Assembly (NCBI RefSeq): GCF_001682385.1
Contig: NZ_CP016210.1
Coordinates: forward strand, 2,914,001 to 2,978,000
Source of the DNA: Azoarcus olearius
GTDB lineage: Bacteria > Pseudomonadota > Gammaproteobacteria > Burkholderiales > Rhodocyclaceae
Direction of reading: 5' to 3'
DNA: 64,000 nt
Under the pieces are notes generated by a model. That model saw only the letters and a list, made by a program, of their open reading frames with translations. It was not told the DNA's origin and searched no databases. Shown here piece by piece: positions 1 to 64,000 of the stretch. A program made the position numbers and the translations under genes. Position 1 is the first letter of the stretch, and each line of letters starts with the position of its first letter.

Positions 1-1
1 G

Positions 2-727
2 GCGGCAATCGAGCAGATGACGACCTCGATCAACCATGTGTCGGCCTTCACCGCGGATGCGCGCGGCATCGCCACCGAATCCGGCAACACCTCGCGCGCC
101 GGCGCCGAGGTGATCCAGCGCGTGGTGCACGACATCGAGCGCGTCGCGCAGTCGGTGGATCAATCCGCCGCAGCGATCCGCACGCTGGGCCAGCGCTCCA
201 AGGAGATCGCCTCGGTGGTCACCGTGATCAAGGAAGTGGCGGACCAGACCAACCTGCTCGCGCTCAACGCGGCAATCGAGGCCGCGCGCGCCGGCGAACA
301 GGGCCGCGGCTTCGCGGTGGTGGCGGACGAGGTGCGCAAGCTCGCCGAACGCACCGCCGCCTCCACCGAGGACATCGCGCGCATCGTCGGCCTGATCACC
401 TCCGGCACCGACTCCGCGGTGCGGGCGATGGACGAACAGGTGGCCGGGGTGCAGGCCAGCGTCACGCTGGCGGCCGAGGCGGGCGAAGCGATCGGACGCA
501 TCAAGTCCTCGTCGGAACAGGTGGTGTCCACGGTCAGCGACGTTTCCGCCGCGCTTGCCGAGCAATCGACCACCAGTACCGAGATTGCCCGCGGCATCGA
601 GGACATCGCCCAGATGAGCGGCCGCAACAGCCAGTCCGCGCGCGAAGTGGCGGGCGCGACGCGCGAACTCGCCGGGCTTTCGCAGGAACTGCGCAACACC
701 GTGCAGCGCTTCCGCATCGCCGGCTGA
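2..727 (+). CDS. Methyl-accepting chemotaxis protein, C-terminal part (partial at window start)
   Basis: This is the cytoplasmic signalling end of a chemoreceptor; the start, the sensor domain and any membrane segments lie upstream of the window. The frame is open from base 2. The visible 241 residues form the long coiled-coil hairpin of the MCP signal domain, including the nearly invariant tip ([19 protein letters not shown]), which contacts CheA and CheW. Flanking Ala/Glu/Gln-rich heptads match adaptation regions. No CheR-docking pentapeptide is present at the C-terminus, which ends RFRIAG. The ligand cannot be inferred. The gene converges on the DyP peroxidase and the two share a strong hairpin terminator. 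Confidence 0.95.
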
Positions 728-750
728 AACCGGCGGTCGCGCAAAAAGCA

Positions 751-790
751 ACGGCCCCCGCGGGCAACTCGCGGGGGCCGTTTCGTTTGC
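751..790. terminator. Bidirectional rho-independent terminator
   Basis: Bases 751-762 and 770-781 form a perfect 12-bp GC-rich stem with a 7-base loop. It is flanked by an A-rich run on the left (743-748) and a T-rich stretch on the right, so it can end transcription of both the chemoreceptor (+) and the DyP peroxidase (-). Confidence 0.85.
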
Positions 791-796
791 CGTGGA

Positions 797-1678
797 TCAG
801 CGGCCGATCAGGCGCAGGTCGAGCCGGCCCTCGCGCAGCGGCGGGCACCAGTAGTAGCCGCCGGTGGTGGGCTTGCTGAAGCCGAACAGCGCATCGGCGA
901 TGCCGTCGTCCAGCCCCGCCATGCGCCGCATCTGGACCTCGTAGGCGTCCAGCGAGCGGCCGAAGGCGACGAACAGCAGGCCGGCGGCGCCGCCTTCGGC
1001 CCACGGCATCGAGCGGCGCAGCACGAAGGCCTCGGGATCGAAGCTCTCCTGCGCGGTGCGCTTGACGTGGGCCGAAGGCGGCGCGTCGTCCAGTTCCTCG
1101 TTGTCGCTCTTGCGCCGGCCCATCACATGGTCCTGCGCCGCGGGCGGCAGCGCGGCGAAACGATCGAGGTCGTGCGTCCAGTGCTGCACGGCGACGAAGC
1201 TGGAGCCGTCCTCGCCCGCCGCGGCGCCGGTCACGAAGGCGGCCGCCACGGCGTCCTCACCCTGCGGGTTTTCGGTGCCGTCCTCGTAGCCGGTCAGGTC
1301 GCGCCCGGTGTCATAGACGAAGGTGTCGGTGGCCAGTTCGAGCCGCAGCGCCGGTGCCACTGCCGCCTGCAGCGCGCGGGCGCGATGCAGCAATTCGCCG
1401 CGATCGCTGCCGCGCAGCCAGCACCACAGCGCGTGCTGGGTGGAGGGCACATCCACGCCCGCGCCGGACAAGGCCGGGAAGGTGCGCAGCGCGGCGACGC
1501 GGCCGTCGAGCGCATGCACCAGCGATTCACCCAGCCCCGCCACGCTGCGGTCGCCATCGACCAGCGGCAGCAGCGCATCGAGCGCCGCGGGCAGGCCCTG
1601 CGGCTCCGCAATTGAAAAGAACAGGTGACGTGCGAGCGGCGGCAGCGGCGCAAGGATGCCGGACTGGAAAGGGTTCAT
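797..1678 (-). CDS. DyP-type haem peroxidase
   Basis: Predicted dye-decolorizing peroxidase of 293 residues, the usual size of the bacterial YfeX/DyP-B-like group, which oxidises phenolic or porphyrin substrates with hydrogen peroxide. The diagnostic GXXDG motif is seen as GYEDGTENP at residues 130-138 (catalytic Asp133). A candidate proximal haem ligand is His204 (SAHVKRT), and the distal Arg lies in VLRRSMPW near 221-222. There is no Tat or Sec signal, so it should be cytoplasmic. No encapsulin gene is next to it, although some DyPs are encapsulin cargo. The ATG at 1678 has GGAG about 6 bases upstream. Confidence 0.93.
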   Translation of the reverse strand: MNPFQSGILAPLPPLARHLFFSIAEPQGLPAALDALLPLVDGDRSVAGLGESLVHALDGRVAALRTFPALSGAGVDVPSTQHALWCWLRGSDRGELLHRARALQAAVAPALRLELATDTFVYDTGRDLTGYEDGTENPQGEDAVAAAFVTGAAAGEDGSSFVAVQHWTHDLDRFAALPPAAQDHVMGRRKSDNEELDDAPPSAHVKRTAQESFDPEAFVLRRSMPWAEGGAAGLLFVAFGRSLDAYEVQMRRMAGLDDGIADALFGFSKPTTGGYYWCPPLREGRLDLRLIGR

Positions 1679-1750
1679 GGCAGCTCCGTGGTTCTCGTGG
1701 TTCTGGAAAACGTGATCTTACTAGCGGCGTGCGTCTGGCTGGCGCGCCGC

Positions 1751-2653
1751 TCAGGCCGCATCGGCCCAGCGCTCGGACCGCAGCGCCGCCGCCACCGCCA
1801 GTGCGCGGGCTTCGAGCAGCGCGGCGGCGAACTCCGCCTCGTCCTCGTGTTCGTCGGCCAGCTCGCCTTCATCCACCGCCAGGCAGGCGCGCAGCGCCAC
1901 GCGCAGCATCGGCGCTTTCGGATACACCAGCGACGCGCGGCCGGGGAAGGCGCGGAAGTCGCAGGTACACAAGGTGAGCAGTTGTTCGAAGCGCGCCGGG
2001 CGGTCAAAGGCATCCACCCGCTCCAGCATCGCGGCGATCGAGCCGGCGCGCATTTCGGCCGCGCGATGCACGCGCTCGCATTCGGCGATCGCCAGCAGCG
2101 CAAGATCGAGAAATTCCGCCGCAACGCCGAACCGGGCGCAGATCGCTTCGATGCGCGGGCAGCCGCGCTCGACGTGCTTGTAGTGCGCGGGCAGGTGCTC
2201 GCGCGGCGAATCTGCCTTGCCGACGTTGAACACCAGCGCCGCGAAGCGCACCGCCAGCGGCGCGTTGCAGCGCGCGGCCTCGTCGACGACGCGCAGGATG
2301 TGGTCGCCGATGTCGACCTCGGCCGGGTCGTCCGCGCTTTGCGGCACGCCGAACAGGGCATCGACTTCGGGCAGCAGCACCGCCAGCGCGCCGCAGTCTC
2401 GCAGCGCGCGCAGCATGCGCGAGGGCGCCGCCGCGAGCAGGCCGCGCTCCAGTTCGGGCCACGCAGCGGCCGGGGCCAGGGTGGCAAGCGCGCCGGCCGC
2501 CACCTGGGCCCGCATCATCTCCACGGTTTCGGGGTCGACCTCGCCATCCGGCCCGGCGGCCATCGCGGCGATGCGCAGCACATTGAGTGCGGGGTTGGCC
2601 AGCACGGCGCCCAGGGTGGCCGACAACAGGCCGCGGGAAGGATCGGTGCTCAT
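1751..2653 (-). CDS. CCA tRNA nucleotidyltransferase-like C-terminal protein with degenerate HD motif
   Basis: A 300-residue protein resembling the part of bacterial CCA-adding enzymes that follows the nucleotidyltransferase head: an RNA-binding helical segment (WPELERGLLAAAPSRML, then LRDCGALAVLLPEVDALFGVPQ), then an HD-type phosphohydrolase region (DIGDHILRVVDEA ... LAVRFAALVFNVGKA ... HYKHVERG). The NTP-transferase catalytic head is absent, and the expected HDLGK metal motif reads FNVGK, so the metal-binding His-Asp pair is lost. It therefore should not add CCA and probably has no phosphohydrolase activity. I placed the start at the ATG at 2653 because the in-frame sequence upstream looks non-coding. 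Its role is unknown; it could be an RNA-binding remnant. Confidence 0.8.
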   Translation of the reverse strand: MSTDPSRGLLSATLGAVLANPALNVLRIAAMAAGPDGEVDPETVEMMRAQVAAGALATLAPAAAWPELERGLLAAAPSRMLRALRDCGALAVLLPEVDALFGVPQSADDPAEVDIGDHILRVVDEAARCNAPLAVRFAALVFNVGKADSPREHLPAHYKHVERGCPRIEAICARFGVAAEFLDLALLAIAECERVHRAAEMRAGSIAAMLERVDAFDRPARFEQLLTLCTCDFRAFPGRASLVYPKAPMLRVALRACLAVDEGELADEHEDEAEFAAALLEARALAVAAALRSERWADAA

Positions 2654-2814
2654 CGCGAACTCGAGGGGCGAAAAACCATGATGGTAGCGCGTGATTGCGC
2701 CGCAGCAAGCCCCGCGGCGGCGGTTAGTGCGGATTGTCGCCCCCGCGGCGCCGGGCGTAGAGTGGCGGCCCTTCGTCGCGCCGCCGGGCGCGAGCCACTG
2801 CCACACGGCCCGCC

Positions 2815-3765
2815 ATGTCTGCATTCCTCGATGTCCTCGCCTTCTCGTTCTCGGTGACCGGGCCGATCTTCGTCATCCTCGCGCTGGGCGTATGGCTGCT
2901 GCGCATCGGCATGGTGAACGACGCCTTCATCGAGGTCGGCTCGCGCGTGGTGTTCAACTTCGCGCTGCCCTCGCTGCTGTTCCTCAGCATCGCCCGCACC
3001 CGCATCGAGGACACCACCAACCCCGGCCTGATCGCCTACGGCGTGGGCGCCACCGTGCTGTCGTGGCTGGCGCTGGAGTGGCTCGCGGCGCGCACCGTGC
3101 ATCCGGCCGAGGACCGCGGCGTGGTCGTGCAGGGCGCGTTCCGCTCCAATCTCGGCATCATCGGGCTGGCCTACTGCGTCAATGCCTACGGCCAGGCCGG
3201 ACTCGCGACCGCGTCGCTGTATGTGGGCATCGTCACCATCGTGTTCAACGTGCTGTCGGTCATCACGCTCAGCCGTTCGCTGCACAAGAGCAGCAGTCCG
3301 GCGCGCATGCTGCGCGGCATCGCCACCAATCCGCTGATCATCGGCATCGTGCTGGCGCTGCCGGTTTCCGCCAACGGCATCCAGTTGCCGCGGGTGCTGC
3401 TGCAGTCCGGCCAGTACCTTGCCGACCTCACGCTGCCGCTGGCGCTGCTGTGCACCGGCGCCTCGCTCAATTTCCGCAGCCTGCGCGCCGACTTCCGCAA
3501 CACCGCCTTTGCCGTGGTGGGCAAGCAGGTGGCGATTCCGCTGCTGTTTGCGGCCGGCGGCATCGCCTTCGGCTTTCGCGGCATCGAACTGGGCGTGATG
3601 CTGCTGCTCGCCTCCGCGCCCACTGCCGCGGCCAGCTATGTGATGGCGCGCGCGATGGGCGGCAACGCGGCGCTAGCCGCCAACATCGTCGCGCTCACCA
3701 CGCTCGCCTCGCTGCTGACCACCAGCCTGGCGATCACCGCGCTGCGCGCGCTGCAGCTCATCTAG
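2815..3765 (+). CDS. AEC-family (auxin efflux carrier-like) transporter
   Basis: Predicted inner-membrane permease of 316 residues with about ten hydrophobic segments in the two five-helix halves typical of the AEC/Mem_trans family. The N-terminal half carries the usual first helix (FSVTGPIFVILALGVWLLR) and ALPSLLFLSIA; the second half begins after RMLRGIATNPLIIGIVLALP, which is also characteristic. Bacterial members export or import small carboxylates such as malate; the substrate here is unknown. It is transcribed divergently from the CCA-like gene with 161 bases between the starts. Confidence 0.88.
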   Translation: MSAFLDVLAFSFSVTGPIFVILALGVWLLRIGMVNDAFIEVGSRVVFNFALPSLLFLSIARTRIEDTTNPGLIAYGVGATVLSWLALEWLAARTVHPAEDRGVVVQGAFRSNLGIIGLAYCVNAYGQAGLATASLYVGIVTIVFNVLSVITLSRSLHKSSSPARMLRGIATNPLIIGIVLALPVSANGIQLPRVLLQSGQYLADLTLPLALLCTGASLNFRSLRADFRNTAFAVVGKQVAIPLLFAAGGIAFGFRGIELGVMLLLASAPTAAASYVMARAMGGNAALAANIVALTTLASLLTTSLAITALRALQLI

Positions 3766-3831
3766 CACGCCGCGACGCGCGTTGATGCGGACGTCTTGAC
3801 CCGCCTTCCGGCGCGCGCCTACACTCGGTCC

Positions 3832-3945
3832 ATGTTTTCCGCCGTCCTATCCCGAACGAATGCCACCTGCCGCCGTCGCGCCCTGCGCGTATGGCGAATT
3901 CGTCATGGATTCGGGGCTGGAAACAGCGCGTCGCGGGTGAGTTGA
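3832..3945 (+). CDS. Possible 37-residue leader peptide ahead of the attenuator
   Basis: A short frame from ATG 3832 to TGA 3945 that stops three bases before a run of three CAC codons and about 27 bases before a strong intrinsic terminator. That position suits an upstream leader ORF, and the peptide is Arg-rich (about one third). No clear ribosome-binding site is visible, so coding is uncertain. An overlapping frame from 3891 is the other candidate. Confidence 0.25.
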   Translation: MFSAVLSRTNATCRRRALRVWRIRHGFGAGNSASRVS

Positions 3946-4034
3946 AGCACCACCACCAGGACGCCGCGCAAGGGCCGCGAATCCGCACAGGATCGCGGCC
4001 TTTTTCATTTCACCCACCCAGGAGCACGCCATGA
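3891..4034 (+). CDS. Candidate His-containing leader peptide
   Basis: A 47-codon frame beginning ATG at 3891 and reading through Lys-His-His-His-Gln-Asp at 3945-3962, immediately before the hairpin at 3973-4000. The K-HHH-x-D arrangement recalls the E. coli his leader peptide, in which stalling at His codons controls an attenuator. The frame ends inside the ATGA at 4031-4034, so it would be coupled to the next small frame. No good ribosome-binding site is seen. It is an inference from arrangement only. Confidence 0.25.
   Translation: MANSSWIRGWKQRVAGELKHHHQDAAQGPRIRTGSRPFSFHPPRSTP
3973..4006 (+). terminator. Intrinsic terminator / candidate attenuator
   Basis: The arms 3973-3984 and 3990-4000 pair over 11 base pairs with one bulged A at 3981 and a five-base loop, followed directly by TTTTTC. 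It lies between a short leader region and the EamA permease gene rather than after a gene, so it is more likely an attenuator than a simple end of transcription of the AEC gene, whose stop is 208 bases away. No competing anti-terminator was worked out. Confidence 0.7.
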
Positions 4035-4165
4035 ACATCCGAACCCTGCCCGCCTTTGGCGCCATCGCCGCCGTTGCCGCATTCCGTACCGCCCCGACGA
4101 TCCGCCCGGTGTGGCGCCCCGGCACCGACCACAGCCAGCCGCCCTCCCCGCCACCGCAACCCTGA
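4031..4165 (+). CDS. Small 44-residue protein upstream of the EamA permease
   Basis: An ATG at 4031 preceded by AGGAG at a good distance opens a 44-codon frame ending at TGA 4165, 16 bases before the EamA start. The peptide has a short hydrophobic stretch (FGAIAAVAAF) and a Pro-rich tail (SQPPSPPPQP). No family is recognised. The well-placed ribosome-binding site is the main argument that it is translated; it might simply couple translation to the permease. Confidence 0.35.
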   Translation: MNIRTLPAFGAIAAVAAFRTAPTIRPVWRPGTDHSQPPSPPPQP

Positions 4166-4181
4166 TCCCGCAGGAGTCGTC

Positions 4182-5072
4182 ATGCCGCTCGTTCTCGCCT
4201 ATCTCACCGTCATCCTCATCTGGTCCACCACCCCGCTCGCCATCCAGTGGAGTTCCATTGGCGGCGGTTTCTCCTTCGCCGTGCTCGCGCGCATGCTGAT
4301 CGGCCTGCTGGTTTCGCTGACCATTCTCGCGGTGGCACGCATCGGTTTTCCGCTCCATGCCCGCGCCCGCCGCAGCTATCTCGCCAGCGGGCTTGGAACC
4401 TTCGGCGCCATGTTCCTCACCTACTGGGGCGCCCAGTACCTGCATTCCGGGCTGATCTCCGTGCTGTTCGGCCTCACCCCGCTGATGACCGGCATCCTCG
4501 CCGCGCTGTGGCTGGGCGAACAGTCGCTGGGCGCCGGCAAGATCGCGGGCATCGTGCTCGGCGTCGCCGGACTCGGCGTGATCTTCGCGCCCGGCGACGG
4601 CGCCACGCACGGCACCGCGTTGCCCGGCCTCGCCGCGCTGCTTGGCGCGGTGCTGATCTACTCCGCCAGCATGGTGTGGGTGAAGCGCATCGGCGACGAC
4701 AGCCCGCCGCTCGCCACCACCGCCGGCTCGCTCGCGGTGGCGGTGCCGCTGTTTGCACTCACCTGGGCGCTGGGCGAAGGCCCGCCGCTGTCGGCGGTGG
4801 CACCGCAGGCCTGGCTGGCGATCGTCTATCTGGGCGTGGTCGGCTCGGTGCTCGGCTTCGCGCTCTACTACTACCTGATCAAGCACCTGGAAGCCGCCAA
4901 GGTGGCGCTGATCACGCTGATCACGCCGGTGATGGCGCTGCTGATGGGCCACGCGCTGAACAACGAGGCGATCGACGCGCGTGTATGGTGGGGCGCCGGC
5001 GTCATCATGCTCGGCCTTGCGCTGCATCAATGGACCGCGGTGGCGCCGCTGCTGCTGCGGGCCCGCCGCTGA
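4182..5072 (+). CDS. EamA/DMT-superfamily permease
   Basis: Predicted ten-helix inner-membrane transporter of 296 residues, with two EamA repeats (about residues 5-135 and 150-285), in the drug/metabolite transporter superfamily. Members commonly export amino acids or other small metabolites. Family-like features are the first helix with IWSTTPLAIQWS, SVLFGLTPLMTGILA at the end of repeat one, and VYLGVVGSVLGFALYYYLIKHLEAAKVAL near the end of repeat two (long segment, about residues 215-245). The ATG at 4182 has AGGAG five bases upstream. It follows an attenuator-like leader with His codons, so regulation by amino-acid supply is possible but unproven. Confidence 0.88.
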   Translation: MPLVLAYLTVILIWSTTPLAIQWSSIGGGFSFAVLARMLIGLLVSLTILAVARIGFPLHARARRSYLASGLGTFGAMFLTYWGAQYLHSGLISVLFGLTPLMTGILAALWLGEQSLGAGKIAGIVLGVAGLGVIFAPGDGATHGTALPGLAALLGAVLIYSASMVWVKRIGDDSPPLATTAGSLAVAVPLFALTWALGEGPPLSAVAPQAWLAIVYLGVVGSVLGFALYYYLIKHLEAAKVALITLITPVMALLMGHALNNEAIDARVWWGAGVIMLGLALHQWTAVAPLLLRARR

Positions 5073-5234
5073 GCGGGCGCGGGGCGGTCCGCCGCCGCCC
5101 CGCCTGCGCCACCGCGCGTTCGTCGCCGCGGCGGCGGACCGCGCGGGGGGCGCTGCTACACTCGGCCGCAATCCCGATTGCCTAAGCCGGATGGATGCGC
5201 CCGCCGCGCCGCCGCGCTCCACAAGGACGCCCCC

Positions 5235-6542
5235 ATGACCGCCCTCACCGAAGAACAGGCCCGTACCTACATGCACAAGCTGCTGGCTGCGATGAGCAAC
5301 GCCGGCGGATCGGACCTCTTCATCTCGCACGACTTCCCGCCCAGCATGAAGTCGCACGGCAGCATGCAGCCGATGACCAACCAGAAGCTCACCGGCGAAC
5401 TCACCCGCTCGCTGGCGTATTCGCTGATGAACGCGGCGCAGCGCGAGGAATTCGAGCGCGAGATGGAATGCAACTTCGCGATCAGCGTGCCGGGGCTGTC
5501 GCGCTTCCGCGTGAACGTGTTCGTGCAGCAGACCTATGTGGGCATGGTCATCCGCACCATCGCGGCGGAAATCCCCAACTTCGAGAAGCTGTGCCTGCCC
5601 GAGGTGCTGAAGGAAGTCATCATGAACAAGCGCGGGCTGGTGCTGGTGGTGGGCGGCACCGGCTCGGGCAAGTCGACCACGCTGGCGGCGATGATCGACT
5701 ACCGCAACAGCCATTCGGCCGGGCACATCATCACCATCGAAGACCCGGTGGAGTACGTGCACAAGTCGAAGAAGTCGCTGATCACCCACCGCGAGGTCGG
5801 CGTCGACACCCACAGCTGGCACCACGCGCTGAAGAACACCCTGCGCCAGGCGCCCGACGTGATCCTGATCGGCGAGATCCGCGACGCCGAAACCATGGAA
5901 CACGCGATCGCCTTCGCCGAGACCGGCCACCTCTGCCTGGGCACGCTGCACGCCAACAACGCCAACCAGACCATCGACCGCATCATCAACTTCTTCCCGG
6001 AAGAGCGGCGCAACCAGCTGCTGATGGACCTCTCCTCCAACCTGCGCAGCATCATCTCGCAGCGCCTGGTGAAGACCGAGGACGGCAAGGGCCGGCGCGC
6101 CGCGATCGAGATCCTGCTCAACACCTCGACCATCGCCGAGCGCATCTTCAAGGGCCAGTACAACGACATCAAGGCGATCATGGAGAAGTCGCGCGAGCTG
6201 GGCATGCGCACCTTCGACTGGGCGCTGTTCGAGCTGTACAACGAAGGCCACATCTCCTACGAGGAAGCGATCCGCAATGCGGACTCGGTGAACGAGCTGC
6301 GCCTCGCGATCAAGCTCAAGAGCCAGCGCGGCGAACCGGGCACCGCCTCCGGCATGGAACTGAGCTTCGACCAGGCGCCGACCCCGGAAGAGCTGGAGGC
6401 GATGCGCGAAGAGGAGCAGAAGAACCAGGAAATCCACCGCCAGGAATTCCAGCAGAAGGAACAGCAGAAGCCCCGCCTGGAACTGGAGCCGGAACCGGAG
6501 AAAACCCCGCCGGCCGCCACGGCCGAACTCAAGCTGGAATGA
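5235..6542 (+). CDS. pilU: Type IV pilus retraction ATPase PilU
   Basis: A PilT/PilU-type hexameric ATPase that powers pilus retraction for twitching. Visible motifs are Walker A GGTGSGKST (residues about 140-148), the Asp box HIITIEDPVEYVHK, Walker B LIGEIRDAETM and the His box TGHLCLGTLHANNA. The run IDRIINFFPEERRNQLLMDLS is closer to PilU than PilT. The protein is 435 residues against about 380 for typical PilU; the surplus is an acidic, Gln/Glu-rich C-terminal tail (residues about 385-435). The start is the ATG at 5235. pilT, which normally sits directly upstream, is not in the window. Confidence 0.93.
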   Translation: MTALTEEQARTYMHKLLAAMSNAGGSDLFISHDFPPSMKSHGSMQPMTNQKLTGELTRSLAYSLMNAAQREEFEREMECNFAISVPGLSRFRVNVFVQQTYVGMVIRTIAAEIPNFEKLCLPEVLKEVIMNKRGLVLVVGGTGSGKSTTLAAMIDYRNSHSAGHIITIEDPVEYVHKSKKSLITHREVGVDTHSWHHALKNTLRQAPDVILIGEIRDAETMEHAIAFAETGHLCLGTLHANNANQTIDRIINFFPEERRNQLLMDLSSNLRSIISQRLVKTEDGKGRRAAIEILLNTSTIAERIFKGQYNDIKAIMEKSRELGMRTFDWALFELYNEGHISYEEAIRNADSVNELRLAIKLKSQRGEPGTASGMELSFDQAPTPEELEAMREEEQKNQEIHRQEFQQKEQQKPRLELEPEPEKTPPAATAELKLE

Positions 6543-6652
6543 CGGCCGCGCGGCGAGGCCGCGCTTTTGGCGTCGCCGTGGCGCAGCGCACGCGGCCTTG
6601 GCGGGCGTTCGCCCTACACTCGGCGTGATTCGAACGGAATTACGCCAAAGGG

Positions 6653-7195
6653 ATGAAACACAACGCGCTCGCCATCGCCCTCACGCTGTTGCTGTCCGCC
6701 CTGCTCGGGCTCGCGCTGTGGTGGGACTACCGGCGTAACGCAACGCCGCATCCCACGCCCGACCCCGCGTCCTTCCCGATCGACGCCCGCTCCGCCGCGC
6801 GCCCGGCGCCGGCGCCCGTCCAGGCACTCCCCCGCAACGGCCTTTACCACTGCGACGGTCCCGCCGGCACCAGCTACCAGTCCCATCCCTGCACGCCCGG
6901 CAGCCGCCAGGCCGAAGTCAGCGGCGGCACGTTGAGCACCGTGACGGTGCCGCCGCCGCGCCCGCTTCCACCCCCTGCGGCGAGCGTTGAAACCCCCACG
7001 CCGAAAGTGGGACTGATCGCCCGCGGTCCGCGCCCGGGAGAAGGCAATGAAGCCCTGTGCGCGATGCACGAACGGGACATCAAGCGGATCGACGAAGCCG
7101 CACGCCGCGGCCAGTCGTCGGAGAGCCAGGAATGGCTGCGCGAGCAGCGACGCTGGCACAAGGACGAGATGTGGCGCCTGGCCTGCGGCCGCTGA
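6653..7195 (+). CDS. Exported or membrane-anchored DUF4124-like protein
   Basis: A 180-residue protein with one N-terminal hydrophobic segment (ALAIALTLLLSALLGLALWW), a Pro/Ala-rich linker, then a short Cys-containing module (LYHCDGPAGTSYQSHPCTPG, residues about 64-83) resembling the DUF4124 motif of many proteobacterial periplasmic proteins. A second Pro-rich stretch follows, and then a charged helical C-terminus with two more Cys (ALCAMHERD and WRLACGR), which could form a disulfide. The function is unknown. It stands alone between pilU and the secretion operon. Confidence 0.7.
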   Translation: MKHNALAIALTLLLSALLGLALWWDYRRNATPHPTPDPASFPIDARSAARPAPAPVQALPRNGLYHCDGPAGTSYQSHPCTPGSRQAEVSGGTLSTVTVPPPRPLPPPAASVETPTPKVGLIARGPRPGEGNEALCAMHERDIKRIDEAARRGQSSESQEWLREQRRWHKDEMWRLACGR

Positions 7196-7522
7196 TCTCC
7201 ACCCCTGTGCGCCGCCTCTCGCCGGTGGTGTGAAGCAGCTCACGCCCGGCGTCCCGGCGGGCGGCCAGAGTCGATCCGCCCCCGGAAACCGCTCGGTGCG
7301 GGCCGGCCACTTCCCCTGGCTCCGGTGCTGCGGCAAACTGTACTGAATGCCTTGCCGCACGGCGTAACGGGCACAATTTCACGGGCCCGCAATCTATTTC
7401 TTTTGTTGTATCTTCCAGGCAGTTTCGTGTGGCACCATGACGTGCCGCCCTCAGCGCTCCACGGGCCGCCCCCAACGCCTCCCGGTGCCCGCTCCAAGTC
7501 CCCTTTTCCGACCGCCGCATTC
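7196..7522. other. Intergenic region upstream of the large secretion operon
   Basis: 327 bases with no convincing gene. It contains the least GC-rich stretch of the area (about 7388-7415), a reasonable place for the operon promoter. A TTGCCG hexamer at 7352-7357 lies 17 bases from AATTTC, but the -10 match is poor. No repeat, RNA or clear operator was recognised. Confidence 0.4.
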
Positions 7523-9067
7523 ATGACGCTCATCGCCCATCGCAAGCTCGCCCTCGCCGCCCTCGCCGCACTCACCCTTTCTGCCTGCAGCACCATCCAG
7601 CCCCAGCCGCTGGGCGAGGCGGCCCTGCGCGAACAAGGTGCGAAGGATCACGCGGCCGCTGCCGCCGACGTCGAACCGCTCGACACCGAGCTGACGCTGG
7701 ACCAGGCGATCGCGCGCGCGCTGAAGTACAACCTCGACCGCCGCGTGAAGATGATGGAAGAGGCGCTGACCTTCCGTCAGCTCGACGTCGCCCACTACGA
7801 CATGCTGCCGCGCCTGCTGGCGCAGGCCGGCTACAGCTGGCGCAACAACGACCGCACCAGCCGCAGCCTCAACCCCGACACTGGGGTGGTGAACGAGATC
7901 GGCTTCATCTCGCAGGACCGCGAGCACACCCTCAACTCGCTCGGCGTGAGCTGGAACCTGCTCGACCTTGGCGTCGGCTACTTCAATACCCGCCAGCAGG
8001 CCGACCGCGTGCTGATCGCCACCGAAAAGCGGCGCAAGGCGATGCACCTGCTGATGCAGGACGTGCGCACCGCGTTCTGGCGCGCGGCGAGCGCGCAGAA
8101 GCTGCAGGCCGATGTCCGCGCCGCAACCCGCACCGCCGAAGAGGCGCTGGCGGATTCGCGCAAGGCCGAAGCCGAGCGCCTGCGCAACCCGATCGACGCG
8201 CTGCGCTACCAGCGCCAGGTGCTGGAGAACCTGCGCCTGCTCGAAGCGATCGACCAGGAACTGTCCACCGCCCGCATCGAACTCGCGGCGCTGATCAACG
8301 CCCCGCTCGGGCAGTCGCTGACGCTGGTGGAACCGCCCGCGATGGTCGACCGCCAGCCGCTGGAGATTTCGGCCGAGCTGATGGAAGAGGTGGCGATGAC
8401 CTCCAACGCCGATGTGCGCGAGCAGCACTACAACGCCCGCATCGCGCGCGAGGAAACGCGCAAGACGCTGGTGCGCCTGTTCCCCAACCTCAGCTTCAAC
8501 TACGGGCTGAGCTACGACACCGACAGCTATCTGGTGAACAACCGCTGGAACGAAGCCGGCGTGCAGCTCTCGTTCAACCTCTTCAACCTCTTCACCGGCC
8601 CCACCCAGCTGCGCCTGGCCGACGCTGGCGTGGCGCTGGCCGACCAGCGCCGCGTCGCGGCGCAAATGGCGGTGCTCGCGCAGGTCCACGTCGGCCGCCT
8701 GCAGCTCGCCAACGCGCTCAACCAGTTCGAACGCGCCGACGCGATCTGGGAGACCGACCGCCGCATCGCCGAGCACACCCGCAACCGCGAAGCCAGCCAG
8801 GCGCAGAGCAAGCTCGACGTCGTCGCCAACCAGACCACCGCCATCCTCAGCCTGCTGCGCCGCTACCAGGCGCTGGCCCAGGCCCAGGCCGCGGAAGCAC
8901 GCCTGCAGGCCACGCTCGGCATCGAGCCGGGCATCGGTAGCGTCGGCGAAATCCCGCTGGCCGACCTCACGCGCGACGTGAGCCAGTCGCGCAACGTGTG
9001 GGCCGCGCTCGCCAGCCGCCCGCGCGCCGCCGAAGCCAGTGACGCCACCGGGGCCGCCGCCAAGTGA
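7523..9067 (+). CDS. TolC-family outer-membrane factor lipoprotein
   Basis: First gene of the repeat-protein operon. The 514-residue protein has a lipoprotein signal with lipobox LSAC (Cys22) and then the two long helical OEP repeats of the TolC family: LTLDQAIARALKYN, a helical hairpin with DVRTAFWRAASAQKL, and a second repeat with YNARIAREETRKTLVRLFPNLSF. It should be the outer-membrane exit duct working with the HlyD-like proteins encoded just downstream. The ATG at 7523 was chosen because the signal peptide begins there; longer in-frame starts are not signal-like. It overlaps the next gene by one base (TGATG). Confidence 0.9.
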   Translation: MTLIAHRKLALAALAALTLSACSTIQPQPLGEAALREQGAKDHAAAAADVEPLDTELTLDQAIARALKYNLDRRVKMMEEALTFRQLDVAHYDMLPRLLAQAGYSWRNNDRTSRSLNPDTGVVNEIGFISQDREHTLNSLGVSWNLLDLGVGYFNTRQQADRVLIATEKRRKAMHLLMQDVRTAFWRAASAQKLQADVRAATRTAEEALADSRKAEAERLRNPIDALRYQRQVLENLRLLEAIDQELSTARIELAALINAPLGQSLTLVEPPAMVDRQPLEISAELMEEVAMTSNADVREQHYNARIAREETRKTLVRLFPNLSFNYGLSYDTDSYLVNNRWNEAGVQLSFNLFNLFTGPTQLRLADAGVALADQRRVAAQMAVLAQVHVGRLQLANALNQFERADAIWETDRRIAEHTRNREASQAQSKLDVVANQTTAILSLLRRYQALAQAQAAEARLQATLGIEPGIGSVGEIPLADLTRDVSQSRNVWAALASRPRAAEASDATGAAAK

Positions 9068-9837
9068 TGCGGACGCCCGCCCTTCGCCCCTCGCTGGCCG
9101 CGCTGCTGGCGCTGCTTGCCACCCCGCTCGCCGCGCAGGACGCCGCGCAGCCGGCCGCCGCGCGTTCGGCGATGGAGCGCCAGGACATCCGCGCGCAGTT
9201 GATGCCGCGCCAGTTCACCGTGATCGCGGCCGAGATCGGCGCCAAGATCAGCCGCCTGCCGGTGGCCGAAGGCGGCGCCTTCAAGGCCGGCCAGCTGCTG
9301 GTGCAGTTCGACTGCTCGATGCAGCAGGCGCAGTTGCAGAAGGCGCGCGCGGAACAGAGCGCCGCGGAGCACACCTTCACCGCCAACCGCCGCCTGCTCG
9401 AACTCAACTCGATCGGCCAACTCGACGTCGACCTCGCCCGCGCGGCGCTCGCCAAGGCCAATGCCGAAGTCGGCGCGCAGCAGGCGGTGCTGTCCAAGTG
9501 CAGCGTCGCCGCGCCCTTCGCCGGACGCATCGCCGAACAGAAGGTGCGCGAGCAGCAGTACGTGCAACCCGGCCAGCCGCTGCTGGACATCCTCGACGAC
9601 AGCGTGCTGGAACTCGAATTCCTGGTGCCCTCGGCGTGGCTCGGCTGGCTCAAGCCCGGCGTCCGCTTCCAGGTGGATATCGACGAGACGCGCAAGAGCT
9701 ACCCGGCCAAGTTCACCCGCATCGGCGCGCGCGTCGATCCGGTCAGCCAGTCGGTCAAGGTCGCCGCCGCCATCGACGGCCGCTTTCCGGAGCTGATCAC
9801 CGGCATGAGCGGACGGGTGCGGATCACGCCGCCCTGA
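9067..9837 (+). CDS. Soluble HlyD/MFP-type periplasmic adaptor
   Basis: A 256-residue periplasmic adaptor-like protein with a cleavable signal peptide (LAALLALLATPLAAQDA) rather than a membrane anchor. It contains the split lipoyl/barrel-sandwich domain (EIGAKISRLPVAEGGAFKAG, QLLVQFDC, then after a short alpha-hairpin KCSVAAPFAGRIAEQKVREQQYVQPG) and a beta-barrel domain ending TGMSGRVRITPP. It is shorter than RND adaptors of about 380 residues because of the compact hairpin. A GTG three bases upstream is an alternative start; the ATG gives tight coupling with the TolC-like gene. It probably bridges the inner-membrane parts and the TolC-like duct. Confidence 0.85.
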   Translation: MRTPALRPSLAALLALLATPLAAQDAAQPAAARSAMERQDIRAQLMPRQFTVIAAEIGAKISRLPVAEGGAFKAGQLLVQFDCSMQQAQLQKARAEQSAAEHTFTANRRLLELNSIGQLDVDLARAALAKANAEVGAQQAVLSKCSVAAPFAGRIAEQKVREQQYVQPGQPLLDILDDSVLELEFLVPSAWLGWLKPGVRFQVDIDETRKSYPAKFTRIGARVDPVSQSVKVAAAIDGRFPELITGMSGRVRITPP

Positions 9838-9910
9838 GCAGCCCGCGCGTCCGAGAACCTCGCCCCCAAACGCGTCATCACTGTCGGCACTGCGCCGCAC
9901 GAGTTCGAAG

Positions 9911-12900
9911 ATGAACAACAAAACGTCCCCGACGATCGTCCTCCCGCCCGCCTCCCGCGTCCCCACGTCGCGCCTGGTGCGCCGCAGTCCGCGCCCGCTG
10001 GCGCTGGAGCAGCGCTTCATGTTCGACGGCGCCGCCGTCGCCGAAGCCACGCATGTGGTCGAGGGCGCCGCCGCGCCGGCGGCCGACCTGCTGAGCTTTG
10101 CCGCCGACGCCCCGGCGGCGCTCAAAGCGGCCGAGGCGCTGGCCGAGCAGGCGGTGGGCGACTTCCTCGCCCGGCCCGACGCGCGCGAGCAGCTCTTCGC
10201 GCTGTTCAACGGCGGCCAGAGCGAACCCTCCGCGCAATGGCAACAGGCGGTCGACTCCCTGCTCGGCTCGCTCGCGGACGGTGACGCGAAGATCTCGGTG
10301 GAACTGCGGTCCGACGCGGAACTGCAGGGCGCGCTCGGCGGCTTCTCGGCCAGCGGCACCCAGGGCGAGGCCGTGATCTACCTCAACCGCGACTGGCTGG
10401 ATGCGGGCGCGGGCGCCGAGTGGATCCAGCGCGTACTCGTCGAGGAACTCGGCCACGCGCTCGACGCCCGCCTCAACCCCGGCGGCGACACCCCGGGCGA
10501 CGAAGGCCAGCTGTTCGCGGCCACCGTGCTCGGCGAATCCACCAGCGCCACCGGCTTCGCGCTCGACAACGACCACCGCACGCTGGAACTGGACGGCACG
10601 CCGGTCGAGATCGAGGCCGCCAACCTCAGCTTCGTCAACGCCTACGAGGTCAATGCGGCAACCACGCCCGCCGGCAAGGAAGCCAACTCGCACGACTTCG
10701 TGTTCACCAGCCTCGGCGCCGCGGTGATCAACGACGACACCAACAGCCGCTACTTCAGCGGCAACGACGTCTCCGCGGTCGGCATCAACATCGGCGGCCA
10801 GACCTACTACGGCTGGGTGAGCCGGCCGATCAAGGTGCAGGGCGTGGTGCGCGGCTTCTACTTCTGGACCGACGCCGACTTCACCTCGCTCGCGGCCGCG
10901 CAGGCCGACGGCAACCAGGACGGCGACCGCAACGTGGCGGACAACCGCGGCTTCATCCTGGTGGTCGACCAGGCTCATTTCGACAGCCTGGGCTGGGTCG
11001 ACCAGACCGCCAACCTGAAGAACATCGGTTCGTCGTCCGACCGGGTGGACACCGCGCTGAACAGCCTGGTGCAAGCCTATGTCGCCCCCACCGCGGTCGC
11101 CGACGTGGCCAACGGCACGCCGGGCACCAGCGGCGGCGCCGCGGTCGAAGCGGGCGGGTTGAACAACGGCACCGCAGGCAATGAGGCCTTCGGCAACGTG
11201 CTGACCAACGACACCGTCGATGGCAGCGCCAGCAAGACCGTGATCCGCGTCGGCACCACCACGGCCAGCCAGACGGTAAACGCCACCACCACCTCGGCCA
11301 ACGGCACCGCGGTGCAGGGGCAGTACGGCACCCTCACCCTCGGCGCCGACGGCAGCTACCGCTACGTGGTCGACAACGGCAACGCCGCAGTGGAAGCGCT
11401 GCGCAGCAGCAGCAACACGCTGACCGAGAGCTTCACCTACACGATGGCTGACGGCGCCGGCGGCACCGCCACCACCACGCTGACGGTGACGATACGCGGC
11501 GCCAACGACACCCCGATGGCCAACAACGACTACGCGGTGGCGAAGGAATCGATTGCCGGCAGCGGCCAGTACGGCGCAGGCGACAGCAGCGGCACGCTCG
11601 CCACCGGCAACGTGCTGGCCAACGACACCGACCCGGACCGCTCCGGCGAAGAGAAGTGGGTCGTCGGCGTCAGCATCGAAGGCAGTGCGACCGGGCTCTC
11701 GCAGGGCACGGTGACCTTCTCGGTAACGATGGACACGCAGAACACCAACTCCATCAACCCGAGCAACAACACCTACTACGCCTACAAGGTGGACGGCAGC
11801 ACGATCACGCCGCTGTACCACAGCGACGGCGTGACCCGCGTCACCGTGCTGACCAAGAGCGGCACCGGGCAGAACATCGGCTTCACGTTCTCCGACCCCA
11901 CCGCCTTCAACGGCGTGACCCGCTTCACGGTCAGCACCAGCAGCAACCCGGCCAGCCTGGGGACCAACTTCCTCGGCACCGTGACCAACACCACCGTCGC
12001 TGCCTCCACCTCGGTGCTGATCTCGGCGCCCAGCGGCACCATTGCCGTGGGCATGTCGGTTGGCGGCACCGGCCTGGCGACCGCGCCCACGGTGCAGGCC
12101 ATCCAGTACGACGGCAGCGGCAACATCACCTCGCTGACGCTCAGCGCCTCCGTCGCGCTGACCAACCAGGCGCTCAGCTTCACCGCCGCCGCCAGCGCCG
12201 GCACCGACCTCGTCGGCCGCTACGGCGTGCTGCGCCTGAACGCCGACGGTTCCTACGTCTACACCCCCACCGCCAACAACGCGGCGCTGGCCGAAGGCCA
12301 GGTCGGGGTGGAGACCTTCACCTACACCATGCGCGACGCGGCCGGTGCCACCGACACCACGTCGCGCAGCATCGCCACGCTGACCATCCGCGTGCTCGGC
12401 TCCGGCAGCAACGACCCCAACGCGGTCAACGACGCCATCACCGCGACCGAGGCCGGCGGCGTGGCCAACGGCACGCCGGGCACCGACCCCAGCGGCAACC
12501 TGCTCGACAACGACACCACGCCGGGCGGCACCAAAACCGTGGTGTCGGCACGCAGCGCCAGCAACTCGGCAGATACGGCGGTCGGCAGCAATACCCAGAT
12601 CACCGGCCGCTACGGCGTGCTCACGCTCAACGCCGACGGCAGCTACAGCTACGCGCTCAACAACAGCGACACCGCGGTGCAGGCGCTGCGCAACAGCTCG
12701 GACACGCTCAGCGACACCTTCATCTACACCGTCGAGAACGGCCTCACCGCCAGCGGCAACCCGCTGCGCGATTCCGCCACGCTGGTGGTGACCATCGCCG
12801 GCGCCAACGATGCGCCGGTGGCAGCCGATGTCTCCGCCAGCGCGACGGAAGCCGGCGGCACCGGCAATGCCACGCCGGGCTACAACCCGGCCGGCAACGT

Positions 12901-15900
12901 GCTCGCCTACGTCACCGATGTGGACGACGCGGCCAGCGAACTCCGCGTCACCGCGGTGCGCACCGGCGCGGTGGAAGGCGCCGGCACCGCCGGCACGGTC
13001 GGACAGGAGATCGTCGGCCTTTACGGCCGCCTGACGCTGAACGCCAACGGCAGCTGGACCTACGTGGTCGACAACACCAACCCGACGGTGAATGCGCTCG
13101 CGCCCGGGCAGACCCTGGTCGAAGCCTTCAACTACACCGTCACCGACCGCAGCGGCACCGGCCTCTCCGACGACGCGGTGCTCACCATCACCCTCAGTGG
13201 CGCCGAGGATACGGTCGCGGTCAACAGCGTGTTCGTGAACGAGGCCTCGCCCTACGCGGTGTTCACCGTCAGCGGCGCGGAAGGCGTCGTCGTCAGCCTC
13301 GAACTCGGCAACACCAGCGGGCTTGCCCCCAGCGACACCCGCGCCACGCTCACCGGCCCCGGCGCCGACATCGGCAGCCAGCTGGAATACTTCGACGGCA
13401 GCAACTGGGTCCAGTACGACGCGCTCAACCCGCCCGCGCTGCCCGCGGGCGGTCAGCTCTTCGTGCGCGTCGCTGTGAACCCGGACGACGTCCACGAAGG
13501 CAACGAGTCCTTCACGCTGACCGCCACCACGGCGGACGGCAACGCCAGCATCGGCACGGGCACGGTCGGCGACGAGGGCGAAGGCGAGGTCTTCCTCGCC
13601 ACCAACCCCGGCGGCACGCCCAACGCGCCGGGCGACGCCGGCTTCCCGACGCTCGACGACGACCGCCCCACGATCAGCGTCTCCAGCCCCACCGTGGTCG
13701 AAGGCGACATGGTCGAATTCACCATCAGCATCGACAAGCTCGCCAGCGCGCCGATCAGCTTCACGCCGGTGTTCGCCAACCTCACCGCCCAGCTCGGCAC
13801 CGACACCGCCGCCCTCAGCACGGTGGAGGTCTCGACCGACGGCGGCACCACCTGGGTGGCGCTTTCGGGTGCGGTCACGATCGCGGCCGGCGAATCTTCG
13901 GTGATGCTGCGCATCGCCACGGTGGACGACCCGACCGCCGAGCTGTCCGAACAATTCACGCTGTCCACCGGCTACATCTCCGGCACCGTCGCCAACCCCT
14001 TCGGCGCCACCGGCACCGCCACGCTCACGGACAACGACATCGTGCCGGCCCCGGTGGTCACGCCGGGGCAGAGCTTCTCCTACCCCGAGAACCGCGCCAG
14101 CGGCTTCGTCATCGGCCAGGTCGCGGCCACACACCCGATCGGGGTGAGCGAGTTCGAGATCACCGCCGGCAATGCCGACGGCTATTTCGCGATCGACGCC
14201 TCCGGCAACCTCAGCCTCACCGCCGCCGGCGCCGCGGCGCTGGCCGCGGCCAACGACTACGAGACCGGCGCCAACAGCTTCACCCTCACCGTGCGTGCGC
14301 GCGAAGCGGGCGGCACCTGGTCCACCGGCGTCGCGGTAACGCTGAATCTGACCGACCTCGACGAAATCGCGCCGGTGGTCCCGCCGGGCCAGCAGTTCAG
14401 CTACGCGGAAAACCGCGCCGCCGGCCATGTGATCGGACAGGTCGTCGCCACCGACGCGGTCGGCGTCACCGCCTTCGAGATCACCGCCGGCAACGCCGAC
14501 GGCTATTTCGCGATCGACGCGGCGGGCAACGTCACCCTCACCGCCGCCGGCGCCGCGGCGCTGGCCGCGGCCAACGACTACGAGACCGGCCCCAACAGCT
14601 TCACCCTCACCGTCCGTGCGCGCGACGCCGCCGGCAACTGGTCCGCCGGGGTGGCGGTGACGCTGGAGCTGACCGACCTCGACGACACCGCACCGGTCAT
14701 CCCCGCGGGCCAGCAGTTCTCCTACGCGGAAAACCGCGCCGCCGGCCATGTGATCGGACAGGTCGTCGCCACCGACGCGGTCGGCGTCACCGCCTTCGAG
14801 ATCACCGCCGGCAACGCCGACGGCTATTTCGCGATCGACGCGGCGGGCAACGTCACCCTCACCGCCGCCGGCGCCGCGGCGCTGGCCGCGGCCAACGACT
14901 ACGAGACCGGCCCCAACAGCTTCACCCTCACCGTCCGTGCGCGCGACGCCGCCGGCAACTGGTCCGCCGGGGTGGCGGTGACGCTGGAGCTGACCGACCT
15001 CGACGACACCGCACCGGTCATCCCCGCGGGCCAGCAGTTCTCCTACGCGGAAAACCGCGCCGCCGGCCATGTGATCGGACAGGTCGTCGCCACCGACGCG
15101 GTCGGCGTCACCGCCTTCGAGATCACCGCGGGCAATGGCGACGGCTATTTCGCGATCGACGCCGCGGGCAATGTCACCCTCACCGCCGCCGGCGCGGCTG
15201 CGCTGGCCGCGGCCAACGACTACGAGACCGGCGCCAACAGCTTCACCCTCACCATCCGTGCGCGCGACGCCGCCGGCAACTGGTCCGCCGGGGCGGCGGT
15301 GACGCTGGAGCTGACCGACCTCGACGACACCGCACCGGTCATCCCCGCGGGCCAGCAGTTCTCCTACGCGGAAAACCGCGCCGCCGGCCATGTGATCGGA
15401 CAGGTCGTCGCCACCGACGCGGTCGGCGTCACCGCCTTCGAGATCACCGCGGGCAATGGCGACGGCTATTTCGCGATCGACGCCGCGGGCAATGTCACCC
15501 TCACCGCCGCCGGCGCGGCTGCGCTGGCCGCGGCCAACGACTACGAGACCGGCGCCAACAGCTTCACCCTCACCATCCGTGCGCGCGACGCCGCCGGCAA
15601 CTGGTCCGCCGGGGCGGCGGTGACGCTGGAGCTGACCGACCTCGACGACACCGCACCGGTCATCCCCGCGGGCCAGCAGTTCTCCTACCCGGAAAACCGC
15701 GCCGCCGGCCATGTGATCGGACAGGTCGTCGCCACCGACGCGGTTGGTGTTACCGCCTTCGAGATCACCGCCGGCAATGCCGACGGCTATTTCGCGATCG
15801 ACGCCGCGGGCAATGTCACCCTCACCGCCGCCGGCGCGGCTGCGCTGGCCGCCGCCAACGACTACGAAACCGGCCCCAACAGCTTCACCCTCACCGTGCG

Positions 15901-16630
15901 TGCGCGCGACGCCGCCGGCAACTGGTCCGCCGGGGTGGCGGTGACGCTGGACCTGACCGACGTCGCCGAGAACACCGCGCCGGTCGAACCGCCGCCGCTG
16001 CCCGAAGCCCCGGTTCCGGTGCCGCCGCCGGTGCCGGTGCCCGCTGCTGCACCGCCCGAAGCGCCCCAGGCGGCACCGGCGGCGCCCGCGCCTTTCGTTT
16101 CCGCACCGCTCGAACGGCTGGTGCTCGATACCCGCTCCAGCGCGCTGCCGCAGGACGTACTCACCAGCGTCGATGGCTTCCGCGTCGTCGTGATCGAGGC
16201 GCCGCTGCCCACGCTCAGCATCTACCGCGGCGTGGCGGACCAGCACGCCGAGCGCGGCGCGAGCAGCAGCTTTGCGGTGCCGTACGACGCCTTCGCCCAT
16301 ACCGATCCGGACGAGCGCATCGTGTTGTCTGCCAAGCTCGCCGACGGTGGCAACCTGCCCGGCTGGGTGCGCTTCGATCCGCAGAGCGGCAAGTTCGACT
16401 ACGACGCGCCGGACGACTTCGTCGGCGAGATGGTGATCAAGATCACCGCGCGCGACAGCAAGGGGCGCGAGGTCAGCGTGCTGTTCCGCTTCACGGTCGG
16501 CGAGAAGGCGCTCGACAAGCGTGGCCGCGCCGCGCTGAGCGAGCAGTTGCGCCAGGCCGCACAGCGCGGCGGATTCGCCGCCAGCCTGCGGGCGGCCCCG
16601 CTCGCCACGGGCCCTAGCGGCCGCGCCTGA
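9911..16630 (+). CDS. Giant repeat protein with VCBS, Calx-beta-like and cadherin-like domains (putative secreted adhesin)
   Basis: A 2239-residue protein, the likely cargo of the surrounding secretion genes. It has no Sec signal; instead residues 32-40 (LEQRFMFDG) match the LEPR-xLL-type N-terminal signature of giant secreted proteins. A conserved segment follows near 175-205 (VLVEELGHALDARLN, then GDTPGDEGQLFA). Four VCBS-type domains run from about 397 to 1098, each ending in motifs like GANDAP. A Calx-beta-like domain lies at about 1255-1378, then six 107-residue cadherin-like repeats (about 1381-2022), a Pro-rich linker and an Ig/cadherin-like C-terminal domain ending in GRAALSEQLRQAAQR and a short tail. 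There are no RTX nonapeptides. It is probably a calcium-dependent surface or biofilm protein; that role is inferred. Confidence 0.9.
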   Translation: MNNKTSPTIVLPPASRVPTSRLVRRSPRPLALEQRFMFDGAAVAEATHVVEGAAAPAADLLSFAADAPAALKAAEALAEQAVGDFLARPDAREQLFALFNGGQSEPSAQWQQAVDSLLGSLADGDAKISVELRSDAELQGALGGFSASGTQGEAVIYLNRDWLDAGAGAEWIQRVLVEELGHALDARLNPGGDTPGDEGQLFAATVLGESTSATGFALDNDHRTLELDGTPVEIEAANLSFVNAYEVNAATTPAGKEANSHDFVFTSLGAAVINDDTNSRYFSGNDVSAVGINIGGQTYYGWVSRPIKVQGVVRGFYFWTDADFTSLAAAQADGNQDGDRNVADNRGFILVVDQAHFDSLGWVDQTANLKNIGSSSDRVDTALNSLVQAYVAPTAVADVANGTPGTSGGAAVEAGGLNNGTAGNEAFGNVLTNDTVDGSASKTVIRVGTTTASQTVNATTTSANGTAVQGQYGTLTLGADGSYRYVVDNGNAAVEALRSSSNTLTESFTYTMADGAGGTATTTLTVTIRGANDTPMANNDYAVAKESIAGSGQYGAGDSSGTLATGNVLANDTDPDRSGEEKWVVGVSIEGSATGLSQGTVTFSVTMDTQNTNSINPSNNTYYAYKVDGSTITPLYHSDGVTRVTVLTKSGTGQNIGFTFSDPTAFNGVTRFTVSTSSNPASLGTNFLGTVTNTTVAASTSVLISAPSGTIAVGMSVGGTGLATAPTVQAIQYDGSGNITSLTLSASVALTNQALSFTAAASAGTDLVGRYGVLRLNADGSYVYTPTANNAALAEGQVGVETFTYTMRDAAGATDTTSRSIATLTIRVLGSGSNDPNAVNDAITATEAGGVANGTPGTDPSGNLLDNDTTPGGTKTVVSARSASNSADTAVGSNTQITGRYGVLTLNADGSYSYALNNSDTAVQALRNSSDTLSDTFIYTVENGLTASGNPLRDSATLVVTIAGANDAPVAADVSASATEAGGTGNATPGYNPAGNVLAYVTDVDDAASELRVTAVRTGAVEGAGTAGTVGQEIVGLYGRLTLNANGSWTYVVDNTNPTVNALAPGQTLVEAFNYTVTDRSGTGLSDDAVLTITLSGAEDTVAVNSVFVNEASPYAVFTVSGAEGVVVSLELGNTSGLAPSDTRATLTGPGADIGSQLEYFDGSNWVQYDALNPPALPAGGQLFVRVAVNPDDVHEGNESFTLTATTADGNASIGTGTVGDEGEGEVFLATNPGGTPNAPGDAGFPTLDDDRPTISVSSPTVVEGDMVEFTISIDKLASAPISFTPVFANLTAQLGTDTAALSTVEVSTDGGTTWVALSGAVTIAAGESSVMLRIATVDDPTAELSEQFTLSTGYISGTVANPFGATGTATLTDNDIVPAPVVTPGQSFSYPENRASGFVIGQVAATHPIGVSEFEITAGNADGYFAIDASGNLSLTAAGAAALAAANDYETGANSFTLTVRAREAGGTWSTGVAVTLNLTDLDEIAPVVPPGQQFSYAENRAAGHVIGQVVATDAVGVTAFEITAGNADGYFAIDAAGNVTLTAAGAAALAAANDYETGPNSFTLTVRARDAAGNWSAGVAVTLELTDLDDTAPVIPAGQQFSYAENRAAGHVIGQVVATDAVGVTAFEITAGNADGYFAIDAAGNVTLTAAGAAALAAANDYETGPNSFTLTVRARDAAGNWSAGVAVTLELTDLDDTAPVIPAGQQFSYAENRAAGHVIGQVVATDAVGVTAFEITAGNGDGYFAIDAAGNVTLTAAGAAALAAANDYETGANSFTLTIRARDAAGNWSAGAAVTLELTDLDDTAPVIPAGQQFSYAENRAAGHVIGQVVATDAVGVTAFEITAGNGDGYFAIDAAGNVTLTAAGAAALAAANDYETGANSFTLTIRARDAAGNWSAGAAVTLELTDLDDTAPVIPAGQQFSYPENRAAGHVIGQVVATDAVGVTAFEITAGNADGYFAIDAAGNVTLTAAGAAALAAANDYETGPNSFTLTVRARDAAGNWSAGVAVTLDLTDVAENTAPVEPPPLPEAPVPVPPPVPVPAAAPPEAPQAAPAAPAPFVSAPLERLVLDTRSSALPQDVLTSVDGFRVVVIEAPLPTLSIYRGVADQHAERGASSSFAVPYDAFAHTDPDERIVLSAKLADGGNLPGWVRFDPQSGKFDYDAPDDFVGEMVIKITARDSKGREVSVLFRFTVGEKALDKRGRAALSEQLRQAAQRGGFAASLRAAPLATGPSGRA
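14051..15976 (+). repeat. Six tandem 321-bp repeats inside the adhesin gene
   Basis: Six direct repeats with an exact 321-base period begin at 14051, 14372, 14693, 15014, 15335 and 15656; each encodes one 107-residue cadherin-like unit. Units 2 and 3 appear identical in DNA over most of their length, as do units 4 and 5 (sharing ITAGNGDG and LTIRARD variants). Unit 1 is the most diverged. The pattern implies recent duplication of whole units and predicts variation in copy number between strains. Confidence 0.95.
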
Positions 16631-17985
16631 TGGCGGAGCAGACCGCGCTGCCGGGCGCAGCGGTCCTTTCGCTGCTCGATCTCACGCGCAAGGCGCGTCA
16701 CGCCGAATCGGCGCGCGAACTCGGCTTCATCGCGGTAAACGACAGCCATGCGCTGGCGCCCTACCGCCAGGCGGCGCTGTGGCTGGAAGGCAGCGGCGTG
16801 TACGGCCTGTCCGGGGTGCTGCAGGTCGAGGCCAACGTGCCCTACGTGCAGTGGCTGGACAAGGTGTGCCGCGCCCAGGCGGAAGCCGGCCACACGGCGC
16901 AGCGGCTGACGGCCGCCGAGCTGCCGCCGGCACTCGGTGCCGAGTGGGCCGAGTGGCTGCCCGCCTACGCCCTGTGGCTGGCGCTGCCGGGCAGCGCCGC
17001 GGGCGGTGGCCTGCTGCTTGCCCGCGACCTGCCCTGGACCGAAGCGGAGATCGTGCTGCTGGGTGAGTGGCTCGATGCCTGGGCCCACGCCTGGCGGGCG
17101 CTCCACCGGCCGCCGCGCGGGTCCCTGCGGGCGCTGGTTGCACGCCGCCGCGGCGCCGCGGACGACAGCCGCCCCTGGTGGCGCCGCCCGCTGCTGCGCT
17201 GGGTAACAGGCGCGCTGCTGCTGGCTGCGCTGCCGGTACGGCTGACGGTGCTGGCGCCGGGCGAACTGGTGCCCGCCCATCCGGCGGTGATCCGCGCCCC
17301 GCTCGACGGCGTCATCGACACCTTTCATGTGCAGCCCAACCAGACCGTCAAGCAGGACCAGCCGCTGTTCGGTTTCGACGAGGCGCTGATCCAGGCCAGG
17401 CTGGCCGTCAGCCGCCAGGCGCAGGCCACTGCGGAGGCGGAATACCGCCAGGCCGCGCAGCAGGCGCTCAGCGACGGCCGCTCCAAGGCCCAGCTCGCGC
17501 TGCTCACCGGCAAGATCGAGGAACGGCGCGCCGAGGCGGCCTTCGTCGAGGCGCAACTCGCCCGCGCGCGGGTGCTCTCGCCGCGCGACGGCGTGGCGCT
17601 GTTCGACGACCCCTCGGAATGGCTGGGGCGACCGGTCAGCGTGGGCGAACGCATCATGCGCATCGCCGAGCCGGGTGACCTCGAAGTGGAAGCCTGGGTG
17701 CCGGTCGCCGATGCGATCCCGCTCGCGCCGCAGGCGCGCGTCAGCCTCTACCTCACCGCCAGCCCGCTCTCCCCGGTGGAAGCGGAGGTGCGCTACGTGG
17801 CGCACGACGCAGTGCAGCGCCCGGACGGCAGCTACGCTTACCGCCTGCGCGCCACCCTGGTCGGCGACACCGACCATCGGGTCGGCCTCAAGGGCACCGC
17901 CAAGCTCAGCGGACGCTGGGTGCCGCTGGCCTACTGGGCAATGCGGCGGCCGCTGGCCAGCGCGCGCGCCTACCTCGGCTGGTAA
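16630..17985 (+). CDS. Membrane HlyD-like adaptor with N-terminal GAF-like cytoplasmic domain
   Basis: A 451-residue protein in two parts. Residues about 10-165 form a soluble domain that looks GAF-like ([25 protein letters not shown], then [12 protein letters not shown] and [12 protein letters not shown]) and should be cytoplasmic. A single membrane segment at about 193-212 ([20 protein letters not shown]) leads to a periplasmic HlyD-type adaptor: a lipoyl half ([25 protein letters not shown]), a short coiled-coil hairpin, a second half ([13 protein letters not shown]) and a beta-barrel. The ATG overlaps the adhesin stop by one base. A sensory domain on an adaptor is unusual for type I secretion. 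Confidence 0.85.
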
Positions 17986-17987
17986 GC

Positions 17988-20099
17988 ATGGCGCTACCCG
18001 TGCTGCGCGAGGAGCTTGCGCTGCTGCCCGGCCCGGCGCTGGCCGACGGCCAGCCGAGCTGGACGCTGCACGACCCGGTGCGCGGCCGCTTCTTCAGCAT
18101 CGACTGGCCCACCTTCGAGATCCTGCAGCGCTGGTCCTTCGACGACCCCGCCTCGATCGCCGCCTCCATCGCCGCCGACACCACCCTGCAGCTGCAGGCG
18201 GACGACGTGCTCGAAGTCGTGCGCTTCCTGTCGGACAACCAGCTCGTCCGCCCCTCCGGCGCCGACAGCGCGCGCCGGATGACGAAGAGCCTGGCGCGGG
18301 CCGAAGGCGGAACGCTGAAATGGCTGCTGCACCACTACCTGTTCTTCCGCGTGCCGCTGCTGCGGCCCGACGCCTGGCTGACGCGCTGGATGCCGTTTGC
18401 CGAGCACTTCTACTCGCGCGGCTTCCTGCTGCTGACGCTCGCGGCCTTCGTGCTCGGCGCGTGGCAGGTCGCGCGCCAGTGGGACGGTTTCGTCGGCTCG
18501 CTGGTGGACACCTTCACCTGGTCCGGGCTCGCGGCCTACGGCGTGGCGCTGATCGCGGTGAAGTTCCTGCACGAGCTGGGGCACGCCTTCACCGCCAAGC
18601 GCCACGGCTGCCGGGTGCCGGCAATGGGCGTGGCCTTTCTGGTGATGTGGCCGGTGGCCTATACCGACACCAACGAAACTTGGCGCCTGACCCGGCGCGG
18701 CCAGCGGCTGCAGGTGGCCGCGGCCGGCATCGTCACCGAACTGCTGATCGCGGCATGGGCGACGCTGGCGTGGGCGCTGCTGCCGGACGGCGGCCTGCGC
18801 TCGGCCTTTTTCGTGCTCGCCACCACCAGCTGGGTGGCCACGCTCGCAATCAACGCCAGTCCCTTCATGCGCTTCGACGGCTATTTCATCCTGTCGGACT
18901 GGCTGGACCTGCCCAACCTGCACGAGCGCAGCTTCGCGCTCGCACGCTGGAAGCTGCGCGAAGCGCTGTTCGACCTGCGCGAGCCCTGCCCGGAGCATTT
19001 TGCCCCGGCGCGCGCGCGCGGGCTGATCCTGTTCGCGTGGGCCACGTGGCTGTACCGGCTGGTGGTGTTCATCGGCATCGCGCTGCTCGTCTATCACTTC
19101 TTCTTCAAGCTGCTCGGCGTGTTCCTGTTCCTGGTGGAGATCGCCTGGTTCATCGCGCTACCGGTGCGCCACGAACTGCAGGCCTGGCGCCAGCGCTGGC
19201 CGGCAATCCGGGCGCGGCGGCGCATCCGCCTGGTGGCTCCGGCGCTGCTGGCGCTGCTCGTGCTGCTGGCGCTGCCGCTGCCGGGGCGGGTGACCGCCAG
19301 CGGCGTGGTGCGCGCCGCCGCGGTGTGGCCGGTGTTCGCGCCCGCCGCGGCCCGGTTGCAGCAGTTCGATCTGCGCGAGGGCAGCGCCGTCGCCGAGGGC
19401 GCGGTGATCGCCGTGCTCGACAACCCGGAACTCGCGGCCCGCCGCGAGGCGGTGGTGGCCAAGGTCGAGCGCCTGCGCTGGCAGGCACAGACCGCCGGCT
19501 TCGATGCCGAGGCGCGCAGCCGGCTGCAGAGCAGCCAGGAAGAACTCGCCACCGCCGAGGCCGAGCTGGCCGGCATCGACGAGGAAGCGGCGCGCTACCG
19601 CCCCGCGGCGCCCTTCGCCGGCCGCCTGCGCGACCTCGACCCCGACCTGCAGGCCGGGCAATGGCTGGCGAACAAGGAGCAGATCGCGCTGCTGGTGGGC
19701 GACGGCGGGCGCATCGTGGAAACCTGGCTGGACGAAGAGGCGGTCAAGCGCCTCGCGGTCGGCGACCGCGGCGTCTTCGTGCCCGACAGCGGCGAGGGTC
19801 CGGTGCTGCGGCTGGCGGTCAGCGCGATCGACGCCGACGCCAGCCGCGTGCTCGGCCGCGGCATCCTGGCCGCGCCCGCCGGCGGCCACATCCTGGTCCG
19901 CGAACGCAACCGCCAGCTCATCCCGGAACATGCGGTCTACCACGTCGTGCTGGCGGTGGACGAAGACCCCGCCGCCGGCACCGCCGGGCACGACCAGATG
20001 CTGCGCGGCACGGTTTCCATACGCGCGCGCTGGGAAGCGCCGCTGCAGCGCTACCTGCGCAACGCGCTGATGGTGGTGATCCGGGAATCGGGGCTGTAG
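17988..20099 (+). CDS. PqqD-like / M50 site-2-protease-like / HlyD fusion protein
   Basis: A 703-residue inner-membrane protein, last in the adhesin operon, starting two bases after the previous stop. Residues about 20-90 resemble a PqqD-like winged-helix domain ([22 protein letters not shown], continuing to [11 protein letters not shown]). Residues about 145-400 form a polytopic M50/site-2-protease domain with HELGH (195-199) and the distal [10 protein letters not shown] motif with Asp297, so zinc ligation looks intact. About 440-700 is a periplasmic HlyD-like adaptor with split lipoyl halves around a helical hairpin ([37 protein letters not shown]). It may process, recognise or conduct the giant cargo; none of these roles has been shown here. 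Confidence 0.87.
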
Positions 20100-20208
20100 C
20101 GCATTCTCGCCGGCGCCGGGTCGCGCGCGCCGTTTTTCCCCGTCGCGCTTGACCCGCGCCGCCGGCCGAGCTAACACCACGCTTTTCCATCCACAGCCCT
20201 GCACACCC

Positions 20209-20625
20209 ATGCGACTGACCGCGCTCCTCCTCGCCGCCCTCCTCCCCGTTCCCGCCCTGGCAGCGCCCGCCTTCACCGGCACCGACTACAGCGGCATCTA
20301 CGACTGCAGCGGCGACGACGCCCACGAAGGCAAATACACCGGCGTCGTCACGCTGGCGCTGGACCGCGCGCAGAGCGTGGGCGAATACGGCGCCTACAGC
20401 TTCAAGCTGGAAGTGCCCGGCTACGGCACCTACCTCGGCCAGGCGGCGGCGCACGGACAACAGATGGCGGTCCACTTCGCGCTCACTGACCAGAGCACCC
20501 GCGACTACGGCACCGGCATCGCCCGTTTCAGCAAGAAGAACGGCAAGCTGAGCTTCCACAAGTATTACTACGAGCCGGAATTCAAGGGCGGCAACTACGG
20601 CACCGAGGACTGCACGCGGCGCTGA
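20209..20625 (+). CDS. Small exported protein of unknown function
   Basis: A 138-residue protein with a clear Sec signal peptide (MRLTALLLAALLPVPALAAP) and a compact, probably beta-rich mature domain containing YSGIYDCSGDDAHEGKYTG near the start and the C-terminal GGNYGTEDCTRR, whose Cys may pair with the first. Similar short proteins occur in beta- and gammaproteobacteria, but I know of no function. It lies 109 bases downstream of the secretion operon in the same direction, so cotranscription is possible but not indicated. Confidence 0.7.
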   Translation: MRLTALLLAALLPVPALAAPAFTGTDYSGIYDCSGDDAHEGKYTGVVTLALDRAQSVGEYGAYSFKLEVPGYGTYLGQAAAHGQQMAVHFALTDQSTRDYGTGIARFSKKNGKLSFHKYYYEPEFKGGNYGTEDCTRR

Positions 20626-20674
20626 AGCGGACGACGGCGTGCCAGCGCAGCCGGGCTGACCCTGCCTGTAGTCA

Positions 20675-21868
20675 TCAGCCCTGCAACAGCCGGTTGATCC
20701 AGCGTCGGCCAACGCTTCCCGCCGGTATCAACCGCCCCAGCCAGTGGTCGGCGTGCGCGTCGAACAAGCGCGGCAGGTAATCCACCCAGTCGCCGTGCAC
20801 ACCGTGGGCAACGGCGTACTCGTAAATCTGACGCCATTCGGCGCGCACCGCGTCGTTGCGCAAACGGATGTGGCGCAGCGCATTCATCAGGTCGGCGCCG
20901 CGCAGCGAGCCCGGCGGCTGTTGTCCCGTCGCAAGAAAGTTGAGCCGGGTACGCAGGCACTTCTCACACTGGCCGCAGTTGGCATCCTTCAGGTCGCCCT
21001 CCCAGCACACCCGGAGGTTCTCTGCGCCAGCCTTCCAGCCACTGATTACCCCGACCTTTTCTGTGCGGCTGTGGCTGGCGCCATCATGGATGACTTCAAA
21101 GCCTTCGGTGCCCAGCAGGTGATCGGTAATCGGCGAAGACCCCCACGGAATCACCAGCGAATCGTAGGGTTCGCTGCTGCCCACCAGGCAGGCGCCGGCA
21201 ACGCGACGGAAGTTAACGAGCACGGAGACCAAGGCGCACGAGAACGAGTGCTCCCAGCTTGCGCGCGCCACTTCCCGGTAATTGGTGCGTATCGGCACCA
21301 GGTTCAAACCGATGTCGGCCAGCGTGGCAGTAGCGCGACGCCGGGCGCGCTCGAAGGCTTCGTGCTCGGCAAGCGGGATGTCGAAGCCATGAACGAGTGC
21401 GCAGAACCGGATGTCCTGGCTCCGGTATCCGGCCAGGCCCTGGCTGTGGCGCCACACCGAGAACGTGGCGTCGACTCCACCCGAGAAAGCACACACGGCG
21501 CCGGGCGCGGCCGCGCCAGCGGTCTCTGCGCGCACCTCGTGGTCCACGTGGATTTCAACGGGACGATAGAGCCGGGGCCGCCACTTCGCCCACGCCCATT
21601 GCAACTCGGTGAGATTGCTCAACAGCCGGTGCGACACGCGCCCCTCGACGATCAGCGCGCGGTCCTCGCGCATCGCCTCCATCACCGTCGCCAGCACATA
21701 GCTGTCGCAGTCATCGTCGTCCGGCGGAGGGATGCTTGCCTCCGACTCGAACCAGAGTGCGGCCGTGTGGGGCGCTTCTCCATCGCCTTCGCGCCGGACC
21801 TCGCATTGGCGAACCCAAGTGCCGTCGCGCTGTTGAAGCGCAAGCGGTCGGAGTGTCATGGTCTTCAT
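20675..21868 (-). CDS. QueC-like PP-loop ATPase family protein (orphan)
   Basis: A protein of about 397 residues with a PP-loop nucleotide-binding motif (VCAFSGGVDATFSVW) and a C-terminal Cys cluster (CWEGDLKDANCGQCEKCLRTRL) resembling the zinc site of QueC, the 7-cyano-7-deazaguanine synthase. QueC itself is about 225 residues, so about 120 N-terminal residues are extra. The canonical SGGxDS is SGGVDA here, so chemistry may differ. No queuosine genes (queD, queE, queF) or Qat defence genes adjoin it, which makes housekeeping queuosine synthesis unlikely. An ATG ten codons upstream at 21898 is an alternative start; neither has a strong ribosome-binding site. Confidence 0.72.
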   Translation of the reverse strand: MKTMTLRPLALQQRDGTWVRQCEVRREGDGEAPHTAALWFESEASIPPPDDDDCDSYVLATVMEAMREDRALIVEGRVSHRLLSNLTELQWAWAKWRPRLYRPVEIHVDHEVRAETAGAAAPGAVCAFSGGVDATFSVWRHSQGLAGYRSQDIRFCALVHGFDIPLAEHEAFERARRRATATLADIGLNLVPIRTNYREVARASWEHSFSCALVSVLVNFRRVAGACLVGSSEPYDSLVIPWGSSPITDHLLGTEGFEVIHDGASHSRTEKVGVISGWKAGAENLRVCWEGDLKDANCGQCEKCLRTRLNFLATGQQPPGSLRGADLMNALRHIRLRNDAVRAEWRQIYEYAVAHGVHGDWVDYLPRLFDAHADHWLGRLIPAGSVGRRWINRLLQG

Positions 21869-22185
21869 TGCAGTCTCACACCTTGACGCCGTCTTCATAT
21901 GCTTTACAGCTAGAGATGCGGAGTTTTACCGCCCCGCGGCGGTCCTTGCCAACGCTTTTTTTGAAACGGCAAGCGCGATCTGCCCTGCCCCGGATCGCCT
22001 CCGGCAGCGTGGGCTTCCGGGCGGCAGCGGCCGGGTACGCCGACTGCATTCGGCGAGTACCGGTGGAATCGCCGCAACCCCGAGGCGGTCTAACCGCGCA
22101 GCGCAGCATCATCGACCCAACAACACCCGGCGATCCGCCCTGTCCGCGTAACGCGTGTGGAACGCCCAAAATGATGGGGGGCCCC
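21869..22185. other. Intergenic region between divergent QueC-like and Anbu genes
   Basis: 317 bases between two divergent starts. It must hold both promoters, but no clear hexamer pair stands out. The segment 21880-21970 is less GC-rich than its surroundings. No RNA gene, repeat or operator was recognised. The upstream alternative start of the QueC-like gene (21898) would shorten it slightly. Confidence 0.4.
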
Positions 22186-22983
22186 ATGACCTACTGTGTC
22201 GCCATGCGTCTGGACGCCGGACTGGTGTTCCTGTCCGACTCGCGCACCTATGCCGGCGTCGACCACATCAACACCTTCCGCAAGATGCATTTCTTCGAGC
22301 GCGAAGGGCAGCGCGTGGTGGTGCTGATGACCGCGGGCAACCTGTCGATCAGTCAGTCGGTGGTCAACACGCTGCGCGAACGCATCGAGGCCAACAAGGG
22401 GCGCAACCTGTGCAACGTGCCGTCGATGTTCGAGGCGGCCAAACACGTGGGCGACTGCCTGCGCGAGGTGCACGCCCGCGATGCCGAATCGCTGAAGGAG
22501 TTCGGCGTCGATTTTTCCGCCGGGCTGCTGCTCGGCGGCCAGATCAAGGGTGAGGAGCCGCGGCTGTTCCAGATCTACGCCGCGGGCAATTTCACCGAAG
22601 CCACGCAGGACACGCCCTACTTCCAGATCGGTGAATCCAAGTACGGCAAGCCGATCATCGTGCGCGTGATCACCCACCGCACCTCGATCGACGAAGCGGT
22701 GAAATGCGCGCTGGTATCGATGGACTCCAGCATCCGCTCCAACCTGTCGGTGGGCCTGCCGCTCGACCTGCTGACCTACGAGCGCGACGCCTTCCGCGTG
22801 GGCCATCACTGCGTGCTGCGCGAGGACAACGCCTACTTCGAGCTGATCCGCAAGCAATGGAGCCAGCGCCTGCGCGATGCCTTCGTCGAACTGCCCGACC
22901 CCGACTGGGAGCGCATCCACCTCACCGCAGAAGCGCTGCGCGAACGCGACGGCGCCAGCCGCAAGGCGCGCCGCGAAAGCTGA
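22186..22983 (+). CDS. Anbu (ancestral beta-subunit) proteasome-like hydrolase
   Basis: A 265-residue Ntn-hydrolase of the Anbu family, a bacterial relative of HslV and proteasome beta subunits. The start MTYCVAMRLDAGLVFLSDSR is typical: after Met removal Thr2 would be the N-terminal nucleophile, and SDSRT carries the conserved Asp/Arg region. FGVDFSAGLLLGGQ and YFQIGESKYGKPI are also family-like. The start at 22186 was chosen because only it puts Thr at position 2. Anbu genes usually sit with a transglutaminase-like gene, an alpha-E gene and a circularly permuted ATP-grasp gene; none are here. It converges on the BON-domain gene. Confidence 0.92.
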   Translation: MTYCVAMRLDAGLVFLSDSRTYAGVDHINTFRKMHFFEREGQRVVVLMTAGNLSISQSVVNTLRERIEANKGRNLCNVPSMFEAAKHVGDCLREVHARDAESLKEFGVDFSAGLLLGGQIKGEEPRLFQIYAAGNFTEATQDTPYFQIGESKYGKPIIVRVITHRTSIDEAVKCALVSMDSSIRSNLSVGLPLDLLTYERDAFRVGHHCVLREDNAYFELIRKQWSQRLRDAFVELPDPDWERIHLTAEALRERDGASRKARRES

Positions 22984-23081
22984 GGCGTGAATGAAAAGAG
23001 CCGGCCCCGTGCTGGCGGCCGGCCCCGGCGCGGACGACCCCGCCCCGTGCCCGTGGGCGGAGTCGAAGCGCCAGACCTGAC

Positions 23082-24494
23082 TTATTCGTCCTTCTTGCTC
23101 CGGCTGGTTTCGCTGCTGCCGCCGGTACGCGACTTGTCGCTCGACGACGCGCTTGTGCCGCTGCTGCCGGACAGGCCGCTGGACGACGAGCCGGACATGC
23201 CGGAGAAGCCGCCCGACGACGACCCGCCAGTGCTGCCGCCCGCGCTGCGCGACTCCTGCCCGCCCTGCGACTGCGTGCCCGACTGCGAGGATTGCGATTG
23301 CTGGCCTTGCGACTGGGACTGCACGCGCAGCCGGTTCTCGATGTCCTTCACGCCCCAGCAGTCATCCACGATGTCCTCGATGCGGTGGCGCATCTGCCGG
23401 CTCGGTACCGTGCCTTCCAGCTCCACGCGGCCGTCCTTGACGTCGATGGTCACCTCGGTGACGTCGATGTCCTGCTCGTCGACCAGCCGTTCGCACACCA
23501 TCTCGCGGATACGCTCGTCGGAGCGGGCGTAGTTCTTCGGCCCGCGCCGGCTACGCATCTGCTGGCCGGCCTGCCCCCACTGCTGACCCTGGGTCGAGCC
23601 GTGGAAGGCACCGTAGCCGCCCATGCCCTGCGAGGTCTGTCCGCCGAGGAACTGCTGCGGCTGCTGGCCCCAGTCCTGCTGGCCGCTGCTCATCTGGCCG
23701 TAACCCTGACTGCCCTGGCTGCCGGAGCTGCCCTGGCCCCCGTAGCTGCCTGAGCCGTACTGCTGGCCCATGCCGCCGCGCTGGCCGTAGCCGCCCTGCT
23801 GGCCGAAGCTCTGCTGCGGCTGCTGCTGACCGTAGCCTTGCTGGCCGAAACCACCGGCCTGGCTCTGGCCGTAGCCTTGCTGCCCATAGTGCTGCTGCGG
23901 CTGCTGATGCTGGCTGCTGCCGTAGTGCTGGCCAAAGCCCTGCTCGTGCTGGCTGCCCTGACCATAACCGCCGCTCTGGCCGAAGCCACCCTGCTGGCCG
24001 TAATGCTGCTGGCCGTAATGCTGCTGGCCGAAGTGCTGCTGGGGCTGCTGCTGGCCGTAGCCCTGCTGACCAAAGCCCTGCTGGCCATAGCCTTGCTGCC
24101 CGTAGTTCTGCTGCGGCTGCTGCTGGCCATAGCGCTGGCCGTAGTCCTGCCCGTACTGCTGGCTGCCCTGGCCGTAGCTCTGGCCGAAGCCCTGGTCATG
24201 CTGCTGACCGTAGCTCTGGCCATAGCTTTGCTGCGGCTGCTGCTGGCCGTAACGCTGCCCCATGCCCTGCTCGTGCTGCTGGCCGTAGCCTTGCTGGCCA
24301 TAGCCCTGTTGCCCGTAGCCCTGTTGGCCCTGTCCGTATTGCTGGCCATAGCCTTGCTGGCCGATGTTCTGCTGCGGCTGCTGGCCCCACCCTTGCTGAC
24401 TGCCCTGGCGGGACTGTTGCCCGTACTGCTGGCCGTAATCTTCGTCCTGGTCGTAGCCCTGCTGACCGTAAGCTTGTTCGCGCTGCGATCTCAT
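23082..24494 (-). CDS. BON-domain protein with long Gln/Gly/Tyr-rich low-complexity region
   Basis: A 470-residue protein in three parts. Residues about 1-310 are low complexity, built from variations of GYGQQ, GQQYGQ and QQPQQ. A BON domain follows at about 320-385 ([39 protein letters not shown], then [11 protein letters not shown]). A Ser/Gly-rich tail ends in basic residues. BON domains often bind membranes or phospholipids, but there is no signal peptide, so the location is probably cytoplasmic. The ATG at 24494 has GAGGAG upstream; an in-frame ATG at 24533 lacks one. The repeat region resembles eukaryotic FUS/EWS-type prion-like sequences by composition only. Confidence 0.85.
23570..24480 (-). 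repeat. Degenerate short repeats coding for YGQQ-type motifs
   Basis: About 900 bases of imperfect tandem short repeats, built on units that read CTGGCCGTA or CTGCTGGCCG on the + strand. They encode the Gln/Gly/Tyr-rich region of the BON-domain protein. Unit length varies (four to nine codons), and interspersed QQPQQ and HEQG variants show repeated local duplication and slippage. Confidence 0.85.
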
Positions 24495-24704
24495 TTCGGC
24501 GTCTCCTCGAGTGGCAACAAAACACGGGTCCATGCCCGTGTGCGGTAAGGCGCCGCACCTCCCGGCGCGGTCGGGCCTTTTCCTCTACGGGATTCAGCAA
24601 TCCACGTGCCGCCGTCCGCCCGCGCCCGCCCCTGCGCCGACCCCATGCTGCGTGCCGGAGCGAAAAGGAAAAATTACAACGACGTGTAAGTTCGGCCGCC
24701 TGCC

Positions 24705-24718
24705 TTGACTCAGGTCAA
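24705..24718 (+). promoter_or_regulatory. FNR/Anr-type binding site
   Basis: TTGAC-TCAG-GTCAA is a perfect dyad matching the FNR/Anr/Dnr consensus TTGAT-N4-ATCAA at eight of ten arm positions. It lies 58 bases before the start of the di-haem peroxidase gene, a usual position for activation under low oxygen. No FNR-family regulator is encoded in the window. Confidence 0.65.
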
Positions 24719-24776
24719 GAAGCGCCGGGTGGGCGAGGAAAAGAATGGGAGCGATTTCAACCAGGGAGGAACACCG

Positions 24777-25784
24777 ATGAAACGCGTACTGACCTCGCTT
24801 TCCGTCGCCCTTGCGGCGGGCCTGGCCACCTGGGGCGCGGTGCACGCCGCGGATTCCGAGCCCATCCAGCCGATCCGCGCGCCGCAGAACATCAACCTGG
24901 GCATGGTCGAACTGGGCAAGAAGCTGTACTTCGACCCGCGCCTGTCCAAGTCCGGCTTCATCTCCTGCAACTCCTGTCACAACCTGTCGATGGGCGGCAC
25001 CGACAACATTCCCACCTCGATCGGCGACCACTGGCAGCAGGGCCCGATCAACGCGCCCACCGTGCTCAACGCCAGCCTCAACCTCGCGCAGTTCTGGGAC
25101 GGCCGCGCGGCCGACCTGAAGGAACAGGCCGGCGGCCCCATCGCCAACCCGGGCGAGATGGCTTTCACCCACACCCTGGCGCTCAACGTGCTGTCGTCCA
25201 TCCCCGGCTATACGCGTGAGTTCCGCCAGGTGTTCGGCAAGGACAAGATCGACATCGAGCAGGTGACGCTCGCGATCGCCGAGTTCGAAAAAACCCTGGT
25301 GACGCCCAACTCGCGCTTCGACCTGTGGTTGCTCGGCAAGAAAGACGCGCTGACGCCGACCGAACTCGCCGGCTACGAGCTGTTCAAGACCAGCGGCTGC
25401 GTGGCCTGCCACAACGGCGAGGCGGTGGGCGGCAACTCCTTCCAGAAGATGGGTCTGATCGAGCCGTACAAGGCCAGGAGCAAGGCCGAGGGCCGCTCGG
25501 CGGTGACCGGCAAGGACAGCGACCGCTTCAACTTCAAGGTGCCGACGCTGCGCAACGTCGAACTCACCTACCCGTACTTCCACGACGGCGCCGCCAACAC
25601 CCTGGGCGAGGCGGTGGACGTGATGGGCCGCCTGCAGCTGGGGCGCAAGTTCTCGCCCGACGAGAATGCGAAGATCGTCGCCTTCCTGAAGACGCTCACC
25701 GGCGACCAGCCGACCTTCACGCTGCCCATCCTGCCGCCTTCGGCAGATTCCACGCCGCGCCCCACGCCGTTCGCGGCGCACTGA
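24777..25784 (+). CDS. Di-haem cytochrome c peroxidase (CcpA/MauG family)
   Basis: Periplasmic peroxidase of 335 residues that reduces hydrogen peroxide with electrons from small cytochromes or azurin. It has a Sec signal (SVALAAGLATWGAVHAAD) and two haem-binding sites, CNSCH at 64-68 and CVACH at 208-212, with the spacing usual for the family. The flanking PRLSKSGFISCNSCHNLSMGG and the later KVPTLRNVELTYPYFHDGA segment are also typical. The ATG at 24777 is preceded by AGGGAGGA. An FNR/Anr-type box lies upstream, which suits induction under oxygen limitation. A hairpin at 25802 ends the transcript. Confidence 0.93.
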   Translation: MKRVLTSLSVALAAGLATWGAVHAADSEPIQPIRAPQNINLGMVELGKKLYFDPRLSKSGFISCNSCHNLSMGGTDNIPTSIGDHWQQGPINAPTVLNASLNLAQFWDGRAADLKEQAGGPIANPGEMAFTHTLALNVLSSIPGYTREFRQVFGKDKIDIEQVTLAIAEFEKTLVTPNSRFDLWLLGKKDALTPTELAGYELFKTSGCVACHNGEAVGGNSFQKMGLIEPYKARSKAEGRSAVTGKDSDRFNFKVPTLRNVELTYPYFHDGAANTLGEAVDVMGRLQLGRKFSPDENAKIVAFLKTLTGDQPTFTLPILPPSADSTPRPTPFAAH

Positions 25785-25801
25785 CGCGCCGGCGACACCA
25801 C

Positions 25802-25828
25802 AACGGGGACTGCGGTCCCCGTTTCCAT
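25802..25828 (+). terminator. Rho-independent terminator after the di-haem peroxidase
   Basis: Arms 25803-25810 and 25815-25822 form an eight-base-pair stem (ACGGGGAC/GTCCCCGT) with a four-base loop, followed by TTCCATTT. It lies 18 bases after the peroxidase stop codon. Confidence 0.7.
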
Positions 25829-25963
25829 TTGTACGGATGGCAGAAAAGTGCCGTGCGGCGTGCTTTGATGAACTGGCACCCGCGCCCGACGCGCTGGCGG
25901 GAATAAAACACGCGGCCCCTGCGTATATGCGGGTGTAGCACCCACAACCCGATGGAGACCACC

Positions 25964-26350
25964 ATGAGACGCGCTGCCACCACCCTCGCCTTCGCCCTGC
26001 TGGGCGCCCTCGCCACCCCCGCCTTTGCCGCCGATGCGATGCCGCCCTCGGTGAAGATGCTGGACGGTGTGCTGACCGGCACCGACGGCATGACCCTGTA
26101 CACCTTCGACAAGGACAGCGCCGGCAGCGGCAAGAGCATGTGCAACGACACCTGCGCCACCAACTGGCCGCCGCTGATGGTCAAGGAAGGCGAAACCGCC
26201 ACCGGCGACTTCAGCATCATCACCCGCGACGACGGCAAGAAGCAGTGGGCGCACAAGGGCAAGCCGCTGTACTTCTGGGCCAAGGACGGCAAGCCGGGCG
26301 ACAAGACCGGCGATAACTTCAACAACGTCTGGCACGCCGCCAAGCCCTGA
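25964..26350 (+). CDS. Lipoprotein_15-family secreted protein
   Basis: A 128-residue periplasmic protein of the family of short secreted repeats often seen beside ECF sigma factors. It has a Sec signal (TTLAFALLGALATPAFAAD) and two copies of the family repeat: LTGTDGMTLYTFDKDSAG with CNDTCATNWPPL, then KKQWAHKGKPLYFWAKDGKPGD. The two Cys likely form a disulfide. The role is unknown. The ATG at 25964 follows GGAG; an ATG four codons upstream at 25952 overlaps that site and is less likely. The sigma-factor gene follows after only seven bases, so the three genes probably form an operon. Confidence 0.85.
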   Translation: MRRAATTLAFALLGALATPAFAADAMPPSVKMLDGVLTGTDGMTLYTFDKDSAGSGKSMCNDTCATNWPPLMVKEGETATGDFSIITRDDGKKQWAHKGKPLYFWAKDGKPGDKTGDNFNNVWHAAKP

Positions 26351-26357
26351 GCCCGGC

Positions 26358-26858
26358 ATGGACGGCGCCGCGCTGCTGGCCGAACTGCCCCGCCTGCGCC
26401 GCTACGCGCGGGCGCTGGTGGGCGAGCGCGCGGCCGCCGACGACCTGGTGCAGGACACCCTGGAGCGCGCCTGGAGGCGCGCCGCCCAGTGGCGCCCGGA
26501 GAACCCGCTGCGCCCTTGGCTGTTCGGCATCATGCACAACCTGCGCATCGACCAGCTGCGCCGCCCCGGCCTCCACACCCGGCCGCTGGAGGACGAGGAT
26601 TTCGAGCTGCCGGTGCGCGCGACGCAGAGCGACGCGCTCGAGGTGGGCGATCTCGACGCCGCGCTCGCCCGGCTGCCCGAGGAGCAGCGCGCGGTGCTGT
26701 TGCTGGTGGCGCTGGAAGGCATGCGCTACGAAGACATCGCCGCGACACTGGGCGTGCCGCTGGGCACGGTGATGTCGCGGCTGTCGCGCGGGCGCGAACG
26801 ACTGCGCGCAATCATGGGCGAGGCGCCGGCGGCCAACCGCCTGCGGGTGGTGCGATGA
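26358..26858 (+). CDS. ECF-family RNA polymerase sigma factor
   Basis: A 166-residue extracytoplasmic-function sigma factor. Region 2 (YARALVGERAAADDLVQDTLE, then PLRPWLFGIMHNLRIDQLRR) recognises the -10 element. Region 4 (LPEEQRAVLLLVALEGMRYEDIAATLGVPLGTVMSRLSRGRERLR) contains the helix-turn-helix for the -35 element. Its stop overlaps the anti-sigma start (ATGA), so the pair is translationally coupled. It may drive its own operon, starting upstream of the Lipoprotein_15 gene. Confidence 0.93.
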   Translation: MDGAALLAELPRLRRYARALVGERAAADDLVQDTLERAWRRAAQWRPENPLRPWLFGIMHNLRIDQLRRPGLHTRPLEDEDFELPVRATQSDALEVGDLDAALARLPEEQRAVLLLVALEGMRYEDIAATLGVPLGTVMSRLSRGRERLRAIMGEAPAANRLRVVR

Positions 26859-27661
26859 GCAAACGCAAGATCAACGAAGGCGATCTCCACGCCTGGGCGG
26901 ACGACCTGCTCGCGGACGAGCGCCGCGCCGAGGTGGAGGACTGGCTCGCCGCCCATCCGGGCGACGCCGCGCGCCTGCACGACTACCGGCTGCAGAACCG
27001 CGCGCTGCGTGCCGCCTTCGACCCGGTGCTGGAAGAGCCGCTGCCCGCGGCGCTGCGCCGCGCGGCGGCGTTGCCCCCTGCCGCCAGCAGCCCGCCGCGC
27101 CGGTGGGGGTCCGCCCCGGCGCTGCGCGCCGCCGCGATGGTGGCGCTGTGCGTGCTCGGCGCGGTCGCCGGCTGGCTGGGCCACGCCCGCTTCGGTACGG
27201 CCCCGGCGTCGCCGGCGGTGGCCGAGTTTTCGCGCCAGGCGGCGATCGCCCACGCGGTCTATACGCCCGAAGTGCGCCGCCCGGTGGAAGTGGACGGCGC
27301 GCACGAGGAGCAGCTGGTGGCCTGGCTGTCGAAGCGGCTGGGCGCGCCCCTGCATGCGCCGCGGCTGGGGGCGCTGGGTTTCGAACTGGTGGGCGGCCGC
27401 CTGCTGCCGGGGCAGCAGGGGCCGGTGGCGCTGTTCATGTACCAGGACCCGAGCGGCCAGCGCCTGACGCTGTATGTCTCCGGCGAGGTGGCCGGCCACG
27501 GCGACGCCGGCTTCCGCTTTGCCGAAGAGAACGGTGTGAAGGTGTTCTACTGGGTGGATGGCCGCTTCGGCTATGCGCTGTCCGCCGCGATCGACAAGGC
27601 GCAGCTCGCCCGCATCGCCACCGCGGTGTACGACCAGCTGGAGAGTTCCGCGCGGCGCTGA
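26855..27661 (+). CDS. Membrane-bound anti-sigma factor
   Basis: A 268-residue single-span protein overlapping the sigma-factor gene by four bases. The cytoplasmic N-terminus (about 1-90) has the helical anti-sigma look (NEGDLHAWADDLLADERRAEVEDWLAAHPGDAARLHDYRLQN) but lacks the HxxxCxxC zinc motif. One membrane segment (AAAMVALCVLGAVAGWLG) lies at about 90-107, and the periplasmic C-terminal domain contains LGFELVGGRLLPGQQGPVALFMYQ, found in anti-sigma factors related to ChrR/RskA-like proteins. It should hold the ECF sigma factor inactive until a periplasmic signal arrives. Confidence 0.88.
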   Translation: MSKRKINEGDLHAWADDLLADERRAEVEDWLAAHPGDAARLHDYRLQNRALRAAFDPVLEEPLPAALRRAAALPPAASSPPRRWGSAPALRAAAMVALCVLGAVAGWLGHARFGTAPASPAVAEFSRQAAIAHAVYTPEVRRPVEVDGAHEEQLVAWLSKRLGAPLHAPRLGALGFELVGGRLLPGQQGPVALFMYQDPSGQRLTLYVSGEVAGHGDAGFRFAEENGVKVFYWVDGRFGYALSAAIDKAQLARIATAVYDQLESSARR

Positions 27662-27689
27662 GGCGATCCGCGCCCGCGGCCCGCCGCCG

Positions 27690-28127
27690 CTACAGGATGG
27701 CGGTAATCTCCTCCCGCCGCACCAGTTCGCCCTCGAACTGCCGCGCATCGTAGCCGTCCGCGTCCTTCGCGCTGAGGATGCCCACCACGGCGCCGCACTC
27801 CACCACCGGCACGTGATGGAACTGGCCTTCGTACATCAGGTGCAGGGCGTGGCTGAACGGCCGGTCGGGCGAGATCACCTGCGGGGAGCGGGTCATGATC
27901 GAACCCACCCCGACCGTTTCGGCGTCCTTGCCGCTCGCCACCACGCCGAACACGATGTCGCGCTCGGTGCAGATGCCCTTCAGCGTGTTGGAGCGGAGGT
28001 CGGTTACGAGCACCGCGCTGATGTGATTGACCCTCATCAGCTCGGCAACGCGGCGCACGGACATGTCGTCCGGAACGGTAACGCAGCGCCGGTTCTGGAC
28101 GATGGCGCGGATGGCATGTTCCAACAT
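27690..28127 (-). CDS. Tandem CBS-domain protein
   Basis: A 145-residue stand-alone pair of CBS domains. The first spans about residues 10-65 (MSVRRVAELMRVNHISAVLV, then TLKGICTERDIVFGV), the second about 75-130 (IMTRSPQVISPDRPFSHALHLM, then HHVPVVECGAVVGILSAKDA). Such proteins bind adenosyl nucleotides and act as energy or redox sensors, but the partner is unknown. The ATG at 28127 has GGGGAGAAG upstream and was preferred to a longer start at 28181. It converges on the anti-sigma gene. Confidence 0.87.
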   Translation of the reverse strand: MLEHAIRAIVQNRRCVTVPDDMSVRRVAELMRVNHISAVLVTDLRSNTLKGICTERDIVFGVVASGKDAETVGVGSIMTRSPQVISPDRPFSHALHLMYEGQFHHVPVVECGAVVGILSAKDADGYDARQFEGELVRREEITAIL

Positions 28128-28425
28128 GGTGCTTCTCCCCCGTCCTGCCAGCCCGGGCGGAAGAGCGCCGGAATGCGTCACCCGTCCTCATCCCGGGCTC
28201 GAAGCGGAAGCGGAACTTTCACTGTAGACCGTCCCGGGTGGCGATACACGCCGCATCGTGGATTCGAACCGGTTGTTACACGGGACGGCAGAAGCGGCCA
28301 CGACGGGCGACCTCCCTGACCGCCCGGCCCGGCGGGGCCACGGACGACCGGCGCCCTTGTGCGGCCACGGCTATGCTGAAACCTGGCCTTGCTACGAGGT
28401 GGGCGTCCCGCACGTCCCCGCGCCG

Positions 28426-29724
28426 ATGTCCGTTCCCTTGTGGTCCCTGCTTCTCGGCCTGCTACTGCTCACGATGGTGCTGGTCGGCACATTGGTCGCG
28501 CGCCTGCCACTCAGCAGCGCGATGATCTATCTCGCAATCGGCTGGGCCGCCGGTTGGGCCGCGCCGCTGAGCATCGCACCGGACCCGCTGCGCAACGCGT
28601 ATGCACTCGAGCTGGCGGCCGAGGTTGCCGTGCTGATATCGCTGTTCGCGGTGGGGCTGCGACTCGGGGTTCCGGTGACGGACGCACGCTGGCGGCTCCC
28701 GCTGCAGTTGGCGTTCGTTTCCATGGCCGGCACGGTGGGCCTGATTGCCGCGGTGGGCGTTCTGGGGCTGGACCTGTCGCTGGGGGCCGCCGTACTGCTG
28801 GGCGCCATCCTCGCCCCGACCGACCCGGTGCTCGCCTCGGGCGTCCAGGCGCACGGCGGGCGCGAGCCCGATCTCGTTCGCTTTGGTCTCGCCGGCGAAG
28901 GGGGCCTGAACGACGGCACCGCGTTTCCCTTCGTCATGCTCGGACTCGGCCTGCTCGGCTTGCACGATCTCGGCACCGGCGGCTGGCGGTGGTGGGCGAT
29001 AGACCTCGTGTGGGCAACGGTCGCGGGGCTCGTGGTGGGCGGACTCGCCGGCGCGCTGATCGCACAACTGATCGTGCGCGTGCGGACACGCTTCGACGCG
29101 GTGTGGGGGCACGATGAATTCCTCTCGCTCGGCGTCATCGCCATCGCCTACGGGAGCGCCCGCCTGTGCATGGGATCGGGCTTTCTCGCCGTATTTGCGG
29201 CGGGCCTCGCGTTCCGGCGCTGGCGCCAGCACGCGGCCGACGCAACGGCGGGCCCGCAACCGGGCCGCCACGAAACCGGGGCCGCGCATGCCCGTCAGGC
29301 GGGCACGATGACCCTGGGCGTGAAGAGCTTCAACGAACAGCTCGAGCGCATAGGCGAACTCGCAATCGTCCTGCTCGTGAGCGCCATGCTGCCCTATGCC
29401 AGCCTCTCTGCCCGGCTGGCGGGATTCATCGCCTTGCTGTTTGTCGTCCTGAGACCGCTCGCGGTGTGGCTGGGCACGCTGGGGTGCGCGCTCGACGTCC
29501 CCCAGCGCGCGGTCATCAGCTGGTTCGGAATCCGCGGCATCGGATCGGTGTTCTACCTGATGTTCGCGCTCGAACGCGGCGTCGGCGGGGCGCTCGCGCA
29601 GTTTCTGGTCGACGCGACGCTGATGACGGTCTCCGCCTCCATCATCCTGCACGGCATCTCCGCGCACTCGCTGATGAGCCGCTATGGCCGGCGAAGCGCG
29701 CCGGGCGGCGACGGCAGCCGTTGA
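28426..29724 (+). CDS. Cation/proton antiporter (CPA1/NhaP-like)
   Basis: A 432-residue polytopic inner-membrane protein of the Na+/H+ or K+/H+ exchanger type. The pore motif LGAILAPTDPVLASGVQ and the following GEGGLNDGTAFPFVMLGLGL carry the conserved Asp residues used in cation exchange. Later segments (SMGFLAVFAAGLAFRR-like, here CMGSGFLAVFAAGLAFRRWR, and RAVISWFGIRGIGSVFYLM) also match the family. A hydrophilic loop around 285-310 breaks the helices. The ATG at 28426 was preferred to an earlier ATG at 28258, whose 56 added codons look non-coding. Confidence 0.88.
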   Translation: MSVPLWSLLLGLLLLTMVLVGTLVARLPLSSAMIYLAIGWAAGWAAPLSIAPDPLRNAYALELAAEVAVLISLFAVGLRLGVPVTDARWRLPLQLAFVSMAGTVGLIAAVGVLGLDLSLGAAVLLGAILAPTDPVLASGVQAHGGREPDLVRFGLAGEGGLNDGTAFPFVMLGLGLLGLHDLGTGGWRWWAIDLVWATVAGLVVGGLAGALIAQLIVRVRTRFDAVWGHDEFLSLGVIAIAYGSARLCMGSGFLAVFAAGLAFRRWRQHAADATAGPQPGRHETGAAHARQAGTMTLGVKSFNEQLERIGELAIVLLVSAMLPYASLSARLAGFIALLFVVLRPLAVWLGTLGCALDVPQRAVISWFGIRGIGSVFYLMFALERGVGGALAQFLVDATLMTVSASIILHGISAHSLMSRYGRRSAPGGDGSR

Positions 29725-29754
29725 GCCCGCGTGCGAGCGGCGCCGCGTCGCCCG

Positions 29755-32643
29755 CTAGGCTGCCAGCGGCTGTGGCGGCGATATCCAGTAGCCCTGCACG
29801 TAATCCACCCCGATCTGCGACAACATCGCCATGGTCTGCTCGTCGGTCACCCACTCCGCCACGGTCTGCTTGCCCATGATGTGCCCGATGCGGTTGACCG
29901 AGCGCACCATCTCCGCATCGACCTCGCTGTCGCGGATGGCGGATACGAAGGAGCCGTCGATCTTGATGAAATCGACCGGCAGGCTCTTGAGATAGGAGAA
30001 GGAAGCCATGCCGGTGCCGAAATCGTCGAGCGCAAAGCGGCATCCATGCTGCTTGAGGCGGTGGATGAACGCCGCTGCGGTCTGCAACTGGGCGATGGCG
30101 GCGGTTTCCGTGATCTCGAAGCACAGCTTCTCGGCCGGGATCGCCATCGTGTCCAGCACCTGGATGGCGTACTCCTGAAACTGTATGTCGCTCAGCGCGC
30201 GGGCGGACAGGTTGATGGCACACAGGTCGAGGTCCGCGAGATGGCGTGGATGCCCGGACAGCCAATCCACCGTGTGGGTCAGCACCCAGCGGTCCACCGC
30301 CGGCATCATGTCGTACCGCTCGACTGCCGGCAGGAAGGCGCCGGGCGGAATCAAGCGGTCAGGCCCGTCGCGCAGCCGCAGCAGGATTTCATAGTGCAAC
30401 CCGCCCGATCCCCCGAGCGGCAGGATGGTTTGGCGGAAAAGCCGAAGTCCGCCGTCGTGAAGGGCATCGCCCACCCGCGAGACCCAGTCCATGTCGCTTT
30501 GCCGCAGGGCAAGCTGCGCGTCACCTTCGCGCTGGATATGAACGCGGTTCCGGCCGCCTTCCTTGGCGATGTAGCAGGCATGATCGGCGCGCTGCATGAG
30601 CTGCTGGGCGCTTCCCGAAGCGGGGGTGATCGGCACCAGGCCGATGCTGACGCCGACGCGGAACATCCGCCCCTCGAACGGAAACTGGAACTCGCGCGTG
30701 GTCTCCAGCATCTTGCGGGCGATCACCACCGCCTCGTCGAACGCGCAGTGCTCCACCAGCAGGCCGAACTCGTCACCGCCCAGCCGCGCCAGCGTATCCC
30801 GCTCGCGCACCTGGGTGCGGAAGCGCTGCGAGAGCTGGCGCAGCAGTTCGTCTCCCGCCTTGTGGCCGCAGGTGTCGTTCACGATCTTGAACTGATCCAG
30901 GTCCATGAACAGTAGCGCGCCCTCGTTGCGGAACTCCAGCGCGTGGTCGAGCACCCGCTTCACGCGGTTCTCGAACTCCGCGCGGTTGACCAGTTCGGTG
31001 AGCGCGTCGTGCGTTGCCTGGTGGGTCAGCGCCCGCAACACCCGGCGCGACTCGGTGACATCGCGGAACACCACGACAAGGCCAACGACCGTTCCATCGG
31101 CAAGACGGATCGGCGCCGCGACATCCTCGATCGACAGGAAGCGGCCTGAGCGGGAGATCAGCACCGCGCGCGGGCTCAGGTTGCTTGCCCGCCCGTCGCG
31201 GAGACAGGATTCGATGAAGGAATCGAGCGGCAGGCGCGTCTGGTCGTCCACGATGTGGAGGACGTCTCCCACATAGCGGCCCACCGCATCTTCGGGGCGC
31301 CACTCGGTGAGCCGCTCCGCCGCGGGGTTGAACTCCACGATGGTGCCGGCCGCATCGGTGCTGATGACCGCGTCGCCGATGGAGCTGAGGGTGACCATTG
31401 CGCGCTCCTTTTCGGCATTGAGGGTGCGTTGGAGCTGCTTCAGGGCATGGACGTCGCTGAACACGGACACCGCGATCCGGGCCTCGCCGTCGCCCTCGAA
31501 AACCGGCCCCGCATTCACCGCAAAACAGCGTGCCCTTCCCTCGCTGAGGCAATGCAGTTCCGCTCCGCTCACCGCCTCGCCGCCCAGCAGCGCACGCCGC
31601 AGCGCCGAGCCGGCGGCCTGCACCACGCCACCGTCCGCGCGCACCAGTTGGCAACCCTGGAACGCTTGGTCATCCATCGCGGCAAGCGTGCTGCCGAACT
31701 GTCGTTCGGCCTCGTCGTTGTAGTGGAGCACCGCGCCCGAGCGGATGTCGGCCAGCACGACCGAGACCGGCAGCTGATTGAGGATGGCGGTGACGCGGGC
31801 GCGCTCCGCCGCCACTTCGGCCAGCAGGCGCTCGCGTTCGCGCTCTGCCTCCTTTCGCTCCTGGATATCCACGGTGACGCCGGTGAGGCGCAGTACCGAG
31901 CCTGCCGCACTGCCGCTCCTGCGGCTCGATCGGGTATAGAACCAGTGGTATTCGCCGCTTTTGCGTCGAAGACGGAATTCCACCCACGGCCCCCCGTCCG
32001 GGTCGTATCGTTCGACCGCGAATGCACGCTGGAGCGCGGGAAGATCGGCCGGGTGCACCAGACTCACCCAGTCGCCCGCCATGCGTCCTATCTCGTCATC
32101 GGAATAACCGAGCAGTCCGACGAGGTTCGGCGACACCTTCATCTCGTCGGTTTCGCTGTCCCACTGCCACGCCGCCGCATGCGCCACTTCAAGGATGCGC
32201 TCGGTCTGCTGCTGCGTTTCGCGCAGGCAGTCCTCGAGCAGCTTGCGCTCGGTCAGGTCCTGCGTGAACTTGCAGAAACCCCGTATGCCACCGTTTCCGT
32301 CGTAAAGGGCAATCAATTCGACATGGGCCCAGAACAGGCTGCCATCCTTCCTGCGGCGCCACATTTCCTCCTGGAAATTGCCTTCGCGGGCGGCGGCCTC
32401 GAGATTGACGCGCGGACTGCCATGGGCTTGCAGGAACTCCGGATAGAGCATGCCGAAGTACTGGCCCACCGCCTCGGTGGCCCGATACCCCTTCATCGCC
32501 TCGGCGGCGCGGTTCCAGTCGAGAATGATCCCCTCGGCATCGAGAAGGAAAACCGCGTAGTCGACGATCTGTTCGACCGCGGCGCGATAGCGGTCGGCGC
32601 GCTCTGCGCGTCCCAGACCACCTGAGTCTCGAGCCTGCTCCAT
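29755..32643 (-). CDS. PAS-GGDEF-EAL c-di-GMP signalling protein
   Basis: A 962-residue cytoplasmic signalling protein without membrane segments. About four PAS sensor domains occupy residues 20-520. The GGDEF domain (about 535-700) keeps RLGGDEF and an I-site RxxD (RERD) exactly five residues before it, implying an active, product-inhibited diguanylate cyclase. The EAL domain (about 705-955) keeps the ExLxR signature as EILLR, CFEITETAA and LDDFGTGMASFSYLKSL with the two catalytic Asp. The usual AEGVE motif reads AEWVT, so phosphodiesterase activity is uncertain. It may respond to a redox or small-molecule cue through PAS cofactors, and it is transcribed alone. Confidence 0.93.
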   Translation of the reverse strand: MEQARDSGGLGRAERADRYRAAVEQIVDYAVFLLDAEGIILDWNRAAEAMKGYRATEAVGQYFGMLYPEFLQAHGSPRVNLEAAAREGNFQEEMWRRRKDGSLFWAHVELIALYDGNGGIRGFCKFTQDLTERKLLEDCLRETQQQTERILEVAHAAAWQWDSETDEMKVSPNLVGLLGYSDDEIGRMAGDWVSLVHPADLPALQRAFAVERYDPDGGPWVEFRLRRKSGEYHWFYTRSSRRSGSAAGSVLRLTGVTVDIQERKEAERERERLLAEVAAERARVTAILNQLPVSVVLADIRSGAVLHYNDEAERQFGSTLAAMDDQAFQGCQLVRADGGVVQAAGSALRRALLGGEAVSGAELHCLSEGRARCFAVNAGPVFEGDGEARIAVSVFSDVHALKQLQRTLNAEKERAMVTLSSIGDAVISTDAAGTIVEFNPAAERLTEWRPEDAVGRYVGDVLHIVDDQTRLPLDSFIESCLRDGRASNLSPRAVLISRSGRFLSIEDVAAPIRLADGTVVGLVVVFRDVTESRRVLRALTHQATHDALTELVNRAEFENRVKRVLDHALEFRNEGALLFMDLDQFKIVNDTCGHKAGDELLRQLSQRFRTQVRERDTLARLGGDEFGLLVEHCAFDEAVVIARKMLETTREFQFPFEGRMFRVGVSIGLVPITPASGSAQQLMQRADHACYIAKEGGRNRVHIQREGDAQLALRQSDMDWVSRVGDALHDGGLRLFRQTILPLGGSGGLHYEILLRLRDGPDRLIPPGAFLPAVERYDMMPAVDRWVLTHTVDWLSGHPRHLADLDLCAINLSARALSDIQFQEYAIQVLDTMAIPAEKLCFEITETAAIAQLQTAAAFIHRLKQHGCRFALDDFGTGMASFSYLKSLPVDFIKIDGSFVSAIRDSEVDAEMVRSVNRIGHIMGKQTVAEWVTDEQTMAMLSQIGVDYVQGYWISPPQPLAA

Positions 32644-32750
32644 CTGAATCCGCCCCCGTTACCTGACGCACGGCGGGGCCGTGCCGGTCCGGATTCAGCG
32701 GATGCAAGACCGGGTCCCGGCCGCTCCGCGGCCGGCATTCGGCACCGGTC

Positions 32751-33758
32751 CTAGAGCGCGCTTTCCGCCAGGTTGTGCTGCTCCACCACCGATCGCAGGG
32801 TGTTGCCCGCCGGCTTGCCCTCGTAACTGCAGCAGTAATCGACCGCGGCAGTGCCGCCCAGCAGCGGACAGGCAGCGAAAAGCTCGGCCACCCAATCGAC
32901 GAAGGCGCGCACCTTGGGCGACAGGTGGCGGTTGGCCGGATACACCGCGGAGATCGGCATCGGCGCCGGGCTCCACTGCGGCAGCACCTCGCGCAGCGCG
33001 CCGGATTCCAGGTGGGGCAGCGCCATGAAGCGCGGCATCTGCACCATGCCGAAGCCCTGCAGCGCGCAGGCGAGATAGGCATCGCCGTCGTTAACCGAAA
33101 CCACGCCCTTCATCTTGACCTCGGTGACGTGGCCATCGACGACGAAATCCCAGTCCAGCGTGCGGCCGTTGAGGCTGGAGAAGTAATTGACCGCGCTGTG
33201 ATTTGCCAGCTCGGCGATCGTCTTCGGCTCGCCGTGGCGTTCCAGGTAGGACGGCGCCGCGCAGGTGACCAGGAAGAAGGTGCCGATACGCCGCGCCACC
33301 AGCGACGAATCCGGCAGGTGGCCAACCCGCAGCGCGCAATCGACCGCCTCGCGCACCATGTCCACCGGACGGTCGGTCATGCCGATCGCGATTTCCAGCT
33401 CCGGATAGCGGGTGTGGAAGTCGCACAGGCGCGGAATCAGCACCAGGCGGCCGAGCGAGGCCGGTACGTCGATCCGCAGGCGGCCGCGCGGGCCGCTCGC
33501 GGCGTCGCGAAACGACGACTCGGTCTCCTCCACGTCGGCCAGGATGGCGACGCAGCGCTCGTAGTAGGCGGCGCCATCCTGCGTCAGGCTCAGGCGCCGC
33601 GTGCTGCGGTTGAGCAGCCGCACCTGCAGCAGGCGTTCCAGGTTCTGGATGATGTTGGTCACGGTCGCGCGCGGCAGGCCGAGGCTGTCGGCCGCGCGCG
33701 AAAAGCTGTTGGCGTCCACCACGCGCGTGAACACCTGCATGGCCTGAAAACGATCCAT
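32751..33758 (-). CDS. LysR-family regulator, divergent from the RND pump
   Basis: A 335-residue LysR-type transcriptional regulator. The winged helix-turn-helix is at residues 1-62 (FSRAADSLGLPRATVTNIIQNLE, then RLLNRSTRRLSLTQDG) and a co-inducer-binding domain fills about 90-300. The C-terminal about 30 residues beyond the usual 300 are an extension. It is transcribed divergently from the adaptor-permease-outer-membrane pump operon with 249 bases between, so it very likely regulates that operon and itself. The inducer cannot be read from sequence. Confidence 0.93.
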   Translation of the reverse strand: MDRFQAMQVFTRVVDANSFSRAADSLGLPRATVTNIIQNLERLLQVRLLNRSTRRLSLTQDGAAYYERCVAILADVEETESSFRDAASGPRGRLRIDVPASLGRLVLIPRLCDFHTRYPELEIAIGMTDRPVDMVREAVDCALRVGHLPDSSLVARRIGTFFLVTCAAPSYLERHGEPKTIAELANHSAVNYFSSLNGRTLDWDFVVDGHVTEVKMKGVVSVNDGDAYLACALQGFGMVQMPRFMALPHLESGALREVLPQWSPAPMPISAVYPANRHLSPKVRAFVDWVAELFAACPLLGGTAAVDYCCSYEGKPAGNTLRSVVEQHNLAESAL

Positions 33759-34007
33759 TCCGACTCCCCAAACGTCTGCCGCGGCGATTTTCCGGTAAGC
33801 GAATTATCCATGGGAATTGGCCAGGATTATTTGCCTTTACCGAATAGTGTTTCCGGTTTCACCCCATTTATCCAGCCGCGAACAACACCCAATATTGATG
33901 CACCGCGGCATAAAAATGCCGCCGCCATGGTGTCCGCCTGCCCGGCGGCAAAAACGAAAAAAGCCGGATCGTCCGCCCGCGCGCGATCCCCGACAAGGAG
34001 TTCCACG
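33759..34007. promoter_or_regulatory. Divergent control region between the LysR regulator and the RND operon
   Basis: 249 bases holding both promoters. The part from about 33790 to 33900 is AT-rich relative to the area and contains candidate T-N11-A LysR half-sites (for example around 33795-33835). I could not define one operator with confidence. AAGGAG at about 33995-34000 is the ribosome-binding site of the adaptor gene. Confidence 0.5.
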
Positions 34008-35210
34008 ATGCCCCGCCTGCGCAAGCCCTACGCCCTTGCCACCACCCTCGCGATCGCGCTCGCCCTCGGCGGCGGCGCGGTGGCGCTCAGCGTGCAGTCC
34101 GACGCCCGCGCCAACACCGCCGCCAGCGCCGCGATGCCGCCCAGCCCGGTGGACGTCGCCACCGTTGCAGCCCAGCAGATCACCGACTGGCGCAGCTATT
34201 CGGGCCGGCTGGAAGCGGTGGACCGCGTCGAGATCCGCCCGCTGGTCTCCGGCACCGTCACCGAGGTGCACTTCCAGGACGGCGCGCTGGTGAAGAAGGG
34301 CGACCCGCTGTTCACCATAGACCCCCGCCCCTACGCTGCCGCGCTGGAACACGCCCGCGCCCAGCTTGCCGCGGCCGAGGCGCGCGCCGCCTACACCGCC
34401 AACGACCTCGCCCGCGGCGAGCGGCTGATCGCCGACAACGCGATCGCCCGCCGCGACTACGAGGAAAAGCAGAACGCCGCGCGCGAGGCCGAGGCCAACC
34501 GGCTGGCCGCGCGCGCCGCGGTCGAATCCGCCCGCCTCAACCTGGAATACACCCGCATCACCGCGCCGGTGGCGGGCAAGCTGTCGCGCGCCGAGGTGAC
34601 GGTGGGCAACGTGGTGGCCGCCGGCGCGGGCACCCCGCCGCTCACCACGCTGGTGTCGATGGCGCGCATGTACGCCGCCTTCGATGTCGACGAGCAGAGC
34701 TTCCTCGCCTCGATCAACGGCAAGCAGGGCGCCGCGGTGCCGGTGCATCTGGGGCTGGCCAACGAGGACGACTACCCGCGCAGCGGCACGGTCAGCTCGG
34801 TCGATAACCGCATGGATACCTCCAGCGGCACGATCCGCGTGCGCGCGGTATTCGACAACCCGGACGCCAGCCTGCTGCCGGGCCTCTACGCCCGCATCCG
34901 GCTGGGTAGCGCCACCCCGCGCCAGGCCCTGCTGATCGACGAGAAGGCGATCGGCACCGATCAGGACAAGCGCTTCGTGCTGGTGGTGGACGACGCCAAC
35001 CGCACCGCCTACCGCGAGGTGAAGCTGGGCGCCGCGCAAGGCCCGCTGCGCGTGGTGGAAAGCGGCCTCGCCGCCGGCGAGCGCATCGTGGTGAACGGGC
35101 TGCAGCGCGCCCGCCCCGGCCAGATCGTCAATCCCAACGAGGTGCTGATGTCCGGCACCGCCAGCCCGGCCGCGCCCACCGCCCGCGCGGCCAGCGGCGC
35201 CAACAGCTGA
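34008..35210 (+). CDS. RND efflux pump periplasmic adaptor (MFP) subunit
   Basis: A 400-residue adaptor with a single N-terminal hydrophobic segment (TTLAIALALGGGAVALSV) that anchors or exports it. The domains are in usual order: lipoyl half (VEIRPLVSGTVTEVHFQDGALVKKGDPLF), alpha-hairpin (about 105-165), second lipoyl half (YTRITAPVAGKLSRAEVTVGN), beta-barrel and membrane-proximal domain. It links the permease encoded ten bases downstream to the outer-membrane factor. The start at ATG 34008 is fixed by AAGGAG eight bases upstream. It is most similar in style to MexE/AcrA-like adaptors of the HAE-1 group. Confidence 0.93.
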   Translation: MPRLRKPYALATTLAIALALGGGAVALSVQSDARANTAASAAMPPSPVDVATVAAQQITDWRSYSGRLEAVDRVEIRPLVSGTVTEVHFQDGALVKKGDPLFTIDPRPYAAALEHARAQLAAAEARAAYTANDLARGERLIADNAIARRDYEEKQNAAREAEANRLAARAAVESARLNLEYTRITAPVAGKLSRAEVTVGNVVAAGAGTPPLTTLVSMARMYAAFDVDEQSFLASINGKQGAAVPVHLGLANEDDYPRSGTVSSVDNRMDTSSGTIRVRAVFDNPDASLLPGLYARIRLGSATPRQALLIDEKAIGTDQDKRFVLVVDDANRTAYREVKLGAAQGPLRVVESGLAAGERIVVNGLQRARPGQIVNPNEVLMSGTASPAAPTARAASGANS

Positions 35211-35220
35211 GCACGCTCCC

Positions 35221-38412
<3,192 letters not shown>

Positions 38413-38428
38413 GCCCGGAGCCGACGAC

Positions 38429-39955
38429 ATGAACGACAACGCATCAAGACTCAGCCGGCGCATCCCGCTGCTGCTCGCCACCCTGCTGACGCTGGCAGGC
38501 TGCTCGCTGGCGCCGGTGTATGAGCGCCCCGAGGTGGCCACCCCGGCCGCCTTCAAGGAAGCCGACCCGGCGCTCGAAGCCGCCGCCGCGAAGTGGAAGA
38601 CCGCCGCGCCAGCCGACGACCAGCACCGCGGTGAATGGTGGCGCATCTTCGGCGACGACACGCTCAACGCGCTCGAAGCCGAGGCGCTGGCCGCCAACCA
38701 GGACCTCAAGGCCGCCGTCGCCCGCCTGGCCCAGGCACGCGCGCTGGAAGGCAGCGCCCGTTCCGAGCGCCTGCCGCAGATCGACGCCAGCTTCGGCCCC
38801 ACCCGCCAGCGCCCCTCGCCCGCCTCGCAAGGGCTGGACGAGGACGCCTCGGTGTCGCCCCGCACGCTGTGGCGCGCGCAAGTGGGGATCGGCTACGAAG
38901 TGGATCTGTTCGGCCGCGTCGCTTCCAGCGTGGATGCGGCCGGCGCCGACACCCAGCAGCGCGAGGCGCTGCTGCGCTCGGTGCAGCTCGCGCTGCAGGC
39001 GGATGTGGCCCAGGCCTACTTCCTGTTGCGCGAACTCGACGCCGAGCAGGCACTGTTCCGCGCCACGGTGGACCTGCGCGGCGAGGCGCTGAAGCTGGTG
39101 CAGCGCCGCTTCGAGGCCGGCGACATCGGCGAACTCGACGTCGCCCGTGCCCGCACCGAACTCGCCAGCGCGCAGTCGGAAGCGCACGGCATCGCCCGCC
39201 GCCGCGCCGCCGCCGAGCATGCGCTCGCCATCCTGCTCGGCAAGCCGCCGGCGGAGTTCAGCTTCGCCGCCCAGCCGCTGGCCCGCATCTCGGTGGGCGT
39301 ACCGGCCGGGCTGCCGTCGGCGCTGCTCGAACGCCGGCCCGACATCGCCGCCGCCGAACGCGCGATGGCTGCCGCCAACGCCCGCATCGGCGTGGCGCGC
39401 GCCGCCTTCTTCCCGCGCCTCAGCCTCACCGGTGCGCTCGGCTACGAATCCGCCGAACTCGGCGACCTCTTCCAGTGGTCCAGCCGCACCTTCCTGCTCG
39501 GCCCGCTGGTCGGCGGCGTGCTGTCGATGCCGATCTTCGACGGCGGCCGCCGCCAGGCCGACCTCGACCGCGCCCGCGCGGTGTACGAGGAAGACGTGGC
39601 GCGCTACCGCCAGACGGTGCTCGGTGCCTTCCGCGAGGTGGAGGACGGGCTCGCCAACCTGCGCATCCTCGGCAGGCAGACCCAGGCCCAGGACGAAGCG
39701 GTGGCCGCATCCGAACGCGCCGCACGGCTGTCGCAACTGCAGTATCGCGAAGGCGCGACCAGCTATTTCGAAGTGATCGACGCCGACCGCAGCGTGCTGC
39801 AGCAGCGCCGCGTGGCAGTGCAGCTGGATGGCGAACGGGCACGCTCCACGGTGGCACTGATCCGCGCGCTCGGGGGTGGTTGGGCGACTGCGGCCTCCGC
39901 CGAGGCGGCCCCGGCCAACGGCCCGGCCGCCACCCTGGCGGCCAACGCGCGCTAG
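38429..39955 (+). CDS. NodT-family outer-membrane efflux lipoprotein
   Basis: A 508-residue outer-membrane channel that completes the RND pump. A lipoprotein signal with lipobox LAGC (LLTLAGCSLAPVYERPEV) is followed by two OEP repeats forming the helical tunnel (DLKAAVARLAQARALEGSARSERLPQ; RRPDIAAAERAMAAANARIGVARAAFFPRLSLTGALG, a long conserved block at about residues 305-340). LFGRVASSVDAA and the terminal SYFEVIDADRSVLQQR are also typical. It begins 16 bases after the permease stop. Confidence 0.93.
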   Translation: MNDNASRLSRRIPLLLATLLTLAGCSLAPVYERPEVATPAAFKEADPALEAAAAKWKTAAPADDQHRGEWWRIFGDDTLNALEAEALAANQDLKAAVARLAQARALEGSARSERLPQIDASFGPTRQRPSPASQGLDEDASVSPRTLWRAQVGIGYEVDLFGRVASSVDAAGADTQQREALLRSVQLALQADVAQAYFLLRELDAEQALFRATVDLRGEALKLVQRRFEAGDIGELDVARARTELASAQSEAHGIARRRAAAEHALAILLGKPPAEFSFAAQPLARISVGVPAGLPSALLERRPDIAAAERAMAAANARIGVARAAFFPRLSLTGALGYESAELGDLFQWSSRTFLLGPLVGGVLSMPIFDGGRRQADLDRARAVYEEDVARYRQTVLGAFREVEDGLANLRILGRQTQAQDEAVAASERAARLSQLQYREGATSYFEVIDADRSVLQQRRVAVQLDGERARSTVALIRALGGGWATAASAEAAPANGPAATLAANAR

Positions 39956-39983
39956 TTCCGGTGCAGCGCGCGGCGGCGGCCCG

Positions 39984-40514
39984 CTAGCCGGGCAACGCCA
40001 CCGCGCGCAACACCGAGGGCGCGATCACACGGTGCATCGGCGTGACCGGCAGCATGTAGAGACGGCCGAGCAGGTTGTGGACGTGGACCACGGTCGTCAC
40101 CGTCACGCAGGTTTCACCCCTGTCGCTGCGCGCGCAGTGCAGCGACAGCACCACGTCGAGATGGCGGTCGCGGTCACCTAGCAGCACTTCATCGGGCGTG
40201 ATGTCGTACAGCGTGAAGATGCCGATGCGGTCACCGACGCGGTAATCGCGTTCGGCGCGGCCGGGATCGATGGCGGCCATCCGGCCGAGGTCCTTGAGGC
40301 CGGCCAGGCGCACCGCGCGGTTGCGCAGGCGCATGCAGGCGTCCACCCAGCCCGGGGGGCGGCCAAAGGCCTTGATGAACTGGCCGAGCGCGCTGCGGCC
40401 CGGCTCGCCGGCCCGCACCGCCCAGGCGTCGTGAAAGTGCGCGCCTTCGAGGTGCGCGGCGATGAGGCTGTCCGGCGGAGCCGCCACGGCGCGCGGACGC
40501 GCGGGGGCGCTCAT
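39984..40514 (-). CDS. DUF2867-like protein
   Basis: A 176-residue soluble protein resembling the DUF2867 family, found alone or behind NAD(P)-binding domains. Family-like segments are AHFHDAWAVRAGEPGRSAL, GIFTLYDITPDEVLLGDRDRHLDVVLSL and the terminal YMLPVTPMHRVIAPSVLRA. No catalytic function is known to me. The ATG overlaps the stop of the upstream membrane-protein gene (ATGA at 40511-40514), so the two are translationally coupled. The RND operon ends 28 bases away in the opposite direction. Confidence 0.78.
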   Translation of the reverse strand: MSAPARPRAVAAPPDSLIAAHLEGAHFHDAWAVRAGEPGRSALGQFIKAFGRPPGWVDACMRLRNRAVRLAGLKDLGRMAAIDPGRAERDYRVGDRIGIFTLYDITPDEVLLGDRDRHLDVVLSLHCARSDRGETCVTVTTVVHVHNLLGRLYMLPVTPMHRVIAPSVLRAVALPG

Positions 40515-41161
40515 CGGCCATCCTCCCGCCGGGAGCCACGCGCCGTACGCTGCGCCATCCACGCGCCGGCAAACGCGGCAAACGCCATCACCAAGGCGGG
40601 CGGCACCCGGACGCCGGACGCCGCCTGCGCCGGCACCGGAACCGGCGGCGCAGGCGGTACCACCGCACTGGCCGGGGCGGGGCAATGCGGCAGCACCTGT
40701 CTACGCACGAAAGCGTTGAAGTCGTCGGACCAGCTGTCCTGCTCCTGCTCCCAGAAGCTGCGCAGGTAGCGGTAGTTGGAGAACTGCTTGGTCATCGACT
40801 TGACGATGGACTGCCAGAACGGCTCCGGCAGCACGTGCCAGGCGAAGGCGTAGCGCGCCTCGCGGTAGCGGAAGGCCTCCTCGAACAGGTTGAGGTAGGC
40901 CACGACGATGAAATGGGCCTTGGTGCGCGGAAGGTCGCGCGCATAGGGCCGGGCCAGGCCGGTGTGGGCGTCCTCGACATCCGCGAACTTGAACAGCAGC
41001 GACTGCCAGCGCGCATAGAGCTGGTTGCACACGGTCATGCGCATCGACAGCAGCCCGGCGAAGATACCGATCAGGCTGGCGAGGGCGACAACGCTGATGA
41101 TGAGCTTGACGACCTCGAGCTTCTCGCGGTCGGCAACGAAGGCTTCGAGCATTTCCAGCAT
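40511..41161 (-). CDS. Two-helix membrane protein of unknown function
   Basis: A 216-residue protein with one membrane segment near the N-terminus (LIISVVALASLIGIFAGLLS, residues about 20-39) and a second near the C-terminus after a Pro/Ala-rich linker (PPALVMAFAAFAGAWMAQ). The middle is a helical, aromatic-rich soluble region (AHFIVVAYLNLFEEAFRY; FWEQEQDSWSDDF). No family is recognised. It is the first gene of a two-gene unit with the DUF2867-like gene. Confidence 0.7.
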   Translation of the reverse strand: MLEMLEAFVADREKLEVVKLIISVVALASLIGIFAGLLSMRMTVCNQLYARWQSLLFKFADVEDAHTGLARPYARDLPRTKAHFIVVAYLNLFEEAFRYREARYAFAWHVLPEPFWQSIVKSMTKQFSNYRYLRSFWEQEQDSWSDDFNAFVRRQVLPHCPAPASAVVPPAPPVPVPAQAASGVRVPPALVMAFAAFAGAWMAQRTARGSRREDGR

Positions 41162-41244
41162 GGCGGCTCCTGCGCGCGGCGCGGCTGCGGACGGTAGGCC
41201 ACGAGCATACGGAGCCGAGGCGCGCGCGGCAATCGCCGCCGCGC

Positions 41245-42483
41245 TCAGGCCGCTGCGGCTGCGGGGGCGGCACCGCCTGCGCGCCGCGCCGCCGCCAGCG
41301 CCACCACCACGGCGCCGATCTGCAGCACCGCCACCCCGGCCATCACCATCCAGAAGCGGCGGCTGTCCATCAAAGGCCCGAAGGCAAGCGGGGCCAGCGC
41401 CATGCCGGCGTCGATGCCGGAATAGACCAGTCCGTAGATGCGGCCATAGGCCCCGGCACCGAAGCGCGCCACCGCTGCGCGGCGCACCAGGATGTCACGC
41501 GAGGGGCCGGCGACCCCGGTGCAGAAGCCGATGCCGGCGAGCGCCGGCAGCGCTGCCGCGGTGGGAAGCACGCCTGCGGCGAGGATGACCGCGATCAGCG
41601 CGGCACCGCCGAGGAACACCGCGACCAGGCGGTCGTGCGCCGCGTAGCGCGCAGCAATGAAACCGCCCAGGAACATGCCCCCGGCCGCCGCGAGCAGGAA
41701 GGCAGTGATGCCGCTCGCGGCCGCGGCCAGGGTCAGGTCGAACAGCGCCTGCAGCAGCGGCGTGCCGTAGTTCTGGAAGGCGCCGAAGGCCATCGTGGTG
41801 AAAAAGAAGAACAGGAAGCACAGCCATACCGCCGGCACGCCGAGAAAGTCGAACGACGAGGCCTGGGCGCCCCCGGCGCGGCGCGTGGCCGCGCGCTCGG
41901 CGCCGTCGGCAAGCCAGCCACGCGCCGCCACCAGGCCGACAATGGCGAGCAGCGCGACGACCGCCGCGCCCACCGCGGCCCACCGCCAGCCGAACGTCGT
42001 GGCGAGACCGACAACGAACACCGGCGCCAGCGCCCACCCCAGGCTGCCGGACAAACCATGCGCGGAGAACGCGTGGCCGAGCCGGCCTTCGGACACCTTG
42101 CGGTTGAGCAGGCTGAAATCCGCCGGATGGAACACCGCGTTGCCGGCACCGGCTACCAGCGCCGCCAGCACCAGACCCGCCAGCCCCTGTGCCACCGCCA
42201 CCAGCAGCGCCGCCACGCCCAGGCAGGCAAGCCCGGCGCACAGCACGCGGAAGGCGCCGAAGCGGTCCACCGCGAATCCGGCGGCCGCCTGGCCGAGGCC
42301 GGAAACGACGAAGAAAGCGGTCATCGCGAGGCCGACGCCGGTGAAGTCGAGCCCGAAGTCGCGCATCAGCCACGGGAACAAGGACGGCAGCACGAGCTGG
42401 AAGAAGTGCGAGGTGCCGTGGGCGAAGGCCACTACGGCAATCACGCCGGCATCGTGGCGGACCGGGGTTCGAACGTGGGTCAT
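41245..42483 (-). CDS. MFS permease
   Basis: A 412-residue, twelve-helix major facilitator superfamily transporter. The A-loop motif between helices 2 and 3 reads GFAVDRFGAFRVL. The start MTHVRTPVRHDAGVIAVVAFAHGTSHFF and HPADFSLLNRKVSEGRLGHAFSAHGLSG resemble fosmidomycin-resistance-like (Fsr) exporters more than sugar porters, but the substrate is not known. The ATG at 42483 is preceded by AAGGAG. It is divergent from an AraC regulator with 92 bases between, which probably controls it. Confidence 0.88.
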   Translation of the reverse strand: MTHVRTPVRHDAGVIAVVAFAHGTSHFFQLVLPSLFPWLMRDFGLDFTGVGLAMTAFFVVSGLGQAAAGFAVDRFGAFRVLCAGLACLGVAALLVAVAQGLAGLVLAALVAGAGNAVFHPADFSLLNRKVSEGRLGHAFSAHGLSGSLGWALAPVFVVGLATTFGWRWAAVGAAVVALLAIVGLVAARGWLADGAERAATRRAGGAQASSFDFLGVPAVWLCFLFFFFTTMAFGAFQNYGTPLLQALFDLTLAAAASGITAFLLAAAGGMFLGGFIAARYAAHDRLVAVFLGGAALIAVILAAGVLPTAAALPALAGIGFCTGVAGPSRDILVRRAAVARFGAGAYGRIYGLVYSGIDAGMALAPLAFGPLMDSRRFWMVMAGVAVLQIGAVVVALAAARRAGGAAPAAAAA

Positions 42484-42575
42484 CAGCGGCTCCTTGCGAC
42501 AAAAGAAGGCAAACCGATGATAATCCGGCGATCGTTTGGCAAATATGCGCAAGCCGGACAACTACTATCGAGAAC

Positions 42576-43361
42576 ATGCCACGGCCGATTTTTGAACTTC
42601 CGCCCCGTCCGCAGCCGACGACGCAAGACCCGATCTCGGTGCTGGTGCGCGAGCCGCCACCGGATTCGATCATTCCGTGGCACAGCCATCCCTGGGGCCA
42701 GCTCGCCTACCCGGTAAGCGGCGCGGTATGCATGGACGTGCCGGGCAGCCGCTGGCTGGTGCCACCTTTTCGCGCGCTGTGGGTGCCACCGGGCGTTGAG
42801 CACCAGCAGAGCATGCTCGGCCATGTCCGGCTGCGGGTGGTGCACGTGGCCGAGGGCTGCGCGGCGCTGCCCGAATCGCACTGCGCGGTGCTGGAGATCA
42901 CGCCGCTGCTGCGCGAACTGATCGAAGCCCTGCTGCCGCGCCCGCCCCAAAGCGAACGTCGGACGCAGATCCAGGCGCTGCTGCTGACCGAGCTGAGCCA
43001 GGCGCGCACGCTGAACCTGCGCCTGCCGCAGCCGAGCGACCGTCGCCTTGCCGCGCTATGCGAAGCGTTGATGGCCGACCCCGCGGACAACGCGCCGCTG
43101 ACCGAATGGGCGCGGCGGGTGGGTGCCAGCGGACGCACGCTGGCGCGCCTGTTCCAGAGCGAGATGGGGATGAGCTTCGGGCTGTGGCGCCAGCAGGTGC
43201 GGCTGACCCACGCCACGGTACTGGTCGCCCAGGGCCGGCCTTACGCGGAGATTGCGGCCGAACTCGGCTATGCCAGTCCGAGCGCGTTTTCGGCGATGTT
43301 CCGCCGCGCTTTCGGCTGCTCGCCGCGAGCCTTCTACGCCGCCGGCGCGTCGCCGAAATAA
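42576..43361 (+). CDS. AraC-family regulator with cupin sensor domain
   Basis: A 261-residue regulator. Residues about 25-110 form a cupin-like ligand domain (PWHSHPWGQLAYPVSGAVCM, then FRALWVPPGVEHQQ). Residues about 155-255 carry the two AraC helix-turn-helix motifs (WARRVGASGRTLARLFQSE; YAEIAAELGYASPSAFSAMF). It is transcribed divergently from the MFS exporter gene, an arrangement usual for a regulator of an adjacent exporter. The inducer is unknown. Confidence 0.9.
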   Translation: MPRPIFELPPRPQPTTQDPISVLVREPPPDSIIPWHSHPWGQLAYPVSGAVCMDVPGSRWLVPPFRALWVPPGVEHQQSMLGHVRLRVVHVAEGCAALPESHCAVLEITPLLRELIEALLPRPPQSERRTQIQALLLTELSQARTLNLRLPQPSDRRLAALCEALMADPADNAPLTEWARRVGASGRTLARLFQSEMGMSFGLWRQQVRLTHATVLVAQGRPYAEIAAELGYASPSAFSAMFRRAFGCSPRAFYAAGASPK

Positions 43362-43412
43362 GGCCGGCACGGCGACCGCAAAGGCCGCGGGACGACGCGC
43401 CCGCGCAGGGGC

Positions 43413-45908
43413 TCAGGGTTTGCGCTGCAGCCTGCGCAGCGCGGTGGCGGCGGCGTTCATTTCGCGCAGCAGGGTTTCGAGCAGGGCGCCGGAGGCGGCC
43501 GCGTCGCCAACGCGCGCGGCCTGCTCCACCGCCGCAGCGGCGTGGACCGCGCGCTGGGCCGAGAACAGGCCCACCGAGCCCTTGATCGAATGCGCAATCT
43601 CCACCAGACGGGTGAAATCGCCGCTGCTGCCCGCCTTGCGCAACTCCGCCAGCGTGGCGCCGAGGTCGCGGAAGAACACCGCCACCAGTTGCTGCACGAT
43701 GTCCTCGTTGCCGTCGAACATCGCGCGCGCTTCGTCCAGGCTGGCAACGGGGCCCTCGCCGCCATCGGTATCGAGCAGGCTGGTGTCGCCCCCGCCTTCG
43801 TCTTCATCCGTTGCCGGCGAGCAAACACGCCGGATCGCCGCGAGCAGGTCGCCGGCGCGGATCGGCTTGGCGACATAGTCGTCCATGCCCGCCTCGAGGC
43901 AGCGCGCACGGTCGCTCTCCATAGCGTGCGCGGTCATTGCCACGATCGGCACCGCCCGCCAGCCGCCCTGCACCGCCCAGCTGCGCCGCGCCTCGCGTGC
44001 GCGGATCGCCTGGGTGGCCTCGATGCCGCCCATCACCGGCATCTGCAGGTCCATCAGCACGAGGTCGAAATGGCCGGCATCGAAGGCCTCGATCGCCTCG
44101 GCGCCATTGTTCACCACGGTGACCTTGTGGCCGACGCGCTCCAGCATCCGTGAGGCCACGGTCTGATTCACCGGGTTGTCCTCGACCAGCAGGATGTCCA
44201 GCCGCCGCTCCGGCGCCCGCTCGGCGCGCAGCCTTTCGGTCAGCGTGCGTTGCGGGTCGAAGGCAAACAGGCTCTCCTCGCTCATGGCGCCGCTACCCAC
44301 GCGGGCGATGCGCAAGGCCTCGTACAGGTCTTCGGCAGCAAAGGGTTTGGCCAGGCGCGACTGCAAGCCGAGTTGCTGACAACGGACGAGGTCGGCGCGC
44401 TGGGTGTGGCTGGGCAGCATCAGCACGATGCGGTCGAGCGCGGGCGCCGCTTCCTGAAAGCGCTCCGCGAGCGCAAAGCCGCCGGGCGCCGGCATGTCGG
44501 CGTCCATCAGCACGAAATCGAACGGGGCGTTCGCGCTGGCAGCAGCCGCCAGGGCGGCTAGCGCGCCCGCGCCATCAGCGGCCAGCACCGGCACCAGGCC
44601 GGCGCGGACGAGCTGCGCAGCAAGCCGCTCGCCGAACGCCGGGTTGGTCACCGCCACCAGCGCGCGCGCGCCGCGCAGGACTTCCGGCAACCGTGGCACC
44701 GGCGAGGCAACGCGGGCAAGGCGCAGGCTGAAGCTGAAACGACTGCCCTCTCCCAGCGTGGACTGCACCCGCAATTCGCCCCCCATCAGTTCGACCAGAT
44801 GCTTGCAGATCGCCAGCCCGAGCCCGGTGCCGCCGTACTTGCGCGTCGTGGAGTTGTCGGCCTGGGCGAAGGCGCCGAAGATCGCCTCGGTCTTCTCGGC
44901 CGGAATGCCGATGCCGGTGTCCCGCACGGTGACCAGCAGCGTGGCGTGGCGATCGTCCGTGTCGACGACCGTGACGTCGAGTTCGATTTCGCCGCGTTCG
45001 GTGAACTTGATCGCATTGCCGACCAGGTTGGTGAGCACCTGGCGGATGCGGGCAGGATCGCCCTTCAGCACCGCGGGCACGTCCGGAGCAACGTCGAAGA
45101 ACAGCTCCACCCCCTTCTGGTGCGCGCGCAAGGCCAGCGTACGCAGGGTTTCGGCCACCAGCCCGCTGATCGAAAAGTCGATCTCCTCGAGGCTCAGGCG
45201 GCCGGCCTCGATCCGCGAGAAGTCGAGAATGTCGTTGAGCAGGGTCAGCAGCGCCTCGGCCGAGGACTTGACCGTCTGCAGGTAGTCGCGCTGCTCGGGC
45301 GCCAGGGCGGAATCGAGCAGCAGATCCGTCATGCCGAGGATGCCGTTCATCGGCGTGCGGATCTCATGGCTCATGTTGGCGAGAAATTCGCCCTTGGCGC
45401 GGCTGGCAGCCTCGGCGGCCTCCTTGGCCTGCAGCAGTTCGAGTTCGCGCAGCCGGTGGCGGGTGACATCGCGGTAGATGCCGGCGAGCTGTCGCCAGCG
45501 ACCGTCGGCGCCGCGCTCCTTGGCCTGTCCCAGCACCTGCACCCAGCGCCAGTTGCCGTCCGCCGCGCGCAGGCCGAACTCGCAATCCAGCTGCGGCGTT
45601 TCGCCGCGCAGATGGGCGGCCAGGCGGGCGTGCAGGGTGTCGGCGTCTTCGCTGCGCAGCAGCGGCAACCAGTCGGCGGGATGCGGCCCGACGCTGCCGG
45701 GCGGATAACCCAGCCAGCGCCACGCGCCCTCGTCCAGCTGCAGTTCGTCGCTATCCAGCTGCCACGCCCACACGCCACCGCCCTCGCCGAGCAGGGCGAG
45801 GTGCAGATGCTCACGGGTGATCTGGAGTTCACGCCGCAGCGACGCGGCGTCGGCGGCGGGCGCCGTCCGCTGGTCATCCCCTTCGGGTGTCGCGGGCCCG
45901 GCGCTCAT
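43413..45908 (-). CDS. Hybrid sensor histidine kinase with PAS, two REC and HPt domains
   Basis: An 831-residue cytoplasmic phosphorelay kinase. A PAS domain occupies about 30-150. The HisKA phospho-acceptor is His181 ([14 protein letters not shown]), with the HATPase domain at about 290-405 ([24 protein letters not shown]). A first receiver is at about 415-525 ([11 protein letters not shown]), a second at about 560-685 ([26 protein letters not shown]), and an HPt domain at about 720-820 ([11 protein letters not shown]). All phosphorelay residues look intact. No separate response regulator adjoins it, so the output partner lies elsewhere. It ends ten bases upstream of nothing shared; dapB starts independently further upstream on the same strand. 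Confidence 0.94.
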
Positions 45909-45917
45909 CGTGGCGAC

Positions 45918-46727
45918 CTAGCGCAGGCCGAGTACGTCCTGCATGTCGAACAGGCCGTTGCTGCGCCCGCGCAGGAAACGCGCGGCCCGCATCGAGCCCA
46001 GCGCATACGGCATGCGGCTACCCGACTTGTGGGTGATCTCGATGCGCTCACCGATGCCGGCGAACAGCACCGTGTGGTCGCCGACGACGTCGCCGCCGCG
46101 GATGGTGGAGAACCCGATCGTCTCCGCCTTGCGTTCGCCGGTGACGCCTTCACGGCCATAGATGGCGCAGGTTTCGAGGTCGCGCCCGAGTTCGCGCGCC
46201 ACCACTTCGCCCATGCGCAGCGCGGTACCGGACGGTGCATCGACCTTGAAGCGGTGGTGCGCTTCGATCACCTCGACGTCGTAACCTTCGTCGAGGATGC
46301 GCGCGGCAACCTCCAGCAGGCGGAACACCGCATTGACGCCGACCGCCATGTTGGGGGCGAACACCACCGGAATGGCCTGCGCGGCGTCGGCGATCGCGGC
46401 CTTGCCGGCGGCCTCGAAACCGGTGGTGCCGATCACCATCGCCTTGCCCAGCTCGCGCGCGACGGCAAGGTGCGCCAGCGTGCCTTCGGGGCGGGTGAAG
46501 TCGATCACGCAGTCGGCGGCGGCCACCGCGGCGTGCACGTCGTCGGTGATCGCGACGCCGCTCGCCACGCCGGCGAATTCGCCGGCATCGCGACCGATGA
46601 AGGGCGAGCCGGCGCGGTCGAACGCGGCGGCCAGCACGACCTCCTCGTCCTTCAGCGCGGCCTCGATGAGCATGCGGCCCATGCGGCCGGAAGCGCCTGC
46701 GATTGCTACACGTACAGGTGTCGTCAT
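45918..46727 (-). CDS. dapB: 4-hydroxy-tetrahydrodipicolinate reductase DapB
   Basis: A 269-residue cytoplasmic NAD(P)H-dependent reductase of lysine and meso-diaminopimelate synthesis. The N-terminal Rossmann motif is [17 protein letters not shown], the active-site segment [18 protein letters not shown] contains the conserved His-His and Lys, and [10 protein letters not shown] is also typical. The length matches the family. It lies downstream of bamE on the same strand with a 37-base gap and ahead of the hybrid kinase gene with a ten-base gap, so bamE-dapB-kinase may be cotranscribed. Confidence 0.97.
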
Positions 46728-46764
46728 GTCTTGTTCCTGATTGGAGCGGCCTGGGCCGCCCACG

Positions 46765-47178
46765 TCACTTCTTGCTTTCCGCGGGCACTTCAACCACGCG
46801 GCTGCGGTTGGCCTGCTGGCTGGCAGCGGCCTCCTGCGGGTCGCCGGCGAGGATGTCGCCCTCGACGTGGTCCAGCTTGTCATCGACGAAGAACACCGAG
46901 AACACGCGCTGTTCCGGTTCGCCATTGCCCGGCTTGAAGCGGTAGACGTAGTCCCAGCGGTTGCTGCGGAAGATATCGACCACCAGCGGCGTGCCGAGCA
47001 CGAAGCGGACCTGCTCACGGCTCATGCCGCGTTTCAGCTGGGACACCATGGCCTGATCGACATAGTTGCCCTGGCGGATGTCGATCCGGTAGGGATCGAC
47101 CTTCTGCGCGATCGTGCCAATGGAGCAGCCGGCCAGCATGCTGGCAGCGACGAACGCGGGGATGAGCAAGGAACGCAT
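46765..47178 (-). CDS. bamE: Outer-membrane assembly lipoprotein BamE (SmpA/OmlA)
   Basis: A 137-residue lipoprotein component of the BAM complex that folds outer-membrane proteins. The signal ends with lipobox LAGC ([13 protein letters not shown]). The SmpA/OmlA fold follows: [48 protein letters not shown] and [13 protein letters not shown]. The ATG at 47178 is the natural start of the signal peptide. It is divergent from fur, a conserved pairing in beta- and gammaproteobacteria. Confidence 0.96.
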
Positions 47179-47218
47179 GGGGAGTTTCGCGGTAATGCAC
47201 CGCCGAAAGCGGCGCTGG

Positions 47219-47247
47219 TTCTCAGTAAAGGGCAAAAAATATAACAT
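47219..47247 (+). promoter_or_regulatory. Candidate fur promoter in the bamE-fur intergenic region
   Basis: TTCTCA (47219-47224) and TAACAT (47242-47247) are separated by 17 bases in the only AT-rich part of the 116-base region between the divergent bamE and fur starts. Each hexamer is an imperfect match to sigma-70 consensus. The bamE promoter must overlap the same stretch on the other strand. Confidence 0.35.
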
Positions 47248-47294
47248 AGGGCCGTACCGCGGCAGCGCCTGCATTCTCTCCCCACAGGACGAAC

Positions 47295-47732
47295 ATGTCC
47301 GAGAACTCCAAGAACCTCAAGAGCATCGGCCTCAAGGCGACCTATCCGCGCCTCAAGATCCTCGACCTCTTCCAGACTTCCGACCAGCGCCACCTCACGG
47401 CAGAAGACGTCTATCGCCTGCTGATGGGCGAAGGCATGGACATCGGCCTGGCCACGGTTTATCGCGTCCTTACCCAGTTCGAGCAGGCCGGCCTGCTGGA
47501 GCGGCATTACTTCGAATCCGGCAAGGCGGTTTTCGAACTCAACCAGGGCGGCCACCACGACCACCTCGTCTGCCTGCAATGTGGCAAGGTCGAAGAGTTC
47601 TTCGACCCCGAAATCGAAAAGCGCCAGAACGCGATCGCCGAAGCGCGCGGCTTTGCCGTAAAGGAACACGCGCTGTACCTGTACGCCGACTGCCTGCGCA
47701 AGGACTGCCCCAACCGCCACGGCGAGCACTGA
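47295..47732 (+). CDS. fur: Ferric uptake regulator Fur
   Basis: A 145-residue iron-dependent repressor. The winged-helix DNA-binding half shows [15 protein letters not shown] and [21 protein letters not shown]. The dimerisation half carries the metal ligands [16 protein letters not shown] and the C-terminal Cys pair in [15 protein letters not shown], indicating a structural zinc site. Length and motifs are those of true Fur rather than Zur or PerR. It is divergent from bamE. No Fur box was searched systematically. Confidence 0.97.
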
Positions 47733-47757
47733 GCGCCGCCCGGCGGCGGCGCAGGCC

Positions 47758-49425
47758 TTACCCCAGCCCCAGCATCTCCGCGGCGTGCTGCCGCGTGGTG
47801 GCGGTGATGTTGACGCCGCCCAGCATGCGCGCGATTTCCTCGATGCGGGCGTGCGCGTCGAGCGGACGCACGTCGCTCAGGGTTTCGCCGTCACGCTCTG
47901 CCTTGGCGATGCGCCACTGCCAGTCGGCGCAGGCGGCCACCTGAGGCAGGTGGGTCACGCACAACACCTGGCGGTCGCTGCCCAGGCGCTTCAGCAAGGT
48001 GCCGACAATCTCCGCGACGCGGCCGCCGATGCCCACGTCCACTTCGTCGAAGATCAGCGTCGGGGTCGCCGAGTCGCGGCTCGTCATCACCTGGATGGCG
48101 AGGCCGATGCGCGAGAGTTCGCCGCCCGAGGCCACCTTGGCCATGCTGCGCAGTTCCTGCCCCGCGTTCGCGGCAACCCGGAACTCCACCTGCTCCAGGC
48201 CATGCGCCGCGGGCTCGCCCGGCACCAGCGCGACTTCGAAGCGCCCTCCTTCCATCGCCAGCGTCTGCATGGCGGTGGTGATCTCCTGCGACAGCGCGGC
48301 CGCGGCGGGACGACGCGCCGCGCTGAGGCGCTGCGCCGCGGCATCGTAGGCGCGGCGGGCCTCGGCCTCGGCCTCGGCCAGCCGTACCGGATCGGCCTGG
48401 GCAGCAAGGGTTTCGTTGCGCGCGCGCCACTCGTCGGCCAACGCGGGGAGGTCTTCCGGGGCAACGCGGTATTTGCGGGCGACGTCGGTGACAGTGCCGA
48501 TGCGCTGCTCGACCTGCCCGAGACGCTGCGGATCGAGGTCGAGCCGCTCGCGGTAGCGGCGCAAGGCGTGCAGCGCCTCGTCGGCCTGGATGGCCGCCGA
48601 GGACAGCAGCTCGCGCACATCGGCGAGGCCCGCATCCACCTCCGTCAGCGTCCCGATTCTCGCTTCGAGCTGGCTGAGCAGCGCGCACACCGCGTAGTCG
48701 CCCTCGCCCAGTGCAGCCAGGGTTTCATCCGCGCCCTGCATCAGGCTCGCGGCATGGGCGAGCCGACCGTGTTCGGCGTTCAGTTCGCTCCACTCCGCGG
48801 CGTCGAACGCCAGGTCGTCAAGCTCCTTCAGCTGCCACGACAGCAACTCGCGCTCGCGCGCGGAGGCAGCGGAATCCTGTTCGGCCGAACGACGCAGCGC
48901 GACCACCTGCTGCCATTCCCGATGGCTGGCAGCGACTTCCGCCGCCAGCGCGGTGGCTCCGGCGTGGGTGTCGAGCAGGACGCGTTGGGCGTCGCTGCGC
49001 AGCAGGGCGTGGTGGGCGTGCTGGCCGTGGATGTCCGCCAGCCATTCGCCCGCGTCGCGCAGTTGCGCCAGGGTGACCGGGGTGCCGTTGATCCACGCGC
49101 GGCTGCGCCCGCCGGCATCGACGACACGACGCAGGATCACGGTGTCGTCGTCCGCCGCCAGCTCCTGCTCGGCCAGCCAAGCGCTGAAGGCCGCCAGGGC
49201 GGCCGGTTCGCGCGGGGGATCGAACTCGGCGGCGATGTCGGCCTTGTCGCGCCCGCGGCGTACCACGGCGCTGTCGGTACGCGCCCCGAGCGCCAGCCCG
49301 AGCGCGTCGAGCAGGATGGATTTGCCCGCGCCGGTTTCGCCGGTGAGGGCGCCGAAACCCGGGCCGAATTCGAGTTCCAGGCGGTCGACGATGACGAAGT
49401 CGCGGATGGTCAGGCGGCGGAGCAT
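47758..49425 (-). CDS. recN: DNA repair protein RecN
   Basis: A 555-residue SMC-like ATPase acting in recombinational repair of double-strand breaks. Walker A is GALTGETGAGKSILLDALGLALG near residue 27-35, followed by a central coiled coil with a short hinge. The C-terminal ABC signature and Walker B lie in ASGGELSRIGLAIQVM and TLIFDEVDVGIGGRVAEIVG. The length is normal. It lies directly upstream of a convergent fur and downstream of nadK on the same strand (37-base gap), so nadK-recN probably form one transcript. Confidence 0.97.
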   Translation of the reverse strand: MLRRLTIRDFVIVDRLELEFGPGFGALTGETGAGKSILLDALGLALGARTDSAVVRRGRDKADIAAEFDPPREPAALAAFSAWLAEQELAADDDTVILRRVVDAGGRSRAWINGTPVTLAQLRDAGEWLADIHGQHAHHALLRSDAQRVLLDTHAGATALAAEVAASHREWQQVVALRRSAEQDSAASARERELLSWQLKELDDLAFDAAEWSELNAEHGRLAHAASLMQGADETLAALGEGDYAVCALLSQLEARIGTLTEVDAGLADVRELLSSAAIQADEALHALRRYRERLDLDPQRLGQVEQRIGTVTDVARKYRVAPEDLPALADEWRARNETLAAQADPVRLAEAEAEARRAYDAAAQRLSAARRPAAAALSQEITTAMQTLAMEGGRFEVALVPGEPAAHGLEQVEFRVAANAGQELRSMAKVASGGELSRIGLAIQVMTSRDSATPTLIFDEVDVGIGGRVAEIVGTLLKRLGSDRQVLCVTHLPQVAACADWQWRIAKAERDGETLSDVRPLDAHARIEEIARMLGGVNITATTRQHAAEMLGLG

Positions 49426-49462
49426 AGGTTGGATTCGGCAGAAGCCCGGCGCGAGGGGCCGG

Positions 49463-50347
49463 TCAGTTGTGGCGGGGAACAGCGCTCCAGTGCAGCTTTT
49501 CGCGCAGCATCGCGTAGTAGTTGTAACCCTCGGGATGCAGCAGCCGCACCGCGAGTGGCGAGCGCCCGAGGCGCACGCAGTCGCCCGCGCGTGCGTCGAA
49601 GCGCGCCTGGCCGTCGAAGTGGATGCTGGCGTCGTGAGGCGGCAGCAGCCGGATTTCGATGCGGCAGGTGTCGGGCAAGGTGACCGGGCGCGCGGTCAGT
49701 GCGTGCGGACACAGCGGCACCAACGCGATGCCGCCCACGCCGGGATGAAGGATGGGACCGTTGGCCGACAACGCGTAGGCGGTAGAGCCGGTGGGCGTCG
49801 AAATGATCATGCCGTCCGAGCGCTGCGTATAGACGAATTCGCCGTCGATCGACAGGTCGAACTCGATCATGCGGCCAAGGTCGCCCTTATTCACCACGAC
49901 ATCGTTCAGCGCGAGGGTCTGGAATACGCGCTCGCCGCTGCGCAGCACCTCGGCGTCGAGCATGAAGCGGGACTCTTCGCTGTAACGGCCGTCCACGATC
50001 TCTTCCAGACGCTGCAGGGCATCACTGCGCGCGACGTCGGTGAGGAAGCCGAGCCGGCCGAGATTGACACCGACCAGCGGCACCTGGTGTTCTGCCAACC
50101 GCCGCGCGGCATTGAGCATCGTGCCATCGCCGCCGATCACCACCGCCAGCTCGGCGCGTAAGCCGATTTCCTCGTAGCTGGCGACCGTGAAGTCGGCCGC
50201 ACCGCCAATGGAACTTGCCGTACCCTGTTCGATCCACACAACGAGCCCCCGCTGCCGCAGGTGATTCGCGATCGCGAACACGGATTCTGCGACATCGGCG
50301 CTCTGGTATTTTCCGATCAGGGCAACGCTGCGAAAGTGCGCACTCAT
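49463..50347 (-). CDS. nadK: NAD kinase
   Basis: A 294-residue ATP-dependent NAD kinase that makes NADP. Motifs are the catalytic GGDGTMLNAARRL (residues about 70-82), NLGRLGFLTDV, and the nucleotide-binding STPTGSTAYALSANGPILHP. The length is typical. It is divergent from hrcA with 103 bases between, and recN follows on the same strand. Confidence 0.97.
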   Translation of the reverse strand: MSAHFRSVALIGKYQSADVAESVFAIANHLRQRGLVVWIEQGTASSIGGAADFTVASYEEIGLRAELAVVIGGDGTMLNAARRLAEHQVPLVGVNLGRLGFLTDVARSDALQRLEEIVDGRYSEESRFMLDAEVLRSGERVFQTLALNDVVVNKGDLGRMIEFDLSIDGEFVYTQRSDGMIISTPTGSTAYALSANGPILHPGVGGIALVPLCPHALTARPVTLPDTCRIEIRLLPPHDASIHFDGQARFDARAGDCVRLGRSPLAVRLLHPEGYNYYAMLREKLHWSAVPRHN

Positions 50348-50450
50348 GGGCGCGGATTAAACCACATTCATGTATCGGCTTGGCGCGCACTGACGCTTGG
50401 CAGCAGCCTGTGCTCTTCCCTAGAATCAGGCACTATCCTTGCCTACTGCC

Positions 50451-51479
50451 ATGAACCCGCTCGACGCCCGCTCCCAGATCCTGCTCAAGACGCTGATCGA
50501 ACGCTATATCGCGGACGGCCAGCCGGTCGGGTCGCGTGCGCTGTCCCGTTATTCCGGGCTGGAACTATCCCCGGCGACGGTGCGCAACGTCATGAGCGAT
50601 CTCGAAGAGATGGGCTTCATCGCCAGCCCGCACACCTCCGCGGGGCGCGTGCCCACGGCGCTCGGCTATCGTTTCTTCGTCGACGCCCTGCTGACCGTGC
50701 ATCCGATGGACCGCGTGAGGGTGGAAGAACTGCAGGGGCAGTTGCTGCCCGACCAGCCGCAGCGGCTGATCAGCTCCGCGTCGCACCTGCTGTCGCAACT
50801 CACCCAGTTCGCCGGCGTCGTGGTGGCGCCGCGCAAGGAAGCGGTGCGGATCCGACAGATCGAATTCATCCGCCTGTCCGAATCGCGCATCCTGCTGATC
50901 ATCGTCACCGCGGCCGGGGACGTGCAGAACCGCATCCTACTCACCAAGCGGGCGTATTCCGCGGTCGAACTGAGCAATGCCGCGCAGCACCTGAATGAAC
51001 ATTTCGCCGGGCTGTCCTTCGACGAGATTCGCACCCGCGTCCAGGACGAGCTGAAGCAGCTCCACAGCGACATGAGCGAGCTGATGACCGCGACGGTCGA
51101 AGCCGGCACCGAAGCGGCGGCCGAAACCGGCAACAACTACGTCATCTCGGGCGAAACCAACCTGCTCGAAGTCGAAGACCTGTCGTCCAACATGTCGCGC
51201 CTGCGCGAACTCTTCAAACTGTTCGAGCAGAAAACCGGACTGATGCAGCTGCTGGACCTCTCCAACCGCGCCCAGGGCGTGCAGATCTTCATCGGCGGTG
51301 AGTCCGGACTCGCGCCGCTCGACGGCTGCAGCGTCATCACCTCCAGTTATGAAGTGGACGGCGAGGTCGTCGGCTCGGTCGGCGTCATCGGCCCCACGCG
51401 CATGGCGTACGACAGAGTCATCCCGATCGTCGACATCACCGCGCGCCTGCTGTCGAACGCGCTGTCGTCCAATCACTGA
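50451..51479 (+). CDS. hrcA: Heat-inducible transcription repressor HrcA
   Basis: A 342-residue repressor of chaperone operons, which binds CIRCE inverted repeats and is kept active by GroEL. The N-terminal winged helix is clear ([52 protein letters not shown] in about residues 8-63). The GAF-like middle and the C-terminal dimerisation domain with the conserved [19 protein letters not shown] follow. No CIRCE element or chaperone gene was seen in the window. The start at ATG 50451 matches the family; an in-frame ATG four codons upstream is less typical. Confidence 0.97.
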
Positions 51480-51525
51480 ATCGCTGCCCGCGCCGCGGGC
51501 CGACAACCCAATCCCGGAAGATCCC

Positions 51526-52617
51526 ATGGCCCGATTCTGGACCGAAGCCCCGCATCGCCACGGCAGCACCGCGCGCACCGGCATCCTGCTGGTCAACCTT
51601 GGCACCCCGGTTGCGCCAACGGCGGCTGCGCTGCGCCCCTACCTGCGGCAGTTCCTGTCCGACCCGCGGGTGGTGGAAATCCCGCGCGCGGTGTGGCTGC
51701 CGCTTTTGAATGGGGTGATTCTCAACACCCGCCCGAGAAAATCCGCCGCCAAGTACGCCAGCATCTGGACCGACGAAGGGTCGCCGCTGGCGGTTCATAC
51801 CCGCCGCCAGGCCGAACTGATCGCGGCGCGCTTCGCCAGCCGCGACGATGTACGGGTGGACTGGGCGATGCGCTACGGCGCGCCTGCGGTGGCCGACAAG
51901 CTGGGCGCGCTGCGGGCAGCGGGCTGCACCCGGATCCTCGTCGTTCCGATGTATCCCCAATACGCCGCGAGCACCACCGCCAGCGTCATGGATGAAGTGG
52001 CGCGCTGCCTGCAGCACTGGCGCAACCTGCCCGAGTTGCGCTTCGTGCGCAGCTTTCATGACGACCCCGGCTACATCGGCGCGCTCGCGGCCAGCGTCCG
52101 CGAGCACTGGACGCAGCACGGCCAGCCCGACCGTCTGTTGATGAGCTTTCACGGGCTGCCGCGCTATACCCTTGAAAGGGGTGACCCCTACCACTGCGAG
52201 TGCCACCGCACCGCCCGCCTGCTGGCCGAGTCCCTTGGGCTGGCGCCGGAACGCGTCATCGTGAGCTTCCAGTCCCGCTTTGGCCGCACCCGCTGGCTGG
52301 AACCCTACACCCAGCCCACGCTCGAAGCCCTCGCGCGCGACGGCGTCGGCCGCGTCGATGTGATGTGCCCGGGTTTCGTCGCAGACTGCCTGGAAACCCT
52401 GGAGGAGATCGCCATGGAATGCCGCGCCGCATTTCTCGGTGCCGGAGGGCGCGAGTTCCACTACATCCCGTGCCTGAATGAACGGCCGGACTGGATCGAC
52501 GCGCTGGAACGGCGCGTGCGGAGCGAGGCCGGCAACTGGCTGACCGCCACGCCGCCCACCGACGCCGAGCGCGAAGCCGCGCGCGGCCGCGCGTTGGCCC
52601 TGGGAGCGGCTGACTGA
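51526..52617 (+). CDS. hemH: Ferrochelatase
   Basis: A 363-residue enzyme inserting ferrous iron into protoporphyrin IX, the last step of haem synthesis. It carries [27 protein letters not shown] at the N-terminus, [15 protein letters not shown], the active-site His in [19 protein letters not shown] and the terminal [17 protein letters not shown] with the catalytic Glu. The length is normal for proteobacteria. It follows hrcA after 46 bases. The next small membrane-protein gene overlaps its stop by one base. Confidence 0.97.
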
Positions 52618-52973
52618 TGCGGCTGATCCTGCGCTGGATACTCAACGCCGTCGCCCTGCTGCTGTTGCCGGAGCTGATCTCCGGCCTGCGGGTGGATAGC
52701 TATGCGGCCGCGCTCGTCGCCGCGCTGCTGCTCGGCCTGGTCAACGCGATGATCCGTCCGCTGCTGATCCTGATCACGCTGCCGATTACCGTGCTTACCC
52801 TTGGCATCTTCGCGCTGATCATCAACGCCTTGCTGTTCTGGGGCGTGTCCGGCCTGGTCGGCGGCGTCCATGTGGCCGATTTCTGGACGGCCTTCTGGGG
52901 CGCGCTGCTCTACAGCGTATTCACGTGGCTGGTGAACATCGCCATCGGCGATGCCGAAGGCCGCCGGCGCTAA
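52617..52973 (+). CDS. Phage holin family 4-like small membrane protein
   Basis: A 118-residue protein of about four membrane helices (LRWILNAVALLLLPELISGL; AALVAALLLGLVNAMIRPLLIL; LGIFALIINALLFWG; LLYSVFTWLVNIAIGD), matching the widely distributed family annotated as phage holin family 4 or YvlD-like. These are chromosomal envelope proteins rather than active phage lysis genes; no other phage gene is nearby. It is coupled to hemH by a TGATG overlap. Confidence 0.85.
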   Translation: MRLILRWILNAVALLLLPELISGLRVDSYAAALVAALLLGLVNAMIRPLLILITLPITVLTLGIFALIINALLFWGVSGLVGGVHVADFWTAFWGALLYSVFTWLVNIAIGDAEGRRR

Positions 52974-53030
52974 ATTTTTGCCGCTGCCGGCCGTTAATGG
53001 CTTCGGGACCTTGCAACCGGAGCACCGGCC

Positions 53031-54041
53031 ATGAGAATCGCATCCTCCGCGATCGAGCTTCAATCGAGCCATAGCGAATCGCGCCAGCTCGCGGTATCCG
53101 AACGACTCGAGATGTGGTCGGGTGATCGTCGCGGCACCGCCGGCGCGGGCTCGCCGCGCGCACAGGTCAGCCTCTCGGATGAGGCGAGAGCGGCCGCGCG
53201 GGCAGAGCCGACCGCCGCCGACAGCGCCGAAACCGAGGATCCGCGCCTGTCGGTGCTGGTGAGGATGATCGAATTCCTGACCGGCAAGCCAGTAAAGCTG
53301 ATGGGCCTCGACGATCTCCGCGATCCGGCGGCCGGCACGGGCACCGGTGGCTCCGGCGCATCCTCGGCGAGTGCGGGCTTCGGCCTCGAATGGGACTATC
53401 AGGCCCGCTACAGCGAGGAAGAGCACACCACCTTTTCCGCCGCCGGCAGCGTGCGCACCGCCGACGGCCGCGAAATCACGTTTTCGCTCGATTTCGCGCT
53501 TCACCGCGCGTATAGCGAAGAGGTGTCGCAACAACTGCGTCTGGGCACGGCCGCGCTGAAGGACCCCCTGGTGCTCGACTTTGCCGGATCCGCGAGCACG
53601 CTGTCCGACGTCCGTTTCAGCTTCGACCTGGATGCGGACGGCAACAAGGAGGCGCTCCCGTTGCTTGGCGGCAGCGGCTATCTCGCCTTCGATCGTAACG
53701 CCAACGGTCGCATCGACGACGGCAGCGAACTGTTCGGGCCCACCAGCGGCAACGGTTTCGCCGAACTCGCCGCACTCGACAGCGATCGCAACGGCTGGCT
53801 GGACGAGGCCGACGCCGATTTCGCCCGACTCGCCGTGTGGAAGCCGGATGCAAACGGCAAAGGCACCCTGACCAGCCTTGCCAATGCAGGTGTCGGCGCA
53901 CTCTACCTCGCGAACGTCGCAACGCCGTTCAGCTACAAGGACGCGGCCAACAACACCCAGGGCGTGATGCGGGCGAGCAGCATCTACCTGCGCGAGGACG
54001 GCAGCGCGGGTAGCATCAGCCAGATCGATCTCAGCGTTTAA
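53031..54041 (+). CDS. EF-hand-like calcium-binding protein, probably secreted or surface-associated
   Basis: A 336-residue protein without a signal peptide. The middle and C-terminal parts contain several Asp-rich loops of the dockerin/EF-hand type: SFDLDADGNKEALPLL, AFDRNANGRIDDGSELFG and DSDRNGWLDEADADFARLAVW. This series closely resembles the module found at the C-terminus of large RTX-type proteins, but here it stands alone. The N-terminal third is low complexity and Ala/Ser-rich after MRIASSAIELQSSHSESRQL. It sits alone between the hemH operon and a convergent kinase gene. Function and export route are unknown. Confidence 0.75.
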   Translation: MRIASSAIELQSSHSESRQLAVSERLEMWSGDRRGTAGAGSPRAQVSLSDEARAAARAEPTAADSAETEDPRLSVLVRMIEFLTGKPVKLMGLDDLRDPAAGTGTGGSGASSASAGFGLEWDYQARYSEEEHTTFSAAGSVRTADGREITFSLDFALHRAYSEEVSQQLRLGTAALKDPLVLDFAGSASTLSDVRFSFDLDADGNKEALPLLGGSGYLAFDRNANGRIDDGSELFGPTSGNGFAELAALDSDRNGWLDEADADFARLAVWKPDANGKGTLTSLANAGVGALYLANVATPFSYKDAANNTQGVMRASSIYLREDGSAGSISQIDLSV

Positions 54042-54075
54042 GGACGGGGCCCGTCGCGACCCACAGGGTGCGAAC

Positions 54076-55440
54076 CTAATCGTCGAGCAGTTGCAGATCC
54101 AGGCCACCGGTGGCGGTGTAGTCGCCTCGCGTGGCCGGCTCCTTGCCCTGCGCCACGGCCTGGGCAAGCGTGGCGTAACGACGGATGAGCACCGTCGTCA
54201 CCTCCTTGCGGAAGTGCGCCTGCACCTCCTCGGTGGCCAGTGCGAGCGCGGCGGGATTGATTTCGAGATACACGATGGGGGTCAAGGTCACCACCGTGAT
54301 CTTGCGCGCATGCTCCCGTGCGTCGAGCCAGCCGTCCTCGCCGAACACCTCCCCCGCTTCCAGATCGAACACCTTGCGCCCCTGCGCGGAAAGCTCGATC
54401 CGCCCTTCGACCAGCAGGCCGAAGCGCTGGTCGGGATCGCGCTCGCGCATCAAGGTGACATGCTCGTCGGCCTTGCGCCATGCGCACAGCCGTAGCACCT
54501 CCCACAATTCGATGTCGTCGAACTCGGTGAAGAACACCAGTTTGCGCAGTGCCTTGAAGCGACTGGTATCGGCCGGCACCAGCGAGTCATCGACGATCTT
54601 GTACCGGACCGCCGCCAGATCCTTGGCGAACTCGGCACCGTTCTTGTAGCGCGAATAGAGATCCTTCTCGAGCGCCTTCCGGATCACCGCGTCCATCTGC
54701 TCCGGAACATCCGGATTGAGCTGCGAGACGGAAGGGGGATCCGCATTGATGATCTTGTAGACCAGTTGCGCCGGGTTGGCCGCGCGGAACGGCAGGCGGC
54801 CGGTGAGCAGGTGAAAGAGCACCACCCCGAGCGAGTACAGATCGGTCTTCTGGTTGAGGGGGTAGCCCTTGATCTGCTCCGGGCTCATGTAGGCGGGCGA
54901 ACCAACCCCCATGATGAAGGTGGAATCGGTTTCGACCTTCTTGCCAATATTGAGCGCGAGACCGAAGTCGGTGATCTTCACGTTGTCGTGCTCATCCACA
55001 AGGATGTTGGCGGGCTTGATGTCGCGATGCACGATGCCCTGGCGGAACGCGTAGTCCAGCGCCATGCAGCACTTGAACACGATCCCGATGGTGCGATGAA
55101 GCGGCAACAGGCGCTCGAAGCTCGCGTAACGCTCCAGCGACTCGCCCGGGAAGTACTCCATCACCACATAGGCCTCGTCCGCCTCGATCACGGCATCGAA
55201 AATGCGGATGATGTTGGGATGATCCAGGCGGCTCGCCACCGCCTTCTCGGCCTTCAGCAGCTTCAGCAGACGGCGGTTCCACTTCGCCTCATCCTTCACC
55301 TTGTCGTCGAAGCGGATGTACTTCACCGCGACGGGTTCCGGATAATGCGGGTTCTCGGCAAGGTAAACGGTGGCCGTGGCGCCGCGCCCGATTTCGCGCA
55401 CCACCTTGTATTTGCCGATCTTTTCGGGGACTTGGGGCAT
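54076..55440 (-). CDS. Ser/Thr protein kinase fused to a cyclic-nucleotide-binding domain
   Basis: A 454-residue soluble protein. The kinase domain (about 6-265) has the Gly loop GRGATATVYLAEN, the catalytic Lys in PVAVKYIRF, the HRDIKPANILVD loop, the metal-binding TDFGLA and the SPAYMSPEQIKGYPLNQKTDLYSLGVVL region at about 170-200. A helical linker leads to a cyclic-nucleotide-binding domain (about 315-420; QRFGLLVEGRIELSAQGRKV, LEAGEVFGEDGWLD). The PBC cassette Arg for cAMP is not obvious, so the ligand is uncertain. The ATG at 55440 is preferred; a TTG 14 codons upstream is possible. Confidence 0.9.
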   Translation of the reverse strand: MPQVPEKIGKYKVVREIGRGATATVYLAENPHYPEPVAVKYIRFDDKVKDEAKWNRRLLKLLKAEKAVASRLDHPNIIRIFDAVIEADEAYVVMEYFPGESLERYASFERLLPLHRTIGIVFKCCMALDYAFRQGIVHRDIKPANILVDEHDNVKITDFGLALNIGKKVETDSTFIMGVGSPAYMSPEQIKGYPLNQKTDLYSLGVVLFHLLTGRLPFRAANPAQLVYKIINADPPSVSQLNPDVPEQMDAVIRKALEKDLYSRYKNGAEFAKDLAAVRYKIVDDSLVPADTSRFKALRKLVFFTEFDDIELWEVLRLCAWRKADEHVTLMRERDPDQRFGLLVEGRIELSAQGRKVFDLEAGEVFGEDGWLDAREHARKITVVTLTPIVYLEINPAALALATEEVQAHFRKEVTTVLIRRYATLAQAVAQGKEPATRGDYTATGGLDLQLLDD

Positions 55441-55640
55441 GGAATCCGAACGGCGCCAACCGCTTTCGCTGTGCTTTGCCAAGGCATTCTGACATGAACG
55501 CCGTGAACTGCGTTACGGCATTGTCACAAGATTAATACTATGTTGTTCGGTTGCCCGCGTACCAACAACAACGCATCCGACCTGCCCGCACGGCGTGACG
55601 ACGACCCCTGCCGGCGCGACGAACACCTGGAGCCACAAGC

Positions 55641-56960
55641 GTGAGCAACACAGTCGATCTCCTCATCTTCGCGCGCTGGATCATCCCGATCGAGCCGGCC
55701 GCCACGGTTCTAGAAAACCACGCGCTCGCGGTGCGCGACGGACGCATCATCGCGCTGCTACCGAGCACCGAGGCGCGCGCGCAGTACACCGCCACCCGCG
55801 AGTTCCTGCTGGACCACCACGTCCTGCTGCCCGGGCTGGTCAATGCCCACACCCATGCTGCGATGAATCTGATGCGCGGCATCGCTGACGACCTGCCGCT
55901 GATGCGATGGCTGCAGGAGGCGATCTGGCCGGTGGAAGGACAGCACGTCAGCGCCGAATTCGTGCGCGACGGCACACTGCTTGCGATCGCCGAAATGCTG
56001 CGAGGCGGCATCACGACCTTCAACGACATGTACTTCCATCCCGAGGCCGCGGCCGAAGCCGCCGACATGCTGGGGATGCGCGCGCTACTGGGGCTCGTCG
56101 TCATCGACGCGCCGACTCCCTACGCCAGTGACGCCGATGATTACCTCGCCAAGGGGCTCGCGGTAAGGGACCGCTGGCGCAGCCACCCGCGGATCGGCTT
56201 CGCCCTGGCGCCCCACGCGCCCTACACCGTGTCCGACCGCAGCTTCGAACGCATTGCCAGCTTTGCCGGCGAACTCGACCTCCCGGTCCACATCCACCTG
56301 CACGAAAGCGCGGACGAGATCCGGGGCTCGCTCGCCGAACATCAGTTGCGCCCGATTTCACGTCTCGCGCACCTCGGCCTTCTCGGCGAGAACCTGCTCG
56401 GCATCCATGCCGTGCATCTCGACGACAGCGACATCGACCTCCTTGCCCGTCACCGTTGCGCGATCGCGCACTGCCCCACATCGAACATGAAGTTGGCCAG
56501 CGGCATCGCCCCGATCGCGCGCGCCGCGTCGGCTGGCATCACCGTTGCCTTGGGAACGGACGGCGCAGCCAGCAACAACCGGCTCGACATCCTGCAGGAA
56601 ATGCGCCACGCAGCCCTGCTGGCGAAGGTCTCCACCGGCGACGCGAGCGCACTGCCCGCTCACCAGGTGCTGCGCATGGCGACGCTGGACGGCGCATGCG
56701 CACTCGGGCTCGACGAGCGCATCGGCTCCCTCGAGGTGGGCAAGCAGGCCGACCTGTGCGCGATCGACCTGTCGTCGATCGCGACCCAACCCTGCTTCGA
56801 CCCCGCCTCGCACGTGGTCTATGCTGCCGGCCGCGAGCACGTCTCCCACGTCTGGATTGACGGCGAAACCCGCGTGGATCAAGGCATTGCGCTGTTGCAA
56901 ATAAGCGACAGAGAATTGCTCAGGCTCGCAGCGCTGTGGCAAACTAAACTCGTTAATTGA
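55641..56960 (+). CDS. mtaD: 5-methylthioadenosine/S-adenosylhomocysteine deaminase-like amidohydrolase
   Basis: A 439-residue metal-dependent hydrolase of the TRZ/ATZ branch of the amidohydrolase superfamily, most like MtaD, which deaminates methylthioadenosine or S-adenosylhomocysteine in nucleoside salvage. Metal ligands are visible in LVNAHTHAAMNLMRG, IHLHESADEI, GIHAVHLDDSD and GTDGAASNNRLDI. The length is typical. The start is a GTG at 55641 with GGAG upstream. Substrate specificity (MTA/SAH against guanine or triazine rings) cannot be settled by motif alone; the 5-methylthioadenosine branch is the better match. Confidence 0.9.
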   Translation: MSNTVDLLIFARWIIPIEPAATVLENHALAVRDGRIIALLPSTEARAQYTATREFLLDHHVLLPGLVNAHTHAAMNLMRGIADDLPLMRWLQEAIWPVEGQHVSAEFVRDGTLLAIAEMLRGGITTFNDMYFHPEAAAEAADMLGMRALLGLVVIDAPTPYASDADDYLAKGLAVRDRWRSHPRIGFALAPHAPYTVSDRSFERIASFAGELDLPVHIHLHESADEIRGSLAEHQLRPISRLAHLGLLGENLLGIHAVHLDDSDIDLLARHRCAIAHCPTSNMKLASGIAPIARAASAGITVALGTDGAASNNRLDILQEMRHAALLAKVSTGDASALPAHQVLRMATLDGACALGLDERIGSLEVGKQADLCAIDLSSIATQPCFDPASHVVYAAGREHVSHVWIDGETRVDQGIALLQISDRELLRLAALWQTKLVN

Positions 56961-57079
56961 ACTGGATAATTCAGCTAATCCGGCTCGATCCGACAAGAAT
57001 TCGGCTATGTTGAGGCTGTATTCCTGCTTTAATTCGAAAGCAGCGGCGCTTTCAGTCTTTGCCCTTCAATGAGGAAACC

Positions 57080-57796
57080 ATGATCAAACACACCAAGAAA
57101 CAGATGCTCATGCTGGCCGCGATCGCCTCGATCGGCTTGTCCGCTTCCGCCGCCTTCGCCCAAGCGAAGGACGTGGTCGTCGATGGCAAGGGCGAAGTTC
57201 CGTACGTGATCGACGCCCGCAACGCGGTTGCCCGCAGCGGCACCGGCCTGTGCTGGCGCACTGGCTACTGGAGCCCGGCCGCCGCCTCCACCGCCATGGC
57301 CGGTGAGTTCCCCGCCGGTTGCGAATGCGACGGCGACATCGTTCCGAAGGAAAAGTGTACCGCCGCCACCGCGGCTGCTCCGGCTGCCCCCGCTCCCGCT
57401 GGCGGCCCGGCTCCGCTGGCCGACAAGATCAAGCTGTCCGCCGACACCCTGTTCGACTTCGACAAGGCCGTGCTGAAGCCGGAAGGCCGCACCAAGCTGG
57501 ACGACCTGGCCGCCAAGGCCAAGGGCATCAAGCTTGAAGTCATCCTGGCCGTCGGCCACACCGACCGTCTGGGTTCCGACTCCTACAACCAGAAGCTGTC
57601 CGAGCGCCGCGCTGCCGCCGTGAAGACCTACCTGGTCAGCAAGGGTGTCGAAGCCAACCGCGTCTACACCGAAGGCAAGGGCGAAAAGCAGCCCGTGACC
57701 GGCAACAAGTGCGACTCCGTCAAGAACCGCAAGGCGCTGATCGAGTGCCTGCAGCCGGACCGCCGCGTTGAAGTTGAAGTGATCGGCTCCAAGTAA
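57080..57796 (+). CDS. OmpA-family outer-membrane/peptidoglycan-binding protein
   Basis: A 238-residue exported protein with a Sec signal (MLMLAAIASIGLSASAAFAQA), a 70-residue region with three Cys (GLCWRTGYWSP, GCECDGD, KEKCTAA), a short Ala/Pro linker and a C-terminal OmpA domain (about 125-235). The OmpA domain contains LFDFDKAVLKPEGRTKLDDLA, AVGHTDRLGSDSYNQKLSERR and the Arg needed to bind diaminopimelate (PDRRVEVEV). The eight-strand OmpA barrel is absent; the N-terminal part is too short. It probably tethers the outer membrane to peptidoglycan. The ATG at 57080 follows GAGGAAA. Confidence 0.92.
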   Translation: MIKHTKKQMLMLAAIASIGLSASAAFAQAKDVVVDGKGEVPYVIDARNAVARSGTGLCWRTGYWSPAAASTAMAGEFPAGCECDGDIVPKEKCTAATAAAPAAPAPAGGPAPLADKIKLSADTLFDFDKAVLKPEGRTKLDDLAAKAKGIKLEVILAVGHTDRLGSDSYNQKLSERRAAAVKTYLVSKGVEANRVYTEGKGEKQPVTGNKCDSVKNRKALIECLQPDRRVEVEVIGSK

Positions 57797-57813
57797 TACG
57801 CCGCATCGCAATG

Positions 57814-57842
57814 AAAGCCCTGCTCCGGCAGGGCTTTTTCAT
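57814..57842 (+). terminator. Rho-independent terminator after the OmpA-family gene
   Basis: Arms 57814-57823 and 57828-57837 form a ten-base-pair stem (AAAGCCCTGC/GCAGGGCTTT) with a four-base loop, followed by TTCATTTT. It lies 18 bases after the stop codon. Confidence 0.85.
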
Positions 57843-57901
57843 TTTGTGCGAACCCTGCCGCCGGTTCCCGGCTGCACCTCCCTGCCCTGCGAGGCCACCG
57901 A

Positions 57902-58603
57902 ATGAATACCAACGCCGACCCCGCCGAAGTCCAGAAATTCAGCGACCTCGCCCACCGCTGGTGGGACCCTGCGTCCGAATTCAAGCCCCTGCACGAGATC
58001 AATCCGTTACGCCTCGACTGGATCGACGGCCACTGCGGCCTAGCTGGCAAGAAGGTGCTCGACGTCGGTTGCGGCGGCGGCCTGCTGTCCGAAGGCATGG
58101 CGCAGCGGGGCGCCGAGGTGTCCGGCATCGATCTGTCGGAAAAAGCGCTCGGCGTCGCCCGGCTGCACCTGTACGAAAGCGGACTTCAGGTCGATTACCA
58201 GCTGACCAGCGCGGAAGCACACGCGGCCACTCATCCGGCACAGTTCGATGTGGTGACCTGCATGGAGATGCTGGAGCACGTGCCCAACCCCGAAAGCACG
58301 GTGCACGCCTGCGCGCAGATGGCAAAGCCCGGCGGCGCGGTGTTCTTCTCCACGCTCAACCGCAATTTCAAAGCGTATCTGTTCGCGGTGGTCGGCGCTG
58401 AATACCTGCTGAACCTGCTGCCACGCGGCACGCACGACTACGCCAAGTTCATCAAACCGTCCGAACTCTCGCGGTACTGCCGCAACGCCGGCCTGGAGCT
58501 CGTCTCCCTGTCTGGCATGACCTACAACCCGATCACCAAGGTCTATGCCCTGAGCCGCGACACCGATGTGAATTACATGGTGCACGCACGCAAGCTCGGG
58601 TAA
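57902..58603 (+). CDS. ubiG: Ubiquinone biosynthesis O-methyltransferase UbiG
   Basis: A 233-residue SAM-dependent methyltransferase doing both O-methylations of ubiquinone synthesis. The start [20 protein letters not shown] and [16 protein letters not shown] are diagnostic. The SAM site is [17 protein letters not shown], with [19 protein letters not shown] and [29 protein letters not shown] at about 145-175. The length is normal. It is separated from the OmpA-family gene by a terminator and so has its own promoter or relies on read-through. Confidence 0.97.
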
Positions 58604-58755
58604 GACCGGCGGAAAGTTGGGCGGGAAGCGGCTCTGCTCCTGCCCCTCGGAGGCGGGATCGGACACGGCCATCCCGCCGCCCCGGAACATGGCCTGTCCT
58701 GATGGCCGCCTGCGGCGTGATTTCGCCGTGCCGAGAAGCGACAGCGCCGGGAAAT

Positions 58756-58791
58756 AAAAAAGCCGATCGACATTATCGATCGGCTTTTTTT
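58756..58791 (-). terminator. Terminator of the initiator tRNA transcript
   Basis: A long perfect inverted repeat: AAAAAAGCCGATCGA (58757-58771), a short loop and the complementary arm ending in a run of T at 58791. On the minus strand it follows the tRNA 3-prime end by 31 bases and has its own T run, so it ends the tRNA transcript; it may also end ubiG transcription. Confidence 0.9.
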
Positions 58792-58821
58792 GTCGAGAAC
58801 CTAAATCAGGTCCTCGAGGTG

Positions 58822-58899
<78 letters not shown>

Positions 58900-58913
58900 T
58901 CGGAGAAGGCATA

Positions 58914-58942
58914 ACTATATACAGTCGATCATTGCCCGTCAA
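58914..58942 (-). promoter_or_regulatory. Sigma-70 promoter of the initiator tRNA gene
   Basis: On the minus strand TTGACG (58942-58937) and TATAGT (58919-58914) are separated by exactly 17 bases in an AT-rich stretch. Transcription would start near 58907, about eight bases before the tRNA 5-prime end. Both hexamers match sigma-70 consensus at five of six positions. Confidence 0.85.
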
Positions 58943-59027
58943 GGTTTTTATCAAGAATTCTTCAATATGCGGCCGCTTGGCAGTTCAGCCGTGTTCCTGA
59001 CCGCCTGCTGTGCCGCGCGCCCCTGCC

Positions 59028-60296
59028 CTACTCCTGGGCGGATCCGGGGCGTTCGTCCGTCACCCATATGGGCGCGGCGAGTTGCGACCACTCGCGGCGA
59101 TAGCGCGCCGCGAGCGCTTCTGCCTCCTTTGCCAGGATGGTCGTGTCGGCCCCGAGACACGTGTTCAGCGCGTCCGCCAGCCCCGCCACTCCGGACTCCG
59201 CTGGCCCCGCCGTCGAGGGCCAGGTCTCGAGATAGGCGTGGGTCTTTGCGCCCTGCTCCGCGGCGGCGCTACTTCGTAAGGTCAGTGCCGGACGGCCGAA
59301 GGCCAAGGCGACGATGCGCCCGTGCAGGCTGCTTCCACAGTAGCCGGCCGCGCCCGCCAGCAACGCACACAGGTCGAGCACATGCAGCGAAGCGAAAACG
59401 CGCACCGGGGTACGCATGCGTGCCGCCAGTCGCGTCAACGTGAAGAAGTCGTCGTGCCATGGCGCGGCCCCCGCTCTGAACAGCACCGTGGCCTGCCCGG
59501 TTGTCAGCGCGACGCGGTCGAGTTCGCCGGCAAGACGCGCCAAACTGGCATCGTCCTCAAAACCCGGACCCAACTGCACGGCCACATAACCACGCGGAAA
59601 CAGGCGGCGGATCAACGCGGGCTCGCCCCTTGCCGCACGGCGGACGACAGCGTCACCCAGAATCGAGGCGGTCATCACCGCCGGATCGGGCAGCAGCACG
59701 GCCCCGATGCCCCAGGCCGCGAGGGTGGCCTGCGTATGGCGGTCTCGCACGCCCACCGCCGCGGCATCCCTCAGCGCCGCGCGCACCGTATCGCGGAATG
59801 GTGCCGGGCGCGCCGCAAGCCCCACGCCCCCGACCGCGTTGTGGATGATCGTCGTCCCGGCCGGCACGCGTCCGCCCGCCACCGCATAAGGCGCCAGCGC
59901 AGTGGAGCCGGTTTGCTCGGCAGCCCAGTCGGCGGCGGCTGCAGGCAAACCCTGGAAGCGCGCGATGGCCTGACCGGCACCGTCCCGCGTCTGCAGCATC
60001 ACCGCGGCCTGCCATGCATCGCAGTCCAGCAATTCACCGCCGGCATGCACCAGCACCGGCGGCGGACCCTCCCAGTTCGCGGTTAGCTGCCCCAGGGCGT
60101 AAACCCGGTGTCCGCCCCAGCGCCGCAGGTCGCGGGCGGCGAGGCCCGCCGGGATGCAACGGCGCCCCGGTAGCAGCGCGGCCACGAGGTGCGGAAACAG
60201 CAGATCGCCAAGGTTATGCCGATCGAAGGAGCCGAACAGGATGACGGGCGTCGCGGCGTGCAGGCGATCCCTGCTGGCGGAGGAGGCGGGGACCAT
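59028..60296 (-). CDS. Polysaccharide pyruvyl transferase-like protein
   Basis: A 422-residue protein resembling the CsaB/PssM polysaccharide pyruvyl transferase family, GT-B-like enzymes that add pyruvate ketals to surface sugars. The N-terminal ILFGSFDRHNLGDLLFPHLVAALL is the typical first motif (the NxGD loop). VGVRDRHTQATLAAWGI and LLPDPAVM match the central region, and GSSLHGRIVALAFGRPALTL is the conserved SxHGxI motif. The ATG at 60296 puts the first motif near the N-terminus; an upstream ATG at 60416 adds non-coding-looking sequence. No other polysaccharide genes adjoin it. Confidence 0.85.
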   Translation of the reverse strand: MVPASSASRDRLHAATPVILFGSFDRHNLGDLLFPHLVAALLPGRRCIPAGLAARDLRRWGGHRVYALGQLTANWEGPPPVLVHAGGELLDCDAWQAAVMLQTRDGAGQAIARFQGLPAAAADWAAEQTGSTALAPYAVAGGRVPAGTTIIHNAVGGVGLAARPAPFRDTVRAALRDAAAVGVRDRHTQATLAAWGIGAVLLPDPAVMTASILGDAVVRRAARGEPALIRRLFPRGYVAVQLGPGFEDDASLARLAGELDRVALTTGQATVLFRAGAAPWHDDFFTLTRLAARMRTPVRVFASLHVLDLCALLAGAAGYCGSSLHGRIVALAFGRPALTLRSSAAAEQGAKTHAYLETWPSTAGPAESGVAGLADALNTCLGADTTILAKEAEALAARYRREWSQLAAPIWVTDERPGSAQE

Positions 60297-60652
60297 GGAA
60301 ACAGTGTGGCGAGCAGACCATCGCCCGGCAACGCCAGCCATGTCGCCACAGGGCGCGATAGGGAAAGGAATCCCGCCGCATCGGCATGCGCCGCAGGAAT
60401 GCAACGCTTCTTGCAAGCGGGGTATTTCCTGCTACCACTTAACTAACCCATCGCCGGTCCCGAGAAGGTGCGCCGAACATCGGCCACCCCGCCCAACCCC
60501 CTGCCGGCAGAGAGATTCGCCGGGCCGCGGCAGTCGGCCGGTATCGCCGCTGCATGCGTGATTTCGCCTTCGTCATGCCCTCTCGTCATCGAGGCGTCCG
60601 ATCGCGTGCCGCGCCCCGGTTGCCGTTTCGCCACCTGCAGGAGGAACGCGCC

Positions 60653-63256
60653 ATGGCGACACGCCCCTTGCTCGCTGCCCTGTCGATCATCCTCGTCGTG
60701 CTCGCGGCACTGCCGCTTGTCGCGCAGACGCCGCCTCCCGGCAGCGGCACGCCGGCGGCCGATCCGGCACCTCCGCAAACGCCTGCCGCGAACGCGGTGC
60801 ACGAACAGGACAAGCCCTATTTCGAAGCCTGCGCGCGCGAAGGACTGACCGCCTCGCAGTGCGCCGGACGCCTGATCTGGTTCAAGGCCACCGCAGGCAA
60901 CGAACGCTTTCACACCTACGTGTTCCAGCAGCGCGTGGGCGTGCTCATCGACTGGTTCCGCGTGCTGCGCGCCGATCAGCGCGACGACCGCTTCCGCGCC
61001 TGGGGCATCATCAACGACCCCGCCTGCTGCGTGCCGGGCAGCGCCAACTGCCCGGCGCAGAGCCTCGACGAAACCTACGGCCTCGACTGGTGCCCGGGCG
61101 ACGAGGAACTGCTGCGCTACGTCGGCCGCGAAGGCTACCGCGACCCTGCCTGCGATTTCGTCGACGCGCCGATGGCCGAAGGCGACCCGCACGGCCCCGC
61201 CGACCAGCGCCAATCCGCCTGTGACCTGCGCTTCGGCACCTCCACCGGCGCGCTTGGCATCCGCAAGTTTCCCAACCCGCGGTTCGACAAGGCCGCCTGG
61301 CAGCAGCTCAACGGCAGGCTAGGCACATGGGGCGGCTACAACCGCCGCATCCCGGCCGCAGGCGGCGCGGCAGAACCGGAACGCTCGCGGCTGATGGACG
61401 GCGCGGTGGAACCGCCCTTCCTGATCGGCACCTCCTGCGGCTCCTGCCACATTGCGTTCGACCCGCTCAACCCGCCAACCGACCCGGCCCACCCGCAGTG
61501 GGAGAACATCAAGGGCCTGATCGGCAACCAATACACCCGCATCTCCGAGATCATGGTCTCCGGCATGGCCAGCAACACGCTGGAATGGCAGATGTTCGCC
61601 CACGCCCGGCCCGGCACCAGCGACACATCGGCGATTCCCACCGACCAGGTGAACAACCCCGGCACCATCAACGCGCTGATCAACATCCCGCAGCGGCCGG
61701 TGTTCGCCAACGAGGCGGTGCTGAAATGGCGCAAGGTGAATAGCTGTGGCGAAGGCGGTGGCAATGCCAACGGCGGCGCCGACGAAACCCGCTGCTGGTG
61801 CGAACCCGGCCGCAACGGCAAGTGCTGGAAGAAGTCGATGCAGCAGGACACCGTGCATCACATCCTCAAGGGCGGCGAGGACTCCATTGGCGCGCTCGAA
61901 GCCATCCAGCGCGTGTATTTCAACATCGGCTCGTGTTCCGAACAGTGCTGGGTCAATCACCTCAGCGACCTGCGCCAGCTCGACCCGCAGCAGCGCGGCT
62001 TCGGCCAGACCCCGTTCGACATCGGTCAGTGCCGGCGCGACTGCCCCAACTTCCGCGCCATCGAGGACCGCCTCGGCAACCTCCTCGACTTCTTCATGTC
62101 TGCCGAGGCCGCCGCCACCGACCTGCGCGCAGCGCGCGAGAACGTGCTGCGCATGCGCTCGCCCGGGGCGCGCTACACCGAGCAGGACCTGATCGCCGAC
62201 CTCGAGCGCGAATTCGGCCCCAACGCCGTCGCGCGCGGCCGCGACGTGTTCGCCAATACCTGCGCCCGCTGCCACTCCAGCCAGCCGGAGGCTGCCGCTG
62301 GCCAGTTCGCTGCGCTCGACTTCCACAAGCTGGATCTCAAGAGTGGCCTGCGTCAGGACTGGCTGGGCAACGACAAACCGACACCCGCGAGCGAGGTCGG
62401 CACCTTCCGCTGCCGCGCGCTGCATTCCAACCACATGGCCGGCCACGTCTGGCAGGAATACGGCTCGGAAACCCTGCGCGCGCAGCCGCCGGACCCCAAC
62501 ATCAAGGAGCCCGGCGACGGCGGCCGCGGCCACTACCGCAACATCTCGCTGCTCAACCTGTGGGCCCACGCGCCCTTCATGCACAACAACGCAATCGGCC
62601 CCGAGCTGTGCGGCAAGCCGCAGCACGCGGAGAACGACTTCTACGCGCAGCGTCCGCGCTATGTGGATGGCAGCCTGGTGAAGCTGCTGCCGCCCGGGCA
62701 GCAGCCCGCCTGCGTCGCCTACGACCCCAGCGTCGAGGGCCGCTACCAGCTCTACAAGGCGTCGATGATGGAGCTGCTGCACCCCGGCCAGCGCCTGCCC
62801 AAGGTCACGCTGCTCAACCAGGACGTCACGCTGCGCATCGGTCCCCGGCTGTGGGATGGCACCGAACGCGAAACCCTGCTCGGCTTCGCGCTCACCATCC
62901 CGGCCGAGATCGAGGGCCGCGGCGTCACCGCCGGCACGCTCGGCAATTTCCAGCACAAGCAGTTCGTGGTCGATCTGGTGCACGCCCGCACCGCCCCGGA
63001 GGAGACCCGCAGCGCGCTGCGCCAGCGCCTGGGTGACGAGACCGGCGGCCGCGTGTTCGACGACCTGCGCGCAATCGGCGAGGAACTGGCCGGCAAACCC
63101 AACGCGCTGGTGGAGGCGCTGCGCGCGCGCCCCCATCTGGTCAAGCAGGCCTACAGCAGTTGCACCGCCGAGATCGAGAACGAAGGCCACCGCTTCGGCG
63201 AAGACCTCCCGGACGGCGACAAGAACGCCCTGATCGCCTTCCTCGCCACGCTGTAA
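60653..63256 (+). CDS. Large exported di-haem cytochrome c-like protein
   Basis: An 867-residue periplasmic protein with a Sec signal (LAALSIILVVLAALPLVAQT) and two haem c sites, CGSCH at 262-266 and CARCH at 537-541. Many additional Cys (CCVPGSANCPAQ, CGEGGG, CWCEPGRNGKCW, CSEQCW, CRRDCPN) suggest several disulfides. The sequence after the second haem (GHYRNISLLNLWAHAPFMHNNAIG) resembles the C-terminal part of di-haem peroxidase-related proteins. It is much longer than CcpA/MauG enzymes of about 350-400 residues. The role is unknown; an oxidoreductase is plausible. The ATG has GGAGG upstream. The next gene begins 12 bases after its stop. Confidence 0.82.
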   Translation: MATRPLLAALSIILVVLAALPLVAQTPPPGSGTPAADPAPPQTPAANAVHEQDKPYFEACAREGLTASQCAGRLIWFKATAGNERFHTYVFQQRVGVLIDWFRVLRADQRDDRFRAWGIINDPACCVPGSANCPAQSLDETYGLDWCPGDEELLRYVGREGYRDPACDFVDAPMAEGDPHGPADQRQSACDLRFGTSTGALGIRKFPNPRFDKAAWQQLNGRLGTWGGYNRRIPAAGGAAEPERSRLMDGAVEPPFLIGTSCGSCHIAFDPLNPPTDPAHPQWENIKGLIGNQYTRISEIMVSGMASNTLEWQMFAHARPGTSDTSAIPTDQVNNPGTINALINIPQRPVFANEAVLKWRKVNSCGEGGGNANGGADETRCWCEPGRNGKCWKKSMQQDTVHHILKGGEDSIGALEAIQRVYFNIGSCSEQCWVNHLSDLRQLDPQQRGFGQTPFDIGQCRRDCPNFRAIEDRLGNLLDFFMSAEAAATDLRAARENVLRMRSPGARYTEQDLIADLEREFGPNAVARGRDVFANTCARCHSSQPEAAAGQFAALDFHKLDLKSGLRQDWLGNDKPTPASEVGTFRCRALHSNHMAGHVWQEYGSETLRAQPPDPNIKEPGDGGRGHYRNISLLNLWAHAPFMHNNAIGPELCGKPQHAENDFYAQRPRYVDGSLVKLLPPGQQPACVAYDPSVEGRYQLYKASMMELLHPGQRLPKVTLLNQDVTLRIGPRLWDGTERETLLGFALTIPAEIEGRGVTAGTLGNFQHKQFVVDLVHARTAPEETRSALRQRLGDETGGRVFDDLRAIGEELAGKPNALVEALRARPHLVKQAYSSCTAEIENEGHRFGEDLPDGDKNALIAFLATL

Positions 63257-63268
63257 AGGGGGACCGCC

Positions 63269-64000
63269 ATGACTGCCTCCGCTCCGCTTCGCACGCTTGC
63301 CGGCACCGCCCTCGCCGTGCTGGCGCTCGGCACCGGCTGCGATTTCTTCGACCGCCGCGACCGCACGGCCCCCGAGATCGCCTTCATGAGCCACGGCGAC
63401 GGCTACGCCGCCAAGCCCGACTTCGCCCGGCTGGAATACGAGCACCCGCTGGCGTCGGCCGACCTCTACAAGATCACCCCGGCCAACCTGTCCTTTCTCG
63501 ACCAGGAGCAGGTGGACCAGATCTACGCCCGCCTGACCGCCGGCCCGATTCCGGACGGCGCCTTCGACGGCGACCTGTTCTTTCCGCGCGGCGGCAGCGG
63601 CCGGCTGCGGCTGTCGGAGATCGCCGGCGGCGGGTTGAAGTCGCTCGCGGTCAATGTCGGCGGCGCCAAGCTCGACCTGATCGGCGAGACCTTGTGGAAG
63701 GGCAAGGTCTTCTTCCGCGACCAACGCCTGCTGCGCAACCGCATTGAAGACCTCGCTCCGCTGCGCCAGTTGGGGCTGGTGCAGGACAGCGCGGAGCAGC
63801 CGCTCGCCACCACCCGCATCGACGGCAAGGAACAGTGGCTGCTGTTCCCGGCCAAGCTGTACTGCGGCCAGAGCCTGCTCGACGGCCGGCGCGAATCCAT
63901 CATCATCGACTACGCCTTCACCGACCAGCTGCCCGGCTACCGCCGCATGCCCGACGTGATGGCCGGGCGCGACGGCTTTGCGATCCGCGACGAGATCCGC
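63269..64000 (+). CDS. Lipoprotein encoded beside the di-haem cytochrome (partial at window end)
   Basis: An open frame of 244 codons running off the window, starting at ATG 63269 with GGGGGA just upstream. The N-terminus is a lipoprotein signal with lipobox LGTGC (GTALAVLALGTGCDFF). The visible mature part includes DLYKITPANLSFLDQEQVDQIYARL and IAGGGLKSLAVNVGGAKL. I do not recognise the family. The 12-base gap to the cytochrome gene indicates an operon, so it may be a membrane-anchored partner or redox subunit of that protein. Confidence 0.75.
   Translation, partial: MTASAPLRTLAGTALAVLALGTGCDFFDRRDRTAPEIAFMSHGDGYAAKPDFARLEYEHPLASADLYKITPANLSFLDQEQVDQIYARLTAGPIPDGAFDGDLFFPRGGSGRLRLSEIAGGGLKSLAVNVGGAKLDLIGETLWKGKVFFRDQRLLRNRIEDLAPLRQLGLVQDSAEQPLATTRIDGKEQWLLFPAKLYCGQSLLDGRRESIIIDYAFTDQLPGYRRMPDVMAGRDGFAIRDEIR

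Follow-up and report, generated by a model that had tools for sequence, protein, structure and literature searches.

How a 2239-residue repeat protein would leave the cell when its operon encodes an outer-membrane channel and periplasmic adaptors and no ABC transporter is the question raised by a locus of Azoarcus olearius, analysed here within a stretch of 64,000 nucleotides (the window; NZ_CP016210.1, positions 2,914,001 to 2,978,000). We propose, with a probability of roughly 0.6, that the operon is a tripartite exporter for its giant, addressed through a PqqD/RRE domain and working without an ABC transporter of its own; that the machinery encoded in the operon exports the giant is in itself very likely.

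Organization of the operon

The genes lie on the plus strand in the order TolC, HlyD1, giant, HlyD2 and PqqD-M50-HlyD. The first (7523..9067) encodes a TolC-family outer-membrane channel (Pfam OEP, E 4.5e-31) with a lipoprotein-type N-terminus, the lipobox (LSAC) being recognized by eye. It is followed by HlyD1 (9064..9837), a HlyD/RND-type periplasmic adaptor of 257 amino acids that is matched by RND_mfp (126 bits, cut-off 94.9) and Pfam HlyD_3 and begins with what by eye is a Sec-type signal. The giant cargo (9911..16630), in which model matches identify Big_9, cadherin and LapB-type repeats, precedes HlyD2 (16630..17985), whose 451 residues comprise about 190 GAF-like N-terminal residues, a membrane span assigned by eye and a HlyD adaptor (Pfam HlyD_3, E 3.7e-20). 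The last gene (17988..20099), starting with ATG and present as a single copy in the A. olearius genome, encodes the 703-residue PqqD-M50-HlyD protein. No ABC transporter gene was found in the operon, and a conventional ABC-driven type I system encoded there was thereby ruled out.

The GAF assignment in HlyD2 is weak, one of 28 members being matched at E 0.033. The approximately 190 conserved residues ahead of the span (window 16630-17190) are perhaps a degenerate GAF domain and a possible sensor; an alignment of the RRE domain against this N-terminus found no link. Antisense to the giant, the minus strand holds a 2140-residue open frame (window 9878-16300), which looks like a by-product of high-G+C repeats and not a gene. 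A small open reading frame with a Sec-type signal, again by eye, lies directly 3' of the operon (window 20149-20625).

For neighbourhood counts, 80 relatives were taken from genome contigs. In 77 of these, HlyD2 is the gene immediately 5' of M50, the remaining three being located at a contig edge, and HlyD1 is found farther upstream in 17, with a giant in between in 15. At two Herbaspirillum loci the giant is convergent and lies downstream of the exporter genes, so the linkage of giant and exporter survives a change in gene order.

Domain architecture of the PqqD-M50-HlyD protein

RREs are leader-peptide binders in RiPP pathways. The preliminary description of the locus had assigned a PqqD-like segment to the N-terminus of the 703-residue protein and had suggested comparing a predicted structure of it with PqqD/RRE folds; the comparison returned that fold. 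In the AF2 model of residues 1-112 (pLDDT 86), the domain (residues 1-90, 17988..18257) adopts the winged-helix fold of solved PqqD/RRE structures, made up of three helices and a small sheet. VIA-align placed it closest to 6jx3_B (Z 10.8, rmsd 2.6, 82 residues aligned), followed by 5v1u/5v1v (Z 9.4-9.6) and PqqD 5sxy (Z 9.0), the top solved matches being the leader-bound TfuB1 and TbiB1 together with PqqD (80-83 residues, rmsd 2.4-3.1). With Foldseek, rows 1-9 were all RREs or RRE-bearing RiPP enzymes (probability 0.97-1.00), none of the rows reaching E 0.001 (best E 3.7e-3). A PDB search with a profile of the PqqD and M50 parts gave just two matches at E 0.01: PqqD 3g2b (positions 4-90, E 9.6e-5) and MJ0392 (3b4r, E 0.0036), a site-2 protease. 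In single-sequence HMM searches no Pfam or NCBIfam model matched the RRE domain of the window; Pfam PqqD matched eight of 56 family members (best E 2.2e-7).

The M50 site-2-protease-like membrane core (about residues 144-402, 18417..19193) passes the Pfam cut-off (E 8e-10) and was delimited from Pfam, hydropathy and the profile search. Five clear spans are seen in the hydropathy of the protein, and more helices in the structure model. Both HExxH and the distal Asp (NxxPxxxxDG) are present within the core: reading of the sequence and alignments identified the HELGH zinc site (residues 195-199, 18570..18584) and Asp297 (18876..18878), the presumed third zinc ligand. All 47 aligned relatives share H195, E196, H199, N289, P292 and D297, and the catalytic residues are likewise 100% conserved in each of the two clades of a larger set (39 and 72 sequences, the divergent L141 excluded). 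The core was hardly probed by the full-length VIA search, which returned mostly adaptor rows. Residues 430-689 (19275..20054) form a HlyD/MexA-like periplasmic adaptor, which passes the Pfam cut-off for HlyD_3 (E 3e-7) and resembles MexA/AcrA/MacA-type adaptors (Z up to 13.7). From the domain order, the RRE would be cytoplasmic and the adaptor periplasmic.

All three parts named in the preliminary description were thus recovered, including the intact protease motifs. Their combination in one chain, which it had called striking, is present and is not exceptional, since the PqqD-M50-HlyD architecture is widespread and little studied: M50 joined to HlyD is described in the available text of PMC4452313, and NCBI annotation names some relatives 'PqqD family' or M50/HlyD.

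A conserved N-terminal segment of the giant

Near its start, the giant of the window lacks any hydrophobic stretch of the Sec type. Its proposed export signal, LEQRFMFDG (residues 32-40, 10004..10030), follows the basic stretch RLVRRSPRPLA. The protein has no GGxGxD (RTX) repeat and no cysteine, and scores 176 bits against the BapA/Bap/LapF model NF045619 (cut-off 180). All 16 complete HlyD1-giant-HlyD2 units (the window and 15 loci, selected without the motif) have a giant with LE-x-R-h-h-F-D-G close to its N-terminus, and these giants likewise show no Sec-like stretch. Alignment A4 was selected by the motif, and its invariant columns are no proof by themselves. In one lineage (f153; L139, L141) the giant opens directly with M-RKLE(Q/E)RVVLDAA. 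The N-terminal element, a basic stretch followed by L-E-x-R-h-h-F-D-G/A-A, is conserved; its function would be that of a signal.

Related motifs are known. The LEPR-XLL (NF012209) and Planc_extracel (PF07595) motifs have an LExR core after basic residues, as does the window's segment. RRLxxExLExRxLLA was proposed as a novel planctomycete export signal (Studholme 2004, as cited in the part of PMC8567305 available). The FDGAA form of the window differs from LEPR-XLL, scoring below the model cut-off (12.8 of 17 bits), which is passed by five of the six cargos submitted from a sister clade of exporters (starting, for example, with EELEPRILYSAD); four of these six carry DUF4347. PF07595 has no match in the A. 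olearius genome at E 1, and the connection to it comes from the likeness of the motifs and from one sub-threshold match in a sister-clade cargo (L123, 15.6 of 25.5 bits).

Co-occurrence of the proposed signal and exporter

A search with a full-length alignment (A2) mostly picked up HlyD proteins, matching 260 of 274 genomes, and an alignment of the PqqD and M50 parts (A3) was used instead. With this profile, 80 of 249 Pseudomonadota genomes were positive for the protein, and LEPR-XLL was found in 44. The protein was present in 43 of the 44 LEPR-positive and in 37 of the 205 LEPR-negative genomes (p 8e-25, a value that ignores kinship and overstates independence). Counted by genus, it was present in 26/26 LEPR-positive and 16/106 negative genera (p 7e-17, independence again being overstated by related genera). 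The lone exception among the 44 (G569) is 86% complete and congeneric with a positive genome.

In a class sample of 274 genomes, the protein was found in 43 (including weak partial matches in G104, G125 and G333) and LEPR-XLL over cut-off in 32, and the protein accompanied the motif in 21 of these 32 genomes compared with 22 of the 242 others. Matches of NF012209 below about 20 bits were regarded as largely due to chance; the model matched 123 of the 274 genomes at E 1, as well as seven of the 14 genomes used as controls (one of them over cut-off), and at E 0.01 none of the 14 controls. Where LEPR matches reached at least 22 bits, 16 of 18 genomes had the protein. The FDG-type profile A4 reached at least 19 bits in ten genomes, the window's own among them, eight of which have the protein; the other two are G345, where the signal lies at a contig end, and G126 (19.3 bits). 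For at least 32 of 71 LEPR matches a listed M50 gene lies on the same contig, within 6 kb in at least 25 of these cases.

LEPR-positive genomes without the protein include G176, where all candidates were scored and no protein match exceeded 16 bits, and G313 (LEPR 28.9 bits, 7373-residue frame), where none of the 37 candidates, all scored, exceeded 10.5 bits. The G313 genome is rated 100% complete, and its 7373-residue LEPR-type giant (L134, ESLEQRLLLSTSP, minus strand from about 10120) may be served by a different exporter, or the exporter may have been lost.

Conversely, cargo-like open reading frames without the motif adjoin the exporter at L051 and L132, and 66 window-type loci received no motif call: in 48 a cargo-like frame runs off the fetched DNA, 14 have no cargo-like frame and four have other, motif-less frames. 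On Magnetospirillum plasmid pMSR-1 (L132:10451-11929), exporter genes accompany an ELWxxDGT cargo-like protein that has no LExR start and is possibly truncated. In Azospirillum thermophilum (L133:6362-14546) annotation divides the cargo stretch into three coding sequences; the first is short, has RLEPRMMFDGAA and stops early, giving the impression of a broken or split giant.

ABC transporters encoded elsewhere

The A. olearius genome does encode an LssB-type type I ABC transporter (C1:721246-723330, 998 bits), far from the operon. As a control, LssB was scored with four candidates per genome. It exceeded the cut-off in 22 of 44 LEPR-positive compared with 56 of 205 other genomes (p 0.003) and in 41 of 80 protein-positive compared with 37 of 169 protein-negative genomes (p 4e-6), both values ignoring kinship and overstating independence; at E 1e-100 it was found in 37 of 44 LEPR-positive and 112 of 205 other genomes. 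LssB is therefore enriched with both signal and exporter, far less tightly than the exporter is with the signal.

These counts bear on an explanation in which the PqqD-M50 part acts only in processing: a maturation protease of the daptide/YydF kind would trim the leader, a type I ABC transporter encoded elsewhere would carry the giant, and the HlyD part would dock to it. In addition to the LssB enrichment, the invariant M50 active site speaks for this, as do the best-scoring named models, among them NF041824 for the daptide intramembrane protease (156 bits) and YydH/LiaK (33 bits), and a Vibrio giant that, according to the available part of PMC10868602, combines an N-terminal LEPR-XLL with a C-terminal RTX domain, as a type I cargo would have. 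However, the curated cut-offs are far higher (NF041824, 156.5 of 300 bits; NF058609, 32.6 of 225 bits), so the protein is no member of the daptide family. LssB over cut-off is absent from the other 22 of the 44 LEPR genomes, seven of which have no LssB-like ABC even at E 1e-100; the RTX repeat is missing from the window's giant; and a TolC and two further adaptors are encoded in the operon itself. We consider this explanation unlikely.

Plasmid-borne copies also weigh against it. Relatives were found in 77 plasmid records from E. coli and others, with at least 18 Escherichia and at least eight Citrobacter records among the matches listed (40 of 77). On two E. coli plasmids the cassette has the order giant-TolC-HlyD1-HlyD2-M50. 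Whole cassettes with a giant of about 4460 residues and the signal ALESRQLFDGAAL occur at L131 (NZ_CP081743.1, an E. coli plasmid) and L164 (NZ_CP081687.1). The annotated parts of four plasmid copies contain no ABC gene, and none was found in the incomplete gene table of a whole 69-kb plasmid and a 41-kb stretch. The plasmid searches returned no planctomycete record among the matches listed (40 of 77; 60 of 65). The ABC-like open reading frames beside L139 and L141 resemble Uup/ABC-F proteins by eye.

Two exporter clades and the question of the motor

Among 155 M50 loci, 41 have FD[GA]-type and nine SAD-type cargo starts. A SecA gene lies within 6 kb of the M50 gene at none of the former and at six of the latter, and the window-type HlyD2 is absent from all nine SAD-type loci. 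In a tree of 112 of the 155 M50 matches (window-type rows lacking a cargo call were thinned, fragments below 330 residues were omitted, and the FD-type rows L139 and L140 are absent), a branch with SH-aLRT 100 separates 9/9 SAD-type from 39/39 FD[GA]-type rows, and the same branch parts 63 rows with the window-type HlyD2 from 35 with SecA. The two clades thus differ in the form of the motif: LExRxxSAD is usually accompanied by a second SecA, whereas LExRxxFDGA, the window's form, occurs without one. One counter-example is L046 (6874-7767), where a SAD-type LEPR start (PLEPRVLLSADP), missed by the composition filter, lies 1.2 kb past a window-type M50 gene.

The same division was seen at the level of whole genomes. 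Among 48 genomes sorted into types beforehand by the analyst, a second SecA was found in 18 of the 22 counted as SAD-type and in none of the 13 window-type or the 13 exporter-less genomes. Four genomes counted as SAD-type had no second SecA; in three of them (G403, G428 and G464) the sampled M50 gene groups with the window's clade in the tree, and G451 is unplaced. The A. olearius genome encodes one SecA in all. In the sister clade the motor is likely the second SecA-like ATPase that is usually encoded beside the M50 gene; as the window's clade has no such gene, the housekeeping SecA, an unlinked ABC transporter or extracellular folding would have to do the work.

This distribution also bears on the suggestion of Kamneva et al. 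(2015), in the available text of PMC4452313, that the M50 protein is a pore and SecA the ATPase. Applied to the window, a non-cutting M50 fold and the HlyD part would make up an inner-membrane pore driven by a SecA-like ATPase. That sister-clade loci have a secondary SecA close to the M50 gene fits this scheme, but none of the 13 window-type genomes searched has a second SecA, and complete conservation of the zinc ligands and catalytic Glu in both clades is not expected of a mere pore, so that we regard it as quite improbable. Still more improbable is an RRE that is a relic or reads something else, such as a small peptide, with LExR serving another step, such as surface anchoring: G313 has the motif without the protein and some exporter loci are without a motif-bearing cargo, but motif and protein co-occur across genomes and the form of the motif matches the exporter clade.

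A proposed export mechanism

The preliminary description had suggested that the 703-residue protein acts on the giant through the LEQRFMFDG region. The association of protein and motif holds, in all 16 complete units, in the co-occurrence across genomes and in the two clade-specific forms; binding itself is proposed on these sequence patterns. The best structural matches of the RRE are leader-bound RREs and the motif forms track the exporter clades; for these reasons the domain probably reads the LExR signal and is the best candidate for a reader of the giant's N-terminus, the link being correlative.

In the proposed RRE-addressed exporter, the giant, having no Sec-like signal, would present its N-terminal basic stretch and LExR segment. 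The cytoplasmic PqqD/RRE domain would bind the latter, as RREs bind RiPP leaders, a step suggested by the co-occurrence and the clade-specific motif forms. The M50 core would then receive the signal at the membrane and either clip it or gate it into the conduit. The HlyD parts of the 703-residue protein, HlyD2 and HlyD1 would connect to the lipoprotein-type TolC, and the giant would be exported to the surface in one step. Site-2 proteases normally cut membrane-spanning substrates, and the LExR signal of the giant is not hydrophobic, which counts against site-2 cleavage; that the signal is cut by proteolysis has, in our view, slightly less than an even chance, and that the M50 core forms part of the conduit is rather doubtful.

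Relationship to known systems

A module of M50-HlyD, GAF-HlyD, HlyD, OEP and a secondary SecA_DEAD was described by Kamneva, Poudel and Ward in 2015 (PMC4452313), who, in the text available, called its role completely unknown and listed Methylobacterium extorquens AM1 as having a second-SecA operon. The operon of A. olearius resembles this module, as far as the available text describes it, in its M50-HlyD protein, its (weakly) GAF-like HlyD, a further HlyD, a TolC (present in some of the Kamneva loci) and the lack of any ABC gene found, and wide spread with lateral transfer is common to both. The window's clade differs in that no secondary SecA was found, either beside the M50 gene or elsewhere in the genomes searched. 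'PqqD' does not occur in the available text of PMC4452313, where cargo words gave nothing specific and no cargo or signal is named.

With the RREs of RiPP systems (TbiB1, TfuB1, PqqD) the window's domain shares the predicted fold and the N-terminal position, and a leader-binding role is proposed by analogy. It differs in sharing its chain with a protease core and an export adaptor, and its proposed ligand is the N-terminus of a 2239-residue protein, whereas RiPP RREs act on a short precursor. The daptide/epipeptide intramembrane proteases (NF041824, NF058609) have an M50 core with HExxH in common with the protein, and the daptide model match spans residues 59-391, beginning inside the RRE region. 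A RiPP cluster, prompted by that match, is not supported, the match being below cut-off and neither a precursor nor a modifying enzyme having been noticed at the locus.

Canonical type I secretion of the LapA/BapA type likewise involves a giant repeat cargo, a HlyD adaptor and a TolC channel. Unlike these systems, the present operon has no ABC gene, its giant has no RTX repeat and the proposed signal is N-terminal rather than C-terminal.

No paper joining PqqD, M50 and HlyD, naming a site-2 protease together with HlyD and PqqD, or connecting the exporter module with the export motif was found among the open-licence papers listed, and neither of the LEPR-XLL papers mentions HlyD or PqqD in the text available. 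The M50-HlyD machinery itself is already known, as are the parts; new are the link between signal, receptor and cargo, as proposed here, and the branch without a second SecA. Tentatively, and with less than even odds, these may belong to an unrecognized secretion pathway that uses an RRE as signal receptor, with LExR on giants across Pseudomonadota, Planc_extracel as the same signal in planctomycetes, one branch driven by a second SecA and the window's branch lacking a dedicated ATPase.

Two orphans may explain each other: the export motif of 2004, which the available part of PMC8567305 still described in 2021 as thought to be a novel export signal, and the exporter module of 2015. If the RRE reads the motif, this would provide a transport route for many giant surface proteins and a role for RREs beyond RiPP pathways, and simple deletions could then test whether one-step export works with no dedicated ABC motor.
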